Shown: positions 1-64,000 of the stretch, piece after piece
Numbering within the stretch: position 1 is the first letter of the stretch
How the letters are laid out: each line of letters opens with the position of its first letter
Source of the DNA: Gemmatimonadota bacterium
Lineage (GTDB): Bacteria > Gemmatimonadota > Gemmatimonadetes > Gemmatimonadales > Gemmatimonadaceae
Direction of reading: 5' to 3'
Length of the DNA: 64,000 nt
Assembly (NCBI GenBank): GCA_021324775.1
Contig: JAJPIM010000035.1
Coordinates: 1-64,000 of the forward strand
Notes under the pieces: generated by a model
What the model was told of the DNA's origin: nothing
Seen by the model: the letters and a program-made list of their open reading frames with translations, nothing else
Databases searched by the model: none
Program-made: the position numbers and the translations under genes

Positions 1-299
1 GGCTGGCCATCCTCTCAGACCAGCTACCCGTCGTCGCCTTGGTGGGCCATTACCCCGCCAACTAGCTGATAGGCCGCGAGCCCCTCGATCCGCCCCGGAG
101 GTTTCCCAATCAGGCCATGCGGCCCGGTTGGCGTATGCGGTATTACCCGGCCGTTGGGCCGGCTATCCCCCGCGCATCGGTAGGTCGCTCACGTGTTACG
201 CACCCGTTCGCCGGTCATCCCTTGCGAGATGCCCACGACTTGCATGTGTTAAGCACGCCGCCAGCGTTCGTCCTGAGCCAGGATCAAACTCTCCAAGAG
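1..299 (-). rRNA. rrs: 16S ribosomal RNA, 5' end only (partial)
   Basis: The complement carries the universal 16S 5' region: AGAGTTTGATCCTGGCTCAG reads leftward from about 292, followed by the usual AACACATGCAAGTCG and the CTGAGAGGATGGCCAGCC segment near the window start. Only about the first 300 nt of the gene lie in the window; the rest of the rRNA operon continues to the left, outside. The 5' end at about 299 is estimated from E. coli numbering (position 8 is at about 292). All reading frames in this stretch are spurious. Confidence 0.97.
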
Positions 300-479
300 A
301 AAGTTCGAAACAGCTCTTCCGAACACCACTGCCCGCATCAACCGCAGCCAAAGCCACAGCCAATCCCGGCAGTTGCGTCAAGAATCACAGATTGATTGTC
401 GGTCAAACTCTCCCCGGCATCCCGACATGGACGCCAGATCAACGAGTCCGCCCTGCACGTCTGCGATCTCAGGTTCAGT

Positions 480-491
480 TGTCAAACAGCA
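480..491 (-). promoter_or_regulatory. boxA-like antitermination element in rRNA leader
   Basis: The leader RNA contains TGCTGTTTGACA, which matches 10 of 12 positions of the boxA consensus TGCTCTTTAACA. It lies about 45 nt downstream of the predicted rRNA -10 box and upstream of 16S, where NusB/S10-dependent antitermination sites normally sit. The call rests on motif and position only. Confidence 0.5.
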
Positions 492-536
492 GCGTCTGAT
501 AAACACGTTCGAGGCCGCGTTCAGCGGCAGCCTCAC

Positions 537-565
537 AACGTAGCTTGGGTTTGCAAGCAAGTCAA
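537..565 (-). promoter_or_regulatory. Probable rRNA operon promoter
   Basis: On the minus strand a -35 box TTGACT (560-565) and a -10 box TACGTT (537-542) are separated by exactly 17 nt. They lie about 240 nt upstream of the 16S 5' end, facing it. The -10 form (TAxxTT) recurs in front of tRNA-Pro, the roadblock gene and rimP in this window, which supports it as the housekeeping sigma pattern here. Confidence 0.6.
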
Positions 566-817
566 CTGGAGCGGGCCGGCGATTTCTGGAGGCGACGCCG
601 GCCACTAACCGCAACCTCCACCGGGGGTTCCACCACCCCAGTCTCGCCAGGCAAGCCCGAAAGCTCCACCGCGCCCCAGTCTGGCGCGGACGCCCCACAT
701 CACAGCCCAGGTGACCCCCGCAGGAGCCCCGTAGGCCGCCCAAAGACCCCCCCGGGTCACGCGCAGCGGCAAGCCGCCACCATCATCTCGCCCGGCACCA
801 CACACGCCCAACCAACC

Positions 818-876
818 GCTACCAGTGCTGCTACCAGTCCTGCTGCCAGTGCTGCTACCGGTGCTCCTACCAGTGC
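818..876. repeat. 12-bp tandem repeat abutting tRNA-Lys 3' end
   Basis: About five copies of a 12-bp unit of the form GCTACCAGTGCT run from 818 to 876, with single-base differences between copies. The last copy runs into the first bases of the tRNA-Lys gene, at its 3' end. No open frame uses the repeat convincingly. Confidence 0.7.
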
Positions 877-946
877 GCCCGGACGGACTCGAACCGTCAA
901 CCTCGGACTTAAGAGGACCTTGCTCTACCAATTGAGCTACGGGCGC
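874..946 (-). tRNA. tRNA-Lys(CTT)
   Basis: A 73-nt cloverleaf folds on the minus strand: acceptor GCGCCCG/CGGGCGC, D stem GCTC/GAGC, T arm GACGG-TTCGAGT-CCGTC, anticodon loop CTCTTAA giving CTT, and discriminator A. No CCA is encoded. The anticodon stem is weak: AGGTC against GTCCG leaves a T-T mismatch at 30-40 and A-G at 27-43, which is unusual for an essential tRNA. Confidence 0.9.
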
Positions 947-952
947 GACACG

Positions 953-1057
953 GGCCGCTTCGCGGCCGTGAGAGAGGAGCAATGTAGAGAGGAGAAAGGA
1001 GAGACGGCAGGGCGTTCCCGCATCTCTCCTCTCTCCCTTCTGCCCCGCTCCTCTCTC
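953..1057. repeat. Inverted repeats between two tRNA genes
   Basis: Two nested signals lie between tRNA-Arg and tRNA-Lys. A short hairpin GGCCGC/GCGGCC occupies 953-967. A long polypurine arm from 970 (GAGAGAGGAGC) is answered by a polypyrimidine arm ending at 1057 (GCTCCTCTCTC), with further purine/pyrimidine complementarity inside. In a leftward tRNA transcript this would form a long stem that could guide processing or stop transcription. Confidence 0.55.
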
Positions 1058-1082
1058 GTGCCGCGCAACGGCACACGCCGCA

Positions 1083-1156
1083 CGCGCCAGGAGGGAATCG
1101 AACCCCCGACCTACAGCTTAGAAGGCTGTTGCTCTATCCAACTGAGCTACTGGCGC
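1083..1156 (-). tRNA. tRNA-Arg(TCT)
   Basis: A complete 74-nt cloverleaf lies on the minus strand: acceptor GCGCCAG/CTGGCGC, D stem GCTC/GAGC, perfect anticodon stem ACAGC/GCTGT around loop CTTCTAA (anticodon TCT, reads AGA), T arm GGGGG-TTCGATT-CCCTC. The CCA is not encoded. It probably shares a leftward transcript with tRNA-Lys. Confidence 0.95.
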
Positions 1157-1294
1157 CTCGCTCTCCCCCGCCCCCGCCGGCATCCCCGCTGAAAGCAATC
1201 GCGTACAAACGATAGCCGCAAGAAGACGACCGAGCCGCACACGCCCGTACCAACCGGCGCTGCACAACAGAGCGGCGCCGCATAACATTGCGGC

Positions 1295-2350
1295 GTGCGC
1301 CCTCCGGCCTTCCACCTCCCGCACCCGCTCCCGTACCTGCTCCCGTACCTGCTCCCGTATCTGATCCTGTACCCGCTCTCGGCCATGCTCGCGCGCAGCC
1401 TGCCCGCCCAGTCATGTCCCACTGAGTTGCCGCGCCAGTTCGCAGCAATCGCGCGCGCGTCGGGCGGCACCATGGGCGTCGCCGCTCGCGCGATCGAACG
1501 CGGCCAATCCGCTGATTTCAATGCGTCAGCGCCGCTCCCGATGCAGAGCGTGTTCAAGCTGCCGATCGCGATCGTCATCCTCTATGAGGCCGATCACGGC
1601 CAGATCGATCTCGCGAAACCGGTCATCGTCACGGTCGCCGATCTCGCCCCCGGCGCCAGCCCGATCGCGGTCACCGTCGCCGGCGAAGGGCACCACGCCT
1701 ATCCGATTCGCGAACTCCTGGACCTCATGGCCGGCCAGAGCGACAACACCGCAGCCGATCTCCTGATCGCCATCGCCGGCGGCGCGCCGCGCATCCAGCA
1801 ATTCCTGCGCGACCACGGACTCGATGGCATCGATGTCTCGCTCTCCGAACGCGAGATGGCCGCCGAATACTACGGCGTACCATTTCCGAACGGCGCGCCA
1901 GACCCGCTCACCGCGTTCGAATCCGCCGTCCGCACCCAGGCGCCGGCCGACCGCGCCGCGGCAGCCCACGCCTTCTCCGCGGATTCACGCAATACCGCGA
2001 CCGCCGCGGGTCTCGCGCAGCTCCTCGTGAAATTACAGACCGGTGCCCTGCTCTCCCCGGCATCCACGGCGCTGCTCCTCGGGATCATGACGCGATCACC
2101 GGTCATGCGCCACCGGCTCAGAGGACTGTTGCCTCCCACCGCCCCGGTCGCACATAAATCCGGTACCTCGGCCACCACCGACGGCGTGACGGGGGCCACC
2201 AACGACGTCGGCGTGATCACGCTGCCGGACCAGTCGCATCTGGCGATCGCCGTCCTGATCAAGGATTCAAGCGCGCCGGACGCGCTCCGAGATTCCGTGA
2301 TCGCACGCGTCGCCAAGGCGGCCTACGACTGCTGGGGCACGAGGCACTGA
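1295..2350 (+). CDS. Class A beta-lactamase
   Basis: Secreted serine beta-lactamase, 351 aa, expected in the periplasm. The class A motifs are in order: SVFK (Ser85, Lys88), SDN (149-151), a Glu in the SEREM segment (185-188) where Glu166 is expected, and KSGT (288-291). The GTG start at 1295 is chosen because it gives a signal peptide; the next in-frame ATG, at 1385, would remove the hydrophobic segment. That segment is odd: it is built from Leu-Pro-Tyr-Leu repeats encoded by a 12-bp tandem repeat. The set of motifs resembles the broader class A2 group, but subclass and substrate range cannot be settled by eye. It lies alone after the tRNA genes and no AmpR-type regulator is adjacent. Confidence 0.88.
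   Translation: MRPPAFHLPHPLPYLLPYLLPYLILYPLSAMLARSLPAQSCPTELPRQFAAIARASGGTMGVAARAIERGQSADFNASAPLPMQSVFKLPIAIVILYEADHGQIDLAKPVIVTVADLAPGASPIAVTVAGEGHHAYPIRELLDLMAGQSDNTAADLLIAIAGGAPRIQQFLRDHGLDGIDVSLSEREMAAEYYGVPFPNGAPDPLTAFESAVRTQAPADRAAAAHAFSADSRNTATAAGLAQLLVKLQTGALLSPASTALLLGIMTRSPVMRHRLRGLLPPTAPVAHKSGTSATTDGVTGATNDVGVITLPDQSHLAIAVLIKDSSAPDALRDSVIARVAKAAYDCWGTRH
1316..1375 (+). repeat. 12-bp in-frame tandem repeat in bla signal peptide
   Basis: Five copies of a unit like CTCCCGTACCTG run head to tail; the first and last are degenerate. Because 12 bp is four codons, copy-number change keeps frame and simply lengthens or shortens the Leu-Pro-Tyr-Leu run in the signal peptide of the beta-lactamase. 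Confidence 0.85.
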
Positions 2351-2357
2351 CCCACGG

Positions 2358-2403
2358 CCGCATGCCGCGACCGCATGCCGCGACCGCACGCCGCGGCCGC
2401 ACT
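2358..2403. repeat. 13-bp tandem repeat after bla
   Basis: Three and a half copies of a unit CCGCATGCCGCGA lie directly after the beta-lactamase stop. The surrounding interval from 2351 to 2610 holds no credible gene. Confidence 0.7.
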
Positions 2404-2610
2404 CCACGCGCAAGACCACGAAATGGGACACCACGACCGCGACGCCGCACAGTTGCGCGCGCGTCGTGCGACGTGGTCGTGCCACTCATCGCGCGAACGC
2501 TTGACACGCCCGGCAGGATGCGTTCATCTGCCCGTGCCAACGAACACCCTTCGTCATCCGATCACGGTACGGACGCGGAGGGAATCCACCCGACAACCAA
2601 TGGATGCCGC

Positions 2611-4371
2611 ATGATGCCGCTGCACCGAAACGCGCTACTGGTCGTGGGACTCGCGAGCGTCACCGCATGCACGCGGCAGCCCTCGCCTCGCTTCGAGGTC
2701 AGCTTCCCGGCATCACTCAGCGCGCAGCCGGTCACGGGACACCTCTTCATCAGCATCTACACGAAGGACGATGTCGAACCCCGCATCGCCGCGTACCAGT
2801 CCTCGCGCGACTTCGTCGCCCGCGTGCCGTTCTTCGCGACGGATGTAGACTCGCTCAAGCCCGGCGAATCCGCCGTCGTCGACACCGCGGCGCCCGGCTA
2901 CCCGCTCGCCGGTCTCCGCGATCTGCCCGCCGGTGACTACTACGTGCAGGCGGTGATGAACGTCTACACGGAGTACCACCGAGCCGACGGCCACACGATC
3001 TGGGCCCGCCAGGGCGACTGGGACGGACAGCGCTGGGCGTACGCCCCCGGCAATCTGGCGAGCCAGCCGGTGAAGGTGCACCTCGATCCGGCACAGGGCT
3101 ACGACGTCAAGCTGGCGCTCGACCATGCGCTGCCGCCGATCGCACTGCCCGCGGATACGAAATGGGTGAAGCACCTCAAGATCCAGAGTCAAATGCTCAC
3201 GAAATGGTGGGGCGGCGCGCCGCAGTACCTCGGCGCGACAGTGCTCTTGCCCAAAGGCTACGACGAGCATCCGACGACACACTATCCCGTCCTCTATCTC
3301 CAGGATCACTTCAACCTCGATCCGCCTTACGGCTTCACCGAGGACTCGGCGCCGAAGCGCGGCCGCACGGTCGCGGTCGTGCTCGAGCCGCCCAACCCGC
3401 GCTCCAACGTCGAGTCGGCGCATCCGTGGTCGGGCGGCGGCAAACGGGAAAGCGGATACGAGTTCTACAAGTCGTGGGTCTCGGACAGGTTCCCGGGGAT
3501 GATCATCGTCACGTTCCAGCATCCCACCCAGTTCTTCGACGACTCGTACGCGGTGAACTCGGTGAACGACGGCCCCTACGGCGATGCCATCCTGCAGGAG
3601 CTGATTCCGGAAGTCGAACGCCGGTACCGGATCATCCAGGCGCCCTACGCGCGTGTTTTGAGCGGCGGATCGACCGGCGGATGGGAGTCGCTGGCGCTGC
3701 AGCTCTATCACCCGGATTTCTTCGGCGGCACGTGGACGTTTTTTCCCGACCCCATCGATTTCCGCCGGTACCAACTGACCGACATCTACTCCGACACGAG
3801 CTACTACACGCAGCCGAACGCGGCGCCCGGCGCGCCCGAGCGCATGATGCAGATGAACTCTCCCGACGGCCAGCCGATGGCGACCAGCCGCGCGGTCGAG
3901 CAGATGGAGATCGCCTCGGGCACGAAGCTACGCTCGGGCTGGCAGTTCGACGTTTGGAACGTGGTGTATGGACCCGTCGGTGAAGACGGATACCCGAAGC
4001 GCCTGTTCGATCCAAAGACGGGGGTGATCGATCACTCGGTCGCCCTCGCCATGCGGGACAGCGGCTACGATCTCCGCTACTACGTGCATCAGCACTGGCC
4101 AACGATCGGGCCAAAGCTCGTCGGCAAGCTCCATATCCTGTGCGGCGACATGGATGACTTCTTCCTCGCGCCAGCCGTCTACATGATGCAGGAGGAGCTC
4201 GAGAGCCAGACGCACCCCGCGTATGGCGGCGATTTCCGCTATGGGCGCCCGATGAAAGGCCACGGCTGGTCCCCCATGACCAACGCCGGCCTGATCCGGG
4301 AGATGGCGGCGGCGATCGCGAAGAACGCACCGCCGGGTGCACCGACGGCGTCATGGCGGAACGGCACCTGA
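2611..4371 (+). CDS. Esterase-family alpha/beta hydrolase, lipoprotein
   Basis: Predicted lipid-anchored hydrolase of 586 aa, related to the putative esterase family (esterase D / enterochelin esterase type). A lipoprotein signal ends in LASVTAC with Cys20. An N-terminal beta-rich region of about 200 residues precedes the hydrolase domain, whose nucleophile elbow G-G-S-T-G-G places Ser354. The start at 2611 is chosen although the frame is open from 2362, because only this start gives a proper signal; the upstream part reads through repeats. Two Met codons are adjacent (2611, 2614). It stands alone between bla and a reductase gene. Substrate is unknown. Confidence 0.8.
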   Translation: MMPLHRNALLVVGLASVTACTRQPSPRFEVSFPASLSAQPVTGHLFISIYTKDDVEPRIAAYQSSRDFVARVPFFATDVDSLKPGESAVVDTAAPGYPLAGLRDLPAGDYYVQAVMNVYTEYHRADGHTIWARQGDWDGQRWAYAPGNLASQPVKVHLDPAQGYDVKLALDHALPPIALPADTKWVKHLKIQSQMLTKWWGGAPQYLGATVLLPKGYDEHPTTHYPVLYLQDHFNLDPPYGFTEDSAPKRGRTVAVVLEPPNPRSNVESAHPWSGGGKRESGYEFYKSWVSDRFPGMIIVTFQHPTQFFDDSYAVNSVNDGPYGDAILQELIPEVERRYRIIQAPYARVLSGGSTGGWESLALQLYHPDFFGGTWTFFPDPIDFRRYQLTDIYSDTSYYTQPNAAPGAPERMMQMNSPDGQPMATSRAVEQMEIASGTKLRSGWQFDVWNVVYGPVGEDGYPKRLFDPKTGVIDHSVALAMRDSGYDLRYYVHQHWPTIGPKLVGKLHILCGDMDDFFLAPAVYMMQEELESQTHPAYGGDFRYGRPMKGHGWSPMTNAGLIREMAAAIAKNAPPGAPTASWRNGT

Positions 4372-4427
4372 TCGGCGGCACGAGGCCGTATTAGTTTCTC
4401 GCGACCCAATGTCCGAGGAGCCAGCCC

Positions 4428-4967
4428 ATGCGGTGTTCCGTGTTCATTGCGACGAGCCTCGACGGTTTCATTGCGCGCGAAGACGGGTCGCTCGACTGGC
4501 TGCCTCCGGGAGGCGGCGAAGAGCACGGATACACCGAGTTCATGTCCGGGATCGACGTGGTCGTGATGGGCCGGATGACGTACGAAACGGTGCTGGGCTT
4601 CGACGCGTGGCCGTATATCGGCACGCGGGTGGTTGTGCTCAGCAACCGCCCGCTCGCGAGCGCGACACCGGAAGGCGCCGTGTTCGAGACGATGTCCGGG
4701 GCACCGGCCGACATCGTATCGCGATTGGCGGGCCGCGGGCTACGGCACGCGTATGTCGATGGCGGGATCACGGTTCAGCGCTTCCTTGCCGCCGGCCTCA
4801 TTCAGCGTCTCACGATCACCCGTATCCCGGTTCTCCTGGGGCGCGGGATTCCGCTTTTCGGCGCCGTACCGCGCGACATCCGTCTCGATCACGTCGCGAC
4901 ACGCTCGTATGAGAGCGGCATGGTCCAGAGCGAATACACGATCGTGTCGTCGCCGCCCTCGTCGTAG
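4428..4967 (+). CDS. Dihydrofolate reductase-like protein (RibD C-terminal family)
   Basis: A 179-aa cytoplasmic protein of the RibD C-terminal/DHFR-like fold. The N-terminal strand S-L-D-G-F-I-A, the V-V-V-M-G-R-M-T-Y-E segment and the YVDGG motif near residue 108 fit NAD(P)H-dependent reductases of this group. It is a stand-alone reductase domain without the RibD deaminase, so a role in riboflavin synthesis is unlikely; many such proteins are uncharacterised. A GAGG ribosome-binding sequence lies about 10 nt before the ATG. Confidence 0.82.
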   Translation: MRCSVFIATSLDGFIAREDGSLDWLPPGGGEEHGYTEFMSGIDVVVMGRMTYETVLGFDAWPYIGTRVVVLSNRPLASATPEGAVFETMSGAPADIVSRLAGRGLRHAYVDGGITVQRFLAAGLIQRLTITRIPVLLGRGIPLFGAVPRDIRLDHVATRSYESGMVQSEYTIVSSPPSS

Positions 4968-4997
4968 CAACGCAGCCATCGGGGAGCCGCCTCACCG

Positions 4998-5921
4998 CTA
5001 CTGCTTGTAGGCCACCTGTGCGGAATACCCCAGGAGACTCCGCTCCGGATATGACGGGTACTTCGCCGTCATAGCGGTGAAGAGGGCCTTGGCGTCCGGG
5101 GACGCCGAGCGTGCGGCGTCGAAGTCCGTGAGGTACTGATCCATTCGCCGGAGCACGTCCGGCGAGTCGGGCAGGTCCGCACTGGCCTTGTGACCCGCGA
5201 CGACAATCGCGGGGTGCAACGCGGCGATGCGCGCGATCGAGCGGTGCCAGGCTACGCGCGCCGCCGGACTCGATGAGCCGAGCCAGACGTGGGTGCCATT
5301 GAACACGATGTCGCCTGCGACCACGGCCCGAAGCGACGGGATCCAAAGGAAGCTGTTGGTTGGCTTGAGCACGTCGCCCTGCTGGTCCGAAGTCACCTCG
5401 ATCTTTTCGCCGTCGACCATGAACGTCGGGCTCGGCAGCGGCTGTGGCGTCACGAGGCTGTCGGGCGCTTCGTTGGGAGTTTGCGACTTGACCGCGGACA
5501 AGTACTTGGGCGCGTTCTCCTTGAACTGCTCGATCGCGGCAGGCGTCATGTAGACGGGCGTCCCCGGAAACCGCTCCTCGATCACGGCAGTGCCGAGGTA
5601 GTGGTCTTCATCGGGGTGCGTAATGAAGATCGCTTTGAGATGCGTACCCGTGGCCGCGATCTGATCGGCAAGCCGGCGGGCGTCGCTGGCGTGAAACTGT
5701 GCATCGACGAGGAGCGCCTCGGTCGGGCCGGCGATCAGCGTCGCATTGACGTTGAAGGCGCTGGTATCCGCGAGCACCTCGATGAGCCGGAGGGTCGGTT
5801 TGGCTGGCGCCGCGATGCCGGCTCGCGTGGCCGGCACGAGGAGCGTCGCGGCGATGGCGGCGGCGGGAATGATGCGCACCGGGAATGACGACGGGCGCGA
5901 TCGATGGAGCGGGTGATGCAC
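4998..5921 (-). CDS. Metallo-beta-lactamase-fold hydrolase, exported
   Basis: A 307-aa protein with a signal peptide (hydrophobic stretch about 17-37) and an MBL fold. The metal motif is H-P-D-E-D-H (102-107). Further likely metal ligands are D in VVAGDIVFNG and H in VVAGHKAS. Start is GTG at 5921. It is transcribed away from the LytS-type kinase, sharing a 192-bp intergenic region with two palindromes. The substrate cannot be told; the family includes lactamases, lactonases and thioesterases. Nothing suggests it acts with the class A enzyme at 1295. Confidence 0.82.
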   Translation of the reverse strand: MHHPLHRSRPSSFPVRIIPAAAIAATLLVPATRAGIAAPAKPTLRLIEVLADTSAFNVNATLIAGPTEALLVDAQFHASDARRLADQIAATGTHLKAIFITHPDEDHYLGTAVIEERFPGTPVYMTPAAIEQFKENAPKYLSAVKSQTPNEAPDSLVTPQPLPSPTFMVDGEKIEVTSDQQGDVLKPTNSFLWIPSLRAVVAGDIVFNGTHVWLGSSSPAARVAWHRSIARIAALHPAIVVAGHKASADLPDSPDVLRRMDQYLTDFDAARSASPDAKALFTAMTAKYPSYPERSLLGYSAQVAYKQ

Positions 5922-6008
5922 GAGGCCCTCCGTTCGGGGTTATGCCGCAACCAATGGCCGCTGGCCGGGTGGCACAACACGCGGCGGATGAGCGCGGCGC
6001 GATCCCGT

Positions 6009-6070
6009 GACCAGTGGTGCCGTTTGCGTGATGACTGGTCCGCGCCACACCAGCGTGACGTTTGTCACGC
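6009..6070. promoter_or_regulatory. Two palindromes in divergent promoter region
   Basis: Between the leftward MBL gene and the rightward LytS-type kinase lie two inverted repeats: GACCAGT/ACTGGTC (6009-6015 and 6034-6040) and GCGTGAC/GTCACGC with a 4-nt spacer (6053-6059 and 6064-6070). Their position 44 to 105 nt upstream of the kinase start suits operators. The cognate regulator is unknown. Confidence 0.4.
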
Positions 6071-6113
6071 GCGCACCGGTTGCCGGTCCAGTCCCGGGCC
6101 GGCATGATTCGGC

Positions 6114-7235
6114 ATGAACCCGAGTGGCGTCCGGCCATCCCGCATCATCGCGCTGTCACTCATCGTGGGAACGTTCTTCACGATGCAGACGATGTTCATG
6201 GCCCTGGCGTCGGGGCGGGCGCTCGATCCCGAGTGGGACGTGTTTCAGGAGTTGTTGTTCTGGGTGGTGTGGGCGCTGCTCGCGCCGCTGGTTGTCGCCG
6301 CGGCCCGTCGCTGGCCCCTCGATGCGCGGCCGCTCTATCCGTCCGTCACCGTCCATATCCTCGCATCGGCCGCGCTGGCACCCGTCCAGACCGTCGTGGC
6401 GTTCGGGTTGCACCTGGCCGCGCTCGTGGTCACGGGACGTGTGCCCGCGCACGACGCGCTGCCCTGGATGATCCACACCAGTACGGCGCTCGTGTGGGGC
6501 GTGTTCATGGGTGTGTTCTTCTACTGGGTCGTCGTCGGGGTGTATACGGCGCTGCACTTCCGCCGGCTGTACGCCGCGGAACGCGTGAGCGCGGTGGAGC
6601 TGGCGGGGCGGAGCGCGAGGCTGGAGGCTGAGCTCACCCGGGCGCATCTCGATGCGTTGCGATCGCAGTTGCGCCCGCATTTTCTCTTCAACACGCTGAA
6701 CGCCATCTCGGTGCTGACGACGGACGATGCCGCCAAGGCGCGCGGGATGATCCTGCGTCTCGGCTCCCTGCTCCGGCGGAGCCTCGACGAAGAGCAGGAC
6801 GAGGTCTCACTCGAGGAAGAACTGCGATTCCTCGGTGAGTACCTCGACATCCAGCGTGTACGGTTCGGCGACCGGCTGTCGGTGACGTCGGCGATCGATC
6901 CGTCCGTCACGACGGCCCGCGTTCCGGTGCTGCTGTTGCAGCCGCTCATCGAGAACGCGCTCGAACACGGCGCACCAGAGGATGGGGGGACGACGTCCAT
7001 TGCCCTCTCCATTGCGCGAGCCGGCGACACGGTGCGAGTCACGATCGAGGACTCTGGACCGGGCCCTCCGGACATACGGGACCGGCGCGATGGGATCGGT
7101 CTCCGGAATACGCGCGAGCGGCTCCGCCAGTTATACGGCGATCGCGCCGTGTTGACACTGCGCCGCCGGCCCGGGCATCCGGGTGGTGGCGGCTGCGTCG
7201 ACGTTATCCTGCCGTTCTCGCCGGTCACCGAGTGA
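6114..7235 (+). CDS. LytS-type sensor histidine kinase
   Basis: Membrane sensor kinase of 373 aa from the LytS/YehU family. About four hydrophobic segments fill residues 8-155, then a short coiled region leads to the phosphoacceptor motif LRPHFLFNTLNA with His189, followed by an N box LLQPLIENALEHG and a G box with DSGPG and GIGLRNTRERL. The partner response regulator follows directly: its GTG start overlaps this stop by 4 nt (GTGA), so the pair is translationally coupled. The signal sensed is unknown. Confidence 0.93.
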   Translation: MNPSGVRPSRIIALSLIVGTFFTMQTMFMALASGRALDPEWDVFQELLFWVVWALLAPLVVAAARRWPLDARPLYPSVTVHILASAALAPVQTVVAFGLHLAALVVTGRVPAHDALPWMIHTSTALVWGVFMGVFFYWVVVGVYTALHFRRLYAAERVSAVELAGRSARLEAELTRAHLDALRSQLRPHFLFNTLNAISVLTTDDAAKARGMILRLGSLLRRSLDEEQDEVSLEEELRFLGEYLDIQRVRFGDRLSVTSAIDPSVTTARVPVLLLQPLIENALEHGAPEDGGTTSIALSIARAGDTVRVTIEDSGPGPPDIRDRRDGIGLRNTRERLRQLYGDRAVLTLRRRPGHPGGGGCVDVILPFSPVTE

Positions 7236-8038
7236 GAGTGCTGATTGTCGACGACGAGCCGCTCGCTCGTCGCGGGCTCCGCCGAGAGCTGGAGCGAATC
7301 CCGGGGATGGTCTGCGCCGGCGAGTGCCGGGGGCGCGACGAGGCGGTCACCGCGATCGTCGAGCAGCGTCCGGACGTGGTGCTGCTGGATGTCCAGCTCG
7401 GGCGTGCCAACGCCTTCGAGATCATCGAGCAGGTCGGCGTCGGCGCGATGCCGTTCGTGGTCTTCGTCACCGCGTATGATCGCCATGCGCTCCGGGCATT
7501 CGAGGTGAACGCCATCGACTACGTGCTGAAGCCGGTGGATCCCGACCGTCTGCGGGAAGCCCTGGAGCGTGTGGCGCGCCAGCGCACGCTCGAGCAGAGT
7601 GCGTCGCTGGCCGACCGCCTGGAGCAACTGCTCACCGAGCGGGCGAGCGCGGGGCCGCTCCCCGTGGACCCCAAGCCGCTGCCGGACCGGCTCGTCGTGC
7701 ACGACGGCGCCCGGCTGGCGTTTGTGGAGGTCGGATCGATCGACTGGATCGAGGCCTATGGGAACTACGTCCGGGTGCACGCTGGCCTGCGGCACTACCT
7801 CGTGCGCACCACGATGACCCGGATGGCGCAGCGCTTGGGTGGGCAGGTGCGTGGGGCGCCCGGGCCGGGGGCGTTCGTCCGGATCCGCCGGACGGCTCTG
7901 GTCAACGTTCGGGCGATCGTCACGGTGGAGCGGTACGGGAAAGGCATGTTCACCTTGCGCCTGCGGAACGGCGCCCAGTTGGTATCGAGCCGCTACCACC
8001 AGACCGATCTCAACGGGCTGCTCCGCCCGAGCGGCTGA
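7232..8038 (+). CDS. LytTR-family response regulator
   Basis: A 268-aa DNA-binding response regulator. The receiver domain (about 1-120) has acidic D8-D9, phosphoacceptor Asp53 in VVLLDVQLG, Thr in VFVTAYD and Lys in YVLKPVD. A C-terminal LytTR domain (about 155-265) has the typical segments IDWIEAYGNYV, FVRIRRTALVN and LVSSRYHQ. It pairs with the overlapping LytS-type kinase. A 15-bp direct repeat 75 nt downstream is a possible but unproven target. Confidence 0.93.
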   Translation: MRVLIVDDEPLARRGLRRELERIPGMVCAGECRGRDEAVTAIVEQRPDVVLLDVQLGRANAFEIIEQVGVGAMPFVVFVTAYDRHALRAFEVNAIDYVLKPVDPDRLREALERVARQRTLEQSASLADRLEQLLTERASAGPLPVDPKPLPDRLVVHDGARLAFVEVGSIDWIEAYGNYVRVHAGLRHYLVRTTMTRMAQRLGGQVRGAPGPGAFVRIRRTALVNVRAIVTVERYGKGMFTLRLRNGAQLVSSRYHQTDLNGLLRPSG

Positions 8039-8112
8039 GGGCTGTGGCGGCCGCCGTGGGGCCGCCGTCCCGGGTCCGCGCGGGCGGGCTGGCGCTCCGG
8101 GTGGGTGTTGCG

Positions 8113-8142
8113 GGATTATCCCGGCACGGATTATTCGGGTAC
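8113..8142. repeat. 15-bp tandem direct repeat before DUF2277 gene
   Basis: GGATTATCCCGGCAC is followed at once by GGATTATTCGGGTAC, matching at 12 of 15 positions. It lies between the LytTR regulator and the DUF2277-kinase pair, 24 nt before the DUF2277 start, where an operator would be expected. Confidence 0.5.
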
Positions 8143-8165
8143 CGATTCCCTGAGGTCAATCCACC

Positions 8166-8435
8166 ATGTGCCGGAATATCAGACCGCTGTTCAATTTCGA
8201 CCCGCCGGTGACACCGGACGAAGTCCGGGCGGCGTCGCTGCAATTCGTGCGGAAGATCAGTGGGTTTGCCAAGCCGTCGAAGGCGAACGAGCCCGCCTTC
8301 GTGACGGCCATTGACGAGATCGCGGCCTGCGCGTCCCGGCTGCTGCAGTCCCTCGAGACGAATGCGCCGCCGAAGAACCGCGAAACCGTCGCCGCCAAGG
8401 CGCGGCTGCGTGCGGCCCAGCGGTACGGGACGTGA
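8166..8435 (+). CDS. DUF2277 family protein
   Basis: An 89-aa protein that begins with the hallmark MCRNI and continues with LFNF-P, the segment ALQFVRKISGF and KPSKANE, all typical of DUF2277. Its function is not known. The conserved Cys2-Arg3-Asn4 start suggests a metal or nucleotide role, but that is speculation. It ends 4 nt before the GTG start of the double-PAS kinase, so the two are probably co-expressed. Confidence 0.9.
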   Translation: MCRNIRPLFNFDPPVTPDEVRAASLQFVRKISGFAKPSKANEPAFVTAIDEIAACASRLLQSLETNAPPKNRETVAAKARLRAAQRYGT

Positions 8436-8439
8436 TACC

Positions 8440-9987
8440 GTGGATCACGAGACATTAGCTGTGGCGAATGAACCGGCGATGCAGATCGAAGGCGGCGGGC
8501 TATACCGGCTGCTCGTCGACAGCGCGCGCGAGTACGCAATCTTCGCGCTCGATGCCGGGGGCCACATCCTCACCTGGAACGCCAGTGCCGAGCGGATGAA
8601 GGGATATACGCGCGACGAGATCGTCGGCCAGCATTTCTCGATTTTTTATCCGCCGGAGGACATTGCGGCCGGCAAGCCGGCCCGCGAGTTGGCCGACGCG
8701 ATCCGGGACGGCCGGGTCGAAGATGAGGGATGGCGCGTCCGGAAAGACGGGTCGATGTTCTGGGCGGATGTGGTTATCACGACCTTGCGTGACGAGTCGG
8801 GTGCCGTCGTGGGTTTCGCGAAGATCACGCGAGACCTCACCGACCGCCGCAATGCGGCCCTGGCGCTCAGCCAGAGTGAGGAGCAGTTCCGGCTGCTGGT
8901 CCAGAGCGTCAGAGACTACGCCATCTTCCGGCTCGACGCCAATGGACGGGTAGCGAGCTGGAATGCGGGCGCGGAAGCGATCAAGGGCTACCGTCCCGAT
9001 GAGATTATCGGCTCCCACTTTTCCGCATTCTACATGGCGGAGGATGTGGCCGCCGGGAAGCCAGCGCGTGCACTCGAAATCGCGGCCCGGACCGGCGCGT
9101 ACTCAGATGAGGGATGGCGTGTCCGGCGTGATGGCTCGTCCTTCTGGGCCAGCGTGGTGATCACCGCGCTGCGGGGCGCGGATGGTGCCGTGACCGGGTA
9201 CGCAAAGGTCACCCGGGACCTGACAGAGCGCCGGGCGGCGCAGCAGCGGGCGATCAACGATGCCCGCCAGGTTGGGGAAGCGGAGGCGGCAAGCCGCACC
9301 AAGAGCGAGTTCCTCGCGGTCATGTCGCACGAGCTTCGGACTCCGATCAACGCCACGATCGGATACGCCCAGCTTATCGATGCCGCCATCGGCGGTCCGG
9401 TGACTGACCAACAGCACGACTTTCTCAACCGGATCTGCGCCAGCCAGCAGCACCTGCTGCGCATCATCGCCAACCTGCTCGACTATGGCCGGATCTCGGC
9501 GAACAAGGTGGCGTTCGACTATGCGCCCGTACCCGCGCAGGCGGTCATCGACGCCGTGCTTCCTATGGTGGAGCCGCAGGCGGCGGCCAAGGGGCTCGAG
9601 TTGTTGATCGAGAGGAAGGCCAGCGAACTCGTGATGCGGGCCGATCGGGTGAAGGCCGAGCAGATACTGCTCAATCTCCTGGCCAACGCGGTGAAGTTCA
9701 CGCCGCCCGGGGGCAGTGTTTCGGTCACGACGGGCGCTGATGCCACGTGGGTGACGGTTGCGGTCCGTGACACGGGGCCGGGCATCCCGCCGGACAAGGC
9801 CGAGGCGATCTTCGAGCCCTTCGTGCAGCTCGGACGCTCACTGGCCAGCGGCCATCAGGGCACCGGGCTGGGCCTCGCGATCAGCCGGGATCTGGCGCGC
9901 GAGATGGGCGGCGATATCGAGGTCGAGACCACGCCAGGTGCAGGCGCCAAGTTCACCATCAAGCTGCCTCGCGTCGAGAGCCCGTAG
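8440..9987 (+). CDS. Soluble double-PAS sensor histidine kinase
   Basis: A 515-aa sensor kinase without membrane segments. Two very similar PAS domains (about 20-140 and 145-265) share the pattern W-N-A-x-A-E...K-G-Y...D-E-I-(V/I)-G...H-F-S and DEGWRVR-DGS-FWA, evidence of an internal duplication. Then come HisKA with MSHELRTP and a HATPase domain with NAVKF, DTGPGIP and GTGLGLAI. The frame is open further upstream, but GTG at 8440 fits: it lies just after the DUF2277 stop and before the PAS domains. No response regulator is adjacent on this side except the LytTR protein two genes upstream. Likely cytosolic; ligand unknown. Confidence 0.92.
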   Translation: MDHETLAVANEPAMQIEGGGLYRLLVDSAREYAIFALDAGGHILTWNASAERMKGYTRDEIVGQHFSIFYPPEDIAAGKPARELADAIRDGRVEDEGWRVRKDGSMFWADVVITTLRDESGAVVGFAKITRDLTDRRNAALALSQSEEQFRLLVQSVRDYAIFRLDANGRVASWNAGAEAIKGYRPDEIIGSHFSAFYMAEDVAAGKPARALEIAARTGAYSDEGWRVRRDGSSFWASVVITALRGADGAVTGYAKVTRDLTERRAAQQRAINDARQVGEAEAASRTKSEFLAVMSHELRTPINATIGYAQLIDAAIGGPVTDQQHDFLNRICASQQHLLRIIANLLDYGRISANKVAFDYAPVPAQAVIDAVLPMVEPQAAAKGLELLIERKASELVMRADRVKAEQILLNLLANAVKFTPPGGSVSVTTGADATWVTVAVRDTGPGIPPDKAEAIFEPFVQLGRSLASGHQGTGLGLAISRDLAREMGGDIEVETTPGAGAKFTIKLPRVESP

Positions 9988-10000
9988 TCCCGCGCCGTCT

Positions 10001-10023
10001 CGTGGCGCAAACAAAGCGCCGCG
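10001..10023 (+). terminator. Hairpin after double-PAS kinase
   Basis: CGTGGCGC and GCGCCGCG pair over 8 bp (one G-T) around an A-rich 7-nt loop, 13 nt after the kinase stop. There is no T run, so an intrinsic terminator is uncertain. It may separate the kinase transcript from the tRNA-Pro gene. Confidence 0.35.
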
Positions 10024-10047
10024 ACGGGAAGCCGGACAGGAGGCCGA

Positions 10048-10076
10048 TTGATTGCGGTGGACGGGCGGGCTAGTTT
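10048..10076 (+). promoter_or_regulatory. Probable tRNA-Pro promoter
   Basis: TTGATT (10048-10053) and TAGTTT (10071-10076) are 17 nt apart and place transcription start about 9 nt before the tRNA. The boxes resemble those of the rRNA promoter at 537-565. Confidence 0.6.
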
Positions 10077-10091
10077 GCCCGGTCTACGTCA

Positions 10092-10165
10092 CGGGGCGTA
10101 GCGTAGCCTGGTATCGCGCCTGCTTTGGGAGCAGGAGGTCGCCGGTTCAAATCCGGCCGCCCCGA
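10092..10165 (+). tRNA. tRNA-Pro(TGG)
   Basis: A complete 74-nt cloverleaf: acceptor CGGGGCG/CGCCCCG, anticodon stem CCTGC/GCAGG with loop TTTGGGA (anticodon TGG), T arm GCCGG-TTCAAAT-CCGGC, discriminator A. CCA is not encoded. No integrated element is visible at its 3' end. Confidence 0.96.
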
Positions 10166-10329
10166 TTGGGCGCCATCCTCGGCGGCAACCGCCTAAGTGT
10201 TGCGAGGCGTGTCCGGAAGTGACGGACCCCTCCGTCGATGCCTCGCTACCCCGTGATCGATGGTCCGCAGCCGGCGACGACACAGCCGTAATGCCCGCCG
10301 CCGGCGTAGCCACTACCCGAGGACAACGC

Positions 10330-11883
10330 ATGAGACGTGGAACGCTCGCCGCCGTGATCGTGGCGCTCGCCAGCACGCACGCCGCCGCCGCGCAGACGGG
10401 GCCCGACGATGCGAGGCTCATTGCGGCCGCGCGCCGGTTCGTCCCCGAGGTCATGCGCGTCGACGGGGTGCGCGGGATCGAGGTCGCCGTCGCGCGACAC
10501 GGGACCGTCATCTGGGAGCAGGGCTTCGGCACCGCGAACGTCGCCGACGGGGCGCCCATGACGAGCACCACGGTCTTCTCAGCCGGCTCGATGAGCAAGA
10601 CGTATACGGCGACCGCGGTGATGCAACTGGTCGAGCAGGGCGCGCTCGCTCTCGATGAGCCGATCAATACCTACTTGCGCCGGGGCGCCGGCTACGAGGT
10701 CGTGAACCCGCTCGGCGCGCGCGATATCACGGTCAGAGATCTGCTCACGCATCGGTCAGGCCTGACGAGCGATGCCGCCGGCAGCGAGCTCGCCATCCCG
10801 GCGCCGCTCGCGGCGTACCTTCGGGCGCAGTACGCCCGGCCGATGCTCCCGAGCTACTCCGGTGCGTCGCTCCCGACGTGGAGCGCCAAGGTCGGGGAGA
10901 AGTTCCAGTACTCGAACCTCGGCGTCGCGACGCTCGGCCTCCTCGTCCAGATCACCAACCCTGAACACTTGAGCTTCGCGGATTACGTTCAGCACCACAT
11001 CTTCGAGCCGCTGGGCATGCGGCACAGCCAGTTTCCGCCGGTTCGGGACTCGGCCCACTTGCACCCCGACCTCGCCCGCCGCTTCGCGCGCGGATACGCG
11101 AGACTCGGGCCGGTCGACCTCCCCTCGCCGCAGATCTACCTGGCCGACTACCCCGCCGGCTCGCTGGTCACCACGGCCGGAGATCATATCCGGCTCCTGC
11201 TCGCCTACATGAACGGCGGCAGCTATGACGGCCACCGCATTCTTCAGCCAGAGACCGTGAAGTTGATGCTCACCGAGGGCCCGACCTCGGGCATGGGGCT
11301 CATATGGTTCCTCCGAGACATCGGGAAGCCTGACTTCAGCTTCTCGCACGGCGGCGCCTACATGTTCGGCTGGCGCAACGAGTTTCAGGCGTACCCGGGC
11401 CTCGATCTGGCCACCGTCGTCGCGACCAATCAATGGGACATGCTCTCGCCGCATTACGGCCGCGCCTATTCCGATGTCCTCGACTTCCTCGCCGCGTGGG
11501 TCGAGCACGAGCGCGACGGCATGCGACATCCCCAGCCCGACCACACGTGGGCCTGGAAGTGCTCCTACGTCGTGGGCCTCGTGTGGGTCGACCAGATCGA
11601 AGGCGGCCTCGGCACCCAGACCCCACTCACCGCGACCGATATCGACCGCGCAGCGCGGAGCGCGCGGCCGCTGCACGCCGGCGGGCCGGACATGTGGGAC
11701 GAGGCCGGGTTCCGCGCCGGCGTGAATGACATGAGCCACATCCCTCTGCGCCCCGACTCGATCCGGGCGTTCCTGAAATCCGACCGGCTGCGCGTTTGGC
11801 CCGAGGAGCTCAACCTGATCTATGCCGCACTGGGGGCACCAAACGACTGGGTGCCTTGGCCGGAGTTCGCCCCGGCGCCTTGA
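10330..11883 (+). CDS. Serine beta-lactamase-like hydrolase, exported
   Basis: A 517-aa exported protein of the beta-lactamase/penicillin-binding (class C, PF00144-type) family. A signal peptide ends near residue 21 (THAAAAQ). The catalytic motifs are SMSK (about 86-89), YSN in FQYSNLG, and SHGG in place of KTG. A C-terminal extension of about 120 residues follows the hydrolase domain. Such proteins are usually esterases, D-aminopeptidases or peptidases, not true beta-lactamases. ATG at 10330 is chosen because the upstream in-frame ATG (10219) would bury the signal peptide. It converges on pilX with only 27 bp between. Confidence 0.87.
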   Translation: MRRGTLAAVIVALASTHAAAAQTGPDDARLIAAARRFVPEVMRVDGVRGIEVAVARHGTVIWEQGFGTANVADGAPMTSTTVFSAGSMSKTYTATAVMQLVEQGALALDEPINTYLRRGAGYEVVNPLGARDITVRDLLTHRSGLTSDAAGSELAIPAPLAAYLRAQYARPMLPSYSGASLPTWSAKVGEKFQYSNLGVATLGLLVQITNPEHLSFADYVQHHIFEPLGMRHSQFPPVRDSAHLHPDLARRFARGYARLGPVDLPSPQIYLADYPAGSLVTTAGDHIRLLLAYMNGGSYDGHRILQPETVKLMLTEGPTSGMGLIWFLRDIGKPDFSFSHGGAYMFGWRNEFQAYPGLDLATVVATNQWDMLSPHYGRAYSDVLDFLAAWVEHERDGMRHPQPDHTWAWKCSYVVGLVWVDQIEGGLGTQTPLTATDIDRAARSARPLHAGGPDMWDEAGFRAGVNDMSHIPLRPDSIRAFLKSDRLRVWPEELNLIYAALGAPNDWVPWPEFAPAP

Positions 11884-11910
11884 TCACACTCGCGACGCTA
11901 CCGGTATCGG

Positions 11911-13002
11911 TCAGTACCCGTTCCAGTTGTCTACCCACGCGTTCGAATAGCCAACCAGTTGGCCGCCCGACGCCGCTATCGCTTTGGCTACGTTGCAGGA
12001 GTTGTACTGGAATGTCTTGTTGCCGTTGCCGAGCGAGTTTTGTGGAACCGACTGCCCCAATTGTTCGTTCAGACCGGTGACGACCGCACCGTTGACGGTA
12101 TTGTTTCCATTCGACGTCAGATTGCCGCCCACGAGGATCACGCCATTCCAACTGGTGCTGCCGCTGATGCTCAGATTCCCGGTTACGATCAACAGTCCCT
12201 GGCCGGACCCGGGCAGGCTGGCGTCGCCCACCATCATGATGACCGGCCAGTAATTCGGGTTGCTGAAGCTCGGCCAGGTCCCGGAGGGAATCGTGATGCT
12301 CGGCTGGGCGGCATTGTTGTTCACGATATCGTTCCAATCGATGCCCGTCGACGAGTCGGCCTGGCCCTGCGTGCCAAGATTTTCGACCGGCGGATTCCCG
12401 GTGACCGGGCTCGTCGGGCCGGTATAGCCCGGATTCGTCACCGTGGCGACCCCCGGGACGGTCGGCATCACTCCGCAAGCGTCAGTACCGTTTAGCGAGC
12501 CTGACGTGCCGCTCTTGCTCAACCCGGTCAGAGCCGTCCAGGCCGAGAGCACGTTCATGGTCAGGGGCTGCCAGATCCCGTATTCGGCGACTGTGCGCTC
12601 GGCCTGAGCGGTGCCGCTCAGCATGGCCGCCGTGCTCACACCGTGCGCCCGGATCGCGTAACCGTAGCGACCCGACACGGTGTCCTTCCGCACCTGGGTC
12701 AGAACCACGTCGGCGTAGCCACCGCTCAAGGTGACACGTGCCGACTCGGACGCCGCCGGCGGCACCGCCGTGAAACCCAACGAATCACGCTTCGCTATGA
12801 AGAGCTCGAGGCCGGATTCGGCAAGCGCGAAGGCATCGACGTTCGCCCCCTGGTTTGCGCTCACGCGCGCTTCGGTGCTCGCCGCTGCAAACGCAGCCGC
12901 CAGCAGCACCGAGACAACCACTATCGCGAGAATCACCATCAGCAGCGTCATCCCGCGCCGGTAGTTGATCCGTCGCATACGCGGCTCCGTTGCCGTCGTC
13001 AT
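11911..13002 (-). CDS. PilX-like pilus assembly protein, copy 1
   Basis: A 363-aa inner-membrane-anchored protein. The N-terminus has an RRG-MTLLMVILAIV segment with one long hydrophobic helix (about 17-42), as in PilX/minor pilin N-termini. The C-terminal half (about 250-330) is Gly/Asn-rich with repeated short strands such as LIVTGNL, WNGVILVGGNL and NGAVVTGLN, suggesting a beta-solenoid fold. It is last in the operon fimT-pilV-pilW-pilX and overlaps pilW by 4 nt. A close paralogue sits at 14983-16071. Likely part of a type IV pilus or type II secretion pseudopilus tip. Confidence 0.82.
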   Translation of the reverse strand: MTTATEPRMRRINYRRGMTLLMVILAIVVVSVLLAAAFAAASTEARVSANQGANVDAFALAESGLELFIAKRDSLGFTAVPPAASESARVTLSGGYADVVLTQVRKDTVSGRYGYAIRAHGVSTAAMLSGTAQAERTVAEYGIWQPLTMNVLSAWTALTGLSKSGTSGSLNGTDACGVMPTVPGVATVTNPGYTGPTSPVTGNPPVENLGTQGQADSSTGIDWNDIVNNNAAQPSITIPSGTWPSFSNPNYWPVIMMVGDASLPGSGQGLLIVTGNLSISGSTSWNGVILVGGNLTSNGNNTVNGAVVTGLNEQLGQSVPQNSLGNGNKTFQYNSCNVAKAIAASGGQLVGYSNAWVDNWNGY

Positions 13003-13841
13003 TTCAGCAGATTGTTGAAGAACACGCCGGTAGTGATCTGGGCCGTCATGACGGCCGGCTGCCCCTGCGGTGTGCGTTCACTCTGCGCGTTGAAAACGAG
13101 CTCGATTCCGCGCATTGTGGTCAGCGGGCTCGGTACAGCGGTTTGCGCCGAATCGCTACCCACGATGAAAAATTTGAACTCCGCCGTCGGGGCGAACGGG
13201 GCCACGAGTTCATCCGTCTCGCCCGTGCCAATCACCGTGCGCCATAGGGCCGTGCGGCCGGGAAGCGTGACCGATGGGGCGAACGAGTAGGTCAGACGCT
13301 GGGTCAGAAACACCGGCGTTCCCACGGCCGTGATCGCCGGCAGCGTTGACGGGAGCGCGGGGGCGATCGCCACTACCAAGCCCCCGGAGAGTACCGTGAC
13401 ATGCGCCGTGGTGCAGAGGGATGCGGTGCCGGCCGTGAGGGTAGTGCCCGTTTCGACGTAGTGATACGCGCCGAGCGAGTCTCGCCACGCGTAGCCCGTG
13501 AAGCCCGCGGTCGCGTACGCGACCGAGTCTACGGGCAACAACGCGATGGTGGTTAGGGCCGCGGTATTCGCGCACACGATTCCCATCGCGTAGGGCACCC
13601 GCACGGTTACCGAGGTGTTCGTCGCGGACACGACACCGCCGGTGGCCTCCACCATCCGCAGGTCCGAGATGGCAGCGTTGATCCCGGTGCGCGATACGAA
13701 CCGCGCCAGCCGCAACTGGGTCTGCAGGTCGTACGAGCGCGCTTGCGCCACGTACAGGCGCGTGAGCGCCGCCCCGATCATGGCGACTATCACCACCGTG
13801 ATCATCATCTCGGCCAGCGTCAACCCTCGGCGTCGCATCAT
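12999..13841 (-). CDS. PilW-like prepilin
   Basis: A 280-aa prepilin with a short basic leader and the class III cleavage site MMRRRG|LTLAEMM, Glu at +5, followed by a hydrophobic alpha1 helix (about 7-28). The globular part is unlike known families by eye, but position and length fit PilW. Start and stop overlap both neighbours by 4 nt (ATGA), so it is translated with them. Expected to be processed by PilD and inserted in the inner membrane. Confidence 0.82.
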   Translation of the reverse strand: MMRRRGLTLAEMMITVVIVAMIGAALTRLYVAQARSYDLQTQLRLARFVSRTGINAAISDLRMVEATGGVVSATNTSVTVRVPYAMGIVCANTAALTTIALLPVDSVAYATAGFTGYAWRDSLGAYHYVETGTTLTAGTASLCTTAHVTVLSGGLVVAIAPALPSTLPAITAVGTPVFLTQRLTYSFAPSVTLPGRTALWRTVIGTGETDELVAPFAPTAEFKFFIVGSDSAQTAVPSPLTTMRGIELVFNAQSERTPQGQPAVMTAQITTGVFFNNLLK

Positions 13842-14227
13842 GGGGAGTCGAACGGGTTCTCAGCGGGCTGCGTGCGTCGCAGCACCACGGTGTCCCCCGC
13901 GAAGAGCGTGTTGGTCGGCGTGACGATAATCGTGACGAGCATCTGCTGGGCTGAGAGAGTGGTCACCTGGACGTTCAGCGTGTAGGGCACCGGCGCGGTG
14001 CTGACGGTCGTCGTACCGGCCTTCGCGCTGAGTGAATCGAAAGGCAGCGCGGCGAACTTGTTCACGATCTGTAGCATCGCGCCGTCCCGCGCCCCTCCGC
14101 CGGACAAGGCGTAGGATCGGCGGGAGATCACGAAGTCGGCCCTCGCGATGCCGCCGACGAGAATGGCGAGCAGCGAGATCGAGATCATGGCCTCCACGAG
14201 CGAGACACCACGCCGGTTCCGCTTCAT
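13838..14227 (-). CDS. PilV-like prepilin
   Basis: A 129-aa minor prepilin: leader MKRNRRG|VSLVEAM with the +5 Glu, hydrophobic helix about residues 8-30, small C-terminal domain. The ATG at 14227 overlaps the end of the GspH/FimT gene (ATGA); a GTG/ATG further upstream would spoil the leader. Second gene of the prepilin operon. Confidence 0.82.
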   Translation of the reverse strand: MKRNRRGVSLVEAMISISLLAILVGGIARADFVISRRSYALSGGGARDGAMLQIVNKFAALPFDSLSAKAGTTTVSTAPVPYTLNVQVTTLSAQQMLVTIIVTPTNTLFAGDTVVLRRTQPAENPFDSP

Positions 14228-14688
14228 GTCGCCCGCGCCCACCCGACGCGTGACATCGTGACCTGGTGTGAGTACCCGCCGGCCCAGACCGTGACGACCA
14301 ACGCACTCGAGGTAAAGCCGTTGGGGAAGATGTCCACCGGAGTGACCGAGAACGACAGGGAATCAACCTCGCAGGGTTCTCCCGCGCCGAGGTGAAGCGT
14401 GGAGAGGAGCGTACCACTCGTCCGGTCCGTGACGGTGATGGACTGTTTGTCGGTGCCCCGCGCGATCCGCATCGGCATGCGCTCCCGCGCGGCGTTCGTC
14501 GCCGCCAGGGACAGACCTTGCGCGACGAGTATGGCGGCCTGGTTGACCCGGGAATGCGTCGACGTGCTCTGAATCTTCGGCATCGCGAGCGCAGTCAGCA
14601 GGCCTACCATCACGACCACGATCATCATCTCGATCACGGTGATGCCGCGCCGCCCCGTCGCCTGCATGCCTCTCATGTGATGCATCAT
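14224..14688 (-). CDS. GspH/FimT-like pseudopilin
   Basis: A 154-aa pseudopilin with processing site QATGRRG|ITVIEMM, +5 Glu and a hydrophobic helix running to about residue 40, then a GspH/FimT-type soluble domain. Four Met codons are possible starts (14688, 14685, 14676, 14667); a purine-rich stretch before 14688 slightly favours it. First gene of the operon, preceded by the duplicated leader (14757-14976). Confidence 0.8.
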   Translation of the reverse strand: MMHHMRGMQATGRRGITVIEMMIVVVMVGLLTALAMPKIQSTSTHSRVNQAAILVAQGLSLAATNAARERMPMRIARGTDKQSITVTDRTSGTLLSTLHLGAGEPCEVDSLSFSVTPVDIFPNGFTSSALVVTVWAGGYSHQVTMSRVGWARAT

Positions 14689-14756
14689 GTGCCGTCTCGG
14701 TGCTCGGCCAGCCGGACAAGCCCGGTCTCGGGTCCCGTCCATCCAACCGGCGGTTT

Positions 14757-14976
14757 TCCTGCGTGAAGAAAGCTCTGGACCTGGACCAGGGCCGGCTATC
14801 ACGCGGCGGCCACACATCCTCACAAGTTGCGGGGCCAGTGGCGCTTCTGTGATGATTTGAGTGGTCTCAGATTGTGAGCAAACGCACAATCCGATCTTGG
14901 CGGGCCTTTCGATAGGGGACTGGTTCGCCAAGGCGGAGGTCACGCCCTCTGCACGCCCGGCCAGCCGGCTGTCGTG
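14757..14976 (-). repeat. Prepilin operon leader, copy 1
   Basis: This non-coding stretch of about 220 bp is closely similar to 16085-16302, in the same orientation. Conserved parts include a first hairpin (AGGGCG/CGCCTT, 14930-14948), a second stem (TTGGCG/CGCCAA, 14897-14931), a 22-bp palindrome (14870-14891) and a block ending at the junction with the fimT start region. It is the likely promoter and 5' leader of fimT-pilV-pilW-pilX. Confidence 0.8.
14870..14891. promoter_or_regulatory. CRP-like palindrome, leader copy 1
   Basis: GATTGTG and CACAATC form perfect arms around 8 nt. Read as a CRP-type site it gives TGTGA-N6-GCACA, one mismatch from TGTGA-N6-TCACA. It is kept in the other leader copy, about 180 nt upstream of fimT. 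Binding by a CRP/FNR-family protein is inferred only. Confidence 0.5.
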
Positions 14977-14982
14977 GCGCGT

Positions 14983-16071
14983 TCAGTACCCGTTCCAGTT
15001 GTCCAGCCACGCGTTGGTATAGCCGACCAACTGGCCCTGTCCTGCCATTGCCTTGGCCACATTGCAGGAGTTGTACTGGAACGTCTTGTTCCCGTTGCCG
15101 AGGGAGTTCTGTGCCACCGTCTGCCCCAATTCCACATTCAGACCGGTGACGACCGCACCGGCGACGGTATTGTTTCCGTTCGATGTCAGATTGCCACCCA
15201 CGAGGAGCACGCCGTTCCAGGTGACGTTGCCGTTGAGGGTCAGATTCCCGGTTACGATCAATGTGCCTTGTCCCGATCCGGGGAGGCTGGTGTTGCCCGT
15301 CATCATGATGGTCGGCCAGTAATTCGGGTTGCTGAAGCTGGGCCAGGTCCCGGAGGGAATCGTGATGCTCGGCTGCGCGGCATTGTTGTTCACGATACCG
15401 TTCCAATCGACATTCGTCGCTGCGATCGCCTGCGCCTGCGTGCCAAGATTGTCGATCGGCGGATTCCCGCTGACCGGGCCCGTCGGGCCGGTATAGCCCG
15501 GATTCGTCACGGTGGCGACCCCCGGAAGAGTCGCCGCCGCTCCGCAGGCGTCCGTACCGCTGAGCGAGCCTGAGTTGCCGTTCTTGCTCAACCCGGTCAG
15601 CGTCGTCCAGGCCGAGAGCACGTTCATGGTCCCTGTCTGCCAGACCCCGTATTCAGCGACTGTGCGCTCGGCCGGGGCCGTGCCGCTCAGCGTGGCCCCC
15701 GTGCTCACACCGTGCGCCCGGATCGCGTAACCGTAGCGACCTGACACGGTGTCCTTCCGCACCTGGGCCAGAACCACGTCGGCGTAGCCGCCGCTCAAGG
15801 TGACACGTGCCGATTCTGACGCCGCCGGCGGTGTCGCCGTGAAACCGAGCGAGTCGCGCTTCGCCATGAAGAGCTCCAGGCCGGACTCGGCAAGCGCGAA
15901 GGCATCGACGTTCGCCCCCTGGTTTGCGCTCACACGCGCTTCGGTGCTCGCCGCCGCAAACGCTGCTGCCAGCAGCACCGAGAGAACCATGATCGCGAGA
16001 ATCACCATCAGCAGGGTCATCCCGCGCCGGTAGTTGATCCGTCGCATATGGGGCTCCGTTGGCGTCGTCAT
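14983..16071 (-). CDS. PilX-like pilus assembly protein, copy 2
   Basis: A 362-aa close paralogue of the protein at 11911-13002, nearly colinear along the whole length: the same RRINYRRG-MTLLMVILAI anchor, the same Gly/Asn-rich strands near the C-terminus and the same WNGY end. The start at 16071 (MTTPTEP) matches that of copy 1; a TTG further upstream is also open. Unlike copy 1 it is not preceded by other prepilins but joins directly to a second copy of the operon leader, so it likely has its own promoter. Confidence 0.82.
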   Translation of the reverse strand: MTTPTEPHMRRINYRRGMTLLMVILAIMVLSVLLAAAFAAASTEARVSANQGANVDAFALAESGLELFMAKRDSLGFTATPPAASESARVTLSGGYADVVLAQVRKDTVSGRYGYAIRAHGVSTGATLSGTAPAERTVAEYGVWQTGTMNVLSAWTTLTGLSKNGNSGSLSGTDACGAAATLPGVATVTNPGYTGPTGPVSGNPPIDNLGTQAQAIAATNVDWNGIVNNNAAQPSITIPSGTWPSFSNPNYWPTIMMTGNTSLPGSGQGTLIVTGNLTLNGNVTWNGVLLVGGNLTSNGNNTVAGAVVTGLNVELGQTVAQNSLGNGNKTFQYNSCNVAKAMAGQGQLVGYTNAWLDNWNGY

Positions 16072-16084
16072 TCCGGCAGTTTCC

Positions 16085-16302
16085 TGCATGAACAAAGGTC
16101 TGGATTTGGACCAGATCCGACTATCACGCGGCGGTCACACATGCTCACAAGTTGCGGGGGCAGTGACACTTCTGTTATGGGTGGAGCGTCACAGATTGTG
16201 ATCCAGCACACAACCCGATATTTGGCGGGCCTTCGATAGGGGACTCGGTCGCCAGGGCGGAGGTCACGCCCTGCGCACGCGCACCCAGCCGGCGCTCGTT
16301 AT
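16085..16302 (-). repeat. Prepilin operon leader, copy 2
   Basis: Second copy of the leader found at 14757-14976. The first hairpin is now perfect (AGGGCG/CGCCCT, 16254-16272) where copy 1 has a G-U pair, and the second stem is kept as TGGCG/CGCCA (16223-16254). Similarity stops right where pilX copy 2 begins, indicating a recombination joint. Confidence 0.8.
16194..16215. promoter_or_regulatory. CRP-like palindrome, leader copy 2
   Basis: TGTGA-N6-ACACA at the equivalent position of leader copy 2; one mismatch from the CRP consensus, but at the same site as the mismatch in copy 1. About 125 nt upstream of pilX copy 2. Confidence 0.45.
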
Positions 16303-16346
16303 TTCCCTTTGACGACGGCGCAAGCTCGCCCTGCCGTCCGCATCGA

Positions 16347-16988
16347 TCAGTCGGTGCGCATCGTCGCCGCGAGCAATGCCCGGAACGCCCGCGCGCGGTG
16401 GCTCACGGTCGCTTTCTCCTCGACCGTCGCCTCACCGAACGTCCGGCCCAACTCGGCCGCCAGGAAATACGGGTCGTATCCGAAACCCTGGAGCCCCCGT
16501 GGCGCGCTCAGCATCTCGCCCTCGACCTCGCCGCGCTCGACGATCTCCCGGCCCAATCCGGCATAGGCGGCGGCGCAGACGTACTTCGCTCGCCGGTCGT
16601 TCACGCCAATCATCGCGCGGACGAGCTCCGCGTTGTTGGCGGCGTCGGTCGGACCTGCCGGACCCACCCCGCGATCGCTCGCCCACCGCTTGCTGCGCAC
16701 ACCAGGCGCGCCGCCGAGTGCCGCGATCTCCAGGCCGGAATCGTCCGCGACCGTGGCGATGCCGCCGCTCACCTCGTAGAAGTACCGCGCCTTGGCGAGG
16801 GCGTTCTCCTCGAACGTCGGGAATCGTTCGATCGCGTCTTCCTCCTCGGCCTCGTACGGCAGGCCCAGCTCCTCGAGATCCATCACCGGCACCCGAAGTG
16901 CATCGAACAGCGGGCGCAGTTCCCTGAGCTTGCCCGCGCTGCGCGTCGCCAGCAACACCGGCGGCCGGGACGCGACCACCCGGCTCAT
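16347..16988 (-). CDS. rdgB: XTP/dITP diphosphatase (RdgB/HAM1)
   Basis: A 213-aa house-cleaning pyrophosphatase that removes ITP, dITP and XTP. The signature is clear: [13 protein letters not shown] at the N-terminus, [18 protein letters not shown], and SHRARAF near the C-terminus. The start ATG at 16988 overlaps the rph stop (ATGA). The frame is open further upstream inside rph but that part is a shadow. The rph-rdgB pairing is widespread in bacteria. Confidence 0.95.
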
Positions 16989-17785
16989 TGGTGCCCCGCG
17001 CCACGAGGCGCGGGCGCGGCGAGTACCCGCCGCTGCTCCGCGTCCAGCCGCTCGATCCCCGACACCGCGAGCGCCAGCAGGGCGTCGAGTTGTGCCCGGT
17101 CGAATGTGCTGTGCTCCCCCGTGCCTTGCACCTCCACGAACCTGGCCCCGCCGGTTCGCGCCGCGCCCTGTTCGGCATCCAGATCGGCGGACGCCATCAC
17201 GACGTTCATGTCGACGCCCGCGCGCACATCTTCCGTGTACTCGAGGTCGAGCCGGGGCTCGCCATCGACAATGCCGACACTCACCGCCGCCACGCGTCGC
17301 CGCACCGGCGACCGCGCCAGTTGCCCGCGCTCGACGAGCCATCCGAACGCGTCAGTCACCGCCACACACGCGCCCGTGATCGCCGCCGTACGTGTTCCGC
17401 CATCGGCCTGCAACACGTCGCAGTCCACGCGAACGGTGTACTCCCCGAATGAGAACCCATCGAGCATGGCGCGGACGCTGCGGCCGATCAGACGCTGAAT
17501 CTCCTGGGTGCGCCCCCCTGGACCGCCTGCTCCGCGTTCGCGCGCCGTCCGGGTCAGTGTGGCCCGCGGGAGCATTGCGTATTCAGCGGTCAGCCATCCC
17601 TGCCCCGATCCGCGGCGCCACCCGGGCACGCCTTCCTCGATGCTCGCCGCGCACAACACCCGCGTCGACCCGAACGCCACGAGGCACGACCCCTCGGCGT
17701 ATCCCACCGCGCCACGATCGAGCACCACCGGGCGCATATCGCCCGAGCCGCGGCCCGTGCGCGGTGCCGCCTCAGCTCGAGCCAC
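16985..17785 (-). CDS. rph: Ribonuclease PH
   Basis: A 266-aa phosphorolytic 3'-5' exoribonuclease that trims tRNA 3' ends. The sequence follows RNase PH along its length: HAEGS-like [59 protein letters not shown] and [11 protein letters not shown]. Start at 17785 overlaps the heptose adenylyltransferase gene by 14 nt; an internal ATG at 17737 would remove conserved residues. Confidence 0.96.
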
Positions 17786-18206
17786 GCGCGCGCTCCAGGA
17801 GTTCGGTTGTGGATTGCCTCGGTGTCAGCGGTACGACGATCACCTCTCCTCCCCTCGCCCGGACCTCGGGCGCTCCGACAATCGTGGATTCAGTGTAGTC
17901 GCCGCCCTTCACCAGGACGTCGGGCGTGAGCGCGGTGATGAGCGCGAGCGGCGTGTCCTCGTCGAAGATGACCACCGCATCGACTGCAGCCAACGCGGCG
18001 ACGACGTGCGCCCGGTCATCGGCGCTGTTGAGGGGGCGCCCCGGCCCTTTCAGCCTGCGCACCGAGTCATCACTGTTCACGCCGACGATCAGGTGGTCGC
18101 CCGCCGCGCGGGCCGCGGCGAGGAGATCGACGTGCCCGCGATGCAACAGATCGAATACGCCGTTCGTGAAGACGACCGCGCCCAGCTGGCGCGCACGCCA
18201 CTCCAC
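17772..18206 (-). CDS. rfaE2: D-glycero-beta-D-manno-heptose 1-phosphate adenylyltransferase
   Basis: A 144-aa cytidylyltransferase-fold enzyme that makes ADP-heptose for LPS inner core. The nucleotide-binding motif [15 protein letters not shown] (HxGH type) is near residue 15-30; [14 protein letters not shown], the LVKGGDY segment and a C-terminal Ser-Thr (QSTTELLER) complete the family pattern. It is the separate C-terminal half of HldE; the kinase half is not in the window. GTG start at 18206. Neighbouring LptE supports an LPS role. Confidence 0.9.
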
Positions 18207-18250
18207 GGCGGCGGCGCGTGTCAGAACGCCCGCCGCCGGACGCGCCGGCG

Positions 18251-18673
18251 TCAGAAATCGCCCTCGGCCTGTGGATTGAAGTAGAACGAATCCCGCGCGA
18301 CGAACGGTACGTCCACGTGATCGTAGTACTCGGTCCAGAGCAGGATGTGGTTGTTCTTGCGCCTGACGAAGATCGTGTCGGCTTCATGGGGGAGCTGGAG
18401 CGTGTCCGCGAGGGCGCGCAGGTGCCGCCGGATGTCGTCGTCCGTGTGCTGCGAGGCGAATCGCACCTCCTGCCGGAACGCGTCGCGGAATTGGTAGTAC
18501 TTCCAGTACATGTCGCCCAGAGGCGCCCCGTAGTACATCGCCGCGCCCACGATCACGAGCACAAGGAGACAGCCAAGCCGCACGCCCCCGAGGCCAGTGC
18601 GCCGGAATTGGAGACGCCCGGGGCCTACCGCACGCGGGCGGAGACCGGGCCGCACGATGCGGCCGGTCACCAC
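18251..18673 (-). CDS. Small single-pass membrane protein
   Basis: A 140-aa protein with a basic N-terminus, one membrane helix (about 32-50, [17 protein letters not shown]) and a polar domain with a Tyr/Trp-rich segment ([13 protein letters not shown]) after it. I do not recognise the family. It overlaps the end of lptE by 7 nt and starts with one of two GTG codons (18673 or 18670). Its place in the LPS/lipoprotein operon suggests an envelope role. Confidence 0.7.
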
Positions 18674-19206
18674 TGTGACTGCGCCCCTTCGACCATGTCG
18701 CTTACGAGTTTCTTCAGAGCCTGCCCCCGTCCGTCGCTTTCCGCTCGCTCGGCGTACTCGCCGTCGGCGACCATCCCCTGCCGCTTGAAGAGTGTCTTGC
18801 CGGTCTTCTGGTCGACGATCGAGACGTCCACGACCAATTCCAGCTTCCGCCGCGTCCCCGTCACCGGCTGGTTGCCGGTGGTCGCGCTGTATCCGATCGG
18901 TATGTCGATGTCGTACCGGACGATCGTGCCGCTGACGATCGCATCCGCCTGATCCTCAGATGCTTCGTGCACCCCGAGCCGGCTCTCCAGCGTCTTGCGC
19001 ATTTCGTCGAGCAATTGCTGCTGCAAATCCGGATTCGGCGTCTGATTGTCGAAGGGCAGAATCGCCATGCTCTTCACGTCGGCAGGCAGCCCACCGCCGT
19101 GAAAATTGTAGATCCAGCATCCGGTGTTCAGGACCAACAACAGGCCCGCCAGTGCGGACCGTCTAACGCCGCCATATGTCCGGATCGAATTCGGGAACCG
19201 CGTCAC
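18667..19206 (-). CDS. lptE: LptE-family LPS assembly lipoprotein
   Basis: A 179-aa outer-membrane lipoprotein. The signal ends in VLNTGC with Cys30; the rest follows LptE-type proteins: SMAILPFDNQTPNPDL, DAIVSGTIVRYDI, a long beta hairpin and VDVSIVDQKTGKTLF. LptE plugs the LptD translocon that delivers LPS to the cell surface. The GTG start at 19206 overlaps the upstream lipoprotein gene by 44 nt. LptD is not in the window. Confidence 0.85.
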   Translation of the reverse strand: MTRFPNSIRTYGGVRRSALAGLLLVLNTGCWIYNFHGGGLPADVKSMAILPFDNQTPNPDLQQQLLDEMRKTLESRLGVHEASEDQADAIVSGTIVRYDIDIPIGYSATTGNQPVTGTRRKLELVVDVSIVDQKTGKTLFKRQGMVADGEYAERAESDGRGQALKKLVSDMVEGAQSQW

Positions 19207-19855
19207 TCCGCACCTGGGTCAGGGTCAACGTACGCCGCGCGTCCATGTTCTCGTATCGCACGCGCGCTTGCCGGAGGTCCCGTGTCACGCGCTCTCGCAC
19301 GCGTCCGCCGCTGAGCCTGGCGAGGCTGATCATTTGTCCATCGGCGAACGTCACGCGCCATGTCGTGCCACCTCCTTCTACCCCGCTGGTGCCCCCAATG
19401 TCTGCCCGAATGGTGTCGCCGTCAACGCGGACGGTCGTGTCAGGCACCGAGGGCACCGCCAGCCGTCCCAGCGTCGCCCACAAAAGCGGCGTGGCGGGAA
19501 GATACCGCTTTGCGCTCCCGTTCCCCGGAGCAACGAGCGTATCCCCCAAAAGCAACGCATAGCCGCCACCCCCAATCGGCCCCGACAGAACGAAGTCCAG
19601 GCGCGCCGAATCGGGGGGAGCCACACGCGCCGCTCCGTCCCCGCTCGCGGCCCCGTCCAGATCACGATAGCGCCAATGAAATCGCACGCGCTGATGCCCA
19701 GGAGCCAACACCGCGCTCGGCAGCGGCATCGGCGAGGGCACACCCGGCAGGGGCCCCGCCCGCGGCGGCAGGCACCCCGTGGCCGTCGTCGCCATCGCGA
19801 AGATCCCCCATGCCAACCCACGTATCGGTCTGCGCCCGGCACGAGGTGACGCCAC
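19163..19855 (-). CDS. Outer-membrane lipoprotein of unknown family
   Basis: A 230-aa lipoprotein with lipobox TATGC (Cys28), then a Pro-rich linker and a domain of beta strands including RVRFHWRYRDLDG and LDFVLSGPIGGGGYALLLGD. The overall layout recalls LolB/DUF4292-type lipoprotein-binding folds, but the match is weak. GTG start at 19855 shares one base with the previous stop (TAGTG). It sits between a HEAT-cyclophilin lipoprotein and lptE. Confidence 0.65.
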   Translation of the reverse strand: MASPRAGRRPIRGLAWGIFAMATTATGCLPPRAGPLPGVPSPMPLPSAVLAPGHQRVRFHWRYRDLDGAASGDGAARVAPPDSARLDFVLSGPIGGGGYALLLGDTLVAPGNGSAKRYLPATPLLWATLGRLAVPSVPDTTVRVDGDTIRADIGGTSGVEGGGTTWRVTFADGQMISLARLSGGRVRERVTRDLRQARVRYENMDARRTLTLTQVRSDAVPEFDPDIWRR

Positions 19856-21894
19856 TACTGGATCTCGACCGAGCGAATGGAATCCCCCTGAGTGATCTGG
19901 TCCAGAACGCCGAATCCCTCCCGCAACATCCCGAACACGGTATAGTGCCCGTCGAGGTGCGGCTGCGGCGTGAGCGTAAGAAAGTACTGGCTCCCGCCCG
20001 TGTCGGGGCCCGAGAGCGCCATGCCCAGCGCGCCTCGGTGGTACCTGCGACGGTTCAGCTCATCACGGATCGCCCACGGCGGCCCCCCGCTCCCGTCGCC
20101 CCGAGGATCGCCGTCCTGCGCGACGAACGCCGGAACCACCCGGTGAAACGCGCTACCGCGATAGAATCCCGATCGCGCCAACGCGACGAAATTGGCCACG
20201 GTCAGCGGTGCGTCTGCCCCGAACAGTTCGATCTCCAGGACGCCGCGGGACGTGTTGATGCGCGCCCCGATCGGGTGGCCGGCCAGCGACGGCAGGACAA
20301 CCGCACGCACGATGCTGTCGTACCACACGCGGTCATGCGGCGCAGCCCCTGCCTCCAGGGCCCTGCGCCACGATGACCACGGCGATCCCGAGCCCGCCTG
20401 TGACAACTCGAGCCACGCTGAGGGCACGGGTAGAGCGCGGATCGCCGACCGCAGCGAATCGGAAAATCGCGCGCTGTCGTGCGCCCAGGCGTCGGCGAGC
20501 AACCGGAGCGCGGCGACGCGCGCGTCGGGCTGGCTGTCGTGCTGCGCCCGCGTATAGGCACTCAGCGCGATCGGAGCGTCGGCCGCCATCGCCGCATGGT
20601 CCATCGCGCCGAGTGCGATGCTGCGGACCACACAGTCGTCGTCGTGCATCGCCTCTTCGATGTACTGGCGCCGCCACGGGTGTTGGCCGGCGTCCGCGCT
20701 GTCGAGCCACGAGGAGAACACGCCGTACGCTGCGGCCCGGACCCGCGGATCGGGGTCGCGGGTCAGCGGCAGTGTCAGATCGACGACGCGGCTGATCGGC
20801 GTCCCCTCGCCCGCCTCGGCTGCCGCCGCCCGATACCGCCAGTCGCCCGCACGCTGCCAGCGGTCCGCGTTGTCATGATCGATGATCTCGAGGATCACGC
20901 CGGCGCGGACGGCTGCCGCCACGACACCGCGCCGGTATGCGAGCGAGCTGTCGGCATTGAAGGCGGCAACCCATGCGTCGCGCCCTGGGCCCAAAACGCG
21001 ATCGAGTACCTGGCTGGCCGAGACGCGGACGTTGGCATCGGGATCGCGGAGCGCCGCGAGCACCGCCGGCCGCGCGGGCTTTCCATAGGACGAGAGCAAG
21101 CGAACGGCGACCGCTCGCACGTGGACGTCGGAATCGCCGGCGAGCTTCACCAGCGCGTCCAGCGCAACGGGACCCAGCGAGTCCCCCGCCGCCCCCATGC
21201 CCAGGCCACGAGCAGCCGCGATCCGTACGCCGGGGTCGTTCGCGTGCACTGCGTCCAGAAGGGCCCGCACGCCCGCCGGGGCCGGTGCGCGGCTCAACGC
21301 CTCCGCCGCCGCTTCGGCCACGGCCGGCTCCGCAGCGGCCCGCGCTGCGGTGAGATACGGTACGATCAGCGCGACCGGCGCGGGACGCAATTTGCCCGCT
21401 GCGAGCAGCACTCCCGGGATCGTGGGATGGAGCCGTGACGGCTCGCCAAGCGTGCGCTCCAACACCGCGCGGGCCGGCTCGCCGATCTCGCCGAGTGCCC
21501 ACGCGGCTTCCTCGGCGACCCCCGGCGGCCCGCGCAATGCCTCGCCCAGCGCGGCGATGCTGGCCGTGTCGGGAAAGAGCCCGAGTGCGTAGGCGGCGGT
21601 CGCGGCGACGGCTGTGTCACGGCTGGCCATCAGCGCCCGCAGCATCCCGCGCGCGGCCCACATGTGATTCTGCCCGGCGCATCGGACCGCCTCGACCCGG
21701 ACCGCCGCCTGCCGGCTCGCGAGGCCGCGGCGCACGAGCGCGGTATCGGTCCGCCGGCCGTCGGCGGCCGCCAGCAGTTCGCCATAGAGCTCGACGTCCT
21801 GGGCGGACCACGAGATCGTCGCGCCGGCGGATGCCCCTGTTCGCGGCACGTGCGGGGCGCACCCGGCCAGCGCGGCCGCTGCGAGGACACGCAT
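19855..21894 (-). CDS. HEAT-repeat lipoprotein fused to cyclophilin-type PPIase
   Basis: A 679-aa lipoprotein. The lipobox ALAGC places Cys12. Residues about 40-530 are Ala-rich HEAT-like helical repeats (DPGVRIAAARGL, DSDVHVRAVAVRLL, DPDANVRVSASQVL, DPDPRVRAAAYGVF). Residues about 535-679 are a cyclophilin: TSRGVLEIELFG, TVANFVALARSGFY, SAFHRVVPAFVAQDGDP (catalytic Arg kept), GALGMALSGPDTGGSQYF and HLDGHYTVFG. The combination suggests a periplasmic or outer-membrane folding factor with a large protein-binding scaffold. The frame is open 28 codons further but only ATG 21894 gives the lipobox. Confidence 0.85.
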   Translation of the reverse strand: MRVLAAAALAGCAPHVPRTGASAGATISWSAQDVELYGELLAAADGRRTDTALVRRGLASRQAAVRVEAVRCAGQNHMWAARGMLRALMASRDTAVAATAAYALGLFPDTASIAALGEALRGPPGVAEEAAWALGEIGEPARAVLERTLGEPSRLHPTIPGVLLAAGKLRPAPVALIVPYLTAARAAAEPAVAEAAAEALSRAPAPAGVRALLDAVHANDPGVRIAAARGLGMGAAGDSLGPVALDALVKLAGDSDVHVRAVAVRLLSSYGKPARPAVLAALRDPDANVRVSASQVLDRVLGPGRDAWVAAFNADSSLAYRRGVVAAAVRAGVILEIIDHDNADRWQRAGDWRYRAAAAEAGEGTPISRVVDLTLPLTRDPDPRVRAAAYGVFSSWLDSADAGQHPWRRQYIEEAMHDDDCVVRSIALGAMDHAAMAADAPIALSAYTRAQHDSQPDARVAALRLLADAWAHDSARFSDSLRSAIRALPVPSAWLELSQAGSGSPWSSWRRALEAGAAPHDRVWYDSIVRAVVLPSLAGHPIGARINTSRGVLEIELFGADAPLTVANFVALARSGFYRGSAFHRVVPAFVAQDGDPRGDGSGGPPWAIRDELNRRRYHRGALGMALSGPDTGGSQYFLTLTPQPHLDGHYTVFGMLREGFGVLDQITQGDSIRSVEIQ

Positions 21895-21985
21895 TGCCTG
21901 AAGCGGGCCGCGCCGGGCGTGGCGCGCCGCGTCCCCCTGGTTGGTCAACAGCCCGCGACGCGAGATGACGCGAGGCACGAACAGG

Positions 21986-22393
21986 CTATGCTCGTTCGAA
22001 CCGGTCGCGCACGGCGGACGGGAGCGAGGTGATGCGTCCCTGGGAATCGATCGACGCCAGTACGGTCGTCGCCGACACCAGCCGCTCCCCGGTCTCCGCG
22101 CGCGTGATCAGGTAGTCGAACGTCAGCGTGCGGGACCTGACCTCCGTGAGCGACGTCTCGATCCGGATCAATTCATCGTAGCGGGCAGGGGCGTGACATC
22201 GCATCGTCGCATCGACCACCGCGAGCGAGACGCCGTCGCGTTCGAGCTGCGCGTACGGCGTCCCGGCCTCGCGGATGTACTCCGTCCGGCCACACTCACA
22301 CCAGATCAGGTAGTTCGCGTGGTACACGACTCCCATCTGGTCGGTCTCCGCGTAACGGACACGCAGCTCGGTCACGTGCGTCCGGTCGCCCAT
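21986..22393 (-). CDS. Acyl-CoA thioesterase (YbgC/4HBT family)
   Basis: A 135-aa hot-dog fold thioesterase. The active site motif is seen as RVRYAETDQMGVVYHANYLIWCECGR (Asp in ETDQMG), a standard YbgC/4-hydroxybenzoyl-CoA thioesterase pattern. YbgC homologues often sit by the Tol-Pal genes; here it precedes the HEAT-cyclophilin lipoprotein gene by 91 nt and may be the first gene of that operon. Transcribed divergently from lpxH with 57 bp between. Confidence 0.9.
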   Translation of the reverse strand: MGDRTHVTELRVRYAETDQMGVVYHANYLIWCECGRTEYIREAGTPYAQLERDGVSLAVVDATMRCHAPARYDELIRIETSLTEVRSRTLTFDYLITRAETGERLVSATTVLASIDSQGRITSLPSAVRDRFERA

Positions 22394-22438
22394 GAGGGCG
22401 GAAAATTAGTCCGGGACGCCCCAAACCGCGAAATGCGC

Positions 22439-22444
22439 TAAAAT
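22439..22444 (+). promoter_or_regulatory. -10 box close to GTG start of lpxH-like gene
   Basis: TAAAAT ends 6 nt before the GTG at 22451, so transcription would begin at or near the first base of the start codon. There is no Shine-Dalgarno sequence and no clear -35 box. Leaderless translation is inferred. Confidence 0.4.
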
Positions 22445-22450
22445 CCTCGC

Positions 22451-23254
22451 GTGCCCGGTGCACTCTGCTACGTCCTCGCGGACACCCACATTGGCTTTGC
22501 GCCGCCGGCGGTGGATCGCGCGCTCCTGGACTTTCTCGATCGGCGGCGCGAAGAGGCCCGGAACGGCCAGCCGGCGTCGCTCATCATCGACGGCGACCTG
22601 TTCGAGTTCTGGTATGAGTGGCGAACGGTAATTCCCCGCCCGACCTTTCGCGTGCTGGCGGCCCTCGCGGCGCTGCGCGAGGCCGGTACGGAGATCCTCT
22701 GGATCGCCGGCAACCACGACTGCTGGGGCGGTGCGGTACTCCGGGATGACGTCGGCGTCACGTACCACGTCGGCCCCTGGAACGGCCAGGTCGCCGGATG
22801 GCGCACGAGAATCGAGCACGGCGATGGCCTGCGCGCGACCGAGGACCGGCGCTACCGCGCGTTGCGGGCGGTGCTTCGCAACCCGCTCGCCGTCCGCGCG
22901 TTTCGGTGGCTCCCGCCTGATGTGGCGAGCCGGCTCGCCACGGGGAGCTCGCAGGCCAGCCGCACGAACATGCGGGCCCGCGACGGTGGTGCCGGACTCC
23001 GCCAGATCGCGCTCGGCTACCTCGCGGCACCCGACGGCCCCGAGCTGGTGATCTTCGGACATTCACACGTGATGACACTGGAGCGCGCGCCGCACGGCGG
23101 TGTGTACGCGAATCCCGGGACGTGGCTCGATGCACCCACCTACCTGCGTATCACTCCCGAATCCGTGGAGCTCCGCCAGTGGGACGGGTCAGCCGAAGGT
23201 GCGCGTCTCGACGCGCTCGATCGACGAGCCCAGGAACCGCTGCGCGGCGCGTAG
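22451..23254 (+). CDS. UDP-2,3-diacylglucosamine diphosphatase-like metallophosphoesterase (LpxH type)
   Basis: A 267-aa calcineurin-type phosphoesterase. Metal-binding motifs are in order: ADTHIG (Asp11, His13), GDLFEFW (Asp49), GNHD (88-90), EHGDG and GHSH. The GDLFEFW variant is typical of LpxH-like enzymes that cut UDP-2,3-diacylglucosamine in lipid A synthesis, consistent with other LPS genes nearby. Members acting on other substrates exist, so the assignment is probable rather than certain. GTG start. Its last 66 nt overlap the 3' end of the convergent murI. Confidence 0.82.
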   Translation: MPGALCYVLADTHIGFAPPAVDRALLDFLDRRREEARNGQPASLIIDGDLFEFWYEWRTVIPRPTFRVLAALAALREAGTEILWIAGNHDCWGGAVLRDDVGVTYHVGPWNGQVAGWRTRIEHGDGLRATEDRRYRALRAVLRNPLAVRAFRWLPPDVASRLATGSSQASRTNMRARDGGAGLRQIALGYLAAPDGPELVIFGHSHVMTLERAPHGGVYANPGTWLDAPTYLRITPESVELRQWDGSAEGARLDALDRRAQEPLRGA

Positions 23255-24007
23255 GAACTGATCCGGCGCGTCCGAGACAATGAAGCGGTACTGCGCTGCG
23301 GACACCTCGCCAGCCGGCCGCGGGAGTCCGGCATCCTCGATCGCGGTACGAGTGGCCGCGGCTGTCGCGTGCGCGCTGTCGATCAGCCGGACGGATTCGC
23401 CCACGATCGCCCCGATCACGGGACTGAGCAGCGGATAGTGCGTGCAGCCCAGCACCAGCGTGTCCACGCCCGCGGCGGCGATGGGCGCGAGGTATTGTCG
23501 CGCAATCAACGTCGTCGCCTCCGTATCGAGCCATCCCTCTTCGACGAGCGGCACGAATAGCGGGCATGCCTGGGCGACGACGCGCGTGGATGGCGAGACG
23601 GCGTGGATCGCCTGTTCGTACGCTCCGGACGCGATCGTACCCGCGGTGCCGATCACACCGATGCCGGCCCCTCTCGTAGCCGCGACGGCGGCTCGGGCGC
23701 CGGGCGCCACGACGCCGATCACCGGGGCCGCCAGCTCCGAGGCGAGCATGGGCAGCGCATGCGCGGTCGCTGTGTTGCAGGCCACGACGACCGCCTTGAC
23801 GCCCTGGCTGATGAGGTATCCGGCGATCTCGCGGCTGTAGGTACGGATGGTCTCGGGACTCTTCGCTCCGTAGGGGACACGTGCCGTGTCACCGAAGTAG
23901 ATGAGGCTCTCCCGCGGCAGTTGACGGATGAGCTCACGGACGACGGTCAGGCCGCCGACGCCGGAATCGAACACACCGATCGGCGCGCTCGCCGCGGGCG
24001 CCGTCAC
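23189..24007 (-). CDS. murI: Glutamate racemase
   Basis: A 272-aa enzyme that makes D-glutamate for peptidoglycan. The N-terminal GVFDSGVGGLTV, catalytic VVACNTATA (Cys77) and LGCTHYPLL (Cys188) motifs are intact, as is IYFGDTARVPYG. ATG at 24007 overlaps the end of the DUF5683 gene by 4 nt. The last 22 codons overlap the opposite-strand lpxH-like gene. Confidence 0.96.
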   Translation of the reverse strand: MTAPAASAPIGVFDSGVGGLTVVRELIRQLPRESLIYFGDTARVPYGAKSPETIRTYSREIAGYLISQGVKAVVVACNTATAHALPMLASELAAPVIGVVAPGARAAVAATRGAGIGVIGTAGTIASGAYEQAIHAVSPSTRVVAQACPLFVPLVEEGWLDTEATTLIARQYLAPIAAAGVDTLVLGCTHYPLLSPVIGAIVGESVRLIDSAHATAAATRTAIEDAGLPRPAGEVSAAQYRFIVSDAPDQFLRAAQRFLGSSIERVETRTFG

Positions 24008-24687
24008 CAGTAGACAGTCGCCCCGTAGAACATTCGGCCGTCGTCGAGCATCGCCATCTTCGGCCGGATGTGCGCTGGAAGATCCCAGAGTTGCGCGGCG
24101 ACGAACGCATCCGCAGCCGAGATCAGGTGGTTGAACGCGAGGGCCGCCTCCCAGTCCTCGACGTGGGTCTTACGGGCGCCAATGCGGGCGCTGTCGTAGC
24201 GCGCGTAGCCGAACGTCGCGGGTGACGGCGCCCCGGTCGAGTCGAACGCCGGCTGCCCCAGCGAGTCCTGGTTGTACGTCTGCACGACGAGCGTGCTGTC
24301 GTGCGAGTGCTTCTGCGCGTAGCTGAGATCGATCAACGCCTGGCGAAGCCGGTAGGCGCCGACGATTTCCGTGACGAAGAAGAGCGCGCCGGCGTAGCTC
24401 CGGTCGAGTCTCGCTTGGCCGAGGCCTGGGAGGAGCAGCGACGAAAAGAACGCCGTCTTGGGTGAGATCGGCGGGTGGTAGGCGGCGTTCCGTGCGGGGG
24501 GCGGTGCCGATCGCTGCGCGGCGCTCTGGCCCGCTTCCGGCGTGGTCGCGGTGTCCGCCGGCGTGAGCAGCGGCGGCGGCGTCGCGGGCGTCACACCGGA
24601 CCGGGCACTGTCCCGGGCCTGCGCCGCAGTGACCGCCGGGAGGACCAGCGCAGCGAAGGCGGCCAGGAGTGGAATCGCGCGTCGCAG
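24004..24687 (-). CDS. DUF5683-type exported membrane protein, start codon unusual
   Basis: About 227 aa, with a likely signal peptide (LRRAIPLLAAFAALVLPAV) and a DUF5683-like domain: P-K-T-A-F-F-S-S-L-L-L-P-G-L-G-Q followed by a hydrophobic segment and a Tyr/Arg-rich stretch. Function unknown. Between the tRNA-Sec gene and the signal peptide the frame has no ATG, GTG or TTG. A CTG at 24687 gives a normal-looking signal peptide; the alternatives are ATT at 24675 or a GTG (24744) inside the tRNA gene. The coordinates use the CTG. It ends with an ATGA overlap with murI. Confidence 0.65.
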   Translation of the reverse strand: MRRAIPLLAAFAALVLPAVTAAQARDSARSGVTPATPPPLLTPADTATTPEAGQSAAQRSAPPPARNAAYHPPISPKTAFFSSLLLPGLGQARLDRSYAGALFFVTEIVGAYRLRQALIDLSYAQKHSHDSTLVVQTYNQDSLGQPAFDSTGAPSPATFGYARYDSARIGARKTHVEDWEAALAFNHLISAADAFVAAQLWDLPAHIRPKMAMLDDGRMFYGATVYW

Positions 24688-24718
24688 GCGGCTCGCGCGG
24701 GCGGCTGAACGAGTGTGG

Positions 24719-24812
24719 CGGGAGCGTGTGGGAATCGAACCCACCCAACCCGCCAATGGCGGGCCGAAAAGGTTTTGAAGACCTCTAGGACCACCAGGCC
24801 CTATCCACCCCC
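24719..24812 (-). tRNA. selC: tRNA-Sec(TCA), selenocysteine tRNA
   Basis: A 94-nt leftward tRNA with all hallmarks of bacterial selC: anticodon loop CTTCAAA (TCA, reads UGA), an extended 6-bp D stem AGGGCC/GGTCCT with a 4-nt loop, a long variable arm with stem CCCGCC/GGCGGG, T arm GTGGG-TTCGATT-CCCAC, an 8-nt acceptor, discriminator G, and CCA encoded just after (24716-24718). The eighth acceptor pair is G-A, a small irregularity. It follows selD by 39 nt and probably shares its transcript. Confidence 0.95.
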
Positions 24813-24851
24813 AACCTGAGACGGCCACCGGCCAGCGCCGGCGGTATCCCA

Positions 24852-25955
24852 TCACTCGAGCACCAGCGCGCGCGGTCCGGCTGGCTCGACCACGCCGATC
24901 TCGGTGGCGCCGTCGACGCGTGACAGATAGTCACGAACCGCCGCCGGCGGAACGGCTACCAGCAGGCCACCCGATGTCTGCGGGTCCGTCACCAGCGCAC
25001 GGCCGAATTCGGACGTGCGGCCCCACGACATCATCGCATCGACGAACGCCAGGTTGCGGGCGCCACCGGCGGTCCGCGCGCCGCGCGAGAACGCGAGGCG
25101 GGCATTGGCCAGAACCGGCACGGAGTCGACGCTCACCCGGAGTGTTACCCCGCTGGCCCGCGCGATGTGCGACCCGTGCCCGGCGAGGCCGAATCCCGTC
25201 ACGTCGGTCGCGCAGCGGACCCCGAGCGCGACGGCGGCCTGGCTCGCTTCCCGATTTGGCCGCAGCATGTACCGCAGCATCTCGTCGCTCGCTCGGGCCG
25301 CCGCATCGCCGGCCAGCTTGCCCTGTTTCAGGGCCGTCGCGACGATCCCGTTGCCGAGCGGCTTCGTCAGGACCAGCCGGTCCCCTGGCCGGGCGGCGGC
25401 ATTGGTGAGGATCCGGCCCGGGTGGATCTGGCCTGTCACCGCGAGACCGTACTTCAACTCCTCGTCGATCACGCTGTGTCCGCCGACGATCAGCGCCCCG
25501 GCCTCGTGCACCGTGTCGTGGCCGCCCTGCAGCATGTCGCTCAGCACCGACATCGGCAGACGATCGGCCGGGAACGCGACGATGTTGAGCGCGGTCAGCG
25601 GCTCGCCACCCATCGCGAACACATCGGACAGCGCATTCGCCGCGGCGACCCTGCCGAACGTGTACGGATCGTCGACGATCGGTGCGAAGAAGTCCACGGT
25701 CTGGACGAGCGCGATGTCGTCCGTGATGCGTATGACCGCGGCGTCGTCGAAGGTCTCCCGGCCAACCAGCAGACGTGGATCCAGGACGGCGGGGAGTGGG
25801 GCCAGGGCGCGCGCGAGGTCGCCCGGTCCCATCTTGGACGCGCACCCGGCGCAGCGGGCGTACTCGGTGAGCCGCACGACCTCGGCCACGGCGCGGTCGT
25901 TCGCCGCCGGCGGGGCAACGGCCGCGCGCGACGCGCCATTCCCGCGGCTAGCCAC
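24852..25955 (-). CDS. selD: Selenide, water dikinase
   Basis: A 367-aa ATP-dependent enzyme that makes selenophosphate, the selenium donor for Sec-tRNA. The active site segment reads C-A-G-C-A-S-K, keeping the catalytic Cys (Cys38) and Lys41; the family's Sec/Cys alternative is here Cys. DDAAVIRITDDIALVQTVDF, GRVAAANALSDVFAMGG and NIVAFP are typical. GTG at 25955 overlaps the ridA stop by 8 nt; the longer open frame would read into ridA. Located next to selC, so Sec decoding is likely; SelA and SelB are outside the window. Confidence 0.96.
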   Translation of the reverse strand: MASRGNGASRAAVAPPAANDRAVAEVVRLTEYARCAGCASKMGPGDLARALAPLPAVLDPRLLVGRETFDDAAVIRITDDIALVQTVDFFAPIVDDPYTFGRVAAANALSDVFAMGGEPLTALNIVAFPADRLPMSVLSDMLQGGHDTVHEAGALIVGGHSVIDEELKYGLAVTGQIHPGRILTNAAARPGDRLVLTKPLGNGIVATALKQGKLAGDAAARASDEMLRYMLRPNREASQAAVALGVRCATDVTGFGLAGHGSHIARASGVTLRVSVDSVPVLANARLAFSRGARTAGGARNLAFVDAMMSWGRTSEFGRALVTDPQTSGGLLVAVPPAAVRDYLSRVDGATEIGVVEPAGPRALVLE

Positions 25956-26340
25956 GGACCGCCGCCACGAGATCGATCTCCACCAGGACGCCGCGCGGCA
26001 GCGCGCCGACTTCGACCGTCGAGCGGGCCGGACGGGCAGTGCCCATGGCGCGGGCATACACCTCGTTGACCGCCGGGTAGTCGCTCATGTGGCGGAGGTA
26101 GACGGTCGCCTTGACGACGTCTGCCCATCCCGCGCCCGCCGAGGCCAGGATGGCGCCGAGGTTCTTGAACACGCGTTCGGTCTGCGCGGTGACATCACCG
26201 GGCGCGACCTCACCCGTGGCGGGATCGAGCGCGATCTGCCCGGCGGTGAAGAGGAAGCCGTTGGCGATGACGCCCTGCGAATAGGGGCCGATCGCCGCCG
26301 GAGCGGATGGCGTGCTGACGGTCTCGAGAGGTGTGCTCAC
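25948..26340 (-). CDS. ridA: RidA family 2-iminobutanoate/2-iminopropanoate deaminase
   Basis: A 130-aa enamine/imine deaminase that removes reactive products of PLP enzymes. The sequence matches RidA throughout: AIGPYSQGV, FLFTAGQIALDPATGE, TERVFKNLGAIL, VVKATVYLRHMSDY, and the active-site Arg in ARPARSTVEVGALPRGVLVEIDLVA. Placed between fhs and selD. Confidence 0.95.
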   Translation of the reverse strand: MSTPLETVSTPSAPAAIGPYSQGVIANGFLFTAGQIALDPATGEVAPGDVTAQTERVFKNLGAILASAGAGWADVVKATVYLRHMSDYPAVNEVYARAMGTARPARSTVEVGALPRGVLVEIDLVAAVRG

Positions 26341-26375
26341 ATTCTGCTCGGGTGGTTCGCCGTTAGAACAGCGGG

Positions 26376-28052
26376 TTAGAAAAGGCCGACGATCGAGCCG
26401 TCGGGTCGGACCGCCATGCGCTCGGCGGCCGGTTCCTTCGGCAGCCCGGGCATGGTCATGATGTCACCGGCCTGGGCGACGACGAAGCCGGCGCCCGCGG
26501 CCGCGAAGACTTCGTTGACCGTGATGCGGAATCCGGATGGCCGCCCCAGGATCGTCGCGTCGTCGGTCATCGAATACTGCGTCTTCGCCATGCACACCAG
26601 TGTCTCGCCCAGGCCGATCGATTCAAGGTAGTCGATCGTCCGCTCCGCCTTTGTCGTGAAATCGGCACCGTCGCCACCATAGACCTTCTTCACGATGGTG
26701 TCGATCTTCTGGCGGATGGGAAGCGTCGCGGGATAGAGGGGCGCATAGGCGGACGTCCCGTGCTCGAGGGTCTCGATCACGGCGCGGCCGAGTGCTTCGC
26801 CACCGGCACCGCCCTTCTCCCAGACGTCGGCCATCGCGACCTGCGCGCCGGCGGCCTGGGCACGGTCCGCGACCACCCGCAGCTCACGCTCGGAGTCGGT
26901 CACGAAGCGGTTGACGGCGACGATGACCGGCACGCCGAACTGCCGCACGTTCTCGATGTGCTTCTCGAGATTCGGAAGCCCGCGTTCGAGCGCGGCCACG
27001 TCCTCGTTTCTGAGCTCGTTCTTGTTGGCGCCGCCATTGAGCTTGAGCGCGCGCACGGTCGCGACCAGAACGCCCACCTCGGGCTTGAGGCCTCCGATGC
27101 GGCACTTGATGTCGAAGAACTTCTCTCCACCGAGGTCCGATCCGAATCCCGATTCGGTGACGACGATCTCCGACAGGGCCAGCGCGGTCTTCGTCGCGAC
27201 GATGCTGTTGCAGCCGTGGGCGATGTTGCCGAACGGCCCCGTGTGCACGAACGCCGGTCCCCCCTCGAGGGTCTGCACGAGGTTGGGACGGATGGCGTCC
27301 TTGAGCAGCAGCGTCATCGCGCCCGACGCCTTGAGATCGGCCGCCCGTATCGGTTTGCGCGCCGCGCCCGCAGTGGCTCCGACGATGATCCGGCCGAGCC
27401 GCGCCTCCAGGTCGTTCATGTCGCTGGCGAGCGCGACGATGGCCATGATCTCGCTCGCCGGGACGATCACCCACCGGTCTTCGCGTACGACTCCGTTGGC
27501 GACGCCGCCCAATCCAATCACGCAATCACGCAACGCCCGATCGTTCATGTCGATGGTGCGCGGCCACGTAATGCGCCGGGGGTCGATCCTGAGCGCGTTG
27601 CCCTGGTGCAGGTGATTGTCGAGCATCGCGGACAACAGGGCGTGCGCGCTCGAGATCGCGTGGAAGTCTCCAGTGAAATGGAGATTGATGTCTTCCATGG
27701 GCACGACCTGCGAATAGCCGCCGCCGGCCGCGCCTCCTTTCATTCCGAACACCGGGCCGAGGCTGGGCTCCCGAATGCAGAGCGTGGCGTTCTTCCCGAG
27801 CCGGCGCAGTGCCTGGACCAGCCCGACCGACGTCGTGGTCTTTCCTTCACCAGCGGCCGTCGGGTTGATGCCGGTGACGAGGACCAGCCGGCCGCGCGGC
27901 GGACGGCTCGCGAGACTCAGCGGGACCTTGGCCTTGAACTTCCCGTACAGGTCGATGTCGTCAGGAGCGAGCCCCAAGTCCGCTGCGACGTCGACAATGG
28001 GACGGAGCTTGGCCCGTTGGGCGATTTCAATATCCGATGGGACGGTCGCCAC
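26376..28052 (-). CDS. fhs: Formate--tetrahydrofolate ligase
   Basis: A 558-aa enzyme making 10-formyl-THF from formate, ATP and THF. P-loop PTAAGEGKTT (64-73), the REPSLGPVFGMKGGAAGGGYSQV region and GNIAHGCNSI are family hallmarks; length is normal. GTG start at 28052 with TATAGG about 9 nt upstream and no Shine-Dalgarno, so a very short leader is possible. Formate metabolism often pairs with Sec-containing formate dehydrogenase, which is consistent with selD and selC next to it, but no such enzyme is in the window. Confidence 0.96.
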   Translation of the reverse strand: MATVPSDIEIAQRAKLRPIVDVAADLGLAPDDIDLYGKFKAKVPLSLASRPPRGRLVLVTGINPTAAGEGKTTTSVGLVQALRRLGKNATLCIREPSLGPVFGMKGGAAGGGYSQVVPMEDINLHFTGDFHAISSAHALLSAMLDNHLHQGNALRIDPRRITWPRTIDMNDRALRDCVIGLGGVANGVVREDRWVIVPASEIMAIVALASDMNDLEARLGRIIVGATAGAARKPIRAADLKASGAMTLLLKDAIRPNLVQTLEGGPAFVHTGPFGNIAHGCNSIVATKTALALSEIVVTESGFGSDLGGEKFFDIKCRIGGLKPEVGVLVATVRALKLNGGANKNELRNEDVAALERGLPNLEKHIENVRQFGVPVIVAVNRFVTDSERELRVVADRAQAAGAQVAMADVWEKGGAGGEALGRAVIETLEHGTSAYAPLYPATLPIRQKIDTIVKKVYGGDGADFTTKAERTIDYLESIGLGETLVCMAKTQYSMTDDATILGRPSGFRITVNEVFAAAGAGFVVAQAGDIMTMPGLPKEPAAERMAVRPDGSIVGLF

Positions 28053-28100
28053 GGGCCGGTTCCTATAGTGAGGGAAGTGAGGGGCGTCGGAACTTCCGCA

Positions 28101-28889
28101 TCATACCTTGGCCCCGGGGTCGCTCGCCAGCCCGAACAGCCGTCTGGCGTTCGCGGTCGTGAGCTCGGCAATCCGCTCCGGTGTCGTGCCGCGAATATCC
28201 GCGATGCGGGCGATCGTGTGCGGGAGGAAACGAGGCTCGTTCCGGCGCCCGCGGAGCGGGACAGGTGCGAGGTAGGGCGCGTCGGTCTCGGCCAGGAGCC
28301 GGTCATCCGGAACCGTCCGCACGACGTCATCCCCGGACCACTTGCTGAACGTCACGATCCCACTGAACGAGACATACCAGCCGGCATCCAGGGCCGCGCT
28401 GGCAAGCCTCACCGTCCCGGTGAAGCAGTGCAGGACACCCGTGACACCACGATCGCCCGCTTCCCGGACCGCATCGAGGGTATCATCTTCCGCGTCGCGG
28501 GTATGGACCACGACCGGCCGCACCAATTCATGAGCGAGCACGATCTGGTCGTGGAACGCCGCGCGCTGCCGGTCGCGCGGCGCGTGGTCGTAGTGGAAGT
28601 CGAGACCGCACTCCCCGATCGCCACCGCTCCTGCGGCGACCGCCTCGCGGATCCACAGCGTGTCTTTCGCCGCATCATAGGCTGCGGCGTCGTGGGGGTG
28701 GACCCCGGCCGTGAAGTAAATCAGACCAGGGTTTGCCCCCGCGAGTATCCGTGCCCTGGCGGCAGCGTCTTCCGAGGCTCCGATACAGACCACGGCTGCC
28801 GCGCCCGCGTCCTGTGCGGCGCGTACCACGGCGTCCCGGTCGGAATCGAAGACGGCGTCGGCAAGGTGTGCGTGACTGTCGATGAACAT
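28101..28889 (-). CDS. tatD: TatD family metal-dependent DNase
   Basis: A 262-aa TIM-barrel hydrolase. Metal ligands fit the family: FIDSHAHLAD at the N-terminus, E in GECGLDFHYD, HTRDAEDD, LHCFTG and ETDAPYLAP. TatD proteins act as 3'-5' exonucleases or D-aminoacyl-tRNA deacylases. Located in the sec-fhs-ridA-selD stretch, 69 nt after secF. Confidence 0.93.
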   Translation of the reverse strand: MFIDSHAHLADAVFDSDRDAVVRAAQDAGAAAVVCIGASEDAAARARILAGANPGLIYFTAGVHPHDAAAYDAAKDTLWIREAVAAGAVAIGECGLDFHYDHAPRDRQRAAFHDQIVLAHELVRPVVVHTRDAEDDTLDAVREAGDRGVTGVLHCFTGTVRLASAALDAGWYVSFSGIVTFSKWSGDDVVRTVPDDRLLAETDAPYLAPVPLRGRRNEPRFLPHTIARIADIRGTTPERIAELTTANARRLFGLASDPGAKV

Positions 28890-28958
28890 GGCGGGAACAC
28901 GACGGCCGCGGAGTGTTGCCCCGCGGCGCCTAGCCCATTACCGGCGGGCGGGGTGTGT

Positions 28959-29999
28959 TCAGCTCCGGACCGCCGCAGCCTGCGTGGCGCTCCGAGCGGT
29001 CTCGGCTCCCTTGGGCGCCTTCGCGTTGAGGCTGCGCCGGCCGGCCGCGTCGCGAGGGTACTTGCGCTCGATCCAGAGCAGGACAGGACCAGCGACGTAC
29101 ACCGAGCTGAATGTTCCGGTCACGATACCGAAGGCCATCACCCACGCGAAGGGCCGGATGACCTCACCGGCGAGCAGCAGCAGGGCGAGCGTGGCCGCGA
29201 ACGCGGTCGCGTGCGTCATGACCGATCGCGGCAGCGTCTCGTTGATGGCGCGGTTCAGTGTGTCGTACAGTGATTCCTTGCGTTTCTTGCGAAGATCCTC
29301 GCGCACGCGGTCGAAGATGATGATCGTATCGTTGAGCGAGTACCCGATGACGGTCAGAATGGCCGTCACGATGATCAGCGAGACTTCGAGATCGAGCAGC
29401 TTGATGAACGCGAGCGTGGTTAGGATATCGTGGCCGGTGGCGATGACGGCCGCCACACCGAAGCGCCATTCGAAGCGGAAGGCGAGGTAGATCAGCGTGG
29501 CCACGAAAGACACGAGGATCGCGATAATGGCGCCGCGCCGCAACTCACTCCCAACGAGTGGCCCGACCGCCTCGGTCCGCACGACGTGGAACACGCCCTT
29601 CCCCAGTTTGTTCGTCAGCAGCGTATCGATGCGCGCCGCGACCTGCTCGGCGCTGGGTGCCTGCGCCTCGGCCGCTGCCCCACGGGAGACGGACTGCGCG
29701 ACATCCTGCGCGCGGATGGTGTAGTCGCGGTTCGTCCCGAACGACTCGATCTCCGCGTCGTGCACGCCGCCTGCGTCGAGCGCCGACCGGATCGCGCCGA
29801 CATCCGGCGGCTGCTGGAACTGCACCTGGATGAGCGTCCCGCCCGTGAAGTCGATGCTGTAATGGACCGACGTCCCCGTTCGCGCCCAACTGACACCGAG
29901 CAGCACCAAGCCGAGCGTGATGAACGCGGCGGTCGTCACGACCATGATGCGCCAGGGCCGGATGAAGTCGTAGGTCGTGTTGTGGAAAATGCGGAGCAT
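28959..29999 (-). CDS. secF: Protein translocase subunit SecF
   Basis: A 346-aa inner-membrane protein with six expected helices. The first helix is about 17-38, the periplasmic loop contains YSIDFTGGTLIQVQF, and the C-terminal half carries VTAILTVIGYSLNDTIIIFDRVRE and TLPRSVMTHATAF, diagnostic for SecF. With SecD it uses the proton gradient to aid preprotein release. Followed from secD by a 120-bp gap holding a minisatellite. Confidence 0.96.
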   Translation of the reverse strand: MLRIFHNTTYDFIRPWRIMVVTTAAFITLGLVLLGVSWARTGTSVHYSIDFTGGTLIQVQFQQPPDVGAIRSALDAGGVHDAEIESFGTNRDYTIRAQDVAQSVSRGAAAEAQAPSAEQVAARIDTLLTNKLGKGVFHVVRTEAVGPLVGSELRRGAIIAILVSFVATLIYLAFRFEWRFGVAAVIATGHDILTTLAFIKLLDLEVSLIIVTAILTVIGYSLNDTIIIFDRVREDLRKKRKESLYDTLNRAINETLPRSVMTHATAFAATLALLLLAGEVIRPFAWVMAFGIVTGTFSSVYVAGPVLLWIERKYPRDAAGRRSLNAKAPKGAETARSATQAAAVRS

Positions 30000-30074
30000 G
30001 TCAGCGGGGGTCGGAGATGGCGGGCAGGCGCCACATCGCGCCTCTGCCGCCTGAACAGAATTGCCGGTTTCGCT

Positions 30075-30130
30075 ACGTCAGTTGCCGCACGTCAGTTGCC
30101 GCACGTCAGATGCCGCACGTCAGATGCTGA
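30075..30130. repeat. 14-bp minisatellite between secD and secF
   Basis: Four units of ACGTCAGTTGCCGC-like sequence lie head to tail (30075-30088, 30089-30102, 30103-30116, 30117-30130). The first two are identical and the third differs by two bases. The last partial unit includes the secD stop codon (30120-30122), so every unit supplies a TGA on the minus strand. Confidence 0.9.
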
Positions 30131-31889
30131 TGGTTTGCGGAGACCGTGCGCGCGTCAGCCACATCATGTAGAACGTGCGCACGACGAAGATCGACGTGAC
30201 CATGGAAGCGAGAATACCCGCGATCAGGGTGACCGCGAACCCTTTCACTGGACCCGTGCCATACTGGTAGAGCACGGCCGCCGTCAGCACCGTCGTGACG
30301 TTCGAGTCGATGATGGCGCTCATGGCGTGGCGGAAGCCTTCGTCGATCGCCGTACGCGGCGTCTTGCCGCGGTCCAACTCCTCGCGGATGCGCTCGAAGA
30401 TCAGCACGTTCGCGTCGACCGCGATACCGATCGACAGGATGAATCCCGCCATTCCGGGAAGTGTCAGCACGGCATCGAAGCTCGCCAGCGCTGCCATCGT
30501 GTACAGCATGTAGAGCGCGAGGCCGCCGACCGCGAGGAGTCCGGAGAACCGGTAGTACACCAGCATGATCACGACGACCAGGAGCACCGCGATCACACCA
30601 GCGCGCACGCCGGCAACGATCGAGTCCTGGCCCAGACTCGGCCCAATCTGCCTGACCTCTGCGACCTTGAGCGGCACCGGCAGGGCGCCGGCCCGCAGCA
30701 CGAGCGCGAGATCCTGCGCGGCCTGCAAGTCCTTCCCTCCCATCGTGATCTGGCCATTCGTCCCGATCGCGCTCTCGATCACCGGCGGCCGGCCCATGAC
30801 GACACTGTCCAGCACGATCGCCATGTAGTCGTTGATGTGGCGTCCTGTCTCTGCCTGGAATCGGCGGCCGCCTTCGCGGCTCAGGCGGAAATCGACGATC
30901 GTCCCCTCGATCGGATCCTGCCGCGGGTTGGCGTCGACGAGGTATTCTCCCGTGATGATCGGATGCCCATCGAGAACGTAGAACGTCCGGTACGGCCGCT
31001 GGCCGGCGGTCACCGTGTCATTCGACCACCGGATCACCTTGCCGGGGGGCAGGAGCCCCTGGACATCCGGCAGAGACAGGTAGTGGGTGAGGGTTGGCAC
31101 GTCTGCCTTGGCGACATAGAACTCACCAGGCATCTGTCCCTGCTGTATGAGTTGCGAGAACGGGCCCACCATGTTCGCGAGCGCGTTCGAGTCACGCTTG
31201 GCGGAGTCGCGCTTGGCCGAATCACGTGTGGTGTCGGTGCCCGTTTTGCGTCCGGCGGAGTCGTGCCGCCCGCGGCGGCTGGTCGCCGGAGCCACGGCGT
31301 GCGACTTCGTAGTGTCCCCATTGTGTTTCCCGGAGTCGGCCGGGGCGTTCGAGAACAGCGACTGAACGCCGGCATTCGCGGCTGGCTGGCCGGGCGTCGC
31401 TCCGGCGGCCGCGACACCCAGGCCCTTCGTCTTCAGAATCGCATCGATCTTCGGCAGCACCTTGTCCAGCGCCTGCGACTTGTCCACGATCTGCATTTGC
31501 AGGTACGCGGCTTCCTTGACGATGTCGTAGGCGCGCTGCTGGTCCTGCACGCCGGGCAACTCGACGACCATCCGATCGGCGCCCACGCGCGCCACGACCG
31601 GCTCGGACACGCCGAACTGGTCGATCCGGGTCCGGACCACCTTGAGTGCCCGGTCGATCGCATCGGTCTTGTTGGCCACCGCCCCCTTCGATTCGTCGAC
31701 TTCGAGCGTCAGGTGCATCCCCCCTTCGAGGTCGAGGCCTCGCCGGATGGGGATCCGCCGCACGGTGTCGTACTGGATGACGCCGCCGGTGGTCTCGATG
31801 CGTTGCACCATCGGCCGCGGCCAGATCGACCAGACCGAGGCGGCAATGAGTGCGGCGATGATGACGAGGCGGTACCGAAGATCAGTCAT
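30120..31889 (-). CDS. secD: Protein translocase subunit SecD
   Basis: A 589-aa inner-membrane translocon partner. RRGLDLEGGMHLTLEV near the N-terminus, the P1 domain, and in the C-terminal membrane part GVIAVLLVVVIMLVYYR, LTLPGMAGFILSIGIAVDANVLIFERIREEL are SecD signatures. A low-complexity, charged insert of about 60 residues in the periplasmic region contains three near-repeats of RDSAK (from 31189-31228). ATG at 31889 is preferred over the longer frame because it starts just before the first helix. Confidence 0.96.
   Translation of the reverse strand: MTDLRYRLVIIAALIAASVWSIWPRPMVQRIETTGGVIQYDTVRRIPIRRGLDLEGGMHLTLEVDESKGAVANKTDAIDRALKVVRTRIDQFGVSEPVVARVGADRMVVELPGVQDQQRAYDIVKEAAYLQMQIVDKSQALDKVLPKIDAILKTKGLGVAAAGATPGQPAANAGVQSLFSNAPADSGKHNGDTTKSHAVAPATSRRGRHDSAGRKTGTDTTRDSAKRDSAKRDSNALANMVGPFSQLIQQGQMPGEFYVAKADVPTLTHYLSLPDVQGLLPPGKVIRWSNDTVTAGQRPYRTFYVLDGHPIITGEYLVDANPRQDPIEGTIVDFRLSREGGRRFQAETGRHINDYMAIVLDSVVMGRPPVIESAIGTNGQITMGGKDLQAAQDLALVLRAGALPVPLKVAEVRQIGPSLGQDSIVAGVRAGVIAVLLVVVIMLVYYRFSGLLAVGGLALYMLYTMAALASFDAVLTLPGMAGFILSIGIAVDANVLIFERIREELDRGKTPRTAIDEGFRHAMSAIIDSNVTTVLTAAVLYQYGTGPVKGFAVTLIAGILASMVTSIFVVRTFYMMWLTRARSPQTISI
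31189..31228 (-). repeat. 15-bp in-frame repeat in secD insert
   Basis: Two near-identical 15-bp units and a partial third encode RDSAK-RDSAK-RDS in the periplasmic insert of SecD. The unit length keeps frame. Confidence 0.75.
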
Positions 31890-31929
31890 GACGGTGCTAG
31901 TGGACCCGGCTATGGGGCAGCTTGGAAGG

Positions 31930-32898
31930 TTACCCAGCGCCCGGGAGTGAGTCAACGCGACCTGCAAGGGCTCGGCGGGCCGCGACGTCGTCACGTGCCA
32001 GTTGCGCGCGTAGCGCTTCTACCCCGCCGAACGCCCGGGTTTCGCGCAGCCACGCGACGAATTCGATGCGGACGTAGGCCCCGTACAGGTCACCGCCGGT
32101 GTCGAACAGGTGGGCTTCGATTGTGACTCGTGGGTCGGCAAAGGTCGGCCGGGGACCCAGGTTGAGCATGCCGCCACGCGCGCCGGCGGGCGTCTGGACG
32201 CGCACGGCGTACACGCCTTCGGGCGGCAACAGCTTCCGCGGCGGAGGCAGCGGGATATTGATCGTGGGGTACCCCAGCGTCCGGCCGCGCTGGTCGCCGG
32301 CGGTGACATGGCCGCTCACCGCGTACGGACGCCCAAGCTCCTGCTCCGCCGAGCGCAGGTCGCCGCCCGCGATCGCACGACGGATCGACGTCGACGAGAC
32401 CGGCCGCCCGTCATCCATGGTCGTGGGAGGCACGACCTCCACACGAAATCCCCGCCAGGCGCCCATCGCGCGGATCGTCTCGACGTCGCCGGATCGGCCG
32501 CGTCCGAATCCGTTGTCGTAGCCGCTGATCATCTCCCGCATCCGGAAGCGCGCGCGCAGGACGCGGTCGATGAACTGGTCCGGTCCGTACTTCGACAACG
32601 CCGGCGTGAAGGGTAGCACCGCGACGTAGTCGATGCCGCTCTCCGCAATGACCTCGAACTTCTCCATTCCCACCGACAGGAGCGGCCGCGCCGCGGCGGG
32701 GTTCACGACCTCGAGCGGATGCGGCTCGAACGTGACGACGAGGCTCTTCCATCCCGTGGCCGCCGCGCGCTCAGCGACGAGCGCGAGCACTTGCTGGTGC
32801 CCGCGATGGACCCCGTCAAACGTGCCGACTGTGGCGACGGTGCCGCTGACGTCCGGCGGCAGCCCCGAATCCACCGATCCGAGTCCGGGCTCAGGCAT
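31930..32898 (-). CDS. ribF: Bifunctional riboflavin kinase/FAD synthetase
   Basis: A 322-aa enzyme that makes FMN and FAD. The adenylyltransferase domain has VGTFDGVHRGHQ (24-36) and SSTSIRRAI; the C-terminal kinase domain has GRTLGYPTINI and EGVYAVRV. ATG at 32898 overlaps truB by 8 nt. The truB-ribF order is classic. The ~40-nt gap to secD contains no obvious terminator. Confidence 0.95.
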   Translation of the reverse strand: MPEPGLGSVDSGLPPDVSGTVATVGTFDGVHRGHQQVLALVAERAAATGWKSLVVTFEPHPLEVVNPAAARPLLSVGMEKFEVIAESGIDYVAVLPFTPALSKYGPDQFIDRVLRARFRMREMISGYDNGFGRGRSGDVETIRAMGAWRGFRVEVVPPTTMDDGRPVSSTSIRRAIAGGDLRSAEQELGRPYAVSGHVTAGDQRGRTLGYPTINIPLPPPRKLLPPEGVYAVRVQTPAGARGGMLNLGPRPTFADPRVTIEAHLFDTGGDLYGAYVRIEFVAWLRETRAFGGVEALRAQLARDDVAARRALAGRVDSLPGAG

Positions 32899-33592
32899 CG
32901 TCGGCGACGACGCGGAGGTGCCGGATCGGTGGCGGGCTCGCGGACGCCGCGATCTCGGGAAGCGTGTGGCTATCGCCAATGTCGAACGTTCCGACGCGCG
33001 TTCGGCGTAGCGCCGTCAAATGCGCCGCACTGCCGACGGCACGCCCCAGGTCGCGCGCGAGTGCGCGGATGTACGTCCCCGTCCCGCATGTCACCGTGAA
33101 CTCGGCGACGCGGTCGTGCACCGCGCGGATGTCCCATCGGTAGACCATGACCCGGCTGGCGGGCAGGTCGGGCGGGTGGCCGCGGCGCGCGGCTGCATAG
33201 GCGCGTCCTCCCTGCCCGGCCACGTGTTTGGCCGAATACGCCGGCGGGACCTGTTCGATCTCACCCGTGAACGCAGGAAGCGCGGCGCGGATCGCGTCCG
33301 CGGAGGGAACGGGTCCGGTCCGGGTCGGAGCACCAGTCCCATCGTCCGTGTCGGTCTCAGAGCCGAATTGGACGGTCGCATCGTACACTTTGGGGTCCGC
33401 CGCGATGAATGTCGCCAGGCGCGTCGCTTTGCCGAACAGGAGCACCAGTAGGCCCGTCGCGAACGGGTCGAGTGTGCCGAGGTGGCCGATCGAGCGCTCG
33501 CCGTAAACGCGCCGGCACATATCGACCACGTCGTGCGAGGTGACCCCGCTCGGCTTGTCGATCAGGAGCAGGCCCTCCGCCGCGCCCGCCAC
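32891..33592 (-). CDS. truB: tRNA pseudouridine(55) synthase
   Basis: A 233-aa pseudouridine synthase for U55 in the T loop. IDKPSGVTSHDVV, the catalytic Asp42 in GHLGTLDPFATG, KVYDATVQFGSETDTDD and CGTGTYIRALARDLG are all present. It is shorter than E. coli TruB and lacks the C-terminal PUA domain, which many bacterial forms also lack. GTG start at 33592, three bases after the rbfA stop. Confidence 0.95.
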   Translation of the reverse strand: MAGAAEGLLLIDKPSGVTSHDVVDMCRRVYGERSIGHLGTLDPFATGLLVLLFGKATRLATFIAADPKVYDATVQFGSETDTDDGTGAPTRTGPVPSADAIRAALPAFTGEIEQVPPAYSAKHVAGQGGRAYAAARRGHPPDLPASRVMVYRWDIRAVHDRVAEFTVTCGTGTYIRALARDLGRAVGSAAHLTALRRTRVGTFDIGDSHTLPEIAASASPPPIRHLRVVADDA

Positions 33593-33595
33593 CGG

Positions 33596-34000
33596 CTAGT
33601 GGCTCGGCGACTCCGCATCGCCGGCGTCACCGTCCGGCACATCGGCCGGCGGACGCTTGAGTCCCTCGAGGAGCGTATCGATGCGTGCCGCGTAGGCGAT
33701 GCTCTCGTCGGGCTGGAAGCTGATCTCCGGCGCCAGGCGCAGGCGGAGCGATCGTCCAAGGTGTGATCGGAGGTGCCCAGCCAGGCTGGCCAACCCGGCA
33801 AACGTCGATGCGCGCTCCGAATCGGTGCCAAGCACGCTGACGAAGACCTTCGCATGGCGGAGGTCGCGGGTGACCTGCGCACCCGTGACCGTCACGAGCC
33901 CCGAGATCCGGGGGTCCTTCACATCTTCGGCGAGGAACATCGCGACCGCCTCCCGAATGGCTTCCGCGACGCGATCCGGCCGGCGGCCGTCGTGCGGCAT
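33596..34000 (-). CDS. rbfA: Ribosome-binding factor A
   Basis: A 134-aa KH-fold protein for 30S maturation. RVAEAIREAVAMFL, EDVKDPRISGLVTVTG and HAKVFVSVLG are typical, with a short acidic C-terminal tail. ATG at 34000 lies 14 nt after the infB stop; the longer frame overlaps infB and is not supported. Confidence 0.94.
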   Translation of the reverse strand: MPHDGRRPDRVAEAIREAVAMFLAEDVKDPRISGLVTVTGAQVTRDLRHAKVFVSVLGTDSERASTFAGLASLAGHLRSHLGRSLRLRLAPEISFQPDESIAYAARIDTLLEGLKRPPADVPDGDAGDAESPSH

Positions 34001-34014
34001 GTGCGGCGGGCGCC

Positions 34015-36798
<2,784 letters not shown>

Positions 36799-36816
36799 AC
36801 CCGCCTCCTCAGGAGC

Positions 36817-37140
36817 TCATCGAGAGCTCGCGTCCACCAACGCACGAATACCCTTCGCCAACTGGCGGTCCACGATTCCGACCGCCGCCGTGGCGCCCCG
36901 CCCGACTGCGTCACCGAGCTCACTCGCACTCGGCGCCTTCACCCATCGCACCCGGCGCGCATTCAACAGCGGCACCACCTTCTCGAGACTGTGGCGCGAT
37001 GCATCGGGCGCCACGACCGCGAAGGCTAACCGGTTCCGCATTGCTGCGTCTCGCACTTGCTGCACACCGACAACCGCCCCGCGGCTCCGGACGCCGAGTC
37101 CGACAAGCCGCAGGAGTTTGCGTCCGGCCACGGGATCCAT
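36817..37140 (-). CDS. ylxQ: L7Ae-family RNA-binding protein YlxQ
   Basis: A 107-aa L7Ae/L30e-type protein. RKLLRLVGLGVRSRGAVVG, FAVVAPDAS and AVGIVDRQLAKGI fit the family. YlxQ is regularly encoded between nusA and infB. ATG at 37140 has GGGATGAG upstream; a TTG at 37179, just after nusA, is an alternative. Confidence 0.85.
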   Translation of the reverse strand: MDPVAGRKLLRLVGLGVRSRGAVVGVQQVRDAAMRNRLAFAVVAPDASRHSLEKVVPLLNARRVRWVKAPSASELGDAVGRGATAAVGIVDRQLAKGIRALVDASSR

Positions 37141-37179
37141 TGCTCGCTCATCCCGAGGCTGGACATCTGCGCTCTCCAA

Positions 37180-38580
37180 CTATCCGGCCGCGCCGTCCGC
37201 CGGCGCATCGTGCTGTGCTCCGCCATCCGCCTCGGCCGCGCCGGCCTCCGCGCCGGCGGGTGCCGCCGCCCCATCGTCAGCGGCGCCGTCTTCCGTCAAC
37301 TCATCGATGATCGCCATGATCCGGTCCGCCTCTTCAGGCGCGATCCCGGGAAGGCGAAGCAGATCTTCGCGTTCCAGATCGATGACATCATTCAACGTCC
37401 GGTACCCGGCCTCCTCGAGCACCGCCACCGTCGCGGTCTCGAGACCCTGGATCTCGGACAGCTTCACATCGGCCGCGTCATCCGGGGTCTCTTCCGGGAG
37501 CGGCGCGAACAACGGTGCCTCGCCGGCCCGTTCCAGCCACTCGCGGCTCGAATACAGGTCGATCTTCCACTCCGTCAGCTCCGACGCGAGCCTGACATTC
37601 TGCCCATTGCGTCCGATCGCCAGCGAGAGCTGGTCCTCGTCGACGACGGCCTGAATCGTTTTCGTCGCCGGGTCGCTGAATACGCGGGCCACTCGGGCTG
37701 GTGCCAGCGCGAGCTTGGCGAACCGCTCCGGGTCGGGCGACCAGGGGACGATGTCGATCCGCTCGCCCCCCAACTCGTTGACGACGGCCTGCACTCGTGA
37801 GCCCTTGAGCCCGACGCACGCGCCGACGGGATCGATCGAGTCGTCACGCGAGAACACGGCGATCTTGGTGCGGCTGCCGACCTCGCGTGCCGCGGCTCGG
37901 ATCTCCACGATCCCCTGCTGCATCTCGGGCACCTCGAGGCGGAACAGCGCCCGCACGAACATCGGATCGCCGCGGCTCAGGATCAGACGCGGACCCTTGG
38001 GCGTCTCTTCGACGCGCTTGAGAACCGCGCGAATCGGCTCGCCCTGGTGGAAATGCTCGCGGTGGTTCTGCTCCCGGTACGGGATGATGGCTTCGGCCTC
38101 CCGGAACTTGTTGAGCATCACGACCAGTTTACCGCGCTCGATCTGCTGGACCTCGCCCGAGAGCAACTCACCGACCCGGCCGCTGAACTCGTCGCGGATC
38201 TTGGTGCGCTCCCCCTCGCGGACTCGCTGGATGATCCGCTGCTTCGCGGCCTGGACGGCCGTCCGCCCGAATTCCGCGAAGTCGACCGGAATCTCCATCG
38301 TGTCGCCGACCTGAAACTCGGGGTCCTCGTAGCGGGCCTCTTCGACGGTCACTTCGCGGCTCGCATCCTCGACGTGTTCGACGACCGTCTTGAGCACCCG
38401 GATGTCGATCGCGCCGCGGTCGTCATCGATCGTGACTTCCGCCTGTACGTTCGGACCGTGCTTCTTGGCCAACGCGGCCTTGATCCCGTCTTCGAGCAAC
38501 CCGTGCAACTCGCCACGTCCGAGCTGCTTCGAATTCGATAGCTCACGGATCGCCGCCAGTATTTCAGCCGACCCAACCAT
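37180..38580 (-). CDS. nusA: Transcription termination/antitermination protein NusA
   Basis: A 466-aa RNA polymerase-binding factor. Order: N-terminal domain, S1 domain, KH1 and KH2 (DPVGACVGLKGSRVQAVVNELGGERID, LAIGRNGQNVRLASELT), then a single HhH-type C-terminal repeat (LPGIAPEEADRIMAIID) and an Ala-rich tail. ATG at 38580 has GGGAG about 7 nt upstream and overlaps the rimP end by 17 nt. NusA promotes hairpin termination, of interest for the terminator in the leader of this operon. Confidence 0.96.
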   Translation of the reverse strand: MVGSAEILAAIRELSNSKQLGRGELHGLLEDGIKAALAKKHGPNVQAEVTIDDDRGAIDIRVLKTVVEHVEDASREVTVEEARYEDPEFQVGDTMEIPVDFAEFGRTAVQAAKQRIIQRVREGERTKIRDEFSGRVGELLSGEVQQIERGKLVVMLNKFREAEAIIPYREQNHREHFHQGEPIRAVLKRVEETPKGPRLILSRGDPMFVRALFRLEVPEMQQGIVEIRAAAREVGSRTKIAVFSRDDSIDPVGACVGLKGSRVQAVVNELGGERIDIVPWSPDPERFAKLALAPARVARVFSDPATKTIQAVVDEDQLSLAIGRNGQNVRLASELTEWKIDLYSSREWLERAGEAPLFAPLPEETPDDAADVKLSEIQGLETATVAVLEEAGYRTLNDVIDLEREDLLRLPGIAPEEADRIMAIIDELTEDGAADDGAAAPAGAEAGAAEADGGAQHDAPADGAAG

Positions 38581-38938
38581 CCCGACTCCCGTCGCCTGTG
38601 TGATCATTGACCGCCGGCCTCTGCGGCATTCCTGCCCCGCTCGCCGTACCCGGCGGTGCGCCCGGCGCGCCCCGTCTCGCGTCGCCAGGCGAGGATACCT
38701 GAAGCTCATATCGTCCCCCGCCAAGGAACGCCGTGGTGGCTGAGTCCGCGTCGAAGCGGGCTTCGATCGCCCGCGACGCACGTGCACAATCACTCACGCT
38801 CACCCGTTCCCCGTCGCGACGATCGATGCGAATCTCCACCACCGGCCGGGACCGAGTCCCGCCGCGGCGAAGGAGCACCAGGTCGTAACCAAGCGCGTCA
38901 AGTTCTTGTTTTACAACACTTTCCAGTTCTAGGCTCAT
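38564..38938 (-). CDS. rimP: Ribosome maturation factor RimP, C-terminal domain missing
   Basis: A 124-aa form of RimP. The N-terminal domain is good: EQELDALGYDLVLL-like start, VEIRIDR-DGERVSVSDCARASRAIEARFD and YELQVSSPG. Standard RimP (about 150 aa) continues after SSPG with LDRPL and an SH3-like domain; here the frame gives only about 39 unrelated Gly/Ala/Pro/Arg-rich residues before the stop inside the nusA start. No other frame restores the missing domain. Confidence 0.85.
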   Translation of the reverse strand: MSLELESVVKQELDALGYDLVLLRRGGTRSRPVVEIRIDRRDGERVSVSDCARASRAIEARFDADSATTAFLGGGRYELQVSSPGDARRGAPGAPPGTASGAGMPQRPAVNDHTGDGSRDGWVG

Positions 38939-38971
38939 GTTGTCCCGAGCCGGCCAGTCGCCCGCTTGGAG

Positions 38972-39001
38972 AATAAAAAAATGTGGGGAACCTCCCCCAC
39001 A
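38972..39001 (-). terminator. Intrinsic terminator/attenuator before rimP-nusA
   Basis: On the minus strand TGTGGGG and CCCCACA pair over 7 bp around a 6-nt loop (38982-39001) and are followed by a run of seven T (38975-38981). It ends 34 nt before the rimP start. Because a promoter-like pair lies upstream at 39037-39064, it may act as an attenuator for rimP-nusA as well as ending murA-pgeF transcripts. Confidence 0.85.
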
Positions 39002-39006
39002 TTCAG

Positions 39007-39029
39007 CCGAGGGCGCCGAACTCCCCCGG
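39007..39029 (-). other. Leader hairpin upstream of rimP terminator
   Basis: CCGGGGG and CCCTCGG can pair over 7 bp (one G-U) around a 9-nt loop. It would form at the 5' end of RNA from the predicted promoter, about 6 nt before the terminator stem. Confidence 0.45.
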
Positions 39030-39036
39030 TACAGAC

Positions 39037-39064
39037 AACCTAACCGGCCGCCGCCCAAGGTCAA
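39037..39064 (-). promoter_or_regulatory. Possible rimP-nusA operon promoter
   Basis: TTGACC (39059-39064) and TAGGTT (39037-39042) lie 16 nt apart on the minus strand. Start would be near 39030, upstream of both leader hairpins. The -10 form agrees with other promoters in the window. Confidence 0.5.
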
Positions 39065-39142
39065 GGCGATCCGACCCAACCCGCCGGAGCGGGAACCGCA
39101 TTCGGGAATCGCTATGAGGCCGCTGGTTGCTCTTCGCGCCGC

Positions 39143-39853
39143 TCAGGGAGTCGCGACCAGCGCGGCCACTTGCCGCCCGCTGTCGCCGCATCGATGCGAG
39201 AAGAACATCGCGTTGTCGCAGCGCGTGCACCACGGGCTGATCGTCACCGACCGAACACCGCATTCGCGGACCTGCTCGGCGAGGATCGCGCGGAGATCCA
39301 CCGAGGCGGGCGCGCTCACCCGCCGGCCGGTGAGTTGCTGATAAACGTCAGGCCCCACCCGATAGCACGCCCCGCAGATGCCCGGGCCCAGGTGGATCCG
39401 TAAGTCTGCCGGCCGAGCCCCGTGCTCGGCCATCTCCGCGAGTGCGCCAGGAACGATGCGCGCCGCCGTTCCCCGCCACCCCGCGTGCAGCAATCCTACG
39501 ATCCCCGACGGGTGGGCCACGAACACCGGCACGCAGTCCGCGACGCTGATCCCCAACCCTGTTCCGCGCTGCGCCGAGCAATGGCCGTCGGCGGCGTCGA
39601 CCCGAAGCCAGCCTTCCCAGCCAGGCTGGTGCCAGATCACTCGTGCACCGTGTACCTGCACTGATGTGGCGAATCGCGATCCCGGTCCTTCCACTCCGAG
39701 CCACGAGCGCAGGGCCTGCCACCGGGTCATCACCTCGCCGGTGGGGTCATCGCCCGCCAGGCTGAAGCTTCCTGCGGCCCGAGTCGTAATCACGGCACGG
39801 ACACCGAGGTCCGCGAAGTCATCGATGGTGGCGTAAGGGGCGAGGTCGCCCAT
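39143..39853 (-). CDS. pgeF: Peptidoglycan editing factor PgeF (laccase domain)
   Basis: A 236-aa protein of the YfiH/PgeF family. Metal ligands appear in VQVHGARV, VADCVPVFV and GLLHAGWRGTA, with SHRCGDSGRQ near the end. PgeF hydrolyses misincorporated L-Ser from peptidoglycan precursors; its place directly after murA fits that role. ATG at 39853 is chosen from several codons in a longer open frame that runs into murA. Confidence 0.92.
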   Translation of the reverse strand: MGDLAPYATIDDFADLGVRAVITTRAAGSFSLAGDDPTGEVMTRWQALRSWLGVEGPGSRFATSVQVHGARVIWHQPGWEGWLRVDAADGHCSAQRGTGLGISVADCVPVFVAHPSGIVGLLHAGWRGTAARIVPGALAEMAEHGARPADLRIHLGPGICGACYRVGPDVYQQLTGRRVSAPASVDLRAILAEQVRECGVRSVTISPWCTRCDNAMFFSHRCGDSGRQVAALVATP

Positions 39854-39894
39854 GCCCGCTGACCCGCCCGGCTGCGTCGCCGGTCCTCCGTGGG

Positions 39895-41190
39895 TCACGC
39901 CTTGCCGTCCGTGACACGCTCGATGCGGGCGCCCAGCAGATTCAGCCGCTCGTCGATGCGCTCGTAGCCCCGGTCGATCTGGCCCACGTTGTTGATGCGG
40001 CTGGTGCCGCGCGCGCAGAGCGCCGCCAGCAGGATAGCCATCCCGGCCCGTATGTCCGGCGATTCGACGGTCGCGCCTCGCAGCTCCGAGGGGCCGGCCA
40101 CGAGCGCGCGGTGCGGGTCGCAGAGGACGATGCGCGCACCCATGCTCACCAGCTTGTCCACGAAGAACATCCGCGATTCGAACATCTTCTCGTGCATCAG
40201 GATCAGCCCCCGGCACTGTGTCGCGGTCACGATCGCGATGGACATGAGGTCCGCGGGGAACGCGGGCCAGGGTTGATCCTCGAGCTTGGGGACATGTCCG
40301 CCGAGGTCGGGTTGGATCTCGCGAGTCTGGCTGGCGCTCACGATCAGATCGTCCCCCTCGGTCTCGCAGACGACTCCCATCCGCTCGAATCCCATGCGCA
40401 CCGCGCGCAGGTACTCGACGCCTGCGTTCGCGATGCGGAGCGCGGAGCCCGTCACCGCTGCGAGCCCGACGAACGAGCCGACCTCGATGTGGTCCGGCCC
40501 GATCCGATGGCGGGCGGCACCCAGGGTGCGCCCTCCACTGATGGTCATCGTGTTGGTGCCAATGCCCTCGATCTGGGCGCCAAGGGCGACCAGGAACTGC
40601 GCGAGATCCTGGACATGCGGCTCGCTCGCCGCGTTGCGGAGCACCGTCGTTCCGCTGGCTGCCGCCGCGACCATCAGCGCATTCTCCGTCGCCGTGACGC
40701 TCGGCTCATCGAGAAAGACATCGGCGCCTTTGAGCTTGGGCGCGCTGAGATGGTATCCGCCGTCGGCCGAGAGTGTCGCCCCGAGCTGCTCAAACGCGAG
40801 AAAATGCGTGTCCACCCGCCGGCGCCCGATCACGTCGCCGCCCGGTGGTGGAAGCCGGATCTCGCCGCATCGGGCGAGTAGCGGTCCCGCGAGCAGGATG
40901 GACGCCCGGATCCTGGCGCACAGCGCGGGGTCGAGGGACGCCGCGCGAACTTCACTGGCATGGATCTCGAGCGTGTTGCGGGCCGTCCACCGGATCTCGG
41001 TGCCCACCGACCGCACGAGATCGACGAGTGTCTCGGTGTCCGCGATCCGCGGCACGTTGTCCAGGGTGACGCGCTGGTCCGTCAACAGCGCGGCTGCGAT
41101 GATCGGCAGCGCCGCATTCTTGTTGCCGGAGGGGTGGATGGTCCCGGACAACTGGCGGCCACCTTCAACGACGAATTGCACGGCGGGCAT
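39895..41190 (-). CDS. murA: UDP-N-acetylglucosamine 1-carboxyvinyltransferase, Cys-to-Asp form
   Basis: A 431-aa enzyme for the first committed step of peptidoglycan synthesis. SGNKNAALPI (Lys24), SVTATENALM, AFPADLMS and the C-terminal GYERIDERL are typical. The catalytic loop reads PPGGDVIGRRRVDTH: Asp119 replaces the Cys (Cys115 in E. coli) that fosfomycin alkylates, while the Arg of that loop is kept. Cys-to-Asp MurA forms in other bacteria are active but fosfomycin-insensitive. ATG at 41190. Starts the leftward run ending in pgeF. Confidence 0.96.
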   Translation of the reverse strand: MPAVQFVVEGGRQLSGTIHPSGNKNAALPIIAAALLTDQRVTLDNVPRIADTETLVDLVRSVGTEIRWTARNTLEIHASEVRAASLDPALCARIRASILLAGPLLARCGEIRLPPPGGDVIGRRRVDTHFLAFEQLGATLSADGGYHLSAPKLKGADVFLDEPSVTATENALMVAAAASGTTVLRNAASEPHVQDLAQFLVALGAQIEGIGTNTMTISGGRTLGAARHRIGPDHIEVGSFVGLAAVTGSALRIANAGVEYLRAVRMGFERMGVVCETEGDDLIVSASQTREIQPDLGGHVPKLEDQPWPAFPADLMSIAIVTATQCRGLILMHEKMFESRMFFVDKLVSMGARIVLCDPHRALVAGPSELRGATVESPDIRAGMAILLAALCARGTSRINNVGQIDRGYERIDERLNLLGARIERVTDGKA

Positions 41191-41348
41191 GGCGGACGGC
41201 GGAGAGAGGAGAGATACGGGCGACGTAAGAGACCAAAAGAGCACCGGCCCGGGTCAAGACGAGTCGCGGGCCCTGCCAGCAATCGTGTAGACTAACCCGG
41301 GCCGCCGGCCGGGGATGGCGTGCCCTGGTGGCCCTGGTCGTGCATGGG

Positions 41349-41354
41349 TATAAA
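41349..41354 (+). promoter_or_regulatory. -10 box close to GTG start of DUF948-like gene
   Basis: TATAAA ends 6 nt before a GTG at 41361, the same spacing seen at the lpxH-like gene (22439-22451). A leaderless transcript is plausible; the -35 region is unclear. Confidence 0.4.
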
Positions 41355-41360
41355 ATAGGG

Positions 41361-42026
41361 GTGACCGTGGCGACATGGCTTCGGGACTTGATCGAGATCG
41401 CGCACGGCGTGTTGATCCTCGCCGGGTGTGTCGTCGTCGTGTGTGCCATACCGCTCGTCATTGCCACCCGCCGGGCCTGGGCCGACACCCGGGCCGCGCT
41501 CGGTCGCACGGAGCGGGACCTCCTGCCCCTGTTGCGTGAACTGACTGGGCTGGCTCGTGACCTGACCACGGTGACCAAGACCGTCCGCAGCGACGTGGAG
41601 CTTGTGCATGGGACCGTCGCCGACGTCAACACTCGCGTGCAGAGCGTGGTCCGGATCGCGGAACGCCGGGTAGGCGAGCTCGACGCCCTGCTGGGCGTTG
41701 CTCAGGAGGAGGCCGAAGGCATCCTGCTGATGGCCACGGCCGCGGCACGAGGGGTGCGTGCTGGAGCGGAAGCACTCGGGAACATCGTAGGCGTCCACAA
41801 GAGCTACCGCGACGGCCCCTCTTCGGAGGAGGCGCGCTCCGGTCCGATGGCTCGGACGCCGTCCGGCAATGGGCCGCGGGCCGGTGAGCCGCGGGCCGCC
41901 CGCCGGGGTCGTGACGATACGGTGACTCATGATTCTGGAGACCTCGGCGATGCCGACGAACACTGGAGGGAAAGCGGACATGAGCGAGAAGCACCGCGGG
42001 TCGGGCCGCGCCGGCGCGGCCGGTGA
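41361..42026 (+). CDS. DUF948-like membrane-anchored coiled protein
   Basis: About 221 aa. One N-terminal membrane helix (about 14-34, VLILAGCVVVVCAIPLVIA) is followed by a long helical, coiled-coil-like stretch with R-T-E-R-D-L-L-P-L-L-R-E-L and repeated hydrophobic spacing, then a polar tail. This is the DUF948 pattern. A GTG at 41367 (after AGGGG) is an alternative start. It overlaps the YtxH-like gene by 47 nt; pairs of DUF948 and YtxH proteins are common. Function unknown. Confidence 0.7.
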   Translation: MTVATWLRDLIEIAHGVLILAGCVVVVCAIPLVIATRRAWADTRAALGRTERDLLPLLRELTGLARDLTTVTKTVRSDVELVHGTVADVNTRVQSVVRIAERRVGELDALLGVAQEEAEGILLMATAAARGVRAGAEALGNIVGVHKSYRDGPSSEEARSGPMARTPSGNGPRAGEPRAARRGRDDTVTHDSGDLGDADEHWRESGHEREAPRVGPRRRGR

Positions 42027-42396
42027 GGGACGTGCTCGCGCACGCGTCGGGGGAAGCGGCGCGGGGATGCGCGATGCACAGATGGACCTCGTGACGGCAG
42101 CGCTCATTGGACTGGCGGTGGGCGTCAGCGCGACGCTGCTGCTCCGCCGGGGCCCTCGGGGCGTCCGGCCGATCGGCCCCGTGGTGTGCGCGGCGGCGCG
42201 TGCCGGCCAGCGGGGCGCGCGCTGGGTCCGGGACCGTGGGGAGGATGCGTGGGATCGCGTGCCGCACGACGAGATCGCGGACCAGGTGCAGGACTACGCG
42301 CGCTCCGCGCGCAAGGCGATCGACCGCGCCGTCCACGACGAGCTGCGGACGCTTCGGCGCGCCCTGCGTGCGCAAGCGCGGCGCGTGGCCCGCTGA
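41980..42396 (+). CDS. YtxH-like small membrane protein
   Basis: A 138-aa protein: Gly/Arg-rich N-terminus, one membrane helix (about 33-52, TAALIGLAVGVSATLLL) followed by Arg-rich and helical C-terminal segments ending AVHDELRTLRRALRAQ. Start at 41980 has GGAGG about 10 nt upstream. Its stop TGA overlaps the CTG candidate start of the next gene as CTGA. Confidence 0.68.
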   Translation: MSEKHRGSGRAGAAGEGRARARVGGSGAGMRDAQMDLVTAALIGLAVGVSATLLLRRGPRGVRPIGPVVCAAARAGQRGARWVRDRGEDAWDRVPHDEIADQVQDYARSARKAIDRAVHDELRTLRRALRAQARRVAR

Positions 42397-43364
42397 CGCG
42401 TGAGCCGCTGACACGGCGCGCGCCGACGCGGAGGCCGGCGGTCGCGACCTGGGTCGCGATCGCCGGCGTGGCCATGCTGGCCATTGCGCTCACCCCGTCG
42501 ACGGCGTTCGCCTGGACGCCCGGTACGCACGTGTTCCTCGGCGAGGCGGTCATGCGGTCGCTGGACGCGTTGCCGGTCGGTGTCGCGGAATTGCTGCGGG
42601 CGTTTCCCTACGAGTTCCTGTATGGGTCGATCGCCGCCGACACGAGCATGGCCAAGAAGTACGCGCCCGTGGGACGGCACTGCCACTCGTGGCACATCGG
42701 CATGGAAATCTTCGACCAGGCACCCGACACGCCGCTCCGGGCATTCGCGTTCGGCTACCTGGCGCACCTCGCCGCCGACGCCGTCGCGCACAACTACTTC
42801 GTGCCGCGCCAACTGGCGATCACGTCGAGTACGACAGCGCTCGGACACAGCTACTGGGAGAGCCGGTTCGAGACGCATCTGGGAGAGCGGTACAGCCGCC
42901 GCGCGCGCGACCTGCTGCTCGGCGACCACACGAGTGCCGACGCGCATCTCGACCGCATCCTGAGCCCCACGATCTTCAGCACCCAGACCAACCGCCGCAT
43001 CTTCCGCGGAATGGTATACGTGGCGGACAGCGAGTCGTGGCTCCGCATCTTCCATCTGGTCGCCGAGAACAGCCGCTGGGATCTCCCGGATGATGACGTC
43101 GCCGCGTACGTCGCGCGGTCCTACGACTACATCATCGATCTGCTGAAGCGTCTCGACGGGTCCGAGCCGTTCGCGCTCGATCCATCGGGTCTGGAGCCGC
43201 TTGGCCGCGCGAAACGCGTGCGCCGGGCGGCGCTTCGGAGGGGACGGCGCGGCGACATCGAACGCGATGCCGCGCGGCACTTCGGCATGCCCGTGACGTC
43301 GCTGGCCTACGCGGCCGCTCTCGCGACGCCCCTCTATCCTCCCGTGCGCGCCGCCAGGAGTTGA
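42393..43364 (+). CDS. Zinc-dependent phospholipase C-type protein, CTG start likely
   Basis: About 323 aa. The domain after the signal peptide matches the zinc-dependent phospholipase C family: TPGTHVFLGEAV at the N-terminus, HCHSWHIGMEIF and GYLAHLAADAVAHNYF with the His/Asp zinc ligands. The signal peptide (ATWVAIAGVAMLAIAL...STAFA) has no ATG, GTG or TTG before it except very late ones (GTG 42468, ATG 42474). A CTG at 42393 overlaps the previous stop as CTGA and gives a complete, Arg-rich signal peptide. Overlaps gatB convergently by 31 nt. Confidence 0.75.
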   Translation: MTREPLTRRAPTRRPAVATWVAIAGVAMLAIALTPSTAFAWTPGTHVFLGEAVMRSLDALPVGVAELLRAFPYEFLYGSIAADTSMAKKYAPVGRHCHSWHIGMEIFDQAPDTPLRAFAFGYLAHLAADAVAHNYFVPRQLAITSSTTALGHSYWESRFETHLGERYSRRARDLLLGDHTSADAHLDRILSPTIFSTQTNRRIFRGMVYVADSESWLRIFHLVAENSRWDLPDDDVAAYVARSYDYIIDLLKRLDGSEPFALDPSGLEPLGRAKRVRRAALRRGRRGDIERDAARHFGMPVTSLAYAAALATPLYPPVRAARS

Positions 43365-44788
43365 TTGACCCGCTTCGGGTCCGCGCGTCCCTGGGACTTC
43401 TTCATGATGCGCCCCACGAGCGGGCCCTGCAGCTTGCGCTCGCCCGCCAGATACCGGGAGGCTTCCGCGGGATTCTCGGCCATCACTTCGTCGATCCACC
43501 TGTTCAAGGCGGCATCGTCCCCGACCTGCGTCACACCGAGACGCTGCGCCACGGCGGCGGCCGTTTCGCCACTTCGCGCCATCTCGGCAAACACGATCTT
43601 CGCAGCGGCGTGGCTGATCGTGCCGTCCCGCACGAGGCCAAGCAAGCCGGCCAGCGCCACCGCCGGAATTCCGAAATCGGCGATCTCGATGTGGGCCGCG
43701 TTCAGCGCGGCGAGGACCTCACCGAGCACCCAGTTGGCCGCCGACTTGGCGTCGCCGTGCACCGCAGTGACCGCCTCGAAGTAGTCGGCGAGTCTCGGTT
43801 TCTCGATGAGAGCCGCGATGTCGCCCGGACCCAGGCCGTATTGCGCCGCATACCGCCCTGCACGCGCTTGGGGTAGCTCCGCCAGCCCCGCGCGCACCGA
43901 TGCGACCCAGGCGGCCGCCACGACCAGCGGCTGCAGGTCCGGCTCCGGGAAATACCGGTAGTCGTGGCTTTCCTCCTTCGACCGTGCGGGGCGCACGACC
44001 CCACGGGCGGCGTCCCAAAGCATTGTCTGCTGCTCAATGCGCCCGCCCGCCGCGAGCACTTCCGTCTGCCGCGCGAATTCGGCTGCCAGTGCGCGTTCGA
44101 CGTTGGAGAAGGAGTTGAGATTCTTCACTTCGGTCTTGGTCCCCAGGGTCTCGGTGCCGCGAAGCCGTGCACTGACGTTGGCATCGACCCGGAGGCTTCC
44201 TTCCTCCATGTTCACGTCACTGACACCCGTGTACTCCATGATGCGCTTCAGCGCGCGCAGGTACTGGCCGGCGGCGGCCGCCGAGCGGATGTCCGGTTCG
44301 CTCACGATCTCGATCAGCGGAACCCCCGCGCGATTGAGGTCGATGGCGGTCGCCGCGGGGTAGCGGTCATGGATGGATTTGCCCGCATCTTCCTCGAGAT
44401 GCACACGCGTGATCCGCACGGCGTGTTCGTCCGTCACGAGCGATCCACCCGTCGCCAGCGGCCGGTCGTACTGCGAGATCTGGTATCCCTTGGGCAGATC
44501 CGGATAGAAGTAGTGCTTGCGCGCAAAGACGGAGACCGGGTGCACGGTGCATCCGAGGGCGAGCGCCGCGCGTGTCGCCAGTTCGACGGCGTGGGCATTG
44601 AGGACCGGCAGCGCGCCCGGCAGCGCCAGGCACACGGGACACACGTTGGTGTTGGGCGGCGCACCGTACTCCGTCGAGCAGGAGCAGAATGCCTTGGTGA
44701 CGGTCTTGAGCTGGACATGGACCTCCAGCCCGACCACCATCTCGTAGGCGCCTGCTCCAGCGGCCACAGTCGTCGTCGCGGTGGTCAT
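43334..44788 (-). CDS. gatB: Aspartyl/glutamyl-tRNA amidotransferase subunit B
   Basis: A 484-aa kinase subunit that activates misacylated Glu-tRNA-Gln or Asp-tRNA-Asn. VGLEVHVQL, CSTEYGAPPNTNVCPVCLALPGALPVLN and HYFYPDLPKGYQISQYD are exact family blocks; the C-terminal helical tail (KSQGRADPKRVNQLL) is complete. ATG overlaps gatA by 4 nt. Confidence 0.97.
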   Translation of the reverse strand: MTTATTTVAAGAGAYEMVVGLEVHVQLKTVTKAFCSCSTEYGAPPNTNVCPVCLALPGALPVLNAHAVELATRAALALGCTVHPVSVFARKHYFYPDLPKGYQISQYDRPLATGGSLVTDEHAVRITRVHLEEDAGKSIHDRYPAATAIDLNRAGVPLIEIVSEPDIRSAAAAGQYLRALKRIMEYTGVSDVNMEEGSLRVDANVSARLRGTETLGTKTEVKNLNSFSNVERALAAEFARQTEVLAAGGRIEQQTMLWDAARGVVRPARSKEESHDYRYFPEPDLQPLVVAAAWVASVRAGLAELPQARAGRYAAQYGLGPGDIAALIEKPRLADYFEAVTAVHGDAKSAANWVLGEVLAALNAAHIEIADFGIPAVALAGLLGLVRDGTISHAAAKIVFAEMARSGETAAAVAQRLGVTQVGDDAALNRWIDEVMAENPAEASRYLAGERKLQGPLVGRIMKKSQGRADPKRVNQLLAARTGG

Positions 44789-46200
44789 GATGCCGGCCCG
44801 CTGCGCGCCGCCGCCCTCAACGCACCTTCCAGTGCGGCTGCCGCCGCGAACATCGACGATTCCCCGAAATGGGGCGCGATGATCTGGCCGCCGACCGGCA
44901 GTCCTCCAGAATTCCCGATGGGCACCGAGATGGCGGGCACGCCCGAGAGATTCGCCGTCGCGGTGAAGACGTCGTTGAGATACATCTCGTACGGATCGGA
45001 GATCGATCCCAGCTTGAACGCGGTAGTCGGTGCGGTCGGCGTGAACAGCAGATCGATGCCGTCGGCGAACACCCGGTGGAAATCAGCGGTGATCAACGCC
45101 TGGACGTCCTGCGCGCGCCTGTAATACGCGTCGTAGTAGCCGGCGGACAGCACGTACGTCCCCAGTAGAATCCGTCGCGTGACTTCCGCGCCGAACCCCC
45201 GAGACCGCGTGGCGTCGTACATCGCCGTGACCGTCTCGGCCTGCACGCGGGCGCCGTAGCGAACGCCCTCGAACCGCGCCAGGTTCGAGGACGCCTCCGC
45301 AGGCACGATAATGTAGTAGACCGGAATGGCGTACGCGGTGTGCGGCAGCGAGACGTCCCGGATCGTCGCCCCCAGCTTGGCCAGCATGTTCAACGCGATC
45401 TCGCACCGCTCGCGCACTCCGCCGTCGAGCCCATCCGGGAAATACTCACGCGGCCGGCCGACGACCACGCCGGCAAGTGGCGTGGCGCCCGTCGCGCCCC
45501 GGCGCACCGCTGCGCGGTAGTCGGGCACCTCCTGGCCTCCGGATGTCGCATCGCGCGGATCGCGCCCCGCGATCACACCCATCGCAAGTGCGGCGTCTTC
45601 GACAGACTGCGACAGAACACCTACCTGGTCGACCGACGAGGCGAACGCGACGAGTCCGTACCGGCTCACGCGGCCATAGGTCGGCTTCACGCCCACGACT
45701 CCGCAGAAGCTCGCCGGCTGGCGCACGGAGCCGCCCGTTTCCGAGCCGAGTGCGATGCGAACGATGCCGGCTGCGACGGCGGCCGCGGAACCGCCCGACG
45801 ACCCTCCCGGCACGCGGCTGGGGTCTCGCGGGTTGCGGGTCGGGCCGTACGCACTGTGCTCGGTGGACGAGCCCATCGCGAACTCGTCCATGTTGGTCTT
45901 GCCGAGGACGACCGCGCCGGCCGCGCGAAGGCGCTCGACGACCGTCGCTTCGAATGGGCTCACGTATCCGGCGAGGATGCGCGAACCGCACGTAGTCGGG
46001 GTTTCGAGGGTAGCGATATTGTCCTTGACTGCGACCGGCACGCCTTCGAGTGGCTGCGGGTCGCCCGTTCGGGACGCTGCGGCGGATTCGGCGTCGGCCT
46101 CCGCGTCCGGGTTCATCGCGACGAAGATGTTGAGGCCCTCGCGTCCGGCGCCGACTGCGGCCGCGCGATCCAGCGCCGCCCGCACCAGGCTTGCCGTCAC
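44785..46200 (-). CDS. gatA: Aspartyl/glutamyl-tRNA amidotransferase subunit A
   Basis: A 471-aa glutaminase subunit of the amidase-signature family. The Ser-Ser-Lys triad is visible: Lys59 (PVAVKDNIATL), Ser134 (PGGSSGGSAAA) and Ser158 (LGSETGGSVR). Overlaps gatC and gatB by 4 nt each. Confidence 0.97.
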   Translation of the reverse strand: MTASLVRAALDRAAAVGAGREGLNIFVAMNPDAEADAESAAASRTGDPQPLEGVPVAVKDNIATLETPTTCGSRILAGYVSPFEATVVERLRAAGAVVLGKTNMDEFAMGSSTEHSAYGPTRNPRDPSRVPGGSSGGSAAAVAAGIVRIALGSETGGSVRQPASFCGVVGVKPTYGRVSRYGLVAFASSVDQVGVLSQSVEDAALAMGVIAGRDPRDATSGGQEVPDYRAAVRRGATGATPLAGVVVGRPREYFPDGLDGGVRERCEIALNMLAKLGATIRDVSLPHTAYAIPVYYIIVPAEASSNLARFEGVRYGARVQAETVTAMYDATRSRGFGAEVTRRILLGTYVLSAGYYDAYYRRAQDVQALITADFHRVFADGIDLLFTPTAPTTAFKLGSISDPYEMYLNDVFTATANLSGVPAISVPIGNSGGLPVGGQIIAPHFGESSMFAAAAALEGALRAAARSGPAS

Positions 46201-46541
46201 GCCGAGTCGTCCTCGGCGGGCCGGTCGTCGCCGGCGAGCACGCCGTGCCGTTCACCCCCGTGTGTCGCCAGCCGCGGAACGATCAGGAAGCCATCGCGGA
46301 CCATCGGCGCGAACGCTGGCAGCGGGCGCAGGAGCGGAATCGGCGGCCCGCTGTCGGGCCGCAGGTGCATATCGCCATCGCGGGCGACCTCCGGGACGCT
46401 CGAGGTGTCGACACCCGCGAGGACGGCCATGTGATCCAGAATGCCGGACAGTTCGGCGGCGAGTGCGGGAAGCCGGCTGTCATCGACCCCGACGCGGGCG
46501 AGTGCCGCGATGTGACGCACGTCGTCGTGCGAAACACTCAT
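46197..46541 (-). CDS. gatC: Aspartyl/glutamyl-tRNA amidotransferase subunit C
   Basis: A 114-aa chaperone-like belt subunit: VRHIAALARVGVDDSRLPALAAEL at the N-terminus, a Pro/Asp-rich middle and FLIVPRL near the end. Together with gatA and gatB it forms GatCAB, so this organism uses transamidation for at least one amide tRNA. Confidence 0.93.
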   Translation of the reverse strand: MSVSHDDVRHIAALARVGVDDSRLPALAAELSGILDHMAVLAGVDTSSVPEVARDGDMHLRPDSGPPIPLLRPLPAFAPMVRDGFLIVPRLATHGGERHGVLAGDDRPAEDDSA

Positions 46542-46545
46542 GACA

Positions 46546-48846
46546 TCACTCGAGTGCGGGTTGCAGGCCGGCCTGCGCGATCACCAGCGTCTTCCGGCCG
46601 ATGGTGGCATCTTCGAAATCCACCTTGACCTTGGCGGCCGCCCCGGACCCGGACACTTCGGCGATCGTCCCCGATCCGAACGTCCGGTGCCGGACCCGCT
46701 CGCCGGGGTGATACGCCGGCACGTCCTGTGATGCCGACGCGACATCCGGCTCGTGCTCCCAGCGGCGGCCAAGCGTGACCGGAACACCGGGGCGTCGCGC
46801 GCTGGCGCGCGATCCGCCGAATCCGGTCTGCCACACCGTGTCGCCGCCGAACGCAATGCGGCCGGACGATCGCACGCGGATCGTCTCCCGCCGCTCGACG
46901 ATCCCACTCGGAATATCGGCGAGAAAGCTGGATTCCTTGCCCGGAAGCAGCTCTCCGTTGCGGCGGCGCTGCTCGGCGTAGGACAGGAACAACCGGCGCT
47001 CGGCACGCGTGATACCGACGTAGAAGAGCCGCCGCTCCTCTTCGAGCATGGACGGATCATCGTAGGCGCGCGCCAGCGGGAACAGGCCGTCCTCGAGCCC
47101 CGCGATGAACACGACCGGGAACTCGAGCCCCTTGGCGTTGTGCAGCGACATCATCATGACCGCGTCGGCGGCTGGGTCGAGCTGATCAGTGCCGGCTACG
47201 AGCGACGTCCGCTGGAGGAAATGCTGGAGCGGCGTCAGCCCCACCTCTCCGCCGTCGTCGGCGACCGTCTCCGCCGCGCTGGTGATCAACTCGCGGATGT
47301 TGTCCAGGCGTTCGGCCGAGTCGGGGCCTTCGGCGCGCAGGTAGTCGCCGTAGCGGATCTCGCCGACGAGGGCACGGAGCAGCTCGTCCACGCTCGCGTC
47401 GGTGGCCTGAACCCGCAGCCGCTCGATGAGTTGCGCGAAGCCAGCGAGCGCCGCGCGGCCGGCCGGGCGCAGCTCCTCGAGCATCGACGGCTGAGCGGCG
47501 GCCGCGAGCAGTGAGACGCCGTGTGCGGCCGCCGCTGTCGTGAGAAGGGCCATGGCGGCGTCGCCCATACCCCGGCGCGGGACGGCGATCGCTCGCCGGA
47601 ACGCCTCGTTGTCGGCGGGGTTCGCGATGAGTTTCAGATAACTCATCAGATCGCGAATCTCGCGACGGTCGTAGAATCGGATCGCCCCGACGAGCCGGTA
47701 CGGAAGCCCCTGGCGCCGGAGCGCCTCTTCGAAGGCCCGGCTCTGGGCGTTGGTCCGATAGAGAATCGCGATGTCCCGGAGGGCGATATCGCCCTCGGCA
47801 CGGCGCCGGGCCACGATCTCTTCGACGACCCACGCGGCCTCGTCGCGCTCATCGAGCGAGCGCACTGCGACCGCGCGCTCTCCCATCTCCTTGGTCGATC
47901 GCAGCGTCTTCCCCATCCGCTGCGTGTTGGCCGAGATGACCGCGTTGGCCAGCTCCAGGATGCGGCCTGTGGACCGATAATTCTCCTCCAGGCGCACGAC
48001 CGCCGCGTGCGGAAAATCGCGCTCGAAATCCAGGATGTTGCGGATGTCGGCTCCGCGCCACTGATAGACGACCTGATCGTCGTCGCCGACGACGGTCACG
48101 TTGCCGTGGGCGCCGAGCAGTTTGACGAGCGTGTATTGCGCGCGGTTCGTGTCCTGGTACTCATCGACGAGGATGTAGCGGAAACGCTCCTGATACGCGG
48201 TACGCCGGCCGGCATGCTCGGTCAGCAACCGCACGGGCAGCGTGAGCAGTCCATCGAACGTCACGGCGTTGTGCGCGCGGAGCGCGCCTTCGAGGTCGGT
48301 ATAGACGAGCGCGGCCGCCCGGCTCAGCGGATCGTGCGCCAGCCGCGCGTACTCGTCCGGCGCCACGAGCGAGTTCATTGCATCCGAGATCGCCCCGTGG
48401 ATCGCCTTGGGTGTCCAATCCCGCGGCAGGATCCCCTTGGTTTCCATCACTCGCTTCACGATGCCGAGCGTGTCCTCTTCGTCGTAAATCGTGAAATTGG
48501 GCGATCGCCCCACGAGCGCGGCATTGGAGCGCAGTAGGCGCGCGCCGGTCGCGTGGAACGTGCCCATCCACATGCCGGCCGGTTGTTCGCCGAGCAGGTC
48601 AGCGAGCCGCTCGCGCATCTCGCCGGCCGCCTTGTTCGTGAACGTCACGGCGAGGATGTGGGCGGGGTCGATGCCGCGCTCCTGGATCATCCGCACGATG
48701 CGGAGCGTCAGCACCCGGGTCTTGCCAGAGCCCGCACCCGCCAGCACCAGCAGCGGACCATCGCCGTACTCGACCGCGGTGCGCTGCGCCGGATTGAGGG
48801 CTCCGAGGAGTGCGGACGCGCGATCGGGCGCGACGGAAGCCGGCAT
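46546..48846 (-). CDS. pcrA: UvrD/PcrA-type ATP-dependent DNA helicase
   Basis: A 766-aa superfamily 1 helicase. Walker A LAGAGSGKTR (35-44), AVTFTNKAAGEMR, DEYQDTN, GDDDQVVYQWRGAD and VMMMSLHNAKGLEFPVVF give all SF1 motifs. A C-terminal SH3-like/Tudor end (GERVRHRTFGSGTIAEV) is typical for PcrA. ATG at 48846 shares one base with the kinase stop; the longer frame is a shadow of the kinase gene. Roles: nucleotide excision repair, RNA polymerase interplay, replication restart. Confidence 0.95.
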   Translation of the reverse strand: MPASVAPDRASALLGALNPAQRTAVEYGDGPLLVLAGAGSGKTRVLTLRIVRMIQERGIDPAHILAVTFTNKAAGEMRERLADLLGEQPAGMWMGTFHATGARLLRSNAALVGRSPNFTIYDEEDTLGIVKRVMETKGILPRDWTPKAIHGAISDAMNSLVAPDEYARLAHDPLSRAAALVYTDLEGALRAHNAVTFDGLLTLPVRLLTEHAGRRTAYQERFRYILVDEYQDTNRAQYTLVKLLGAHGNVTVVGDDDQVVYQWRGADIRNILDFERDFPHAAVVRLEENYRSTGRILELANAVISANTQRMGKTLRSTKEMGERAVAVRSLDERDEAAWVVEEIVARRRAEGDIALRDIAILYRTNAQSRAFEEALRRQGLPYRLVGAIRFYDRREIRDLMSYLKLIANPADNEAFRRAIAVPRRGMGDAAMALLTTAAAAHGVSLLAAAAQPSMLEELRPAGRAALAGFAQLIERLRVQATDASVDELLRALVGEIRYGDYLRAEGPDSAERLDNIRELITSAAETVADDGGEVGLTPLQHFLQRTSLVAGTDQLDPAADAVMMMSLHNAKGLEFPVVFIAGLEDGLFPLARAYDDPSMLEEERRLFYVGITRAERRLFLSYAEQRRRNGELLPGKESSFLADIPSGIVERRETIRVRSSGRIAFGGDTVWQTGFGGSRASARRPGVPVTLGRRWEHEPDVASASQDVPAYHPGERVRHRTFGSGTIAEVSGSGAAAKVKVDFEDATIGRKTLVIAQAGLQPALE

Positions 48847-49988
48847 CAGGGCAAGATAATGTCGAACGTCGCTCCGCGGTCCGCCGGCACGAGCACCAGC
48901 CGCCCGCCGTGATTGTCCTCGACGATCCGTCGCGCGAGGGAAAGGCCGATGCCCCACCCTCTGGCCTTGGTCGAGAATCCGGGACGGAACACATCCTTGC
49001 GCAGCTCGCGTGCGACACCTGGACCGTCGTCCGCCACCCGGAGGCGGACGCCGCCTTCGGGCACGGGTTCGGCCGAGAGCGTGACATGCCCGCCGCGTCC
49101 GGCGAGCGCGTCGATCGCATTCTTGGTCAGGGCTTCCACGGCCCATTCGAGCAGCACCGCGTCGCCTTCCACCTGGAGGGGGCCGTCGGCCAGTTGGGTC
49201 GTGATCGTGACCGTGTGCGCGAGCGACGGGACGCGCGCGCGGAAATACGCGGCGACCCGTTCGACCAGCTCTCCGGCCTCGACCGGCTGCGCGCGTGACG
49301 GGCGGCCGATCCGCTCGAACCGGTGCGCGACGCGGTCGAGCCGGTCGAGGTCACTCTGCATGTGATCGAGCACTGCCGCCGCGGGGCCGCCCGGCGCGCG
49401 CTCGCGGAGCAGCTCGAGCCATCCACTGAGACTGGAGAGCGGAGTGCCGAGCTGGTGGGCCGATTCCCGAGCCATCCCGGCCCAGACCTTCTCGCGATCG
49501 ACGTGCGCGCGTGTGCGGAGCGTGAAGACACCGAACGCGATGAGGAACGCGAGGAGAATGCCTTGCAGAACCGGGATGACTCGCAATCCGCGGACGAGCG
49601 GCGTGTTCCCGAAATGCACGATCCCGACGGCAGGCTCAATGACTGGCGGGTTTTGCGCGTCCAGCTCACGGACGTAGTCGCGCATTTCGGGACTGTCGAG
49701 GCGCGCGACGAACGGCAGATTCGCCGTATCGCGCGGCACGCCGTGCGGATCGGTGACGATCACCGGCACGCCGATCTCCCGGATGTGTTGCGCGAGATCG
49801 AGGAGAGCCGCCGTGCTCGCGCCCTCCGATGGGTCGCTGAGCGCGCGGAAGACCCGGGCCGACATCAGGCCGGATCGCGACGCCTCGCGGCGCAGCTCAG
49901 CGATGACTCGCTGGGTATAGATCGCGTACCAGCCCAGGAGAACGGAGAAGCCGACGACCAGCAGGATGGCCGGCGCACGGCGCGGCAT
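48846..49988 (-). CDS. Membrane sensor histidine kinase, orphan
   Basis: A 380-aa kinase. A first membrane helix (about 7-22), an extracytoplasmic sensor of about 110 residues, a second helix (139-158), then HisKA with MARESAHQLGTPLSSLSGW (His178) and HATPase with an N box ALTKNAIDAL, ADDGPG and WGIGLSLARRI. No response regulator is adjacent: it is flanked by serS and pcrA, in one operon with gatCAB. Ligand unknown. Confidence 0.9.
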   Translation of the reverse strand: MPRRAPAILLVVGFSVLLGWYAIYTQRVIAELRREASRSGLMSARVFRALSDPSEGASTAALLDLAQHIREIGVPVIVTDPHGVPRDTANLPFVARLDSPEMRDYVRELDAQNPPVIEPAVGIVHFGNTPLVRGLRVIPVLQGILLAFLIAFGVFTLRTRAHVDREKVWAGMARESAHQLGTPLSSLSGWLELLRERAPGGPAAAVLDHMQSDLDRLDRVAHRFERIGRPSRAQPVEAGELVERVAAYFRARVPSLAHTVTITTQLADGPLQVEGDAVLLEWAVEALTKNAIDALAGRGGHVTLSAEPVPEGGVRLRVADDGPGVARELRKDVFRPGFSTKARGWGIGLSLARRIVEDNHGGRLVLVPADRGATFDIILP

Positions 49989-50003
49989 GGACTGGCGCTC
50001 GCG

Positions 50004-51284
50004 CTAGCCGAGCCGGTCGGCGCCCATGGCCGGCCGCAAGGCGTCCGGCACGCGCACGCCGCCACCCGGTTCCTGATAGTGCTCGATCAGCGCCGCGATC
50101 AACCGCGGAAAGGCGATCGCCGATCCGTTCAGCGTGTGCGCGAATGCCGGCTTGGCCGCGCCACCTGGCCGGAAGCGGATATTCGCGCGCCGCGCCTGGA
50201 AATCGGTGCACGTGCTGCAGGACGACACCTCGAGCCATCGGCCGACGCCTGGCGCCCAGACCTCGAGGTCGTACGTCTTCGCGGCGGCGAACCCCGTGTC
50301 GCCCGCCGCGAGCAGGACGACACGGTACGGCAGTCCGAGGCGCTGGAGGACCGCCTCGGCGTGCCCAGTCATCAGTTCGAGTTGTGCCGGTGATTCGTCG
50401 GGCGCGCAATAGCGGACCAGCTCGACCTTGTCGAACTGGTGGAGGCGCAGGAGGCCGCGCGTGTCCTTGCCATGTGCGCCCGCCTCTCGGCGGAAGCACG
50501 GAGAATAGGTGACGAAGCCGCGCGGCAGCGCCGCCGCATCCAGGATCTCGTCCCGATAGAGATTCGTGACGGGTACTTCGGCGGTCGGGATGAGAAAGAG
50601 ATCGTCGCCCGCGATGCCATACTGCTCTTCCTCGAACTTGGGAAATTGGGCGGTGCCGGTCATCGACGCGCGGTTCACGACGAACGGGATCCACACCTCC
50701 TCGTAACCATGCTCGCGCGTGTGAAGGTCGATCATGAGTGTCATGAGCGAACGCACGAGCCGGGCGCCGAGTCCGCGAAAGGCCACGAAGCCGGAGCCGG
50801 CGACCTTCGCGCCTCTGGCCAGGTCGAGGATGCCCAACCCGTCCGGTCCCGCGATGTCCCAGTGCGGTCGAAGACCGTCGGCTGGCCGCGGCGTGCCCCA
50901 GCTGCGGATGACGACATTGGCCGTCTCTCCACCCGCCGGGACATCGGGCAGCGTGATGTTGGGGAACTCGAGAGCCAGCGCCGTGAACGCCGCCTCGGTG
51001 GCCGCGCGTTCTTCCTCCAGCCGGTCCAGCTCCGCGCCAAGGACGCGTCCGCGCTCGATCAGGCCGGTGGCATCCAACTGCGCCTGCTTGTGCCGGCGCA
51101 CTTCCTGTGTGAGCGCGTTGGCTTCGGCCCGCTTCTCCTCAGCCGCGTGAATGCACGTGCGCCGCTGGCGCTCGAGCGCCTCGGCGCGATCGACCTCCGG
51201 ACCCGTCGTGTCGAGCATGCCCCGCCGGCGCAGCGCTTCCCGCAACTCGCCGGGCCGCTCTCGCAACAGACGAAGGTCGTGCAC
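50004..51284 (-). CDS. serS: Serine--tRNA ligase
   Basis: A 426-aa class II synthetase that charges tRNA-Ser and is also expected to charge tRNA-Sec. The N-terminal coiled-coil arm (about 30-105) is followed by IPTAEVPVTNLY, FRREAGAHGKDTRGLLRLHQFDKVE and a motif 3 LNGSAIAFPRLIAALIEHYQ. It lies in the leftward lipoprotein-serS-kinase operon. Confidence 0.96.
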   Translation of the reverse strand: MHDLRLLRERPGELREALRRRGMLDTTGPEVDRAEALERQRRTCIHAAEEKRAEANALTQEVRRHKQAQLDATGLIERGRVLGAELDRLEEERAATEAAFTALALEFPNITLPDVPAGGETANVVIRSWGTPRPADGLRPHWDIAGPDGLGILDLARGAKVAGSGFVAFRGLGARLVRSLMTLMIDLHTREHGYEEVWIPFVVNRASMTGTAQFPKFEEEQYGIAGDDLFLIPTAEVPVTNLYRDEILDAAALPRGFVTYSPCFRREAGAHGKDTRGLLRLHQFDKVELVRYCAPDESPAQLELMTGHAEAVLQRLGLPYRVVLLAAGDTGFAAAKTYDLEVWAPGVGRWLEVSSCSTCTDFQARRANIRFRPGGAAKPAFAHTLNGSAIAFPRLIAALIEHYQEPGGGVRVPDALRPAMGADRLG

Positions 51285-51305
51285 GGGTCGGGGCGCCGGA
51301 CGGCG

Positions 51306-51908
51306 CTAAAAGGCGGGGATGCCGGGCAAGAAATCCCGAAAGCCGCAGTTTGGATCGACAGTCGCCCGAAAATGAATCGTCCGGTCCAGCGTGTTGACGC
51401 TGTCGACGACCAGTTTTCCGTACAGCGACGGATTCGGGTCGGCCTCGCAGGCCACGGGATTCGTCACTACGTACAGCGCCTGCCCGGGTGCAAGAACATA
51501 GGCAGAGTCGAAGACATAGCCGGTGCGGAGTCCATACGTCGCGGAATCGTACGGGATGTGGATCCGCTGGAGCCCGACGTGCCGGGTCGTGATGAAACCG
51601 TTGGACACGAGGGCCACGGGATACACCAGGGCACGTCTGGTGGCGGAATCCACGTCGAACGCCACGTCGAACGACAGGTTGTTGTCGATGGTGACCATGC
51701 TCTGGGAGAACAGATCGAATCCCGACGGCTCGGCGGCGGGAGACCCGTTCATTGCGAACGCGACCAGCGTGTCGACCGCGATATCGACGATCGGGTTGGG
51801 ATTCGAATAGCCGCATCCCGCGCCGGCGATCGCCAAAGCGATCGCCGCCGCAAGGCCGGCGGCCCTGGAGCGCTGGCGGATGGAGTGGCCGGCGGGCGGC
51901 ATGAACAT
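51306..51908 (-). CDS. Lipoprotein of unknown function
   Basis: A 200-aa lipoprotein with lipobox AGAGC (Cys32), then a beta-rich domain with Ala/Val/Asp and Tyr-Gly pattern (SFDVAFDVDSATRR, ATYGLRTGYVFDSAYVL) and two Cys (ACEADPN, PNCGF). I do not recognise the family. It is first in the operon with serS, driven by the promoter at 51924-51952. Confidence 0.65.
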   Translation of the reverse strand: MFMPPAGHSIRQRSRAAGLAAAIALAIAGAGCGYSNPNPIVDIAVDTLVAFAMNGSPAAEPSGFDLFSQSMVTIDNNLSFDVAFDVDSATRRALVYPVALVSNGFITTRHVGLQRIHIPYDSATYGLRTGYVFDSAYVLAPGQALYVVTNPVACEADPNPSLYGKLVVDSVNTLDRTIHFRATVDPNCGFRDFLPGIPAF

Positions 51909-51923
51909 GGAGGAGATGCGGGT

Positions 51924-51952
51924 ACGTTACCCGTGTGCGCAGCGCCGTGCAA
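51924..51952 (-). promoter_or_regulatory. Probable promoter of lipoprotein-serS operon
   Basis: TTGCAC (51947-51952) and TAACGT (51924-51929) are 17 nt apart on the minus strand. Start is about 10 nt before the ATG at 51908. The -10 box lies in the palindrome GGGTA-ACG-TACCC (51920-51932), a possible operator. Confidence 0.55.
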
Positions 51953-51966
51953 GCTGTTCTCACGGC

Positions 51967-51995
51967 TTGACTTCGCTATCGGCGCGCCCTAGCTT
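51967..51995 (+). promoter_or_regulatory. Probable promoter of roadblock gene
   Basis: TTGACT (51967-51972) and TAGCTT (51990-51995), 17 nt apart, on the plus strand. Start would be near 52002, about 18 nt before the ATG. It faces away from the serS-operon promoter, only 14 nt separating their -35 boxes. Confidence 0.6.
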
Positions 51996-52019
51996 CGCAC
52001 CCACTTGCCCGGGAGTGCC

Positions 52020-52373
52020 ATGCCCACCATCCGCGACCTCGTGGCAGCCATTCGCCAGCGCGACGGCGTTGATGCCGCCGTGATCCTCGGCCGCGATGGG
52101 CTGCTGATCGACAGCCAGAACGTTGCCGACCTCGCGCCCGAAGAGGTCGCGGCCCATGTGCCCGCGATCATCAGCGCGGCCGACGAATTTGGTGCTGCGG
52201 CCCGGCGCGGGACGCTGACGACGGCGGTGCTGGAGCATCCGCACGGCCTGGCGATCGTTTCCGTATTGTCGGACGACGCCGTTCTGCTCGTGCTGGTGCA
52301 GGCCACCGCCAATATCGGCCAGCTCCTCTTCGAGCTGCGCCGCAATCGCGAGCACATCGCCTCGCTAGTGTAA
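52020..52373 (+). CDS. Roadblock/LC7 domain protein
   Basis: A 117-aa protein with the roadblock/LC7 pattern: a start like TIRDLVAAIRQRDGVDAAVILGRDGLLI and a later block LAIVSVLSDDAVLLVLVQATANIGQLLFELRRN. Such proteins (for example MglB) modulate small GTPases or act in gliding and polarity modules. No Ras-like MglA gene is adjacent. Followed after 21 nt by a response regulator. Confidence 0.82.
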   Translation: MPTIRDLVAAIRQRDGVDAAVILGRDGLLIDSQNVADLAPEEVAAHVPAIISAADEFGAAARRGTLTTAVLEHPHGLAIVSVLSDDAVLLVLVQATANIGQLLFELRRNREHIASLV

Positions 52374-52394
52374 CGGACGCGCCCTCCGCCCGCG

Positions 52395-52799
52395 ATGGAA
52401 GCGATCCACGCCCTGGTTGCGGACGACGAGCCGCACATCGGGCGAATCATCAAGATGAAGCTGGAACAGGGTCCGTTCCGGGTGACGCTCGCCTACGATG
52501 GTCGCGAGGCGCTGGAGGTATTGCGCCGCGAGCCGGATATCCGGCTCGTGCTGCTCGATCTGATGATGCCGCACCTCAGCGGGCTCGATGTCCTGGCGGA
52601 GATCCGGGGCAGCCCGCAGTGGATGTCACTGCCCTGCATCATCCTCACGGCGGCCGGCCAGGAGCAGCAGCACCGGCTGGCGTTGCGGCTCGGCGCGACC
52701 GAGTTCATGACCAAGCCGTTCAGTCCGAAGAAACTGTACGCGCGAGCGGCGGAGTTGGCCGGCATTTCGCATGACTCCGGGGGAATCGACGCCAGCTGA
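52395..52799 (+). CDS. CheY-like single-domain response regulator
   Basis: A 134-aa receiver without output domain. Acidic D10-D11, phosphoacceptor Asp55 in LVLLDLMMPHLSGLDV, Thr in CIILTAAG and Lys in FMTKPFSPK are all present. Its end overlaps the mannose-1-phosphate guanylyltransferase gene by 29 nt. No kinase is adjacent. Confidence 0.9.
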   Translation: MEAIHALVADDEPHIGRIIKMKLEQGPFRVTLAYDGREALEVLRREPDIRLVLLDLMMPHLSGLDVLAEIRGSPQWMSLPCIILTAAGQEQQHRLALRLGATEFMTKPFSPKKLYARAAELAGISHDSGGIDAS

Positions 52800-53868
52800 C
52801 GTCGTGGCCCGCTGGGCCGTGATCCTCGCCGGCGGCGTGGGTTCGCGCTTCTGGCCGATCAGCACCCCGGAACGCCCCAAGCAACTCCTGCCGCTCGCGG
52901 GGGACCAGTCGCTGCTGCACGACACGTTGCGACGCCTGCAGCCGCTGGTTCCGGGCGATCGCACGCTCGTCCTGACCAACGAGGCCCTGGTGCCGGCCAT
53001 CGCCGCGGCCAGCGCTCCATTCGGCGTCCCCGCCGCGAACCTGCTCGCGGAGCCCGTCCCCGCCGGAACGGCCGCCGCGCTGGCGTGGGCCGCGGTCCAG
53101 ATCGAGCAGCGGGCAGGTCGCGACGCCGTGATGCTCTGCGTGCACGCCGACTGGGCCGTCGCCGACGAGGACAAGTTCCGTGCGGCACTGTCGCACGCCG
53201 CGGAGGTTGCGCGTGAACATCACAGCCTGGTTACCATCGGCATCGTCCCGAGCCGTCCGGACCCCGGCTACGGCTACATCCGCCGCGGGCCGGCGGTGGC
53301 GGGCGGAGTGTACGCCGCGGACCGGTTCGTCGAGAAGCCGAACCGGGCACGCGCCGCGGAGATGGTAGCCGACGGCTGCCTGTGGAACTCCGGTATCTTC
53401 GTGTGGCAGGCTGGCGATTTTCTGGATGAGCTGGAGCGCCACACGCCCGAGGTCGCGCCCGCGCTCCGCACCGCGCGCCACGGCACCCGCAATCGCGAGA
53501 TCGGCGCGCGGACGTTCTTTGCCGCGGTGCAGCCGGTGTCCATCGATGTCGGACTCCTCGAGCGCAGCTCGCGGGTGCTCGTCATCCCGGGGGATTTCGG
53601 CTGGGATGACGTCGGCACGTGGGCTGCGCTGGCGCGCACCCGCGCGCTGGATGCGGCAGGCAACGCCGTGTACGGCCCCGTCTACACGAAGGACGCCCGG
53701 GGCAACGTCGTCCACGCGGAGCGTGGCGCCGTCGTGCTCTACGGCGTATCGGATCTCGTGGTGGTTACGCGGGAGGGGCTCACGGTCGTCACCACGATCG
53801 AACGATCGGCCGATCTCAAAGCCCTCGTCGAATCCCTGCCCGGCTGGCTCGCCGGCCGGCCAGCGTAA
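52771..53868 (+). CDS. manC: Mannose-1-phosphate guanylyltransferase
   Basis: A 365-aa nucleotidyltransferase that makes GDP-mannose from Man-1-P and GTP. WAVILAGGVGSRFWPIS and PKQLLPL at the N-terminus and a family pattern through FVEKPNRARA and LWNSGIFVWQAGDFLDEL. It lacks the C-terminal phosphomannose isomerase half of bifunctional ManC. ATG at 52771 overlaps the response regulator; a GTG at 52804 would drop only a short N-terminal extension. GDP-mannose would feed surface polysaccharide. Confidence 0.88.
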   Translation: MTPGESTPADVVARWAVILAGGVGSRFWPISTPERPKQLLPLAGDQSLLHDTLRRLQPLVPGDRTLVLTNEALVPAIAAASAPFGVPAANLLAEPVPAGTAAALAWAAVQIEQRAGRDAVMLCVHADWAVADEDKFRAALSHAAEVAREHHSLVTIGIVPSRPDPGYGYIRRGPAVAGGVYAADRFVEKPNRARAAEMVADGCLWNSGIFVWQAGDFLDELERHTPEVAPALRTARHGTRNREIGARTFFAAVQPVSIDVGLLERSSRVLVIPGDFGWDDVGTWAALARTRALDAAGNAVYGPVYTKDARGNVVHAERGAVVLYGVSDLVVVTREGLTVVTTIERSADLKALVESLPGWLAGRPA

Positions 53869-53893
53869 CTCCGCGACTCACCCTCCGAGCCCG

Positions 53894-55126
53894 ATGCCTC
53901 TCTATCTCTACGACGACGCACGTGCACGCAGCTTCGAACCGTTTGCGCTGACGCGTCCGGTCTCCGAGCTGTGCGCGGGCGCGCTGATCACGAGGGAGCG
54001 CTGGGCGCACCTGTGCGGCGAGGCCGTGACCGGATCGGTCGTGGCCGACCATCTCCGCGACTTCAGCGAGTTCGACGCGCCACCAGCGGTGACAGGCGTC
54101 ATCCCCGCGGGGGCCCTCCTCGCCAACTCGCGATGCATCCCGGCACTCGGTCCGGCACCGAGCGGTGATGTCTGGGTATGTGACGGCCGGGTTGCCGCTT
54201 TGCGGCTGGCCACCGCTCTCGATCCCGCATCGTGCGCGGGCGGGCATACGGCGCTCGACACGCTGGCTCCGGGCAACGGCAGCCGGGCGACCCTGCCCGG
54301 CCGCTGGGTGGATGACATCTGGGGCTATATCCGCGATCTGCCGGCCCAGCTCACTGCGGATGTGGCCGCGCTGGCTGCGGCCGCGGGCATTGGCCGCGAG
54401 GGACTCGGTACGGCAACCGTGATCGGACCACGGGACCGCCTCTATGTCGAACGCGACGCCGTCATCGAGCCGTACACGGTGTTCGATGTGACTGCCGGGC
54501 CCATCCTCGTGCGGCGTGCCGCGCGCGTGCTGGCCTTCACTCGCGTGGTCGGCCCGTGCGCGATCGGCGAAGGGTCCGTGGTCGCCGGCGACCGCATCGC
54601 GGCGTCATCGATCGGCGAGCGCTGCAAAGTGCACGGTGAACTCATCATGTCCATCATCATGGGGTGCTCCAACAAATCGCACGATGGATTCGTCGGGCAT
54701 TCGTACCTTGGCCGCTGGGTCAACCTCGGCGCGGGCACGATCACGAGCAACCTGAAAAACACCTACGGCGCCGTACAACTGTGGACGCCCGAGGGCACGC
54801 GCAACACGGGCGAGACGTTCCTCGGATCCTTCCTCGGCGACTACGCCCGGACCGGCATCGGCACGCGCCTCACGACCGGCACGGTGATGGGGGCGGGCGC
54901 CAATATCTTCCCGCCGGGTCTCGCACCCAAGGTGATTCCGGCGTTCGCGTGGGGAGCCGAAGAGCCCTTTGCGACCTTTGCACTGCCCAAGTTCCTGGAA
55001 GTGGCGGAGCGCCAGATGGCGCGGCGCACCGTGGCGCTCACCGATGCGGGCCGCCGCTACCTGACCGCCGTGCATCGCCGGGCCACCACCTCCGCCGGGA
55101 GCCAAATGAAGAAGCCGGCCCGCTGA
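53894..55126 (+). CDS. GlmU-like sugar nucleotidyltransferase with left-handed beta helix
   Basis: A 410-aa protein of the GlmU-like putative sugar nucleotidyltransferase group. The N-terminal part (RPVSELCAGALITRERW, SRCIPALGP) is a degenerate nucleotidyltransferase domain. The C-terminal part (about 210-375) is a hexapeptide beta helix with VIGPRDRLYVERDAVIEPY, GPCAIGEGSVV and FVGHSYLGRWVNLGAGTITSNLK. Real N-terminus is ATG 53894; the longer frame starts inside manC. The last codons (MKKPAR) lie within a strong terminator stem. Likely surface glycan precursor metabolism with the neighbouring GMP-forming gene. Confidence 0.85.
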   Translation: MPLYLYDDARARSFEPFALTRPVSELCAGALITRERWAHLCGEAVTGSVVADHLRDFSEFDAPPAVTGVIPAGALLANSRCIPALGPAPSGDVWVCDGRVAALRLATALDPASCAGGHTALDTLAPGNGSRATLPGRWVDDIWGYIRDLPAQLTADVAALAAAAGIGREGLGTATVIGPRDRLYVERDAVIEPYTVFDVTAGPILVRRAARVLAFTRVVGPCAIGEGSVVAGDRIAASSIGERCKVHGELIMSIIMGCSNKSHDGFVGHSYLGRWVNLGAGTITSNLKNTYGAVQLWTPEGTRNTGETFLGSFLGDYARTGIGTRLTTGTVMGAGANIFPPGLAPKVIPAFAWGAEEPFATFALPKFLEVAERQMARRTVALTDAGRRYLTAVHRRATTSAGSQMKKPAR

Positions 55127-55146
55127 TTCGCGGACCGGCTTCTTCA
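55107..55146. terminator. Bidirectional terminator between sugar NTase and groEL
   Basis: TGAAGAAGCCGG pairs perfectly over 12 bp with CCGGCTTCTTCA; the inner arms also pair (CGC/GCG). Both convergent genes, the GlmU-like gene and groEL, end beside it. The stem overlaps the last codons of the GlmU-like gene; its stop lies near the loop. Outer A/T-rich arms serve either direction. Confidence 0.8.
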
Positions 55147-55165
55147 CGACGTTCCTTGCCGGTTC

Positions 55166-56803
55166 CTAGTACATCCCGCCCATGCCGCCACCCGGCGGCC
55201 CACCGGCCGCCGCGGGCTTGTCTTCCTTCTTCTCGGCGATCAGGGCTTCGGTTGTCAGAAGCAATCCGGCGATCGACGCGGCATTCTGCAGCGCCGTCCG
55301 GGTCACCTTGGTCGGATCGATGACGCCGGCCTGTACGAGGTTCTCGTACGTGTCGGTCAGCGCATTGTAACCGAACGCGCTGTCCTTCGAGGCACGGACT
55401 TTCTCGATCACGATCGAGCCTTCACCGCCCGCGTTCTGAACGATCATGCGGATCGGCTCCTCGATCGCCTTGCGAATGATGTCAACGCCGATCTGCTCGT
55501 CCACATCACCTGTCTTGAACGTCTTGAGGGCGCCCTGGCACCGCACGAAGGCCACACCGCCGCCGGGGACGATCCCCTCTTCCACGGCTGCGCGGGTCGC
55601 ATGCAGCGCGTCTTCGACACGCGCCTTCTTCTCCTTCATCTCGGATTCGGTCGCGGCCCCGACATTGATCACTGCCACGCCGCCGGCAAGCTTCGCCAGC
55701 CGCTCCTGGAGCTTCTCCTTGTCGTAGTCGGACGTGGACTTCTCGACCGCGGAACGGATCTCCTTGATCCGGCCCTGGATCTTGTCCGAGTCCCCGGCGC
55801 CGTCGATGATCGTCGTGTTGTCCTTGTCGACCACGATCCGCTTCGCGCGGCCGAGATCGGTGACCACCGCGTTCTCGAGCTTGAAGCCGACTTCCTCCGA
55901 GATCACCTGGCCGTTCGTCAGCACCGCGACGTCCTGCAGCATCGCCTTACGGCGATCGCCGAAGCCCGGGGCCTTGACCGCGCACACGCGCAGCGTGCCG
56001 CGCAGCTTGTTGACCACCAGCGTCGCGAGCGCCTCACCCTCGATGTCCTCGGCGATGATCAGCAGCGGCTTGCCCAGCTGCGCGACCTTCTCGAGAATCG
56101 GGAGGAGGTCCTTCATCGACGAGATCTTCTTGTCGTGGATCAGGATGTATCCGTCCTCGATCACGGCTTCCATCTTCTCCGGATCGGTGACGAAGTACGG
56201 CGAGAGATAGCCGCGGTCGAACTGCATGCCCTCGACCGTCTCCAGCGTCGTCTCGAGGCCCTTGGCCTCTTCGACGGTGATGACGCCGTCTTTCCCGACC
56301 TTCTCCATCGCTTCCGCGATCAGGTTGCCGATCTCGGCGTCGTTGTTGGCCGAGATGCTGCCGACCTGCGCGATCTCCTTCTTGCCGGCGGTCGGCACGC
56401 TGATCTTCTTCAGCTCTTCGATGACGACGGTGACGGCCTTGTCGATGCCGCGCTTGAGCGCCATCGGGTTGACGCCAGCCGTGACGTTCTTGAGCCCTTC
56501 ACGGAAGATCGCCTGCGCCAGCACCGTCGCCGTCGTGGTGCCGTCGCCCGCGAGGTCCGACGTCTTGGTGGCGACTTCCTTCACCATCTGCGCACCCATG
56601 TTCTCGAGCGGATCCGACAGCTCGATCTCCTTCGCTACCGTGACGCCGTCCTTGGTCACGGTCGGAGCGCCGAATTTCTTGTCGATGACGACGTTCCGTC
56701 CCTTGGGGCCGAGCGTCACCTTGACCGCCTCGGCGAGTTGGTCGATGCCGCGCTTGAGCGCCGCCCGAGCCTCGGTATTGAAATACAGTTCCTTGCTAGC
56801 CAT
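55166..56803 (-). CDS. groEL: Chaperonin GroEL
   Basis: A 545-aa 60-kDa chaperonin. [39 protein letters not shown], the [14 protein letters not shown] block (Asp in DGTTT for ATP hydrolysis) and the C-terminal GGMGGMY tail are typical. Full length. Transcribed with groES under the CIRCE element, so under HrcA heat-shock control. Confidence 0.99.
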
Positions 56804-56882
56804 CGGTCAGTTTCCTGTTGGTCGTATTGGTGGAATTACACGAGCGGGACGAGATCGCCGGCCCGCGCTGCGCTGATCGCGC

Positions 56883-57191
56883 TTATCCGATCACCGCGAG
56901 CACGTCCGACTCACGGAGAATGAGCACCTGGTCCCCGTCCAGCGTGACTTCGGTGCCGCTGTATTTCCCGTACAGCACCTTGTCGCCCACCTTCACGTCG
57001 GGCGGAATCCGCTTGCCATCCTCGTACCGGCCAGGACCCACGGCGAGGATCTCACCCTGCTGCGGCTTCTCTTTCGCAGTGTCCGGGATGTACAACCCGC
57101 CGCGCATCTGCTCCGCCTCTTCCAACGGCTTCACGACAACTCGATCGGCCAGCGGGCTCACTTTTGCACCCGCCGCACTCTTGGTGGCCAT
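56883..57191 (-). CDS. groES: Co-chaperonin GroES
   Basis: A 102-aa lid for Gro[44 protein letters not shown] and [16 protein letters not shown] are classic; the mobile loop is complete. It precedes groEL by 79 nt. ATG at 57191; CIRCE lies 50 nt upstream. Confidence 0.98.
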
Positions 57192-57240
57192 AACGACGTC
57201 TCTCCGGCAGTAGGTCAGTAAATCAGGGTCAATGTGCCTG

Positions 57241-57267
57241 TTAGCACTCTAGGCATGTGAGTGCTAA
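57241..57267. promoter_or_regulatory. CIRCE element (HrcA operator) upstream of groES
   Basis: A perfect TTAGCACTC-N9-GAGTGCTAA inverted repeat. This is the HrcA-binding CIRCE site and marks groES-groEL as HrcA-repressed heat-shock genes. The hrcA gene is not in the window. Confidence 0.97.
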
Positions 57268-57418
57268 CGAGCCAGCAAGCTACCCAGGCGCGGGGCGGGA
57301 ATCAAGGGCGCCCCCCCCCACGCGGGTGCCCGTACGCGCGGGCGCGGCATCACCGGGCGGGACCCGGCTCAGAGCCAGGCCGCCGACGGTTCGCGGGCCC
57401 CGCCCCAGCTCACGCCTC

Positions 57419-58204
57419 CTAGGAGCGGTCGGCGTTATTGATGAGGTCGTACGCCATTCGGAGGCCGTCCAGCGTCAGATGAGGCGCCACGACTTCGATC
57501 GTCTCGGCGAACGGGCGGATCGTCTCGGCCAGACCCCCGGTGGCGACCACCAGCGGTGTCCCGGGACGAGGCCAGGCCTTGAGGATCCGCCGGACGATCC
57601 CGTCGACCGCATCCGCTGCCCCGTACACCACACCAGCACGGATACACTCCTCGGTCCGCGTGCCGATCACCTGGGCGGGCGCTCGCAGCTCCGTCGCCGG
57701 CAGCTTCGATGTCCTGCGAAAGAGGGTCTCCGCCGAGGTCCGCACCCCCGGTGCGATGACCCCGCCCAGAAATACGCCGTCCGCCGTGATGCAGTCGAAC
57801 GTCGTCGCGGTGCCGAGGTCCACCACCACCGTGTCGCGCCTGTACAGACGGCTCGCCGCCAATGTGTTGATGATCCGGTCCGCACCAACCGTCAACGGTT
57901 CTTCGACCTCGAGGCGAATCGGGAGCGGGGCGGCCGCGTCGACGATGATCGGCGGACGGCCGAAACACTGGGCGCACGCCTCGCTCAACGGGCCCGTCAC
58001 GGCCGGCACGACCGATCCGAGCGCGGTCCCCTGCACCGCCGCCGGCGCTACGCCGCGCACCGCGAGCAACTGCAGGATCATCAACATCAATTCGTCAGGC
58101 GTGCGCTCCGGAATCGTGGTGAGGCGCCAGTGGGATTCGAGGGCGTCCGCCGCATACAACCCAACTGTCGTTTCCGTATTGCCGACATCGAATACGAGTA
58201 TCAT
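57419..58204 (-). CDS. coaX: Type III pantothenate kinase
   Basis: A 261-aa kinase for the first step of CoA synthesis. LVFDVGNTETTVGLY at the N-terminus (ATP-binding Asp), SVVPAVTG, GADRIIN and VVDLGTATTFDCI and GGVIAPGV are the CoaX pattern. ATG overlaps birA by 4 nt. Confidence 0.95.
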   Translation of the reverse strand: MILVFDVGNTETTVGLYAADALESHWRLTTIPERTPDELMLMILQLLAVRGVAPAAVQGTALGSVVPAVTGPLSEACAQCFGRPPIIVDAAAPLPIRLEVEEPLTVGADRIINTLAASRLYRRDTVVVDLGTATTFDCITADGVFLGGVIAPGVRTSAETLFRRTSKLPATELRAPAQVIGTRTEECIRAGVVYGAADAVDGIVRRILKAWPRPGTPLVVATGGLAETIRPFAETIEVVAPHLTLDGLRMAYDLINNADRS

Positions 58205-59043
58205 GGGCCTTCCAGTTCGCCGGCCAGTACGAGTGAGCCGGACCGATAGCTGCGGGCAACGCCCTGGTCGAGAATCACGATTTCACCGGTCGCCGCCACG
58301 CCTTCGACGCGGCCGGCCCCGGGCGCCGTGCACGCCCGCCCCCGGGCGATGTCGCGCCGCGCGAATTCCTCCAGCTCGTCGGCCGCCAGCAGACCGCGCA
58401 TGGCCGCTGCGGCGCGCAGCCCGGGGATGACGGCGGCAAGGATGTCGGTGCGGTTTACACCCGGCTGCAGGCCGGCCGCATCCACGCGGAGCGACGCGGG
58501 AACGCGCACGTTGATGCCGATTCCGATCGCGACCCACGTGGGGGCGCCATCCTGCCACCGGGCTTCGATCAGCACGCCCGCCAGTTTGCGCCCACAGAGA
58601 TAAAGATCATTGGGCCATTTGAGCCCGATGACCCCACCCGCATAGCGATCGAGCGCGAGCGCGGCTCGAAGCCCGGCGCGGAGAGCCAGTACCTCGACCG
58701 CGCGAGCGTCCTGCGGCCGCTCAATAAGGGTGAGCCAGATCCCGGCACCCGCCTCCGATTGCCACGATCGGCCGGCCCGGCCCCGTCCGGCCGTCTGATG
58801 ATCCGCCAGCACGACTGTGCCGGCGCGCGCACCCTCGGCCGCAAGCGCGTGCGCGACGTCCATGGTCGAGGGAAGACTGCGATACAGGGCGACCAGAGGG
58901 ACGCCCAGCCTGCGCCGGATCTCTTCCGCACTCGCCCCGTCGTAGCGCCATTCCGCACCCGGCGCCCCAGTGCTGACAGGCGCCGGCGCCTCATCCGCGG
59001 CACGCCGTTCGGCTGTTGGTGCCTGCCGGCGGGCGTCAGCCAT
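58201..59043 (-). CDS. birA: Biotin--[acetyl-CoA-carboxylase] ligase
   Basis: A 280-aa biotin protein ligase. STMDVAHALA, the biotin loop QTAGRGRAGRSW (normally GRGRxGR), WPNDLYLCGRKLAGVLIE and GIGINVRV are present, with a C-terminal SH3-like end. It has no N-terminal helix-turn-helix DNA-binding domain, so it is a monofunctional ligase, not a bio-operon repressor. Overlaps uppP by 8 nt. Confidence 0.94.
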   Translation of the reverse strand: MADARRQAPTAERRAADEAPAPVSTGAPGAEWRYDGASAEEIRRRLGVPLVALYRSLPSTMDVAHALAAEGARAGTVVLADHQTAGRGRAGRSWQSEAGAGIWLTLIERPQDARAVEVLALRAGLRAALALDRYAGGVIGLKWPNDLYLCGRKLAGVLIEARWQDGAPTWVAIGIGINVRVPASLRVDAAGLQPGVNRTDILAAVIPGLRAAAAMRGLLAADELEEFARRDIARGRACTAPGAGRVEGVAATGEIVILDQGVARSYRSGSLVLAGELEGP

Positions 59044-59848
59044 GCGATGCCCGGTGGACGATCACGGCCAGCACGGCCACGCCGGCCACCACGCGATAGA
59101 TCGCAAATGCGCCGTAGCTGTGGCTCTTGACGTAGCGCAACACGATCGCGATGGCGACCCAGCCACTGACGGCCGCGGTCACCACGCCGATCACGAGTGG
59201 CAGCGTGATCCCCTCCCGCACGACGTGTGGGAGCTTGAGCAGTGCGGCGGCCGCGATGATGGGCATGCTCATCAGAAAGCTGAACACAGCGGCGCTGTCC
59301 CGATTGAGCCGGAGTGCGCGCCCCGCGGTAATCGTGGCGCCCGACCGCGACACACCCGGGACGAGCGCGAATGCCTGCGCGATCCCGATCGCGATCGCGT
59401 CGCGCCACGTCAGCATGGGGATCGTTCGGCCAGTCGCCGCCCACCGGTCTACGGCCCACAGAATGATCCCCATGGCGATCAGCGCGCCCGCCACGAGTGC
59501 CGGGGCACGGAACGCCTCGTCGGCCTTGCTCTCGAGTGCCAGGCCGGCCAGGCCGCCGGGAATTGTCGCCACAACGAGCAGTCCGAGCTCCCACTGGTCG
59601 GGCGTCAGCAACCGGCCCCCCTGGCTCGCGACCGCCATCGCCGCCCGGCCGAGCCGGGTCCATTCGGCACGGAAATACCACAGTACCGCCACCAGGGTGC
59701 CGAGGTGCAGCGCCACGTCGAATGAGAGGCCCGGGTCCTTCCAGCCGAGGAGCCACGGCGCGAGCGTGAGATGCGCTGAACTGCTGATCGGCAGGAACTC
59801 GGCAAGCCCCTGCAACAGCCCGAGAACGAACGCCTGGAATGGAGTCAT
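59036..59848 (-). CDS. uppP: Undecaprenyl-diphosphatase (UppP/BacA type)
   Basis: A 270-aa multi-pass membrane protein (about seven helices). GLLQGLAEFLPISSSAHL holds the catalytic Glu/Ser set; VALHLGTLVAVLWYFR and PGVSRSGATI complete the BacA pattern. Recycles the lipid carrier for peptidoglycan and other glycans. Confidence 0.96.
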   Translation of the reverse strand: MTPFQAFVLGLLQGLAEFLPISSSAHLTLAPWLLGWKDPGLSFDVALHLGTLVAVLWYFRAEWTRLGRAAMAVASQGGRLLTPDQWELGLLVVATIPGGLAGLALESKADEAFRAPALVAGALIAMGIILWAVDRWAATGRTIPMLTWRDAIAIGIAQAFALVPGVSRSGATITAGRALRLNRDSAAVFSFLMSMPIIAAAALLKLPHVVREGITLPLVIGVVTAAVSGWVAIAIVLRYVKSHSYGAFAIYRVVAGVAVLAVIVHRASHG

Positions 59849-59905
59849 GGCCCAACAAAGTAGCCACTGACCCGGAGCGCAGTCGACCGCCGGCCGCGCG
59901 CGGCG

Positions 59906-61024
59906 TCAGGCGCTGCGGTACAGCGCCTCGTACTGCCCCACGATCTCGTCCTCTGAGAACCGCTCCCGCGCGTCCCGCGCCGCCAGTTCGCTCATCGCTG
60001 CCCACCGGTCCCGGTCGCCCAGAATGCCTATGGCTGCTTGCGCCATCGCGTCGGCATCGCCGGCTGGACACAGCATGCCGGTCTCGCCATCACGCACCAC
60101 CTCGGGCAGCCCGCCCACACGAGACGCTACCACAGGCACGCCCGTCGCCAAGGCCTCCAGCGCGCTCAGCCCGAACGATTCAGTCTGGCTCGGCAAGAGG
60201 AACAGGTCGGCGGCGGCCAGCAGTGGCGCGACGGATTCGAGCTTTCCGAGAAACGACACGTCGGCCTCCACCCCCAACTGGTGCGCCTCATCCTCGGCAT
60301 GCACGCGGTCCGGTCCGTCGCCGACCAGGACAAGCACGCTCGGGATCCTCTCGCGCACCTTGGCGAAAATGCGGATGACGTCCCGGACACGCTTGACGGG
60401 GCGGAAGTTGGAAATGTGGATCAGCACCGCCCGCGCACCGGCGGCACTTCCCAGAACAGGCGGGTATCGCGTCCGGTCGAACACGCGCGGGTTGATGAAG
60501 TTCGGAATCACCTGGACGTCGCACGCCGAGCACCCGAACGCGGTGTGCGTCTCCCGGCGCAGGTATTCGGAGACCGCCGTCAGGCGGTCGGACTTCTCGA
60601 TCGAGAACTTGGTGATCGCATGGAACGACGGATCCTGCCCCACGATCGTGATATCAGTCCCATGCAGGGTCGTGATCAGCCGCACGTCGGAGCCCGTCTC
60701 GCGCAGCATCTCGCGCGCGATCCACGCGCTCGTCGCGTGCGGAATCGCATAGTGCAGATGCAACAGGTCCAGATGGTGGCGCAGCACGACCTCGTGCATG
60801 CGGACCGCGAGCGCGAGATCGTACGGCGGATATTCGAACAGCGGATACCGGCCCACATCCACCTCATGGAAGTAGATGCCCGGCTGGAAGGCGGGGAGCC
60901 GGAACGGATACTGGTAGGTGATGAAGTGCACCTCGTGCCCGCGAGTGGCGAGCGACACGCCCAGCTCCGTGGCAACGGCACCCGAGCCGCCGTACGTGGG
61001 GTAACACGTAATTCCGATCTTCAC
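59906..61024 (-). CDS. bshA: N-acetyl-alpha-D-glucosaminyl L-malate synthase (bacillithiol)
   Basis: A 372-aa GT4 glycosyltransferase. KIGITCYPTYGGSGAVATELG, HYAIPHATSAW, TLHGTDITIVGQDPS and the EX7E region SQTESFGLSALEAL all point to BshA, which makes GlcNAc-malate, the first step of bacillithiol. GTG at 61024 overlaps miaA by 4 nt; the longer frame runs into miaA. BshB and BshC are not in the window, so the pathway is inferred. Confidence 0.88.
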   Translation of the reverse strand: MKIGITCYPTYGGSGAVATELGVSLATRGHEVHFITYQYPFRLPAFQPGIYFHEVDVGRYPLFEYPPYDLALAVRMHEVVLRHHLDLLHLHYAIPHATSAWIAREMLRETGSDVRLITTLHGTDITIVGQDPSFHAITKFSIEKSDRLTAVSEYLRRETHTAFGCSACDVQVIPNFINPRVFDRTRYPPVLGSAAGARAVLIHISNFRPVKRVRDVIRIFAKVRERIPSVLVLVGDGPDRVHAEDEAHQLGVEADVSFLGKLESVAPLLAAADLFLLPSQTESFGLSALEALATGVPVVASRVGGLPEVVRDGETGMLCPAGDADAMAQAAIGILGDRDRWAAMSELAARDARERFSEDEIVGQYEALYRSA

Positions 61025-61845
61025 GCTGGTACACGCTCCCTGGATCGCGTCGTGCGCGGCTTGTAATCGCCGCTGTGGTCCCGCAGCCACGCCGCCGCGG
61101 CCCGCACCCCGCTCGAGCCATCCGGATCAAGCCGCGTCGTCCGGTGCGCCGGAAGCTGGTGGCGGAACCAGGTGCGCTGGCGCTTGGCATACTGCCGTGT
61201 CGCAATCACCACCCGCGCCAGCGCGGCATCACGTGAGAGCGCGCCGGCGACATACTCCCGGATCGCCGCGTACCCGCTCGCCTGCCACGCCGGGGCATCA
61301 TGCGGCACATGCATCGCCAGCGACGCGACCTCCTCGGCCCATCCGCTGTCCAGCATGCGCGCGGCGCGTTCCGCGATCCGCTCCCGGAGCACCGGGCCCG
61401 GGTCGGTCACGATGTAATGCGCAGAGTATCGCTCCGTTCCCGCGCGCGCCTCGGCCGATACTGGATGCACGAGGGCCCGAATGTAGAATCCGGCGCCGCC
61501 CACGACCACCGGTATCCGGCCATCGCGGTGCGCACCCGCAATCGCTTCCTCTGCCTCCGCCGCCCACGCGTACGCCGTAAACCGGGTCTCCGGCTCGGCG
61601 AGGTCGAGGCACCGATGGGGCGCGCGCTGGCGCTCGGCCGTCGTCGGCTTCGCGGTACCGATGTCGAATCCACGATAAATCTGGCGCGAGTCGGCATTGA
61701 CCACGACCAGATCCACCTCACCGGCCAGCGTTACGGCCAGGGCGGTCTTGCCCGCGGCGGTCGGCCCGCAGATCACGAGCAGCTCCGGCCGGGTCTTGAC
61801 TCCGGAACGCTCGGCCGCGGACATGCCGGCTACTCCGTCGTTCAT
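61021..61845 (-). CDS. miaA: tRNA dimethylallyltransferase lacking the insertion domain
   Basis: A 274-aa MiaA. P-loop CGPTAAGKT (26-34), NADSRQIYRGFDIGTAKP, APHRCLDLAEP and VVVGGAGFYIRAL are intact, as is RQYAKRQRTWFR near the C-terminus. Between YIRAL and ERYSAHYIVTDPG only about 15 residues occur; canonical MiaA has about 90 there, including the HPND-x-RI-x-RALE segment. The rest aligns normally and N- and C-terminal extensions partly make up length. ATG at 61845; overlaps bshA. Confidence 0.9.
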   Translation of the reverse strand: MNDGVAGMSAAERSGVKTRPELLVICGPTAAGKTALAVTLAGEVDLVVVNADSRQIYRGFDIGTAKPTTAERQRAPHRCLDLAEPETRFTAYAWAAEAEEAIAGAHRDGRIPVVVGGAGFYIRALVHPVSAEARAGTERYSAHYIVTDPGPVLRERIAERAARMLDSGWAEEVASLAMHVPHDAPAWQASGYAAIREYVAGALSRDAALARVVIATRQYAKRQRTWFRHQLPAHRTTRLDPDGSSGVRAAAAWLRDHSGDYKPRTTRSRERVPA

Positions 61846-61857
61846 ACCGGGCGTCCG

Positions 61858-63687
61858 CTACCGGCGCCCGAACCGGCGTTCGAGCTCCTCCCACGGGAGC
61901 CGCACGACGGTCGACCGGCCGTGCACATCGTGGGCGGGCAGCGTGGTCCGCGCCAGCGCAACGAAGAGCGACCGCATCTCGCCGGGTGACAGCTCCTCCC
62001 CGGCCTTGATCGCCGCCTTGCACGCAATCGTCGCAGCGAGCCGCTCGTGCCGGGCCGCGGTTCCGGGCTGGCGATCACCCGTCAGCGCGTCGAGCGTCTC
62101 GCGCAGGCATCGCTCGGCATCGAATCGCGGATGCGGTGAGGGAACCGAGTGCACGACCACGGTATGTCCACCAAATCCCTCGGCCTCGAAGCCCAAGCGG
62201 CTGAACAATGCGCGGTGGGTGTCGAACGCATCCGCCGCCGCAGCGCTCAGGTGCAAGGTCAACGGAAAGAGCAGGTGCTGCGACGCCATACTGCCGCCCT
62301 CGAGGGCGCCCATGAATCGCTCGTACAGCACGCGCTCATGCGCCGAGTGCTGGTCGATCAGCACCACGCCCTCGGCGTGCTCGAACATCAGGTACGTCCG
62401 GCGAAGCTGCACGAGTGGTGGCACGGCGATCTCGGTGGCCGCCTCTCCCCGCGACGCGTCCGCCGCGCCGGCACCTGCGGCATCGGCTGCCTCGAAAAGC
62501 GGATCGCCGCGGCTGGCAAGCGCGCGCAGGATCTCGGCGCCGACTCCGTTGGGCGCACCGCGCGGGTCGTAGTCTCCGTTGGACCCGTTGCCGCCGTCGG
62601 GAGGAACGCCGTTCCACGGACCCGCCTCGTAGGCCGGGGCGCCGAGGCCTGCCCCCGCCCCGCCGCCGTTCCAGACGCGGGGGCCGACCGCGGCGGCGCT
62701 CGAGAGCACGCCGAGTGCCCGGCGCACCGCGCCTTCAACGGCACGCTCGGTGGGCCACCGCTCGCGGAATCGTACCTCCGCCTTCGCCGGATGAACGTTC
62801 ACATCGACCGCATCGGCCGGGATGGTGAGCTCGAGCATCAGGGATGGGCGAAGTCCCGCCGGAATCGTGGACCGGTAGGCCGCTTCTGCCGCGCGCACCA
62901 GCCCGGCATCGCGGATGGTACGTCCGTTGACCGCGATGTGAATGCGCCGCGCCCGCGTCCCCACATCGCTTGGGCGTTCCACAAGCCCCGTCACCGTCGT
63001 GGCGTTGTGCGTGTCGTGCACGGCCAGGAGGCTCTCGGCGTACTCCGCTCCCCACACGGCGCCGATGCGAGCGCGTAGCGTCGGTGCCGGGGGCAATGTC
63101 ATCACCCGGCGGCCATCGTGAGACAGCGTCATGTGCACGGACGGCCGGGCCAGCGCGATCGCGGTCACCGCGTCCGCCACTGCGCGCCATTCGGTGCGCG
63201 CGCTGCGCATGAACTTGAGCCGCGCGGGCACGTTCTGAAACAGGCGAGTCACGTCGACGGTGGTTCCGCGCTGGCGCGGTGCCTCTTCTGTTCGCTCGAT
63301 CGTGCCGCCGACGACTCGAACCGCGGTGCCGGGGCCTCGCTCCGCCGCCGTGTGCAGTGTGAGATGAGAGACCGACGCGATGGCAGGGAGCGCTTCGCCC
63401 CGGAACCCGAAGCTCTGGACGCCGACCAGGTCCTCGGCGCGGCGGATCTTGGATGTCGCGTGCCGCTGCAGGGCGAGAAGCGCATCGGCCCGATCCATGC
63501 CGCTGCCATCGTCGCTCACCCGCACGCCGGCGCGGCCCCCCTCGAAGATCTCGACATCGACGGCCGACGCTCCGGCATCAAGGGCATTTTCGATCAGCTC
63601 CTTGACGGCTGAGGCGGGCCGCTCGACGACCTCACCAGCCGCGATCTGGTCGGCGACGTCTGCGGGGAGGACGGCGACGGTCGGCAC
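61858..63687 (-). CDS. mutL: DNA mismatch repair protein MutL
   Basis: A 609-aa GHKL ATPase. VADQIAAGEVVERPASAVKELIENALDAGAS (Glu33, Asn34), DDGSGM, SFGFRGEALPAIASVS and RLFQNVPARLKFM form the ATPase; a Gly-rich linker of about 100 residues follows; the C-terminal dimerisation domain has the endonuclease motif LIDQHSAHERVLYE (DQHAxHE-type with Ser for Ala, near residue 440), expected in organisms without MutH. GTG at 63687 is the natural start; the longer frame reads over the neighbouring gene. Confidence 0.95.
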   Translation of the reverse strand: MPTVAVLPADVADQIAAGEVVERPASAVKELIENALDAGASAVDVEIFEGGRAGVRVSDDGSGMDRADALLALQRHATSKIRRAEDLVGVQSFGFRGEALPAIASVSHLTLHTAAERGPGTAVRVVGGTIERTEEAPRQRGTTVDVTRLFQNVPARLKFMRSARTEWRAVADAVTAIALARPSVHMTLSHDGRRVMTLPPAPTLRARIGAVWGAEYAESLLAVHDTHNATTVTGLVERPSDVGTRARRIHIAVNGRTIRDAGLVRAAEAAYRSTIPAGLRPSLMLELTIPADAVDVNVHPAKAEVRFRERWPTERAVEGAVRRALGVLSSAAAVGPRVWNGGGAGAGLGAPAYEAGPWNGVPPDGGNGSNGDYDPRGAPNGVGAEILRALASRGDPLFEAADAAGAGAADASRGEAATEIAVPPLVQLRRTYLMFEHAEGVVLIDQHSAHERVLYERFMGALEGGSMASQHLLFPLTLHLSAAAADAFDTHRALFSRLGFEAEGFGGHTVVVHSVPSPHPRFDAERCLRETLDALTGDRQPGTAARHERLAATIACKAAIKAGEELSPGEMRSLFVALARTTLPAHDVHGRSTVVRLPWEELERRFGRR

Positions 63688-63724
63688 GGACGTAAGGTAG
63701 CCGCGGTCGGACAGCCATGCGACG

Positions 63725-63744
63725 CGCCCTGCGCTAGCAGGGCG
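63725..63744. terminator. Short hairpin between SH3-like gene and mutL
   Basis: CGCCCTGC and GCAGGGCG pair perfectly over 8 bp around GCTA. No T run follows on either strand, so its role as a terminator is uncertain. Confidence 0.3.
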
Positions 63745-63746
63745 AT

Positions 63747-64000
63747 TCAGTAGGCGACCGGCCCGCGCTGCGCGATCGACGTGAGTTGCGCCGTCGCGAT
63801 CCAGCCGTCCCGGTCGCCGTCGAGCTGGACCTCCGACCATACGCCATGAGTGGCCAGCACCAGCGCCACGTCTCCAGCATCGAGACGGGAAACGCGCTCC
63901 GCATCGAGCGCGGGAGCGGCGTGCAGTGCGGCTCCAGGACGAACCACCGCGAGATGTGCGGCGGCTGCCTCCTCGTTGGCGCGCACACTTCCCCATGCCG
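63747..64000 (-). CDS. SH3-like domain protein, C-terminal end (partial)
   Basis: Only the C-terminal 83 or so residues are in the window; the start lies beyond base 64000. A bacterial SH3-like (SH3b) domain is suggested by VRPGAALHAAPALDAERVSRLDAGDVALVL and GVWSEVQLDGDRDGWIATAQL. The residues before it (SVRANEEAAAAHLAVV) look like a linker. A BatE-type TPR protein is one possibility. The frame continues with no stop to the window edge. Confidence 0.7.
   Translation of the reverse strand, partial: AWGSVRANEEAAAAHLAVVRPGAALHAAPALDAERVSRLDAGDVALVLATHGVWSEVQLDGDRDGWIATAQLTSIAQRGPVAY

Follow-up and report, generated by a model that had tools for sequence, protein, structure and literature searches.

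In the FimU/FimT-PilV-PilW-PilX-PilY1 operons of type IVa pili from Pseudomonas and Myxococcus, published models put PilX adjacent to the tip, and several minor-pilin clusters occur in one Myxococcus genome (PMC13190605). A location at the tip only was argued for ComZ of Thermus thermophilus, which carries a solenoid inserted in its pilin sheet (PMC6561018, PDB 6qvi), and for the bulky module of the modular pilin PilB of Streptococcus sanguinis (PMC8179133). Minor-pilin paralogs are known as well: Xylella fastidiosa has PilX1-2 and FimT1-3, and their mutants show differing roles (PMC9956873).

Here, we analysed a prepilin locus in a 64,000-nucleotide stretch of a Gemmatimonadota genome (contig JAJPIM010000035.1, positions 1 to 64,000; the window). 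It encodes the same four minor prepilins as the FimU/FimT-type operons, but there is no pilY1 in the operon, and an extra pilX stands alone after a duplicate of the operon's leader. Duplicated minor pilins were kept here as in X. fastidiosa. However, the X. fastidiosa paralogs are for the most part found in two operons located in separate regions, whereas here pilX alone was kept, beside its parent operon. The best explanation, to which we assign a probability of roughly 70%, is that a probably acquired operon was duplicated in tandem as a whole and that fimT-pilV-pilW were then lost from one copy, leaving an extra PilX that may serve for supply or as a variant tip. The locus makes a likely route to a minor-pilin paralog visible: the whole operon would be copied and then reduced to the gene for the probable tip, and related genomes represent other stages.

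Architecture of the prepilin locus

All elements of the locus are on the minus strand, in the order leader 2, pilX2, leader 1, fimT, pilV, pilW and pilX1, as read from the sequence and its open reading frames. Leader 2 (16302-16080), the 5' UTR or upstream region of pilX2, ends in the ribosome-binding site AGGAAA (16085-16080) and is followed by the fusion joint (16079-16072) and by pilX2 (16071-14983), an intact gene for a modular PilX/GspK-like prepilin of 362 amino acids. Leader 1 (14976-14752), with AGGAAAA at 14760-14754, is the corresponding region of the operon. Behind this motif, fimT starts at ATG 14742 (14742-14224); it encodes a fimT/GspH-like prepilin as the first operon gene, a synteny kept in relatives. 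The pilV-like (14227-13838) and pilW-like (13841-12999) prepilin genes and the intact pilX1 (13002-11911, 363 amino acids) follow, each overlapping its predecessor by ATGA. Every element proposed from the sequence alone, including the second leader joined to a second pilX upstream of the operon, was found, and on alignment the leaders are 81% and the PilX proteins 85% identical. X1 and X2 are the sole two pilX copies in the genome of 4.19 Mb. An assembly duplicate was ruled out, since the copies differ at about 15-19% of bases.

Four consecutive prepilins with N-terminal signals, by which a type IVa minor pilin operon is recognised, are present. PilV and PilW passed the Pfam cut-off for N_methyl; FimT and PilX scored below the Pfam cut-offs, yet their alignments cover the N-terminus (N_methyl/GspH and PilX_N, respectively). 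For PilX_N, the two copies reached 24.6 and 23.3 bits, short of the curated cut-off of 25.5, and 15 of 25 PilX family members had a match with E no greater than 1 (the best at 9.4e-07). Pilus motors are present in the genome, with PilB/PilT-type T2SSE matches at C3:191593 and C3:193069, and the start of a PilA-type prepilin lies at the end of contig C3, cut by the contig end. A genome-wide search for PilY1 gave no match, and the control genomes were equally without a match.

PilX is predicted to be a modular pilin

An AlphaFold2 model of pilX2 (25 sequences; mean pLDDT 84, pTM 0.67) predicted a helix at residues 17-70 and a pilin sheet at 85-146; residues 147-336 form an inserted domain, with 346-357 as the final strand. 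The pilin part of the model aligned with minor pseudopilins of type II secretion, and the inserted domain resembled DUF3494 ice-binding folds in structure alignments (Z of about 14 and rmsd near 3, at 10-18% identity in most cases). At the sequence level, PilX matched DUF3494 neither in Pfam (up to E 1) nor among ice-binding proteins in the PDB (up to E 10). A Foldseek search by itself returned nothing below E 0.001. The predicted DUF3494 likeness is one of fold, not of family membership, and carries no implication for ice binding. PDB sequence matches of PilX to ribosomal protein bL21 were judged to be chance.

In its AlphaFold2 model, PilX shares with ComZ a pilin module with a large beta-solenoid in the sheet. 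The inserted domain is nevertheless closer to the DUF3494 folds than PilX is to the whole of ComZ (6qvi; Z 9.0, rmsd 11.9), and this predicted likeness carries no implication for DNA binding. Like PilB of S. sanguinis, PilX bears a bulky module on a pilin. The model makes PilX the probable tip subunit: a pilin of the GspK/PilX type whose sheet carries an inserted beta-solenoid.

Leaders and the joint

The two leaders show 41 differences in 221 aligned columns, and in a genome search the pair aligned at 83% (E 1e-57). No third leader copy was detected in the 4.19 Mb, where other hits were chance-level matches of 17-36 nt. We ruled out a dispersed repeat, given only two genomic copies and no convincing homolog in 98 relatives or 5' of the relatives' operons. 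Rfam searches with both leaders gave no family up to E 5, including RF01051 (c-di-GMP-I) and related models; a known RNA was rejected on this basis and because the folding energy is unremarkable (z -1.8 and -0.7). Conservation as a mark of function was rejected too, as the leader diverged as fast as silent sites.

Leader 1 ends in GCAGGAAAACCGCCGGTTGGATG, whose ATG (14742) begins the fimT frame, and leader 2 ends in GCAGGAAACTGCCGGAATGACG, whose ATG (16071) begins pilX2; the end of pilW before pilX1 reads CAATCTGCTGAAATGACG. At the joint, GCAGGAAA belongs to the leader and AATGACG to pilX, and the letters in between can be assigned to either side: CTGCCGGA is readable as leader (CCGCCGG) or as the final codons of pilW (CTGCTGAA). 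In the upstream unit, the pilX ATG thereby takes over the place of the fimT ATG and follows the same AGGAAA with 8 nt between them. The sequence-only reading had put the joint at the ATGA of the pilX start; the pilX ATG does stand behind the leader's AGGAAA, but the joint itself can be located with a precision of about 8 nt and no better. Both pilX copies have a second in-frame ATG (MRRINYRRG) downstream of a GGAG, which, judged by sequence, could instead be the true pilX start.

No sigma-70-like consensus promoter was seen in the stretch, though this organism may rely on different signals. No obvious terminator separates pilX2 from leader 1, so transcription from leader 2 could continue into the operon. 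With pilX2 fused to its own leader, PilX could be made in two ways, with X1 as the last product of an ATGA-coupled polycistron and X2 from the first gene right behind a leader with presumed promoter activity.

Genomic setting and probable transfer

Neither of the two other genomes in the genus carries the operon. In the congener G002, rdgB, tRNA-Pro and a beta-lactamase-like gene are consecutive on one strand. In the window, tRNA-Pro (10092-10165) and the gene for the beta-lactamase-like serine hydrolase (10219-11883), which together form the plus-strand flank 10092-11883, are inverted relative to G002, with the pilin locus separating them from rdgB. The closest pilX relatives were found in another family (f2, 55-62%) rather than in the genome's own family (f1, 45-49%). 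Monophyly of f1 was rejected with pilX (AU p 0.003) and pilW (p 0.006), a test that concerns the whole family and not this genome alone. As far as sequence comparison can tell, the locus was likely acquired by transfer from outside the lineage, and the complete minor-pilin operon (leader, fimT, pilV, pilW, pilX) probably came from another Gemmatimonadota family.

The tRNA-Pro is also inverted relative to rdgB when compared with G001. G002 contains an exact 30-nt piece of tRNA-Pro (L083 2030-2059), about 9 kb from the intact tRNA-Pro and in the same orientation, which looks like an old attachment site or a tRNA remnant around a variable region. Elsewhere in the window, ARAGORN reported a selenocysteine tRNA (24716-24812).

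Repeated multiplication of pilX in relatives

The order fimT-pilV-pilW-pilX, with pilX last, is standard in relatives of three families within the order, so the full operon is likely the ancestral state. Several of these relatives have multiplied pilX separately, on their own, and several further times. G152 has an intact operon tandem, fimT-V-W-X followed by fimT-V-W-X-X. In G088 the second unit is cut down to pilV'-pilX' (the contig join being inferred through a repeat), pilX-pilX pairs occur in G062, G124 and G148, and an extra pilX stands alone in G135; in all six genomes pilX is the gene in extra copy. With seven candidates scored per genome, the count of extra pilX genes across the order is a lower bound. 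In a larger tree, the pilX pairs of G062, G088, G124 and G135 and the adjacent copies of G152 were sisters, in contrast to the two copies of G148, which may be older or exchanged. Viral contigs, and a first protein-only scan of genome contigs, gave no matches.

Across these genomes, one probable tip gene has multiplied repeatedly, which is of more interest than the single duplication in the window. If PilX is indeed at the tip, the genomes offer a natural series in which to ask what makes pilX the multiplied gene and whether the solenoid pilin is a tip adhesin.

Two other pilX arrangements were observed. G057 has an orphan frame of 129 amino acids (L055 7961-8350) that comprises the C-terminal tip of PilX only, about 5 kb upstream of an intact pilX. 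In another relative (L190 5812-8446), pilX is on the strand opposite to fimT-pilV-pilW, a further rearrangement of this gene.

Divergence and history of the two units

In a tree of 36 proteins, X1 and X2 did not group with different families of relatives but were sisters (support 100/100) on near-equal branches (0.085/0.087). The leader distance of 0.21 equals in effect the dS of 0.20 over pilX codons 1-240; leader and most of pilX are of one age and were probably copied together. Over the whole gene, dN was 0.081 and dS 0.343, and dN/dS of about 0.24-0.32 is well below 1, so both copies appear to have been kept functional; purifying selection on both fits their retention. For codons 241-363, dS rose to 0.48, with a breakpoint near codon 249 (permutation p 0.002). 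This higher silent divergence means that the evolution of the two copies was not uniform along the gene: the last third is mosaic, either because later conversion homogenised the leader and the first two thirds or because one copy gained a diverged 3' part.

The proposal that the whole prepilin operon was duplicated and fimT-pilV-pilW lost from one copy thus draws support from the sister relationship of X1 and X2, the equal divergence of leader and pilX, and relatives' operons that end in pilX. On this account, the whole operon would have been duplicated in tandem once, and the upstream copy would then have shed fimT-pilV-pilW; through this deletion the pilX start codon would have come to lie directly behind the leader and its ribosome-binding site. 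The single-copy ancestor could be traced in part: more distant relatives have the full operon, but a genome combining this leader with a single operon did not turn up. The leader had no convincing counterpart among the 98 sampled relatives, and the intact intermediate of this lineage is therefore unseen.

The strongest competitor, which we consider improbable though worth keeping in mind, is that a leader-pilX segment of a diverged strain recombined beside the resident operon (a xenologous copy). The mosaic of silent divergence would suit such an event, as would a locus that looks horizontally acquired as a whole, sits in a rearranged tRNA-Pro region and is missing from both congeners; against it, X1 and X2 group as sisters in trees of every sequence sampled, and leader and first two thirds of pilX share one age. 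Somewhat less probable again is a single complex rearrangement in which a template switch copied leader and pilX only, so that a full operon tandem never existed. The duplication is confined to just these two elements, and at the joint the leader end (CCGCCGG) and the pilW end (CTGCTGA) are briefly similar, but a precise two-template event is demanded, and operon tandems, full in G152 and partial in G088, do occur. Very unlikely is an older leader-pilX tandem with fimT-pilV-pilW inserted into one unit: the joint sequence alone is equally compatible with it, but the fimT-pilV-pilW-pilX order conserved across families of the order strongly disfavours it, and the ATGA-type overlap of pilW and pilX is also found in relatives (for example L105 and L107).

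Divergence of the predicted tip

If the operon was duplicated whole and then trimmed, the retained second PilX, which is partly diverged and has a translation start of its own, would most likely serve either to increase the supply of PilX or to give some pili a variant tip; the second copy may act as a separate supply of such a variant. In helix and sheet, X1 and X2 differ at 13 of 147 positions; beyond them, they differ at 42 of 215 (Fisher p 0.007). This bias towards the tip is suggestive only, because ortholog pairs show ratios of tip to pilin divergence of 0.85 to 5.2, with X1/X2 at the high end of that range. Among paralog pairs, the tip domain was more diverged than the pilin module in six of seven. 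Tentatively, and as an idea that could well prove wrong, pilX of Gemmatimonadota might encode a swappable solenoid tip, with recurrent selection acting on both its copy number and its sequence: operons would duplicate, the other minor pilins would be lost, an extra pilX would be kept (here under its own leader copy), and mosaic exchange in the last third would diversify the tip.

Riboswitches upstream of related operons

A c-di-GMP-I type riboswitch lies 5' of fimT in five of the six f2 relatives with an available upstream region (directly before the gene at L105 7641-7734, L106 7173-7256, L107 4710-4793, L108 7559-7641 and L109 2497-2580). The same operon is preceded by a c-di-GMP riboswitch in some relatives and by an unrelated leader here. 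The window's own genome has four c-di-GMP-I riboswitches, all outside this locus. Two of these (L156 5626-5728 and 8706-8806) precede genes whose products appear to be exported, one product being large and rich in repeats. In G119, two near-alike tandem pilA genes (L105 6287-7471) are located upstream of the riboswitch-preceded operon, with PilB/PilT-type genes on the same contig.
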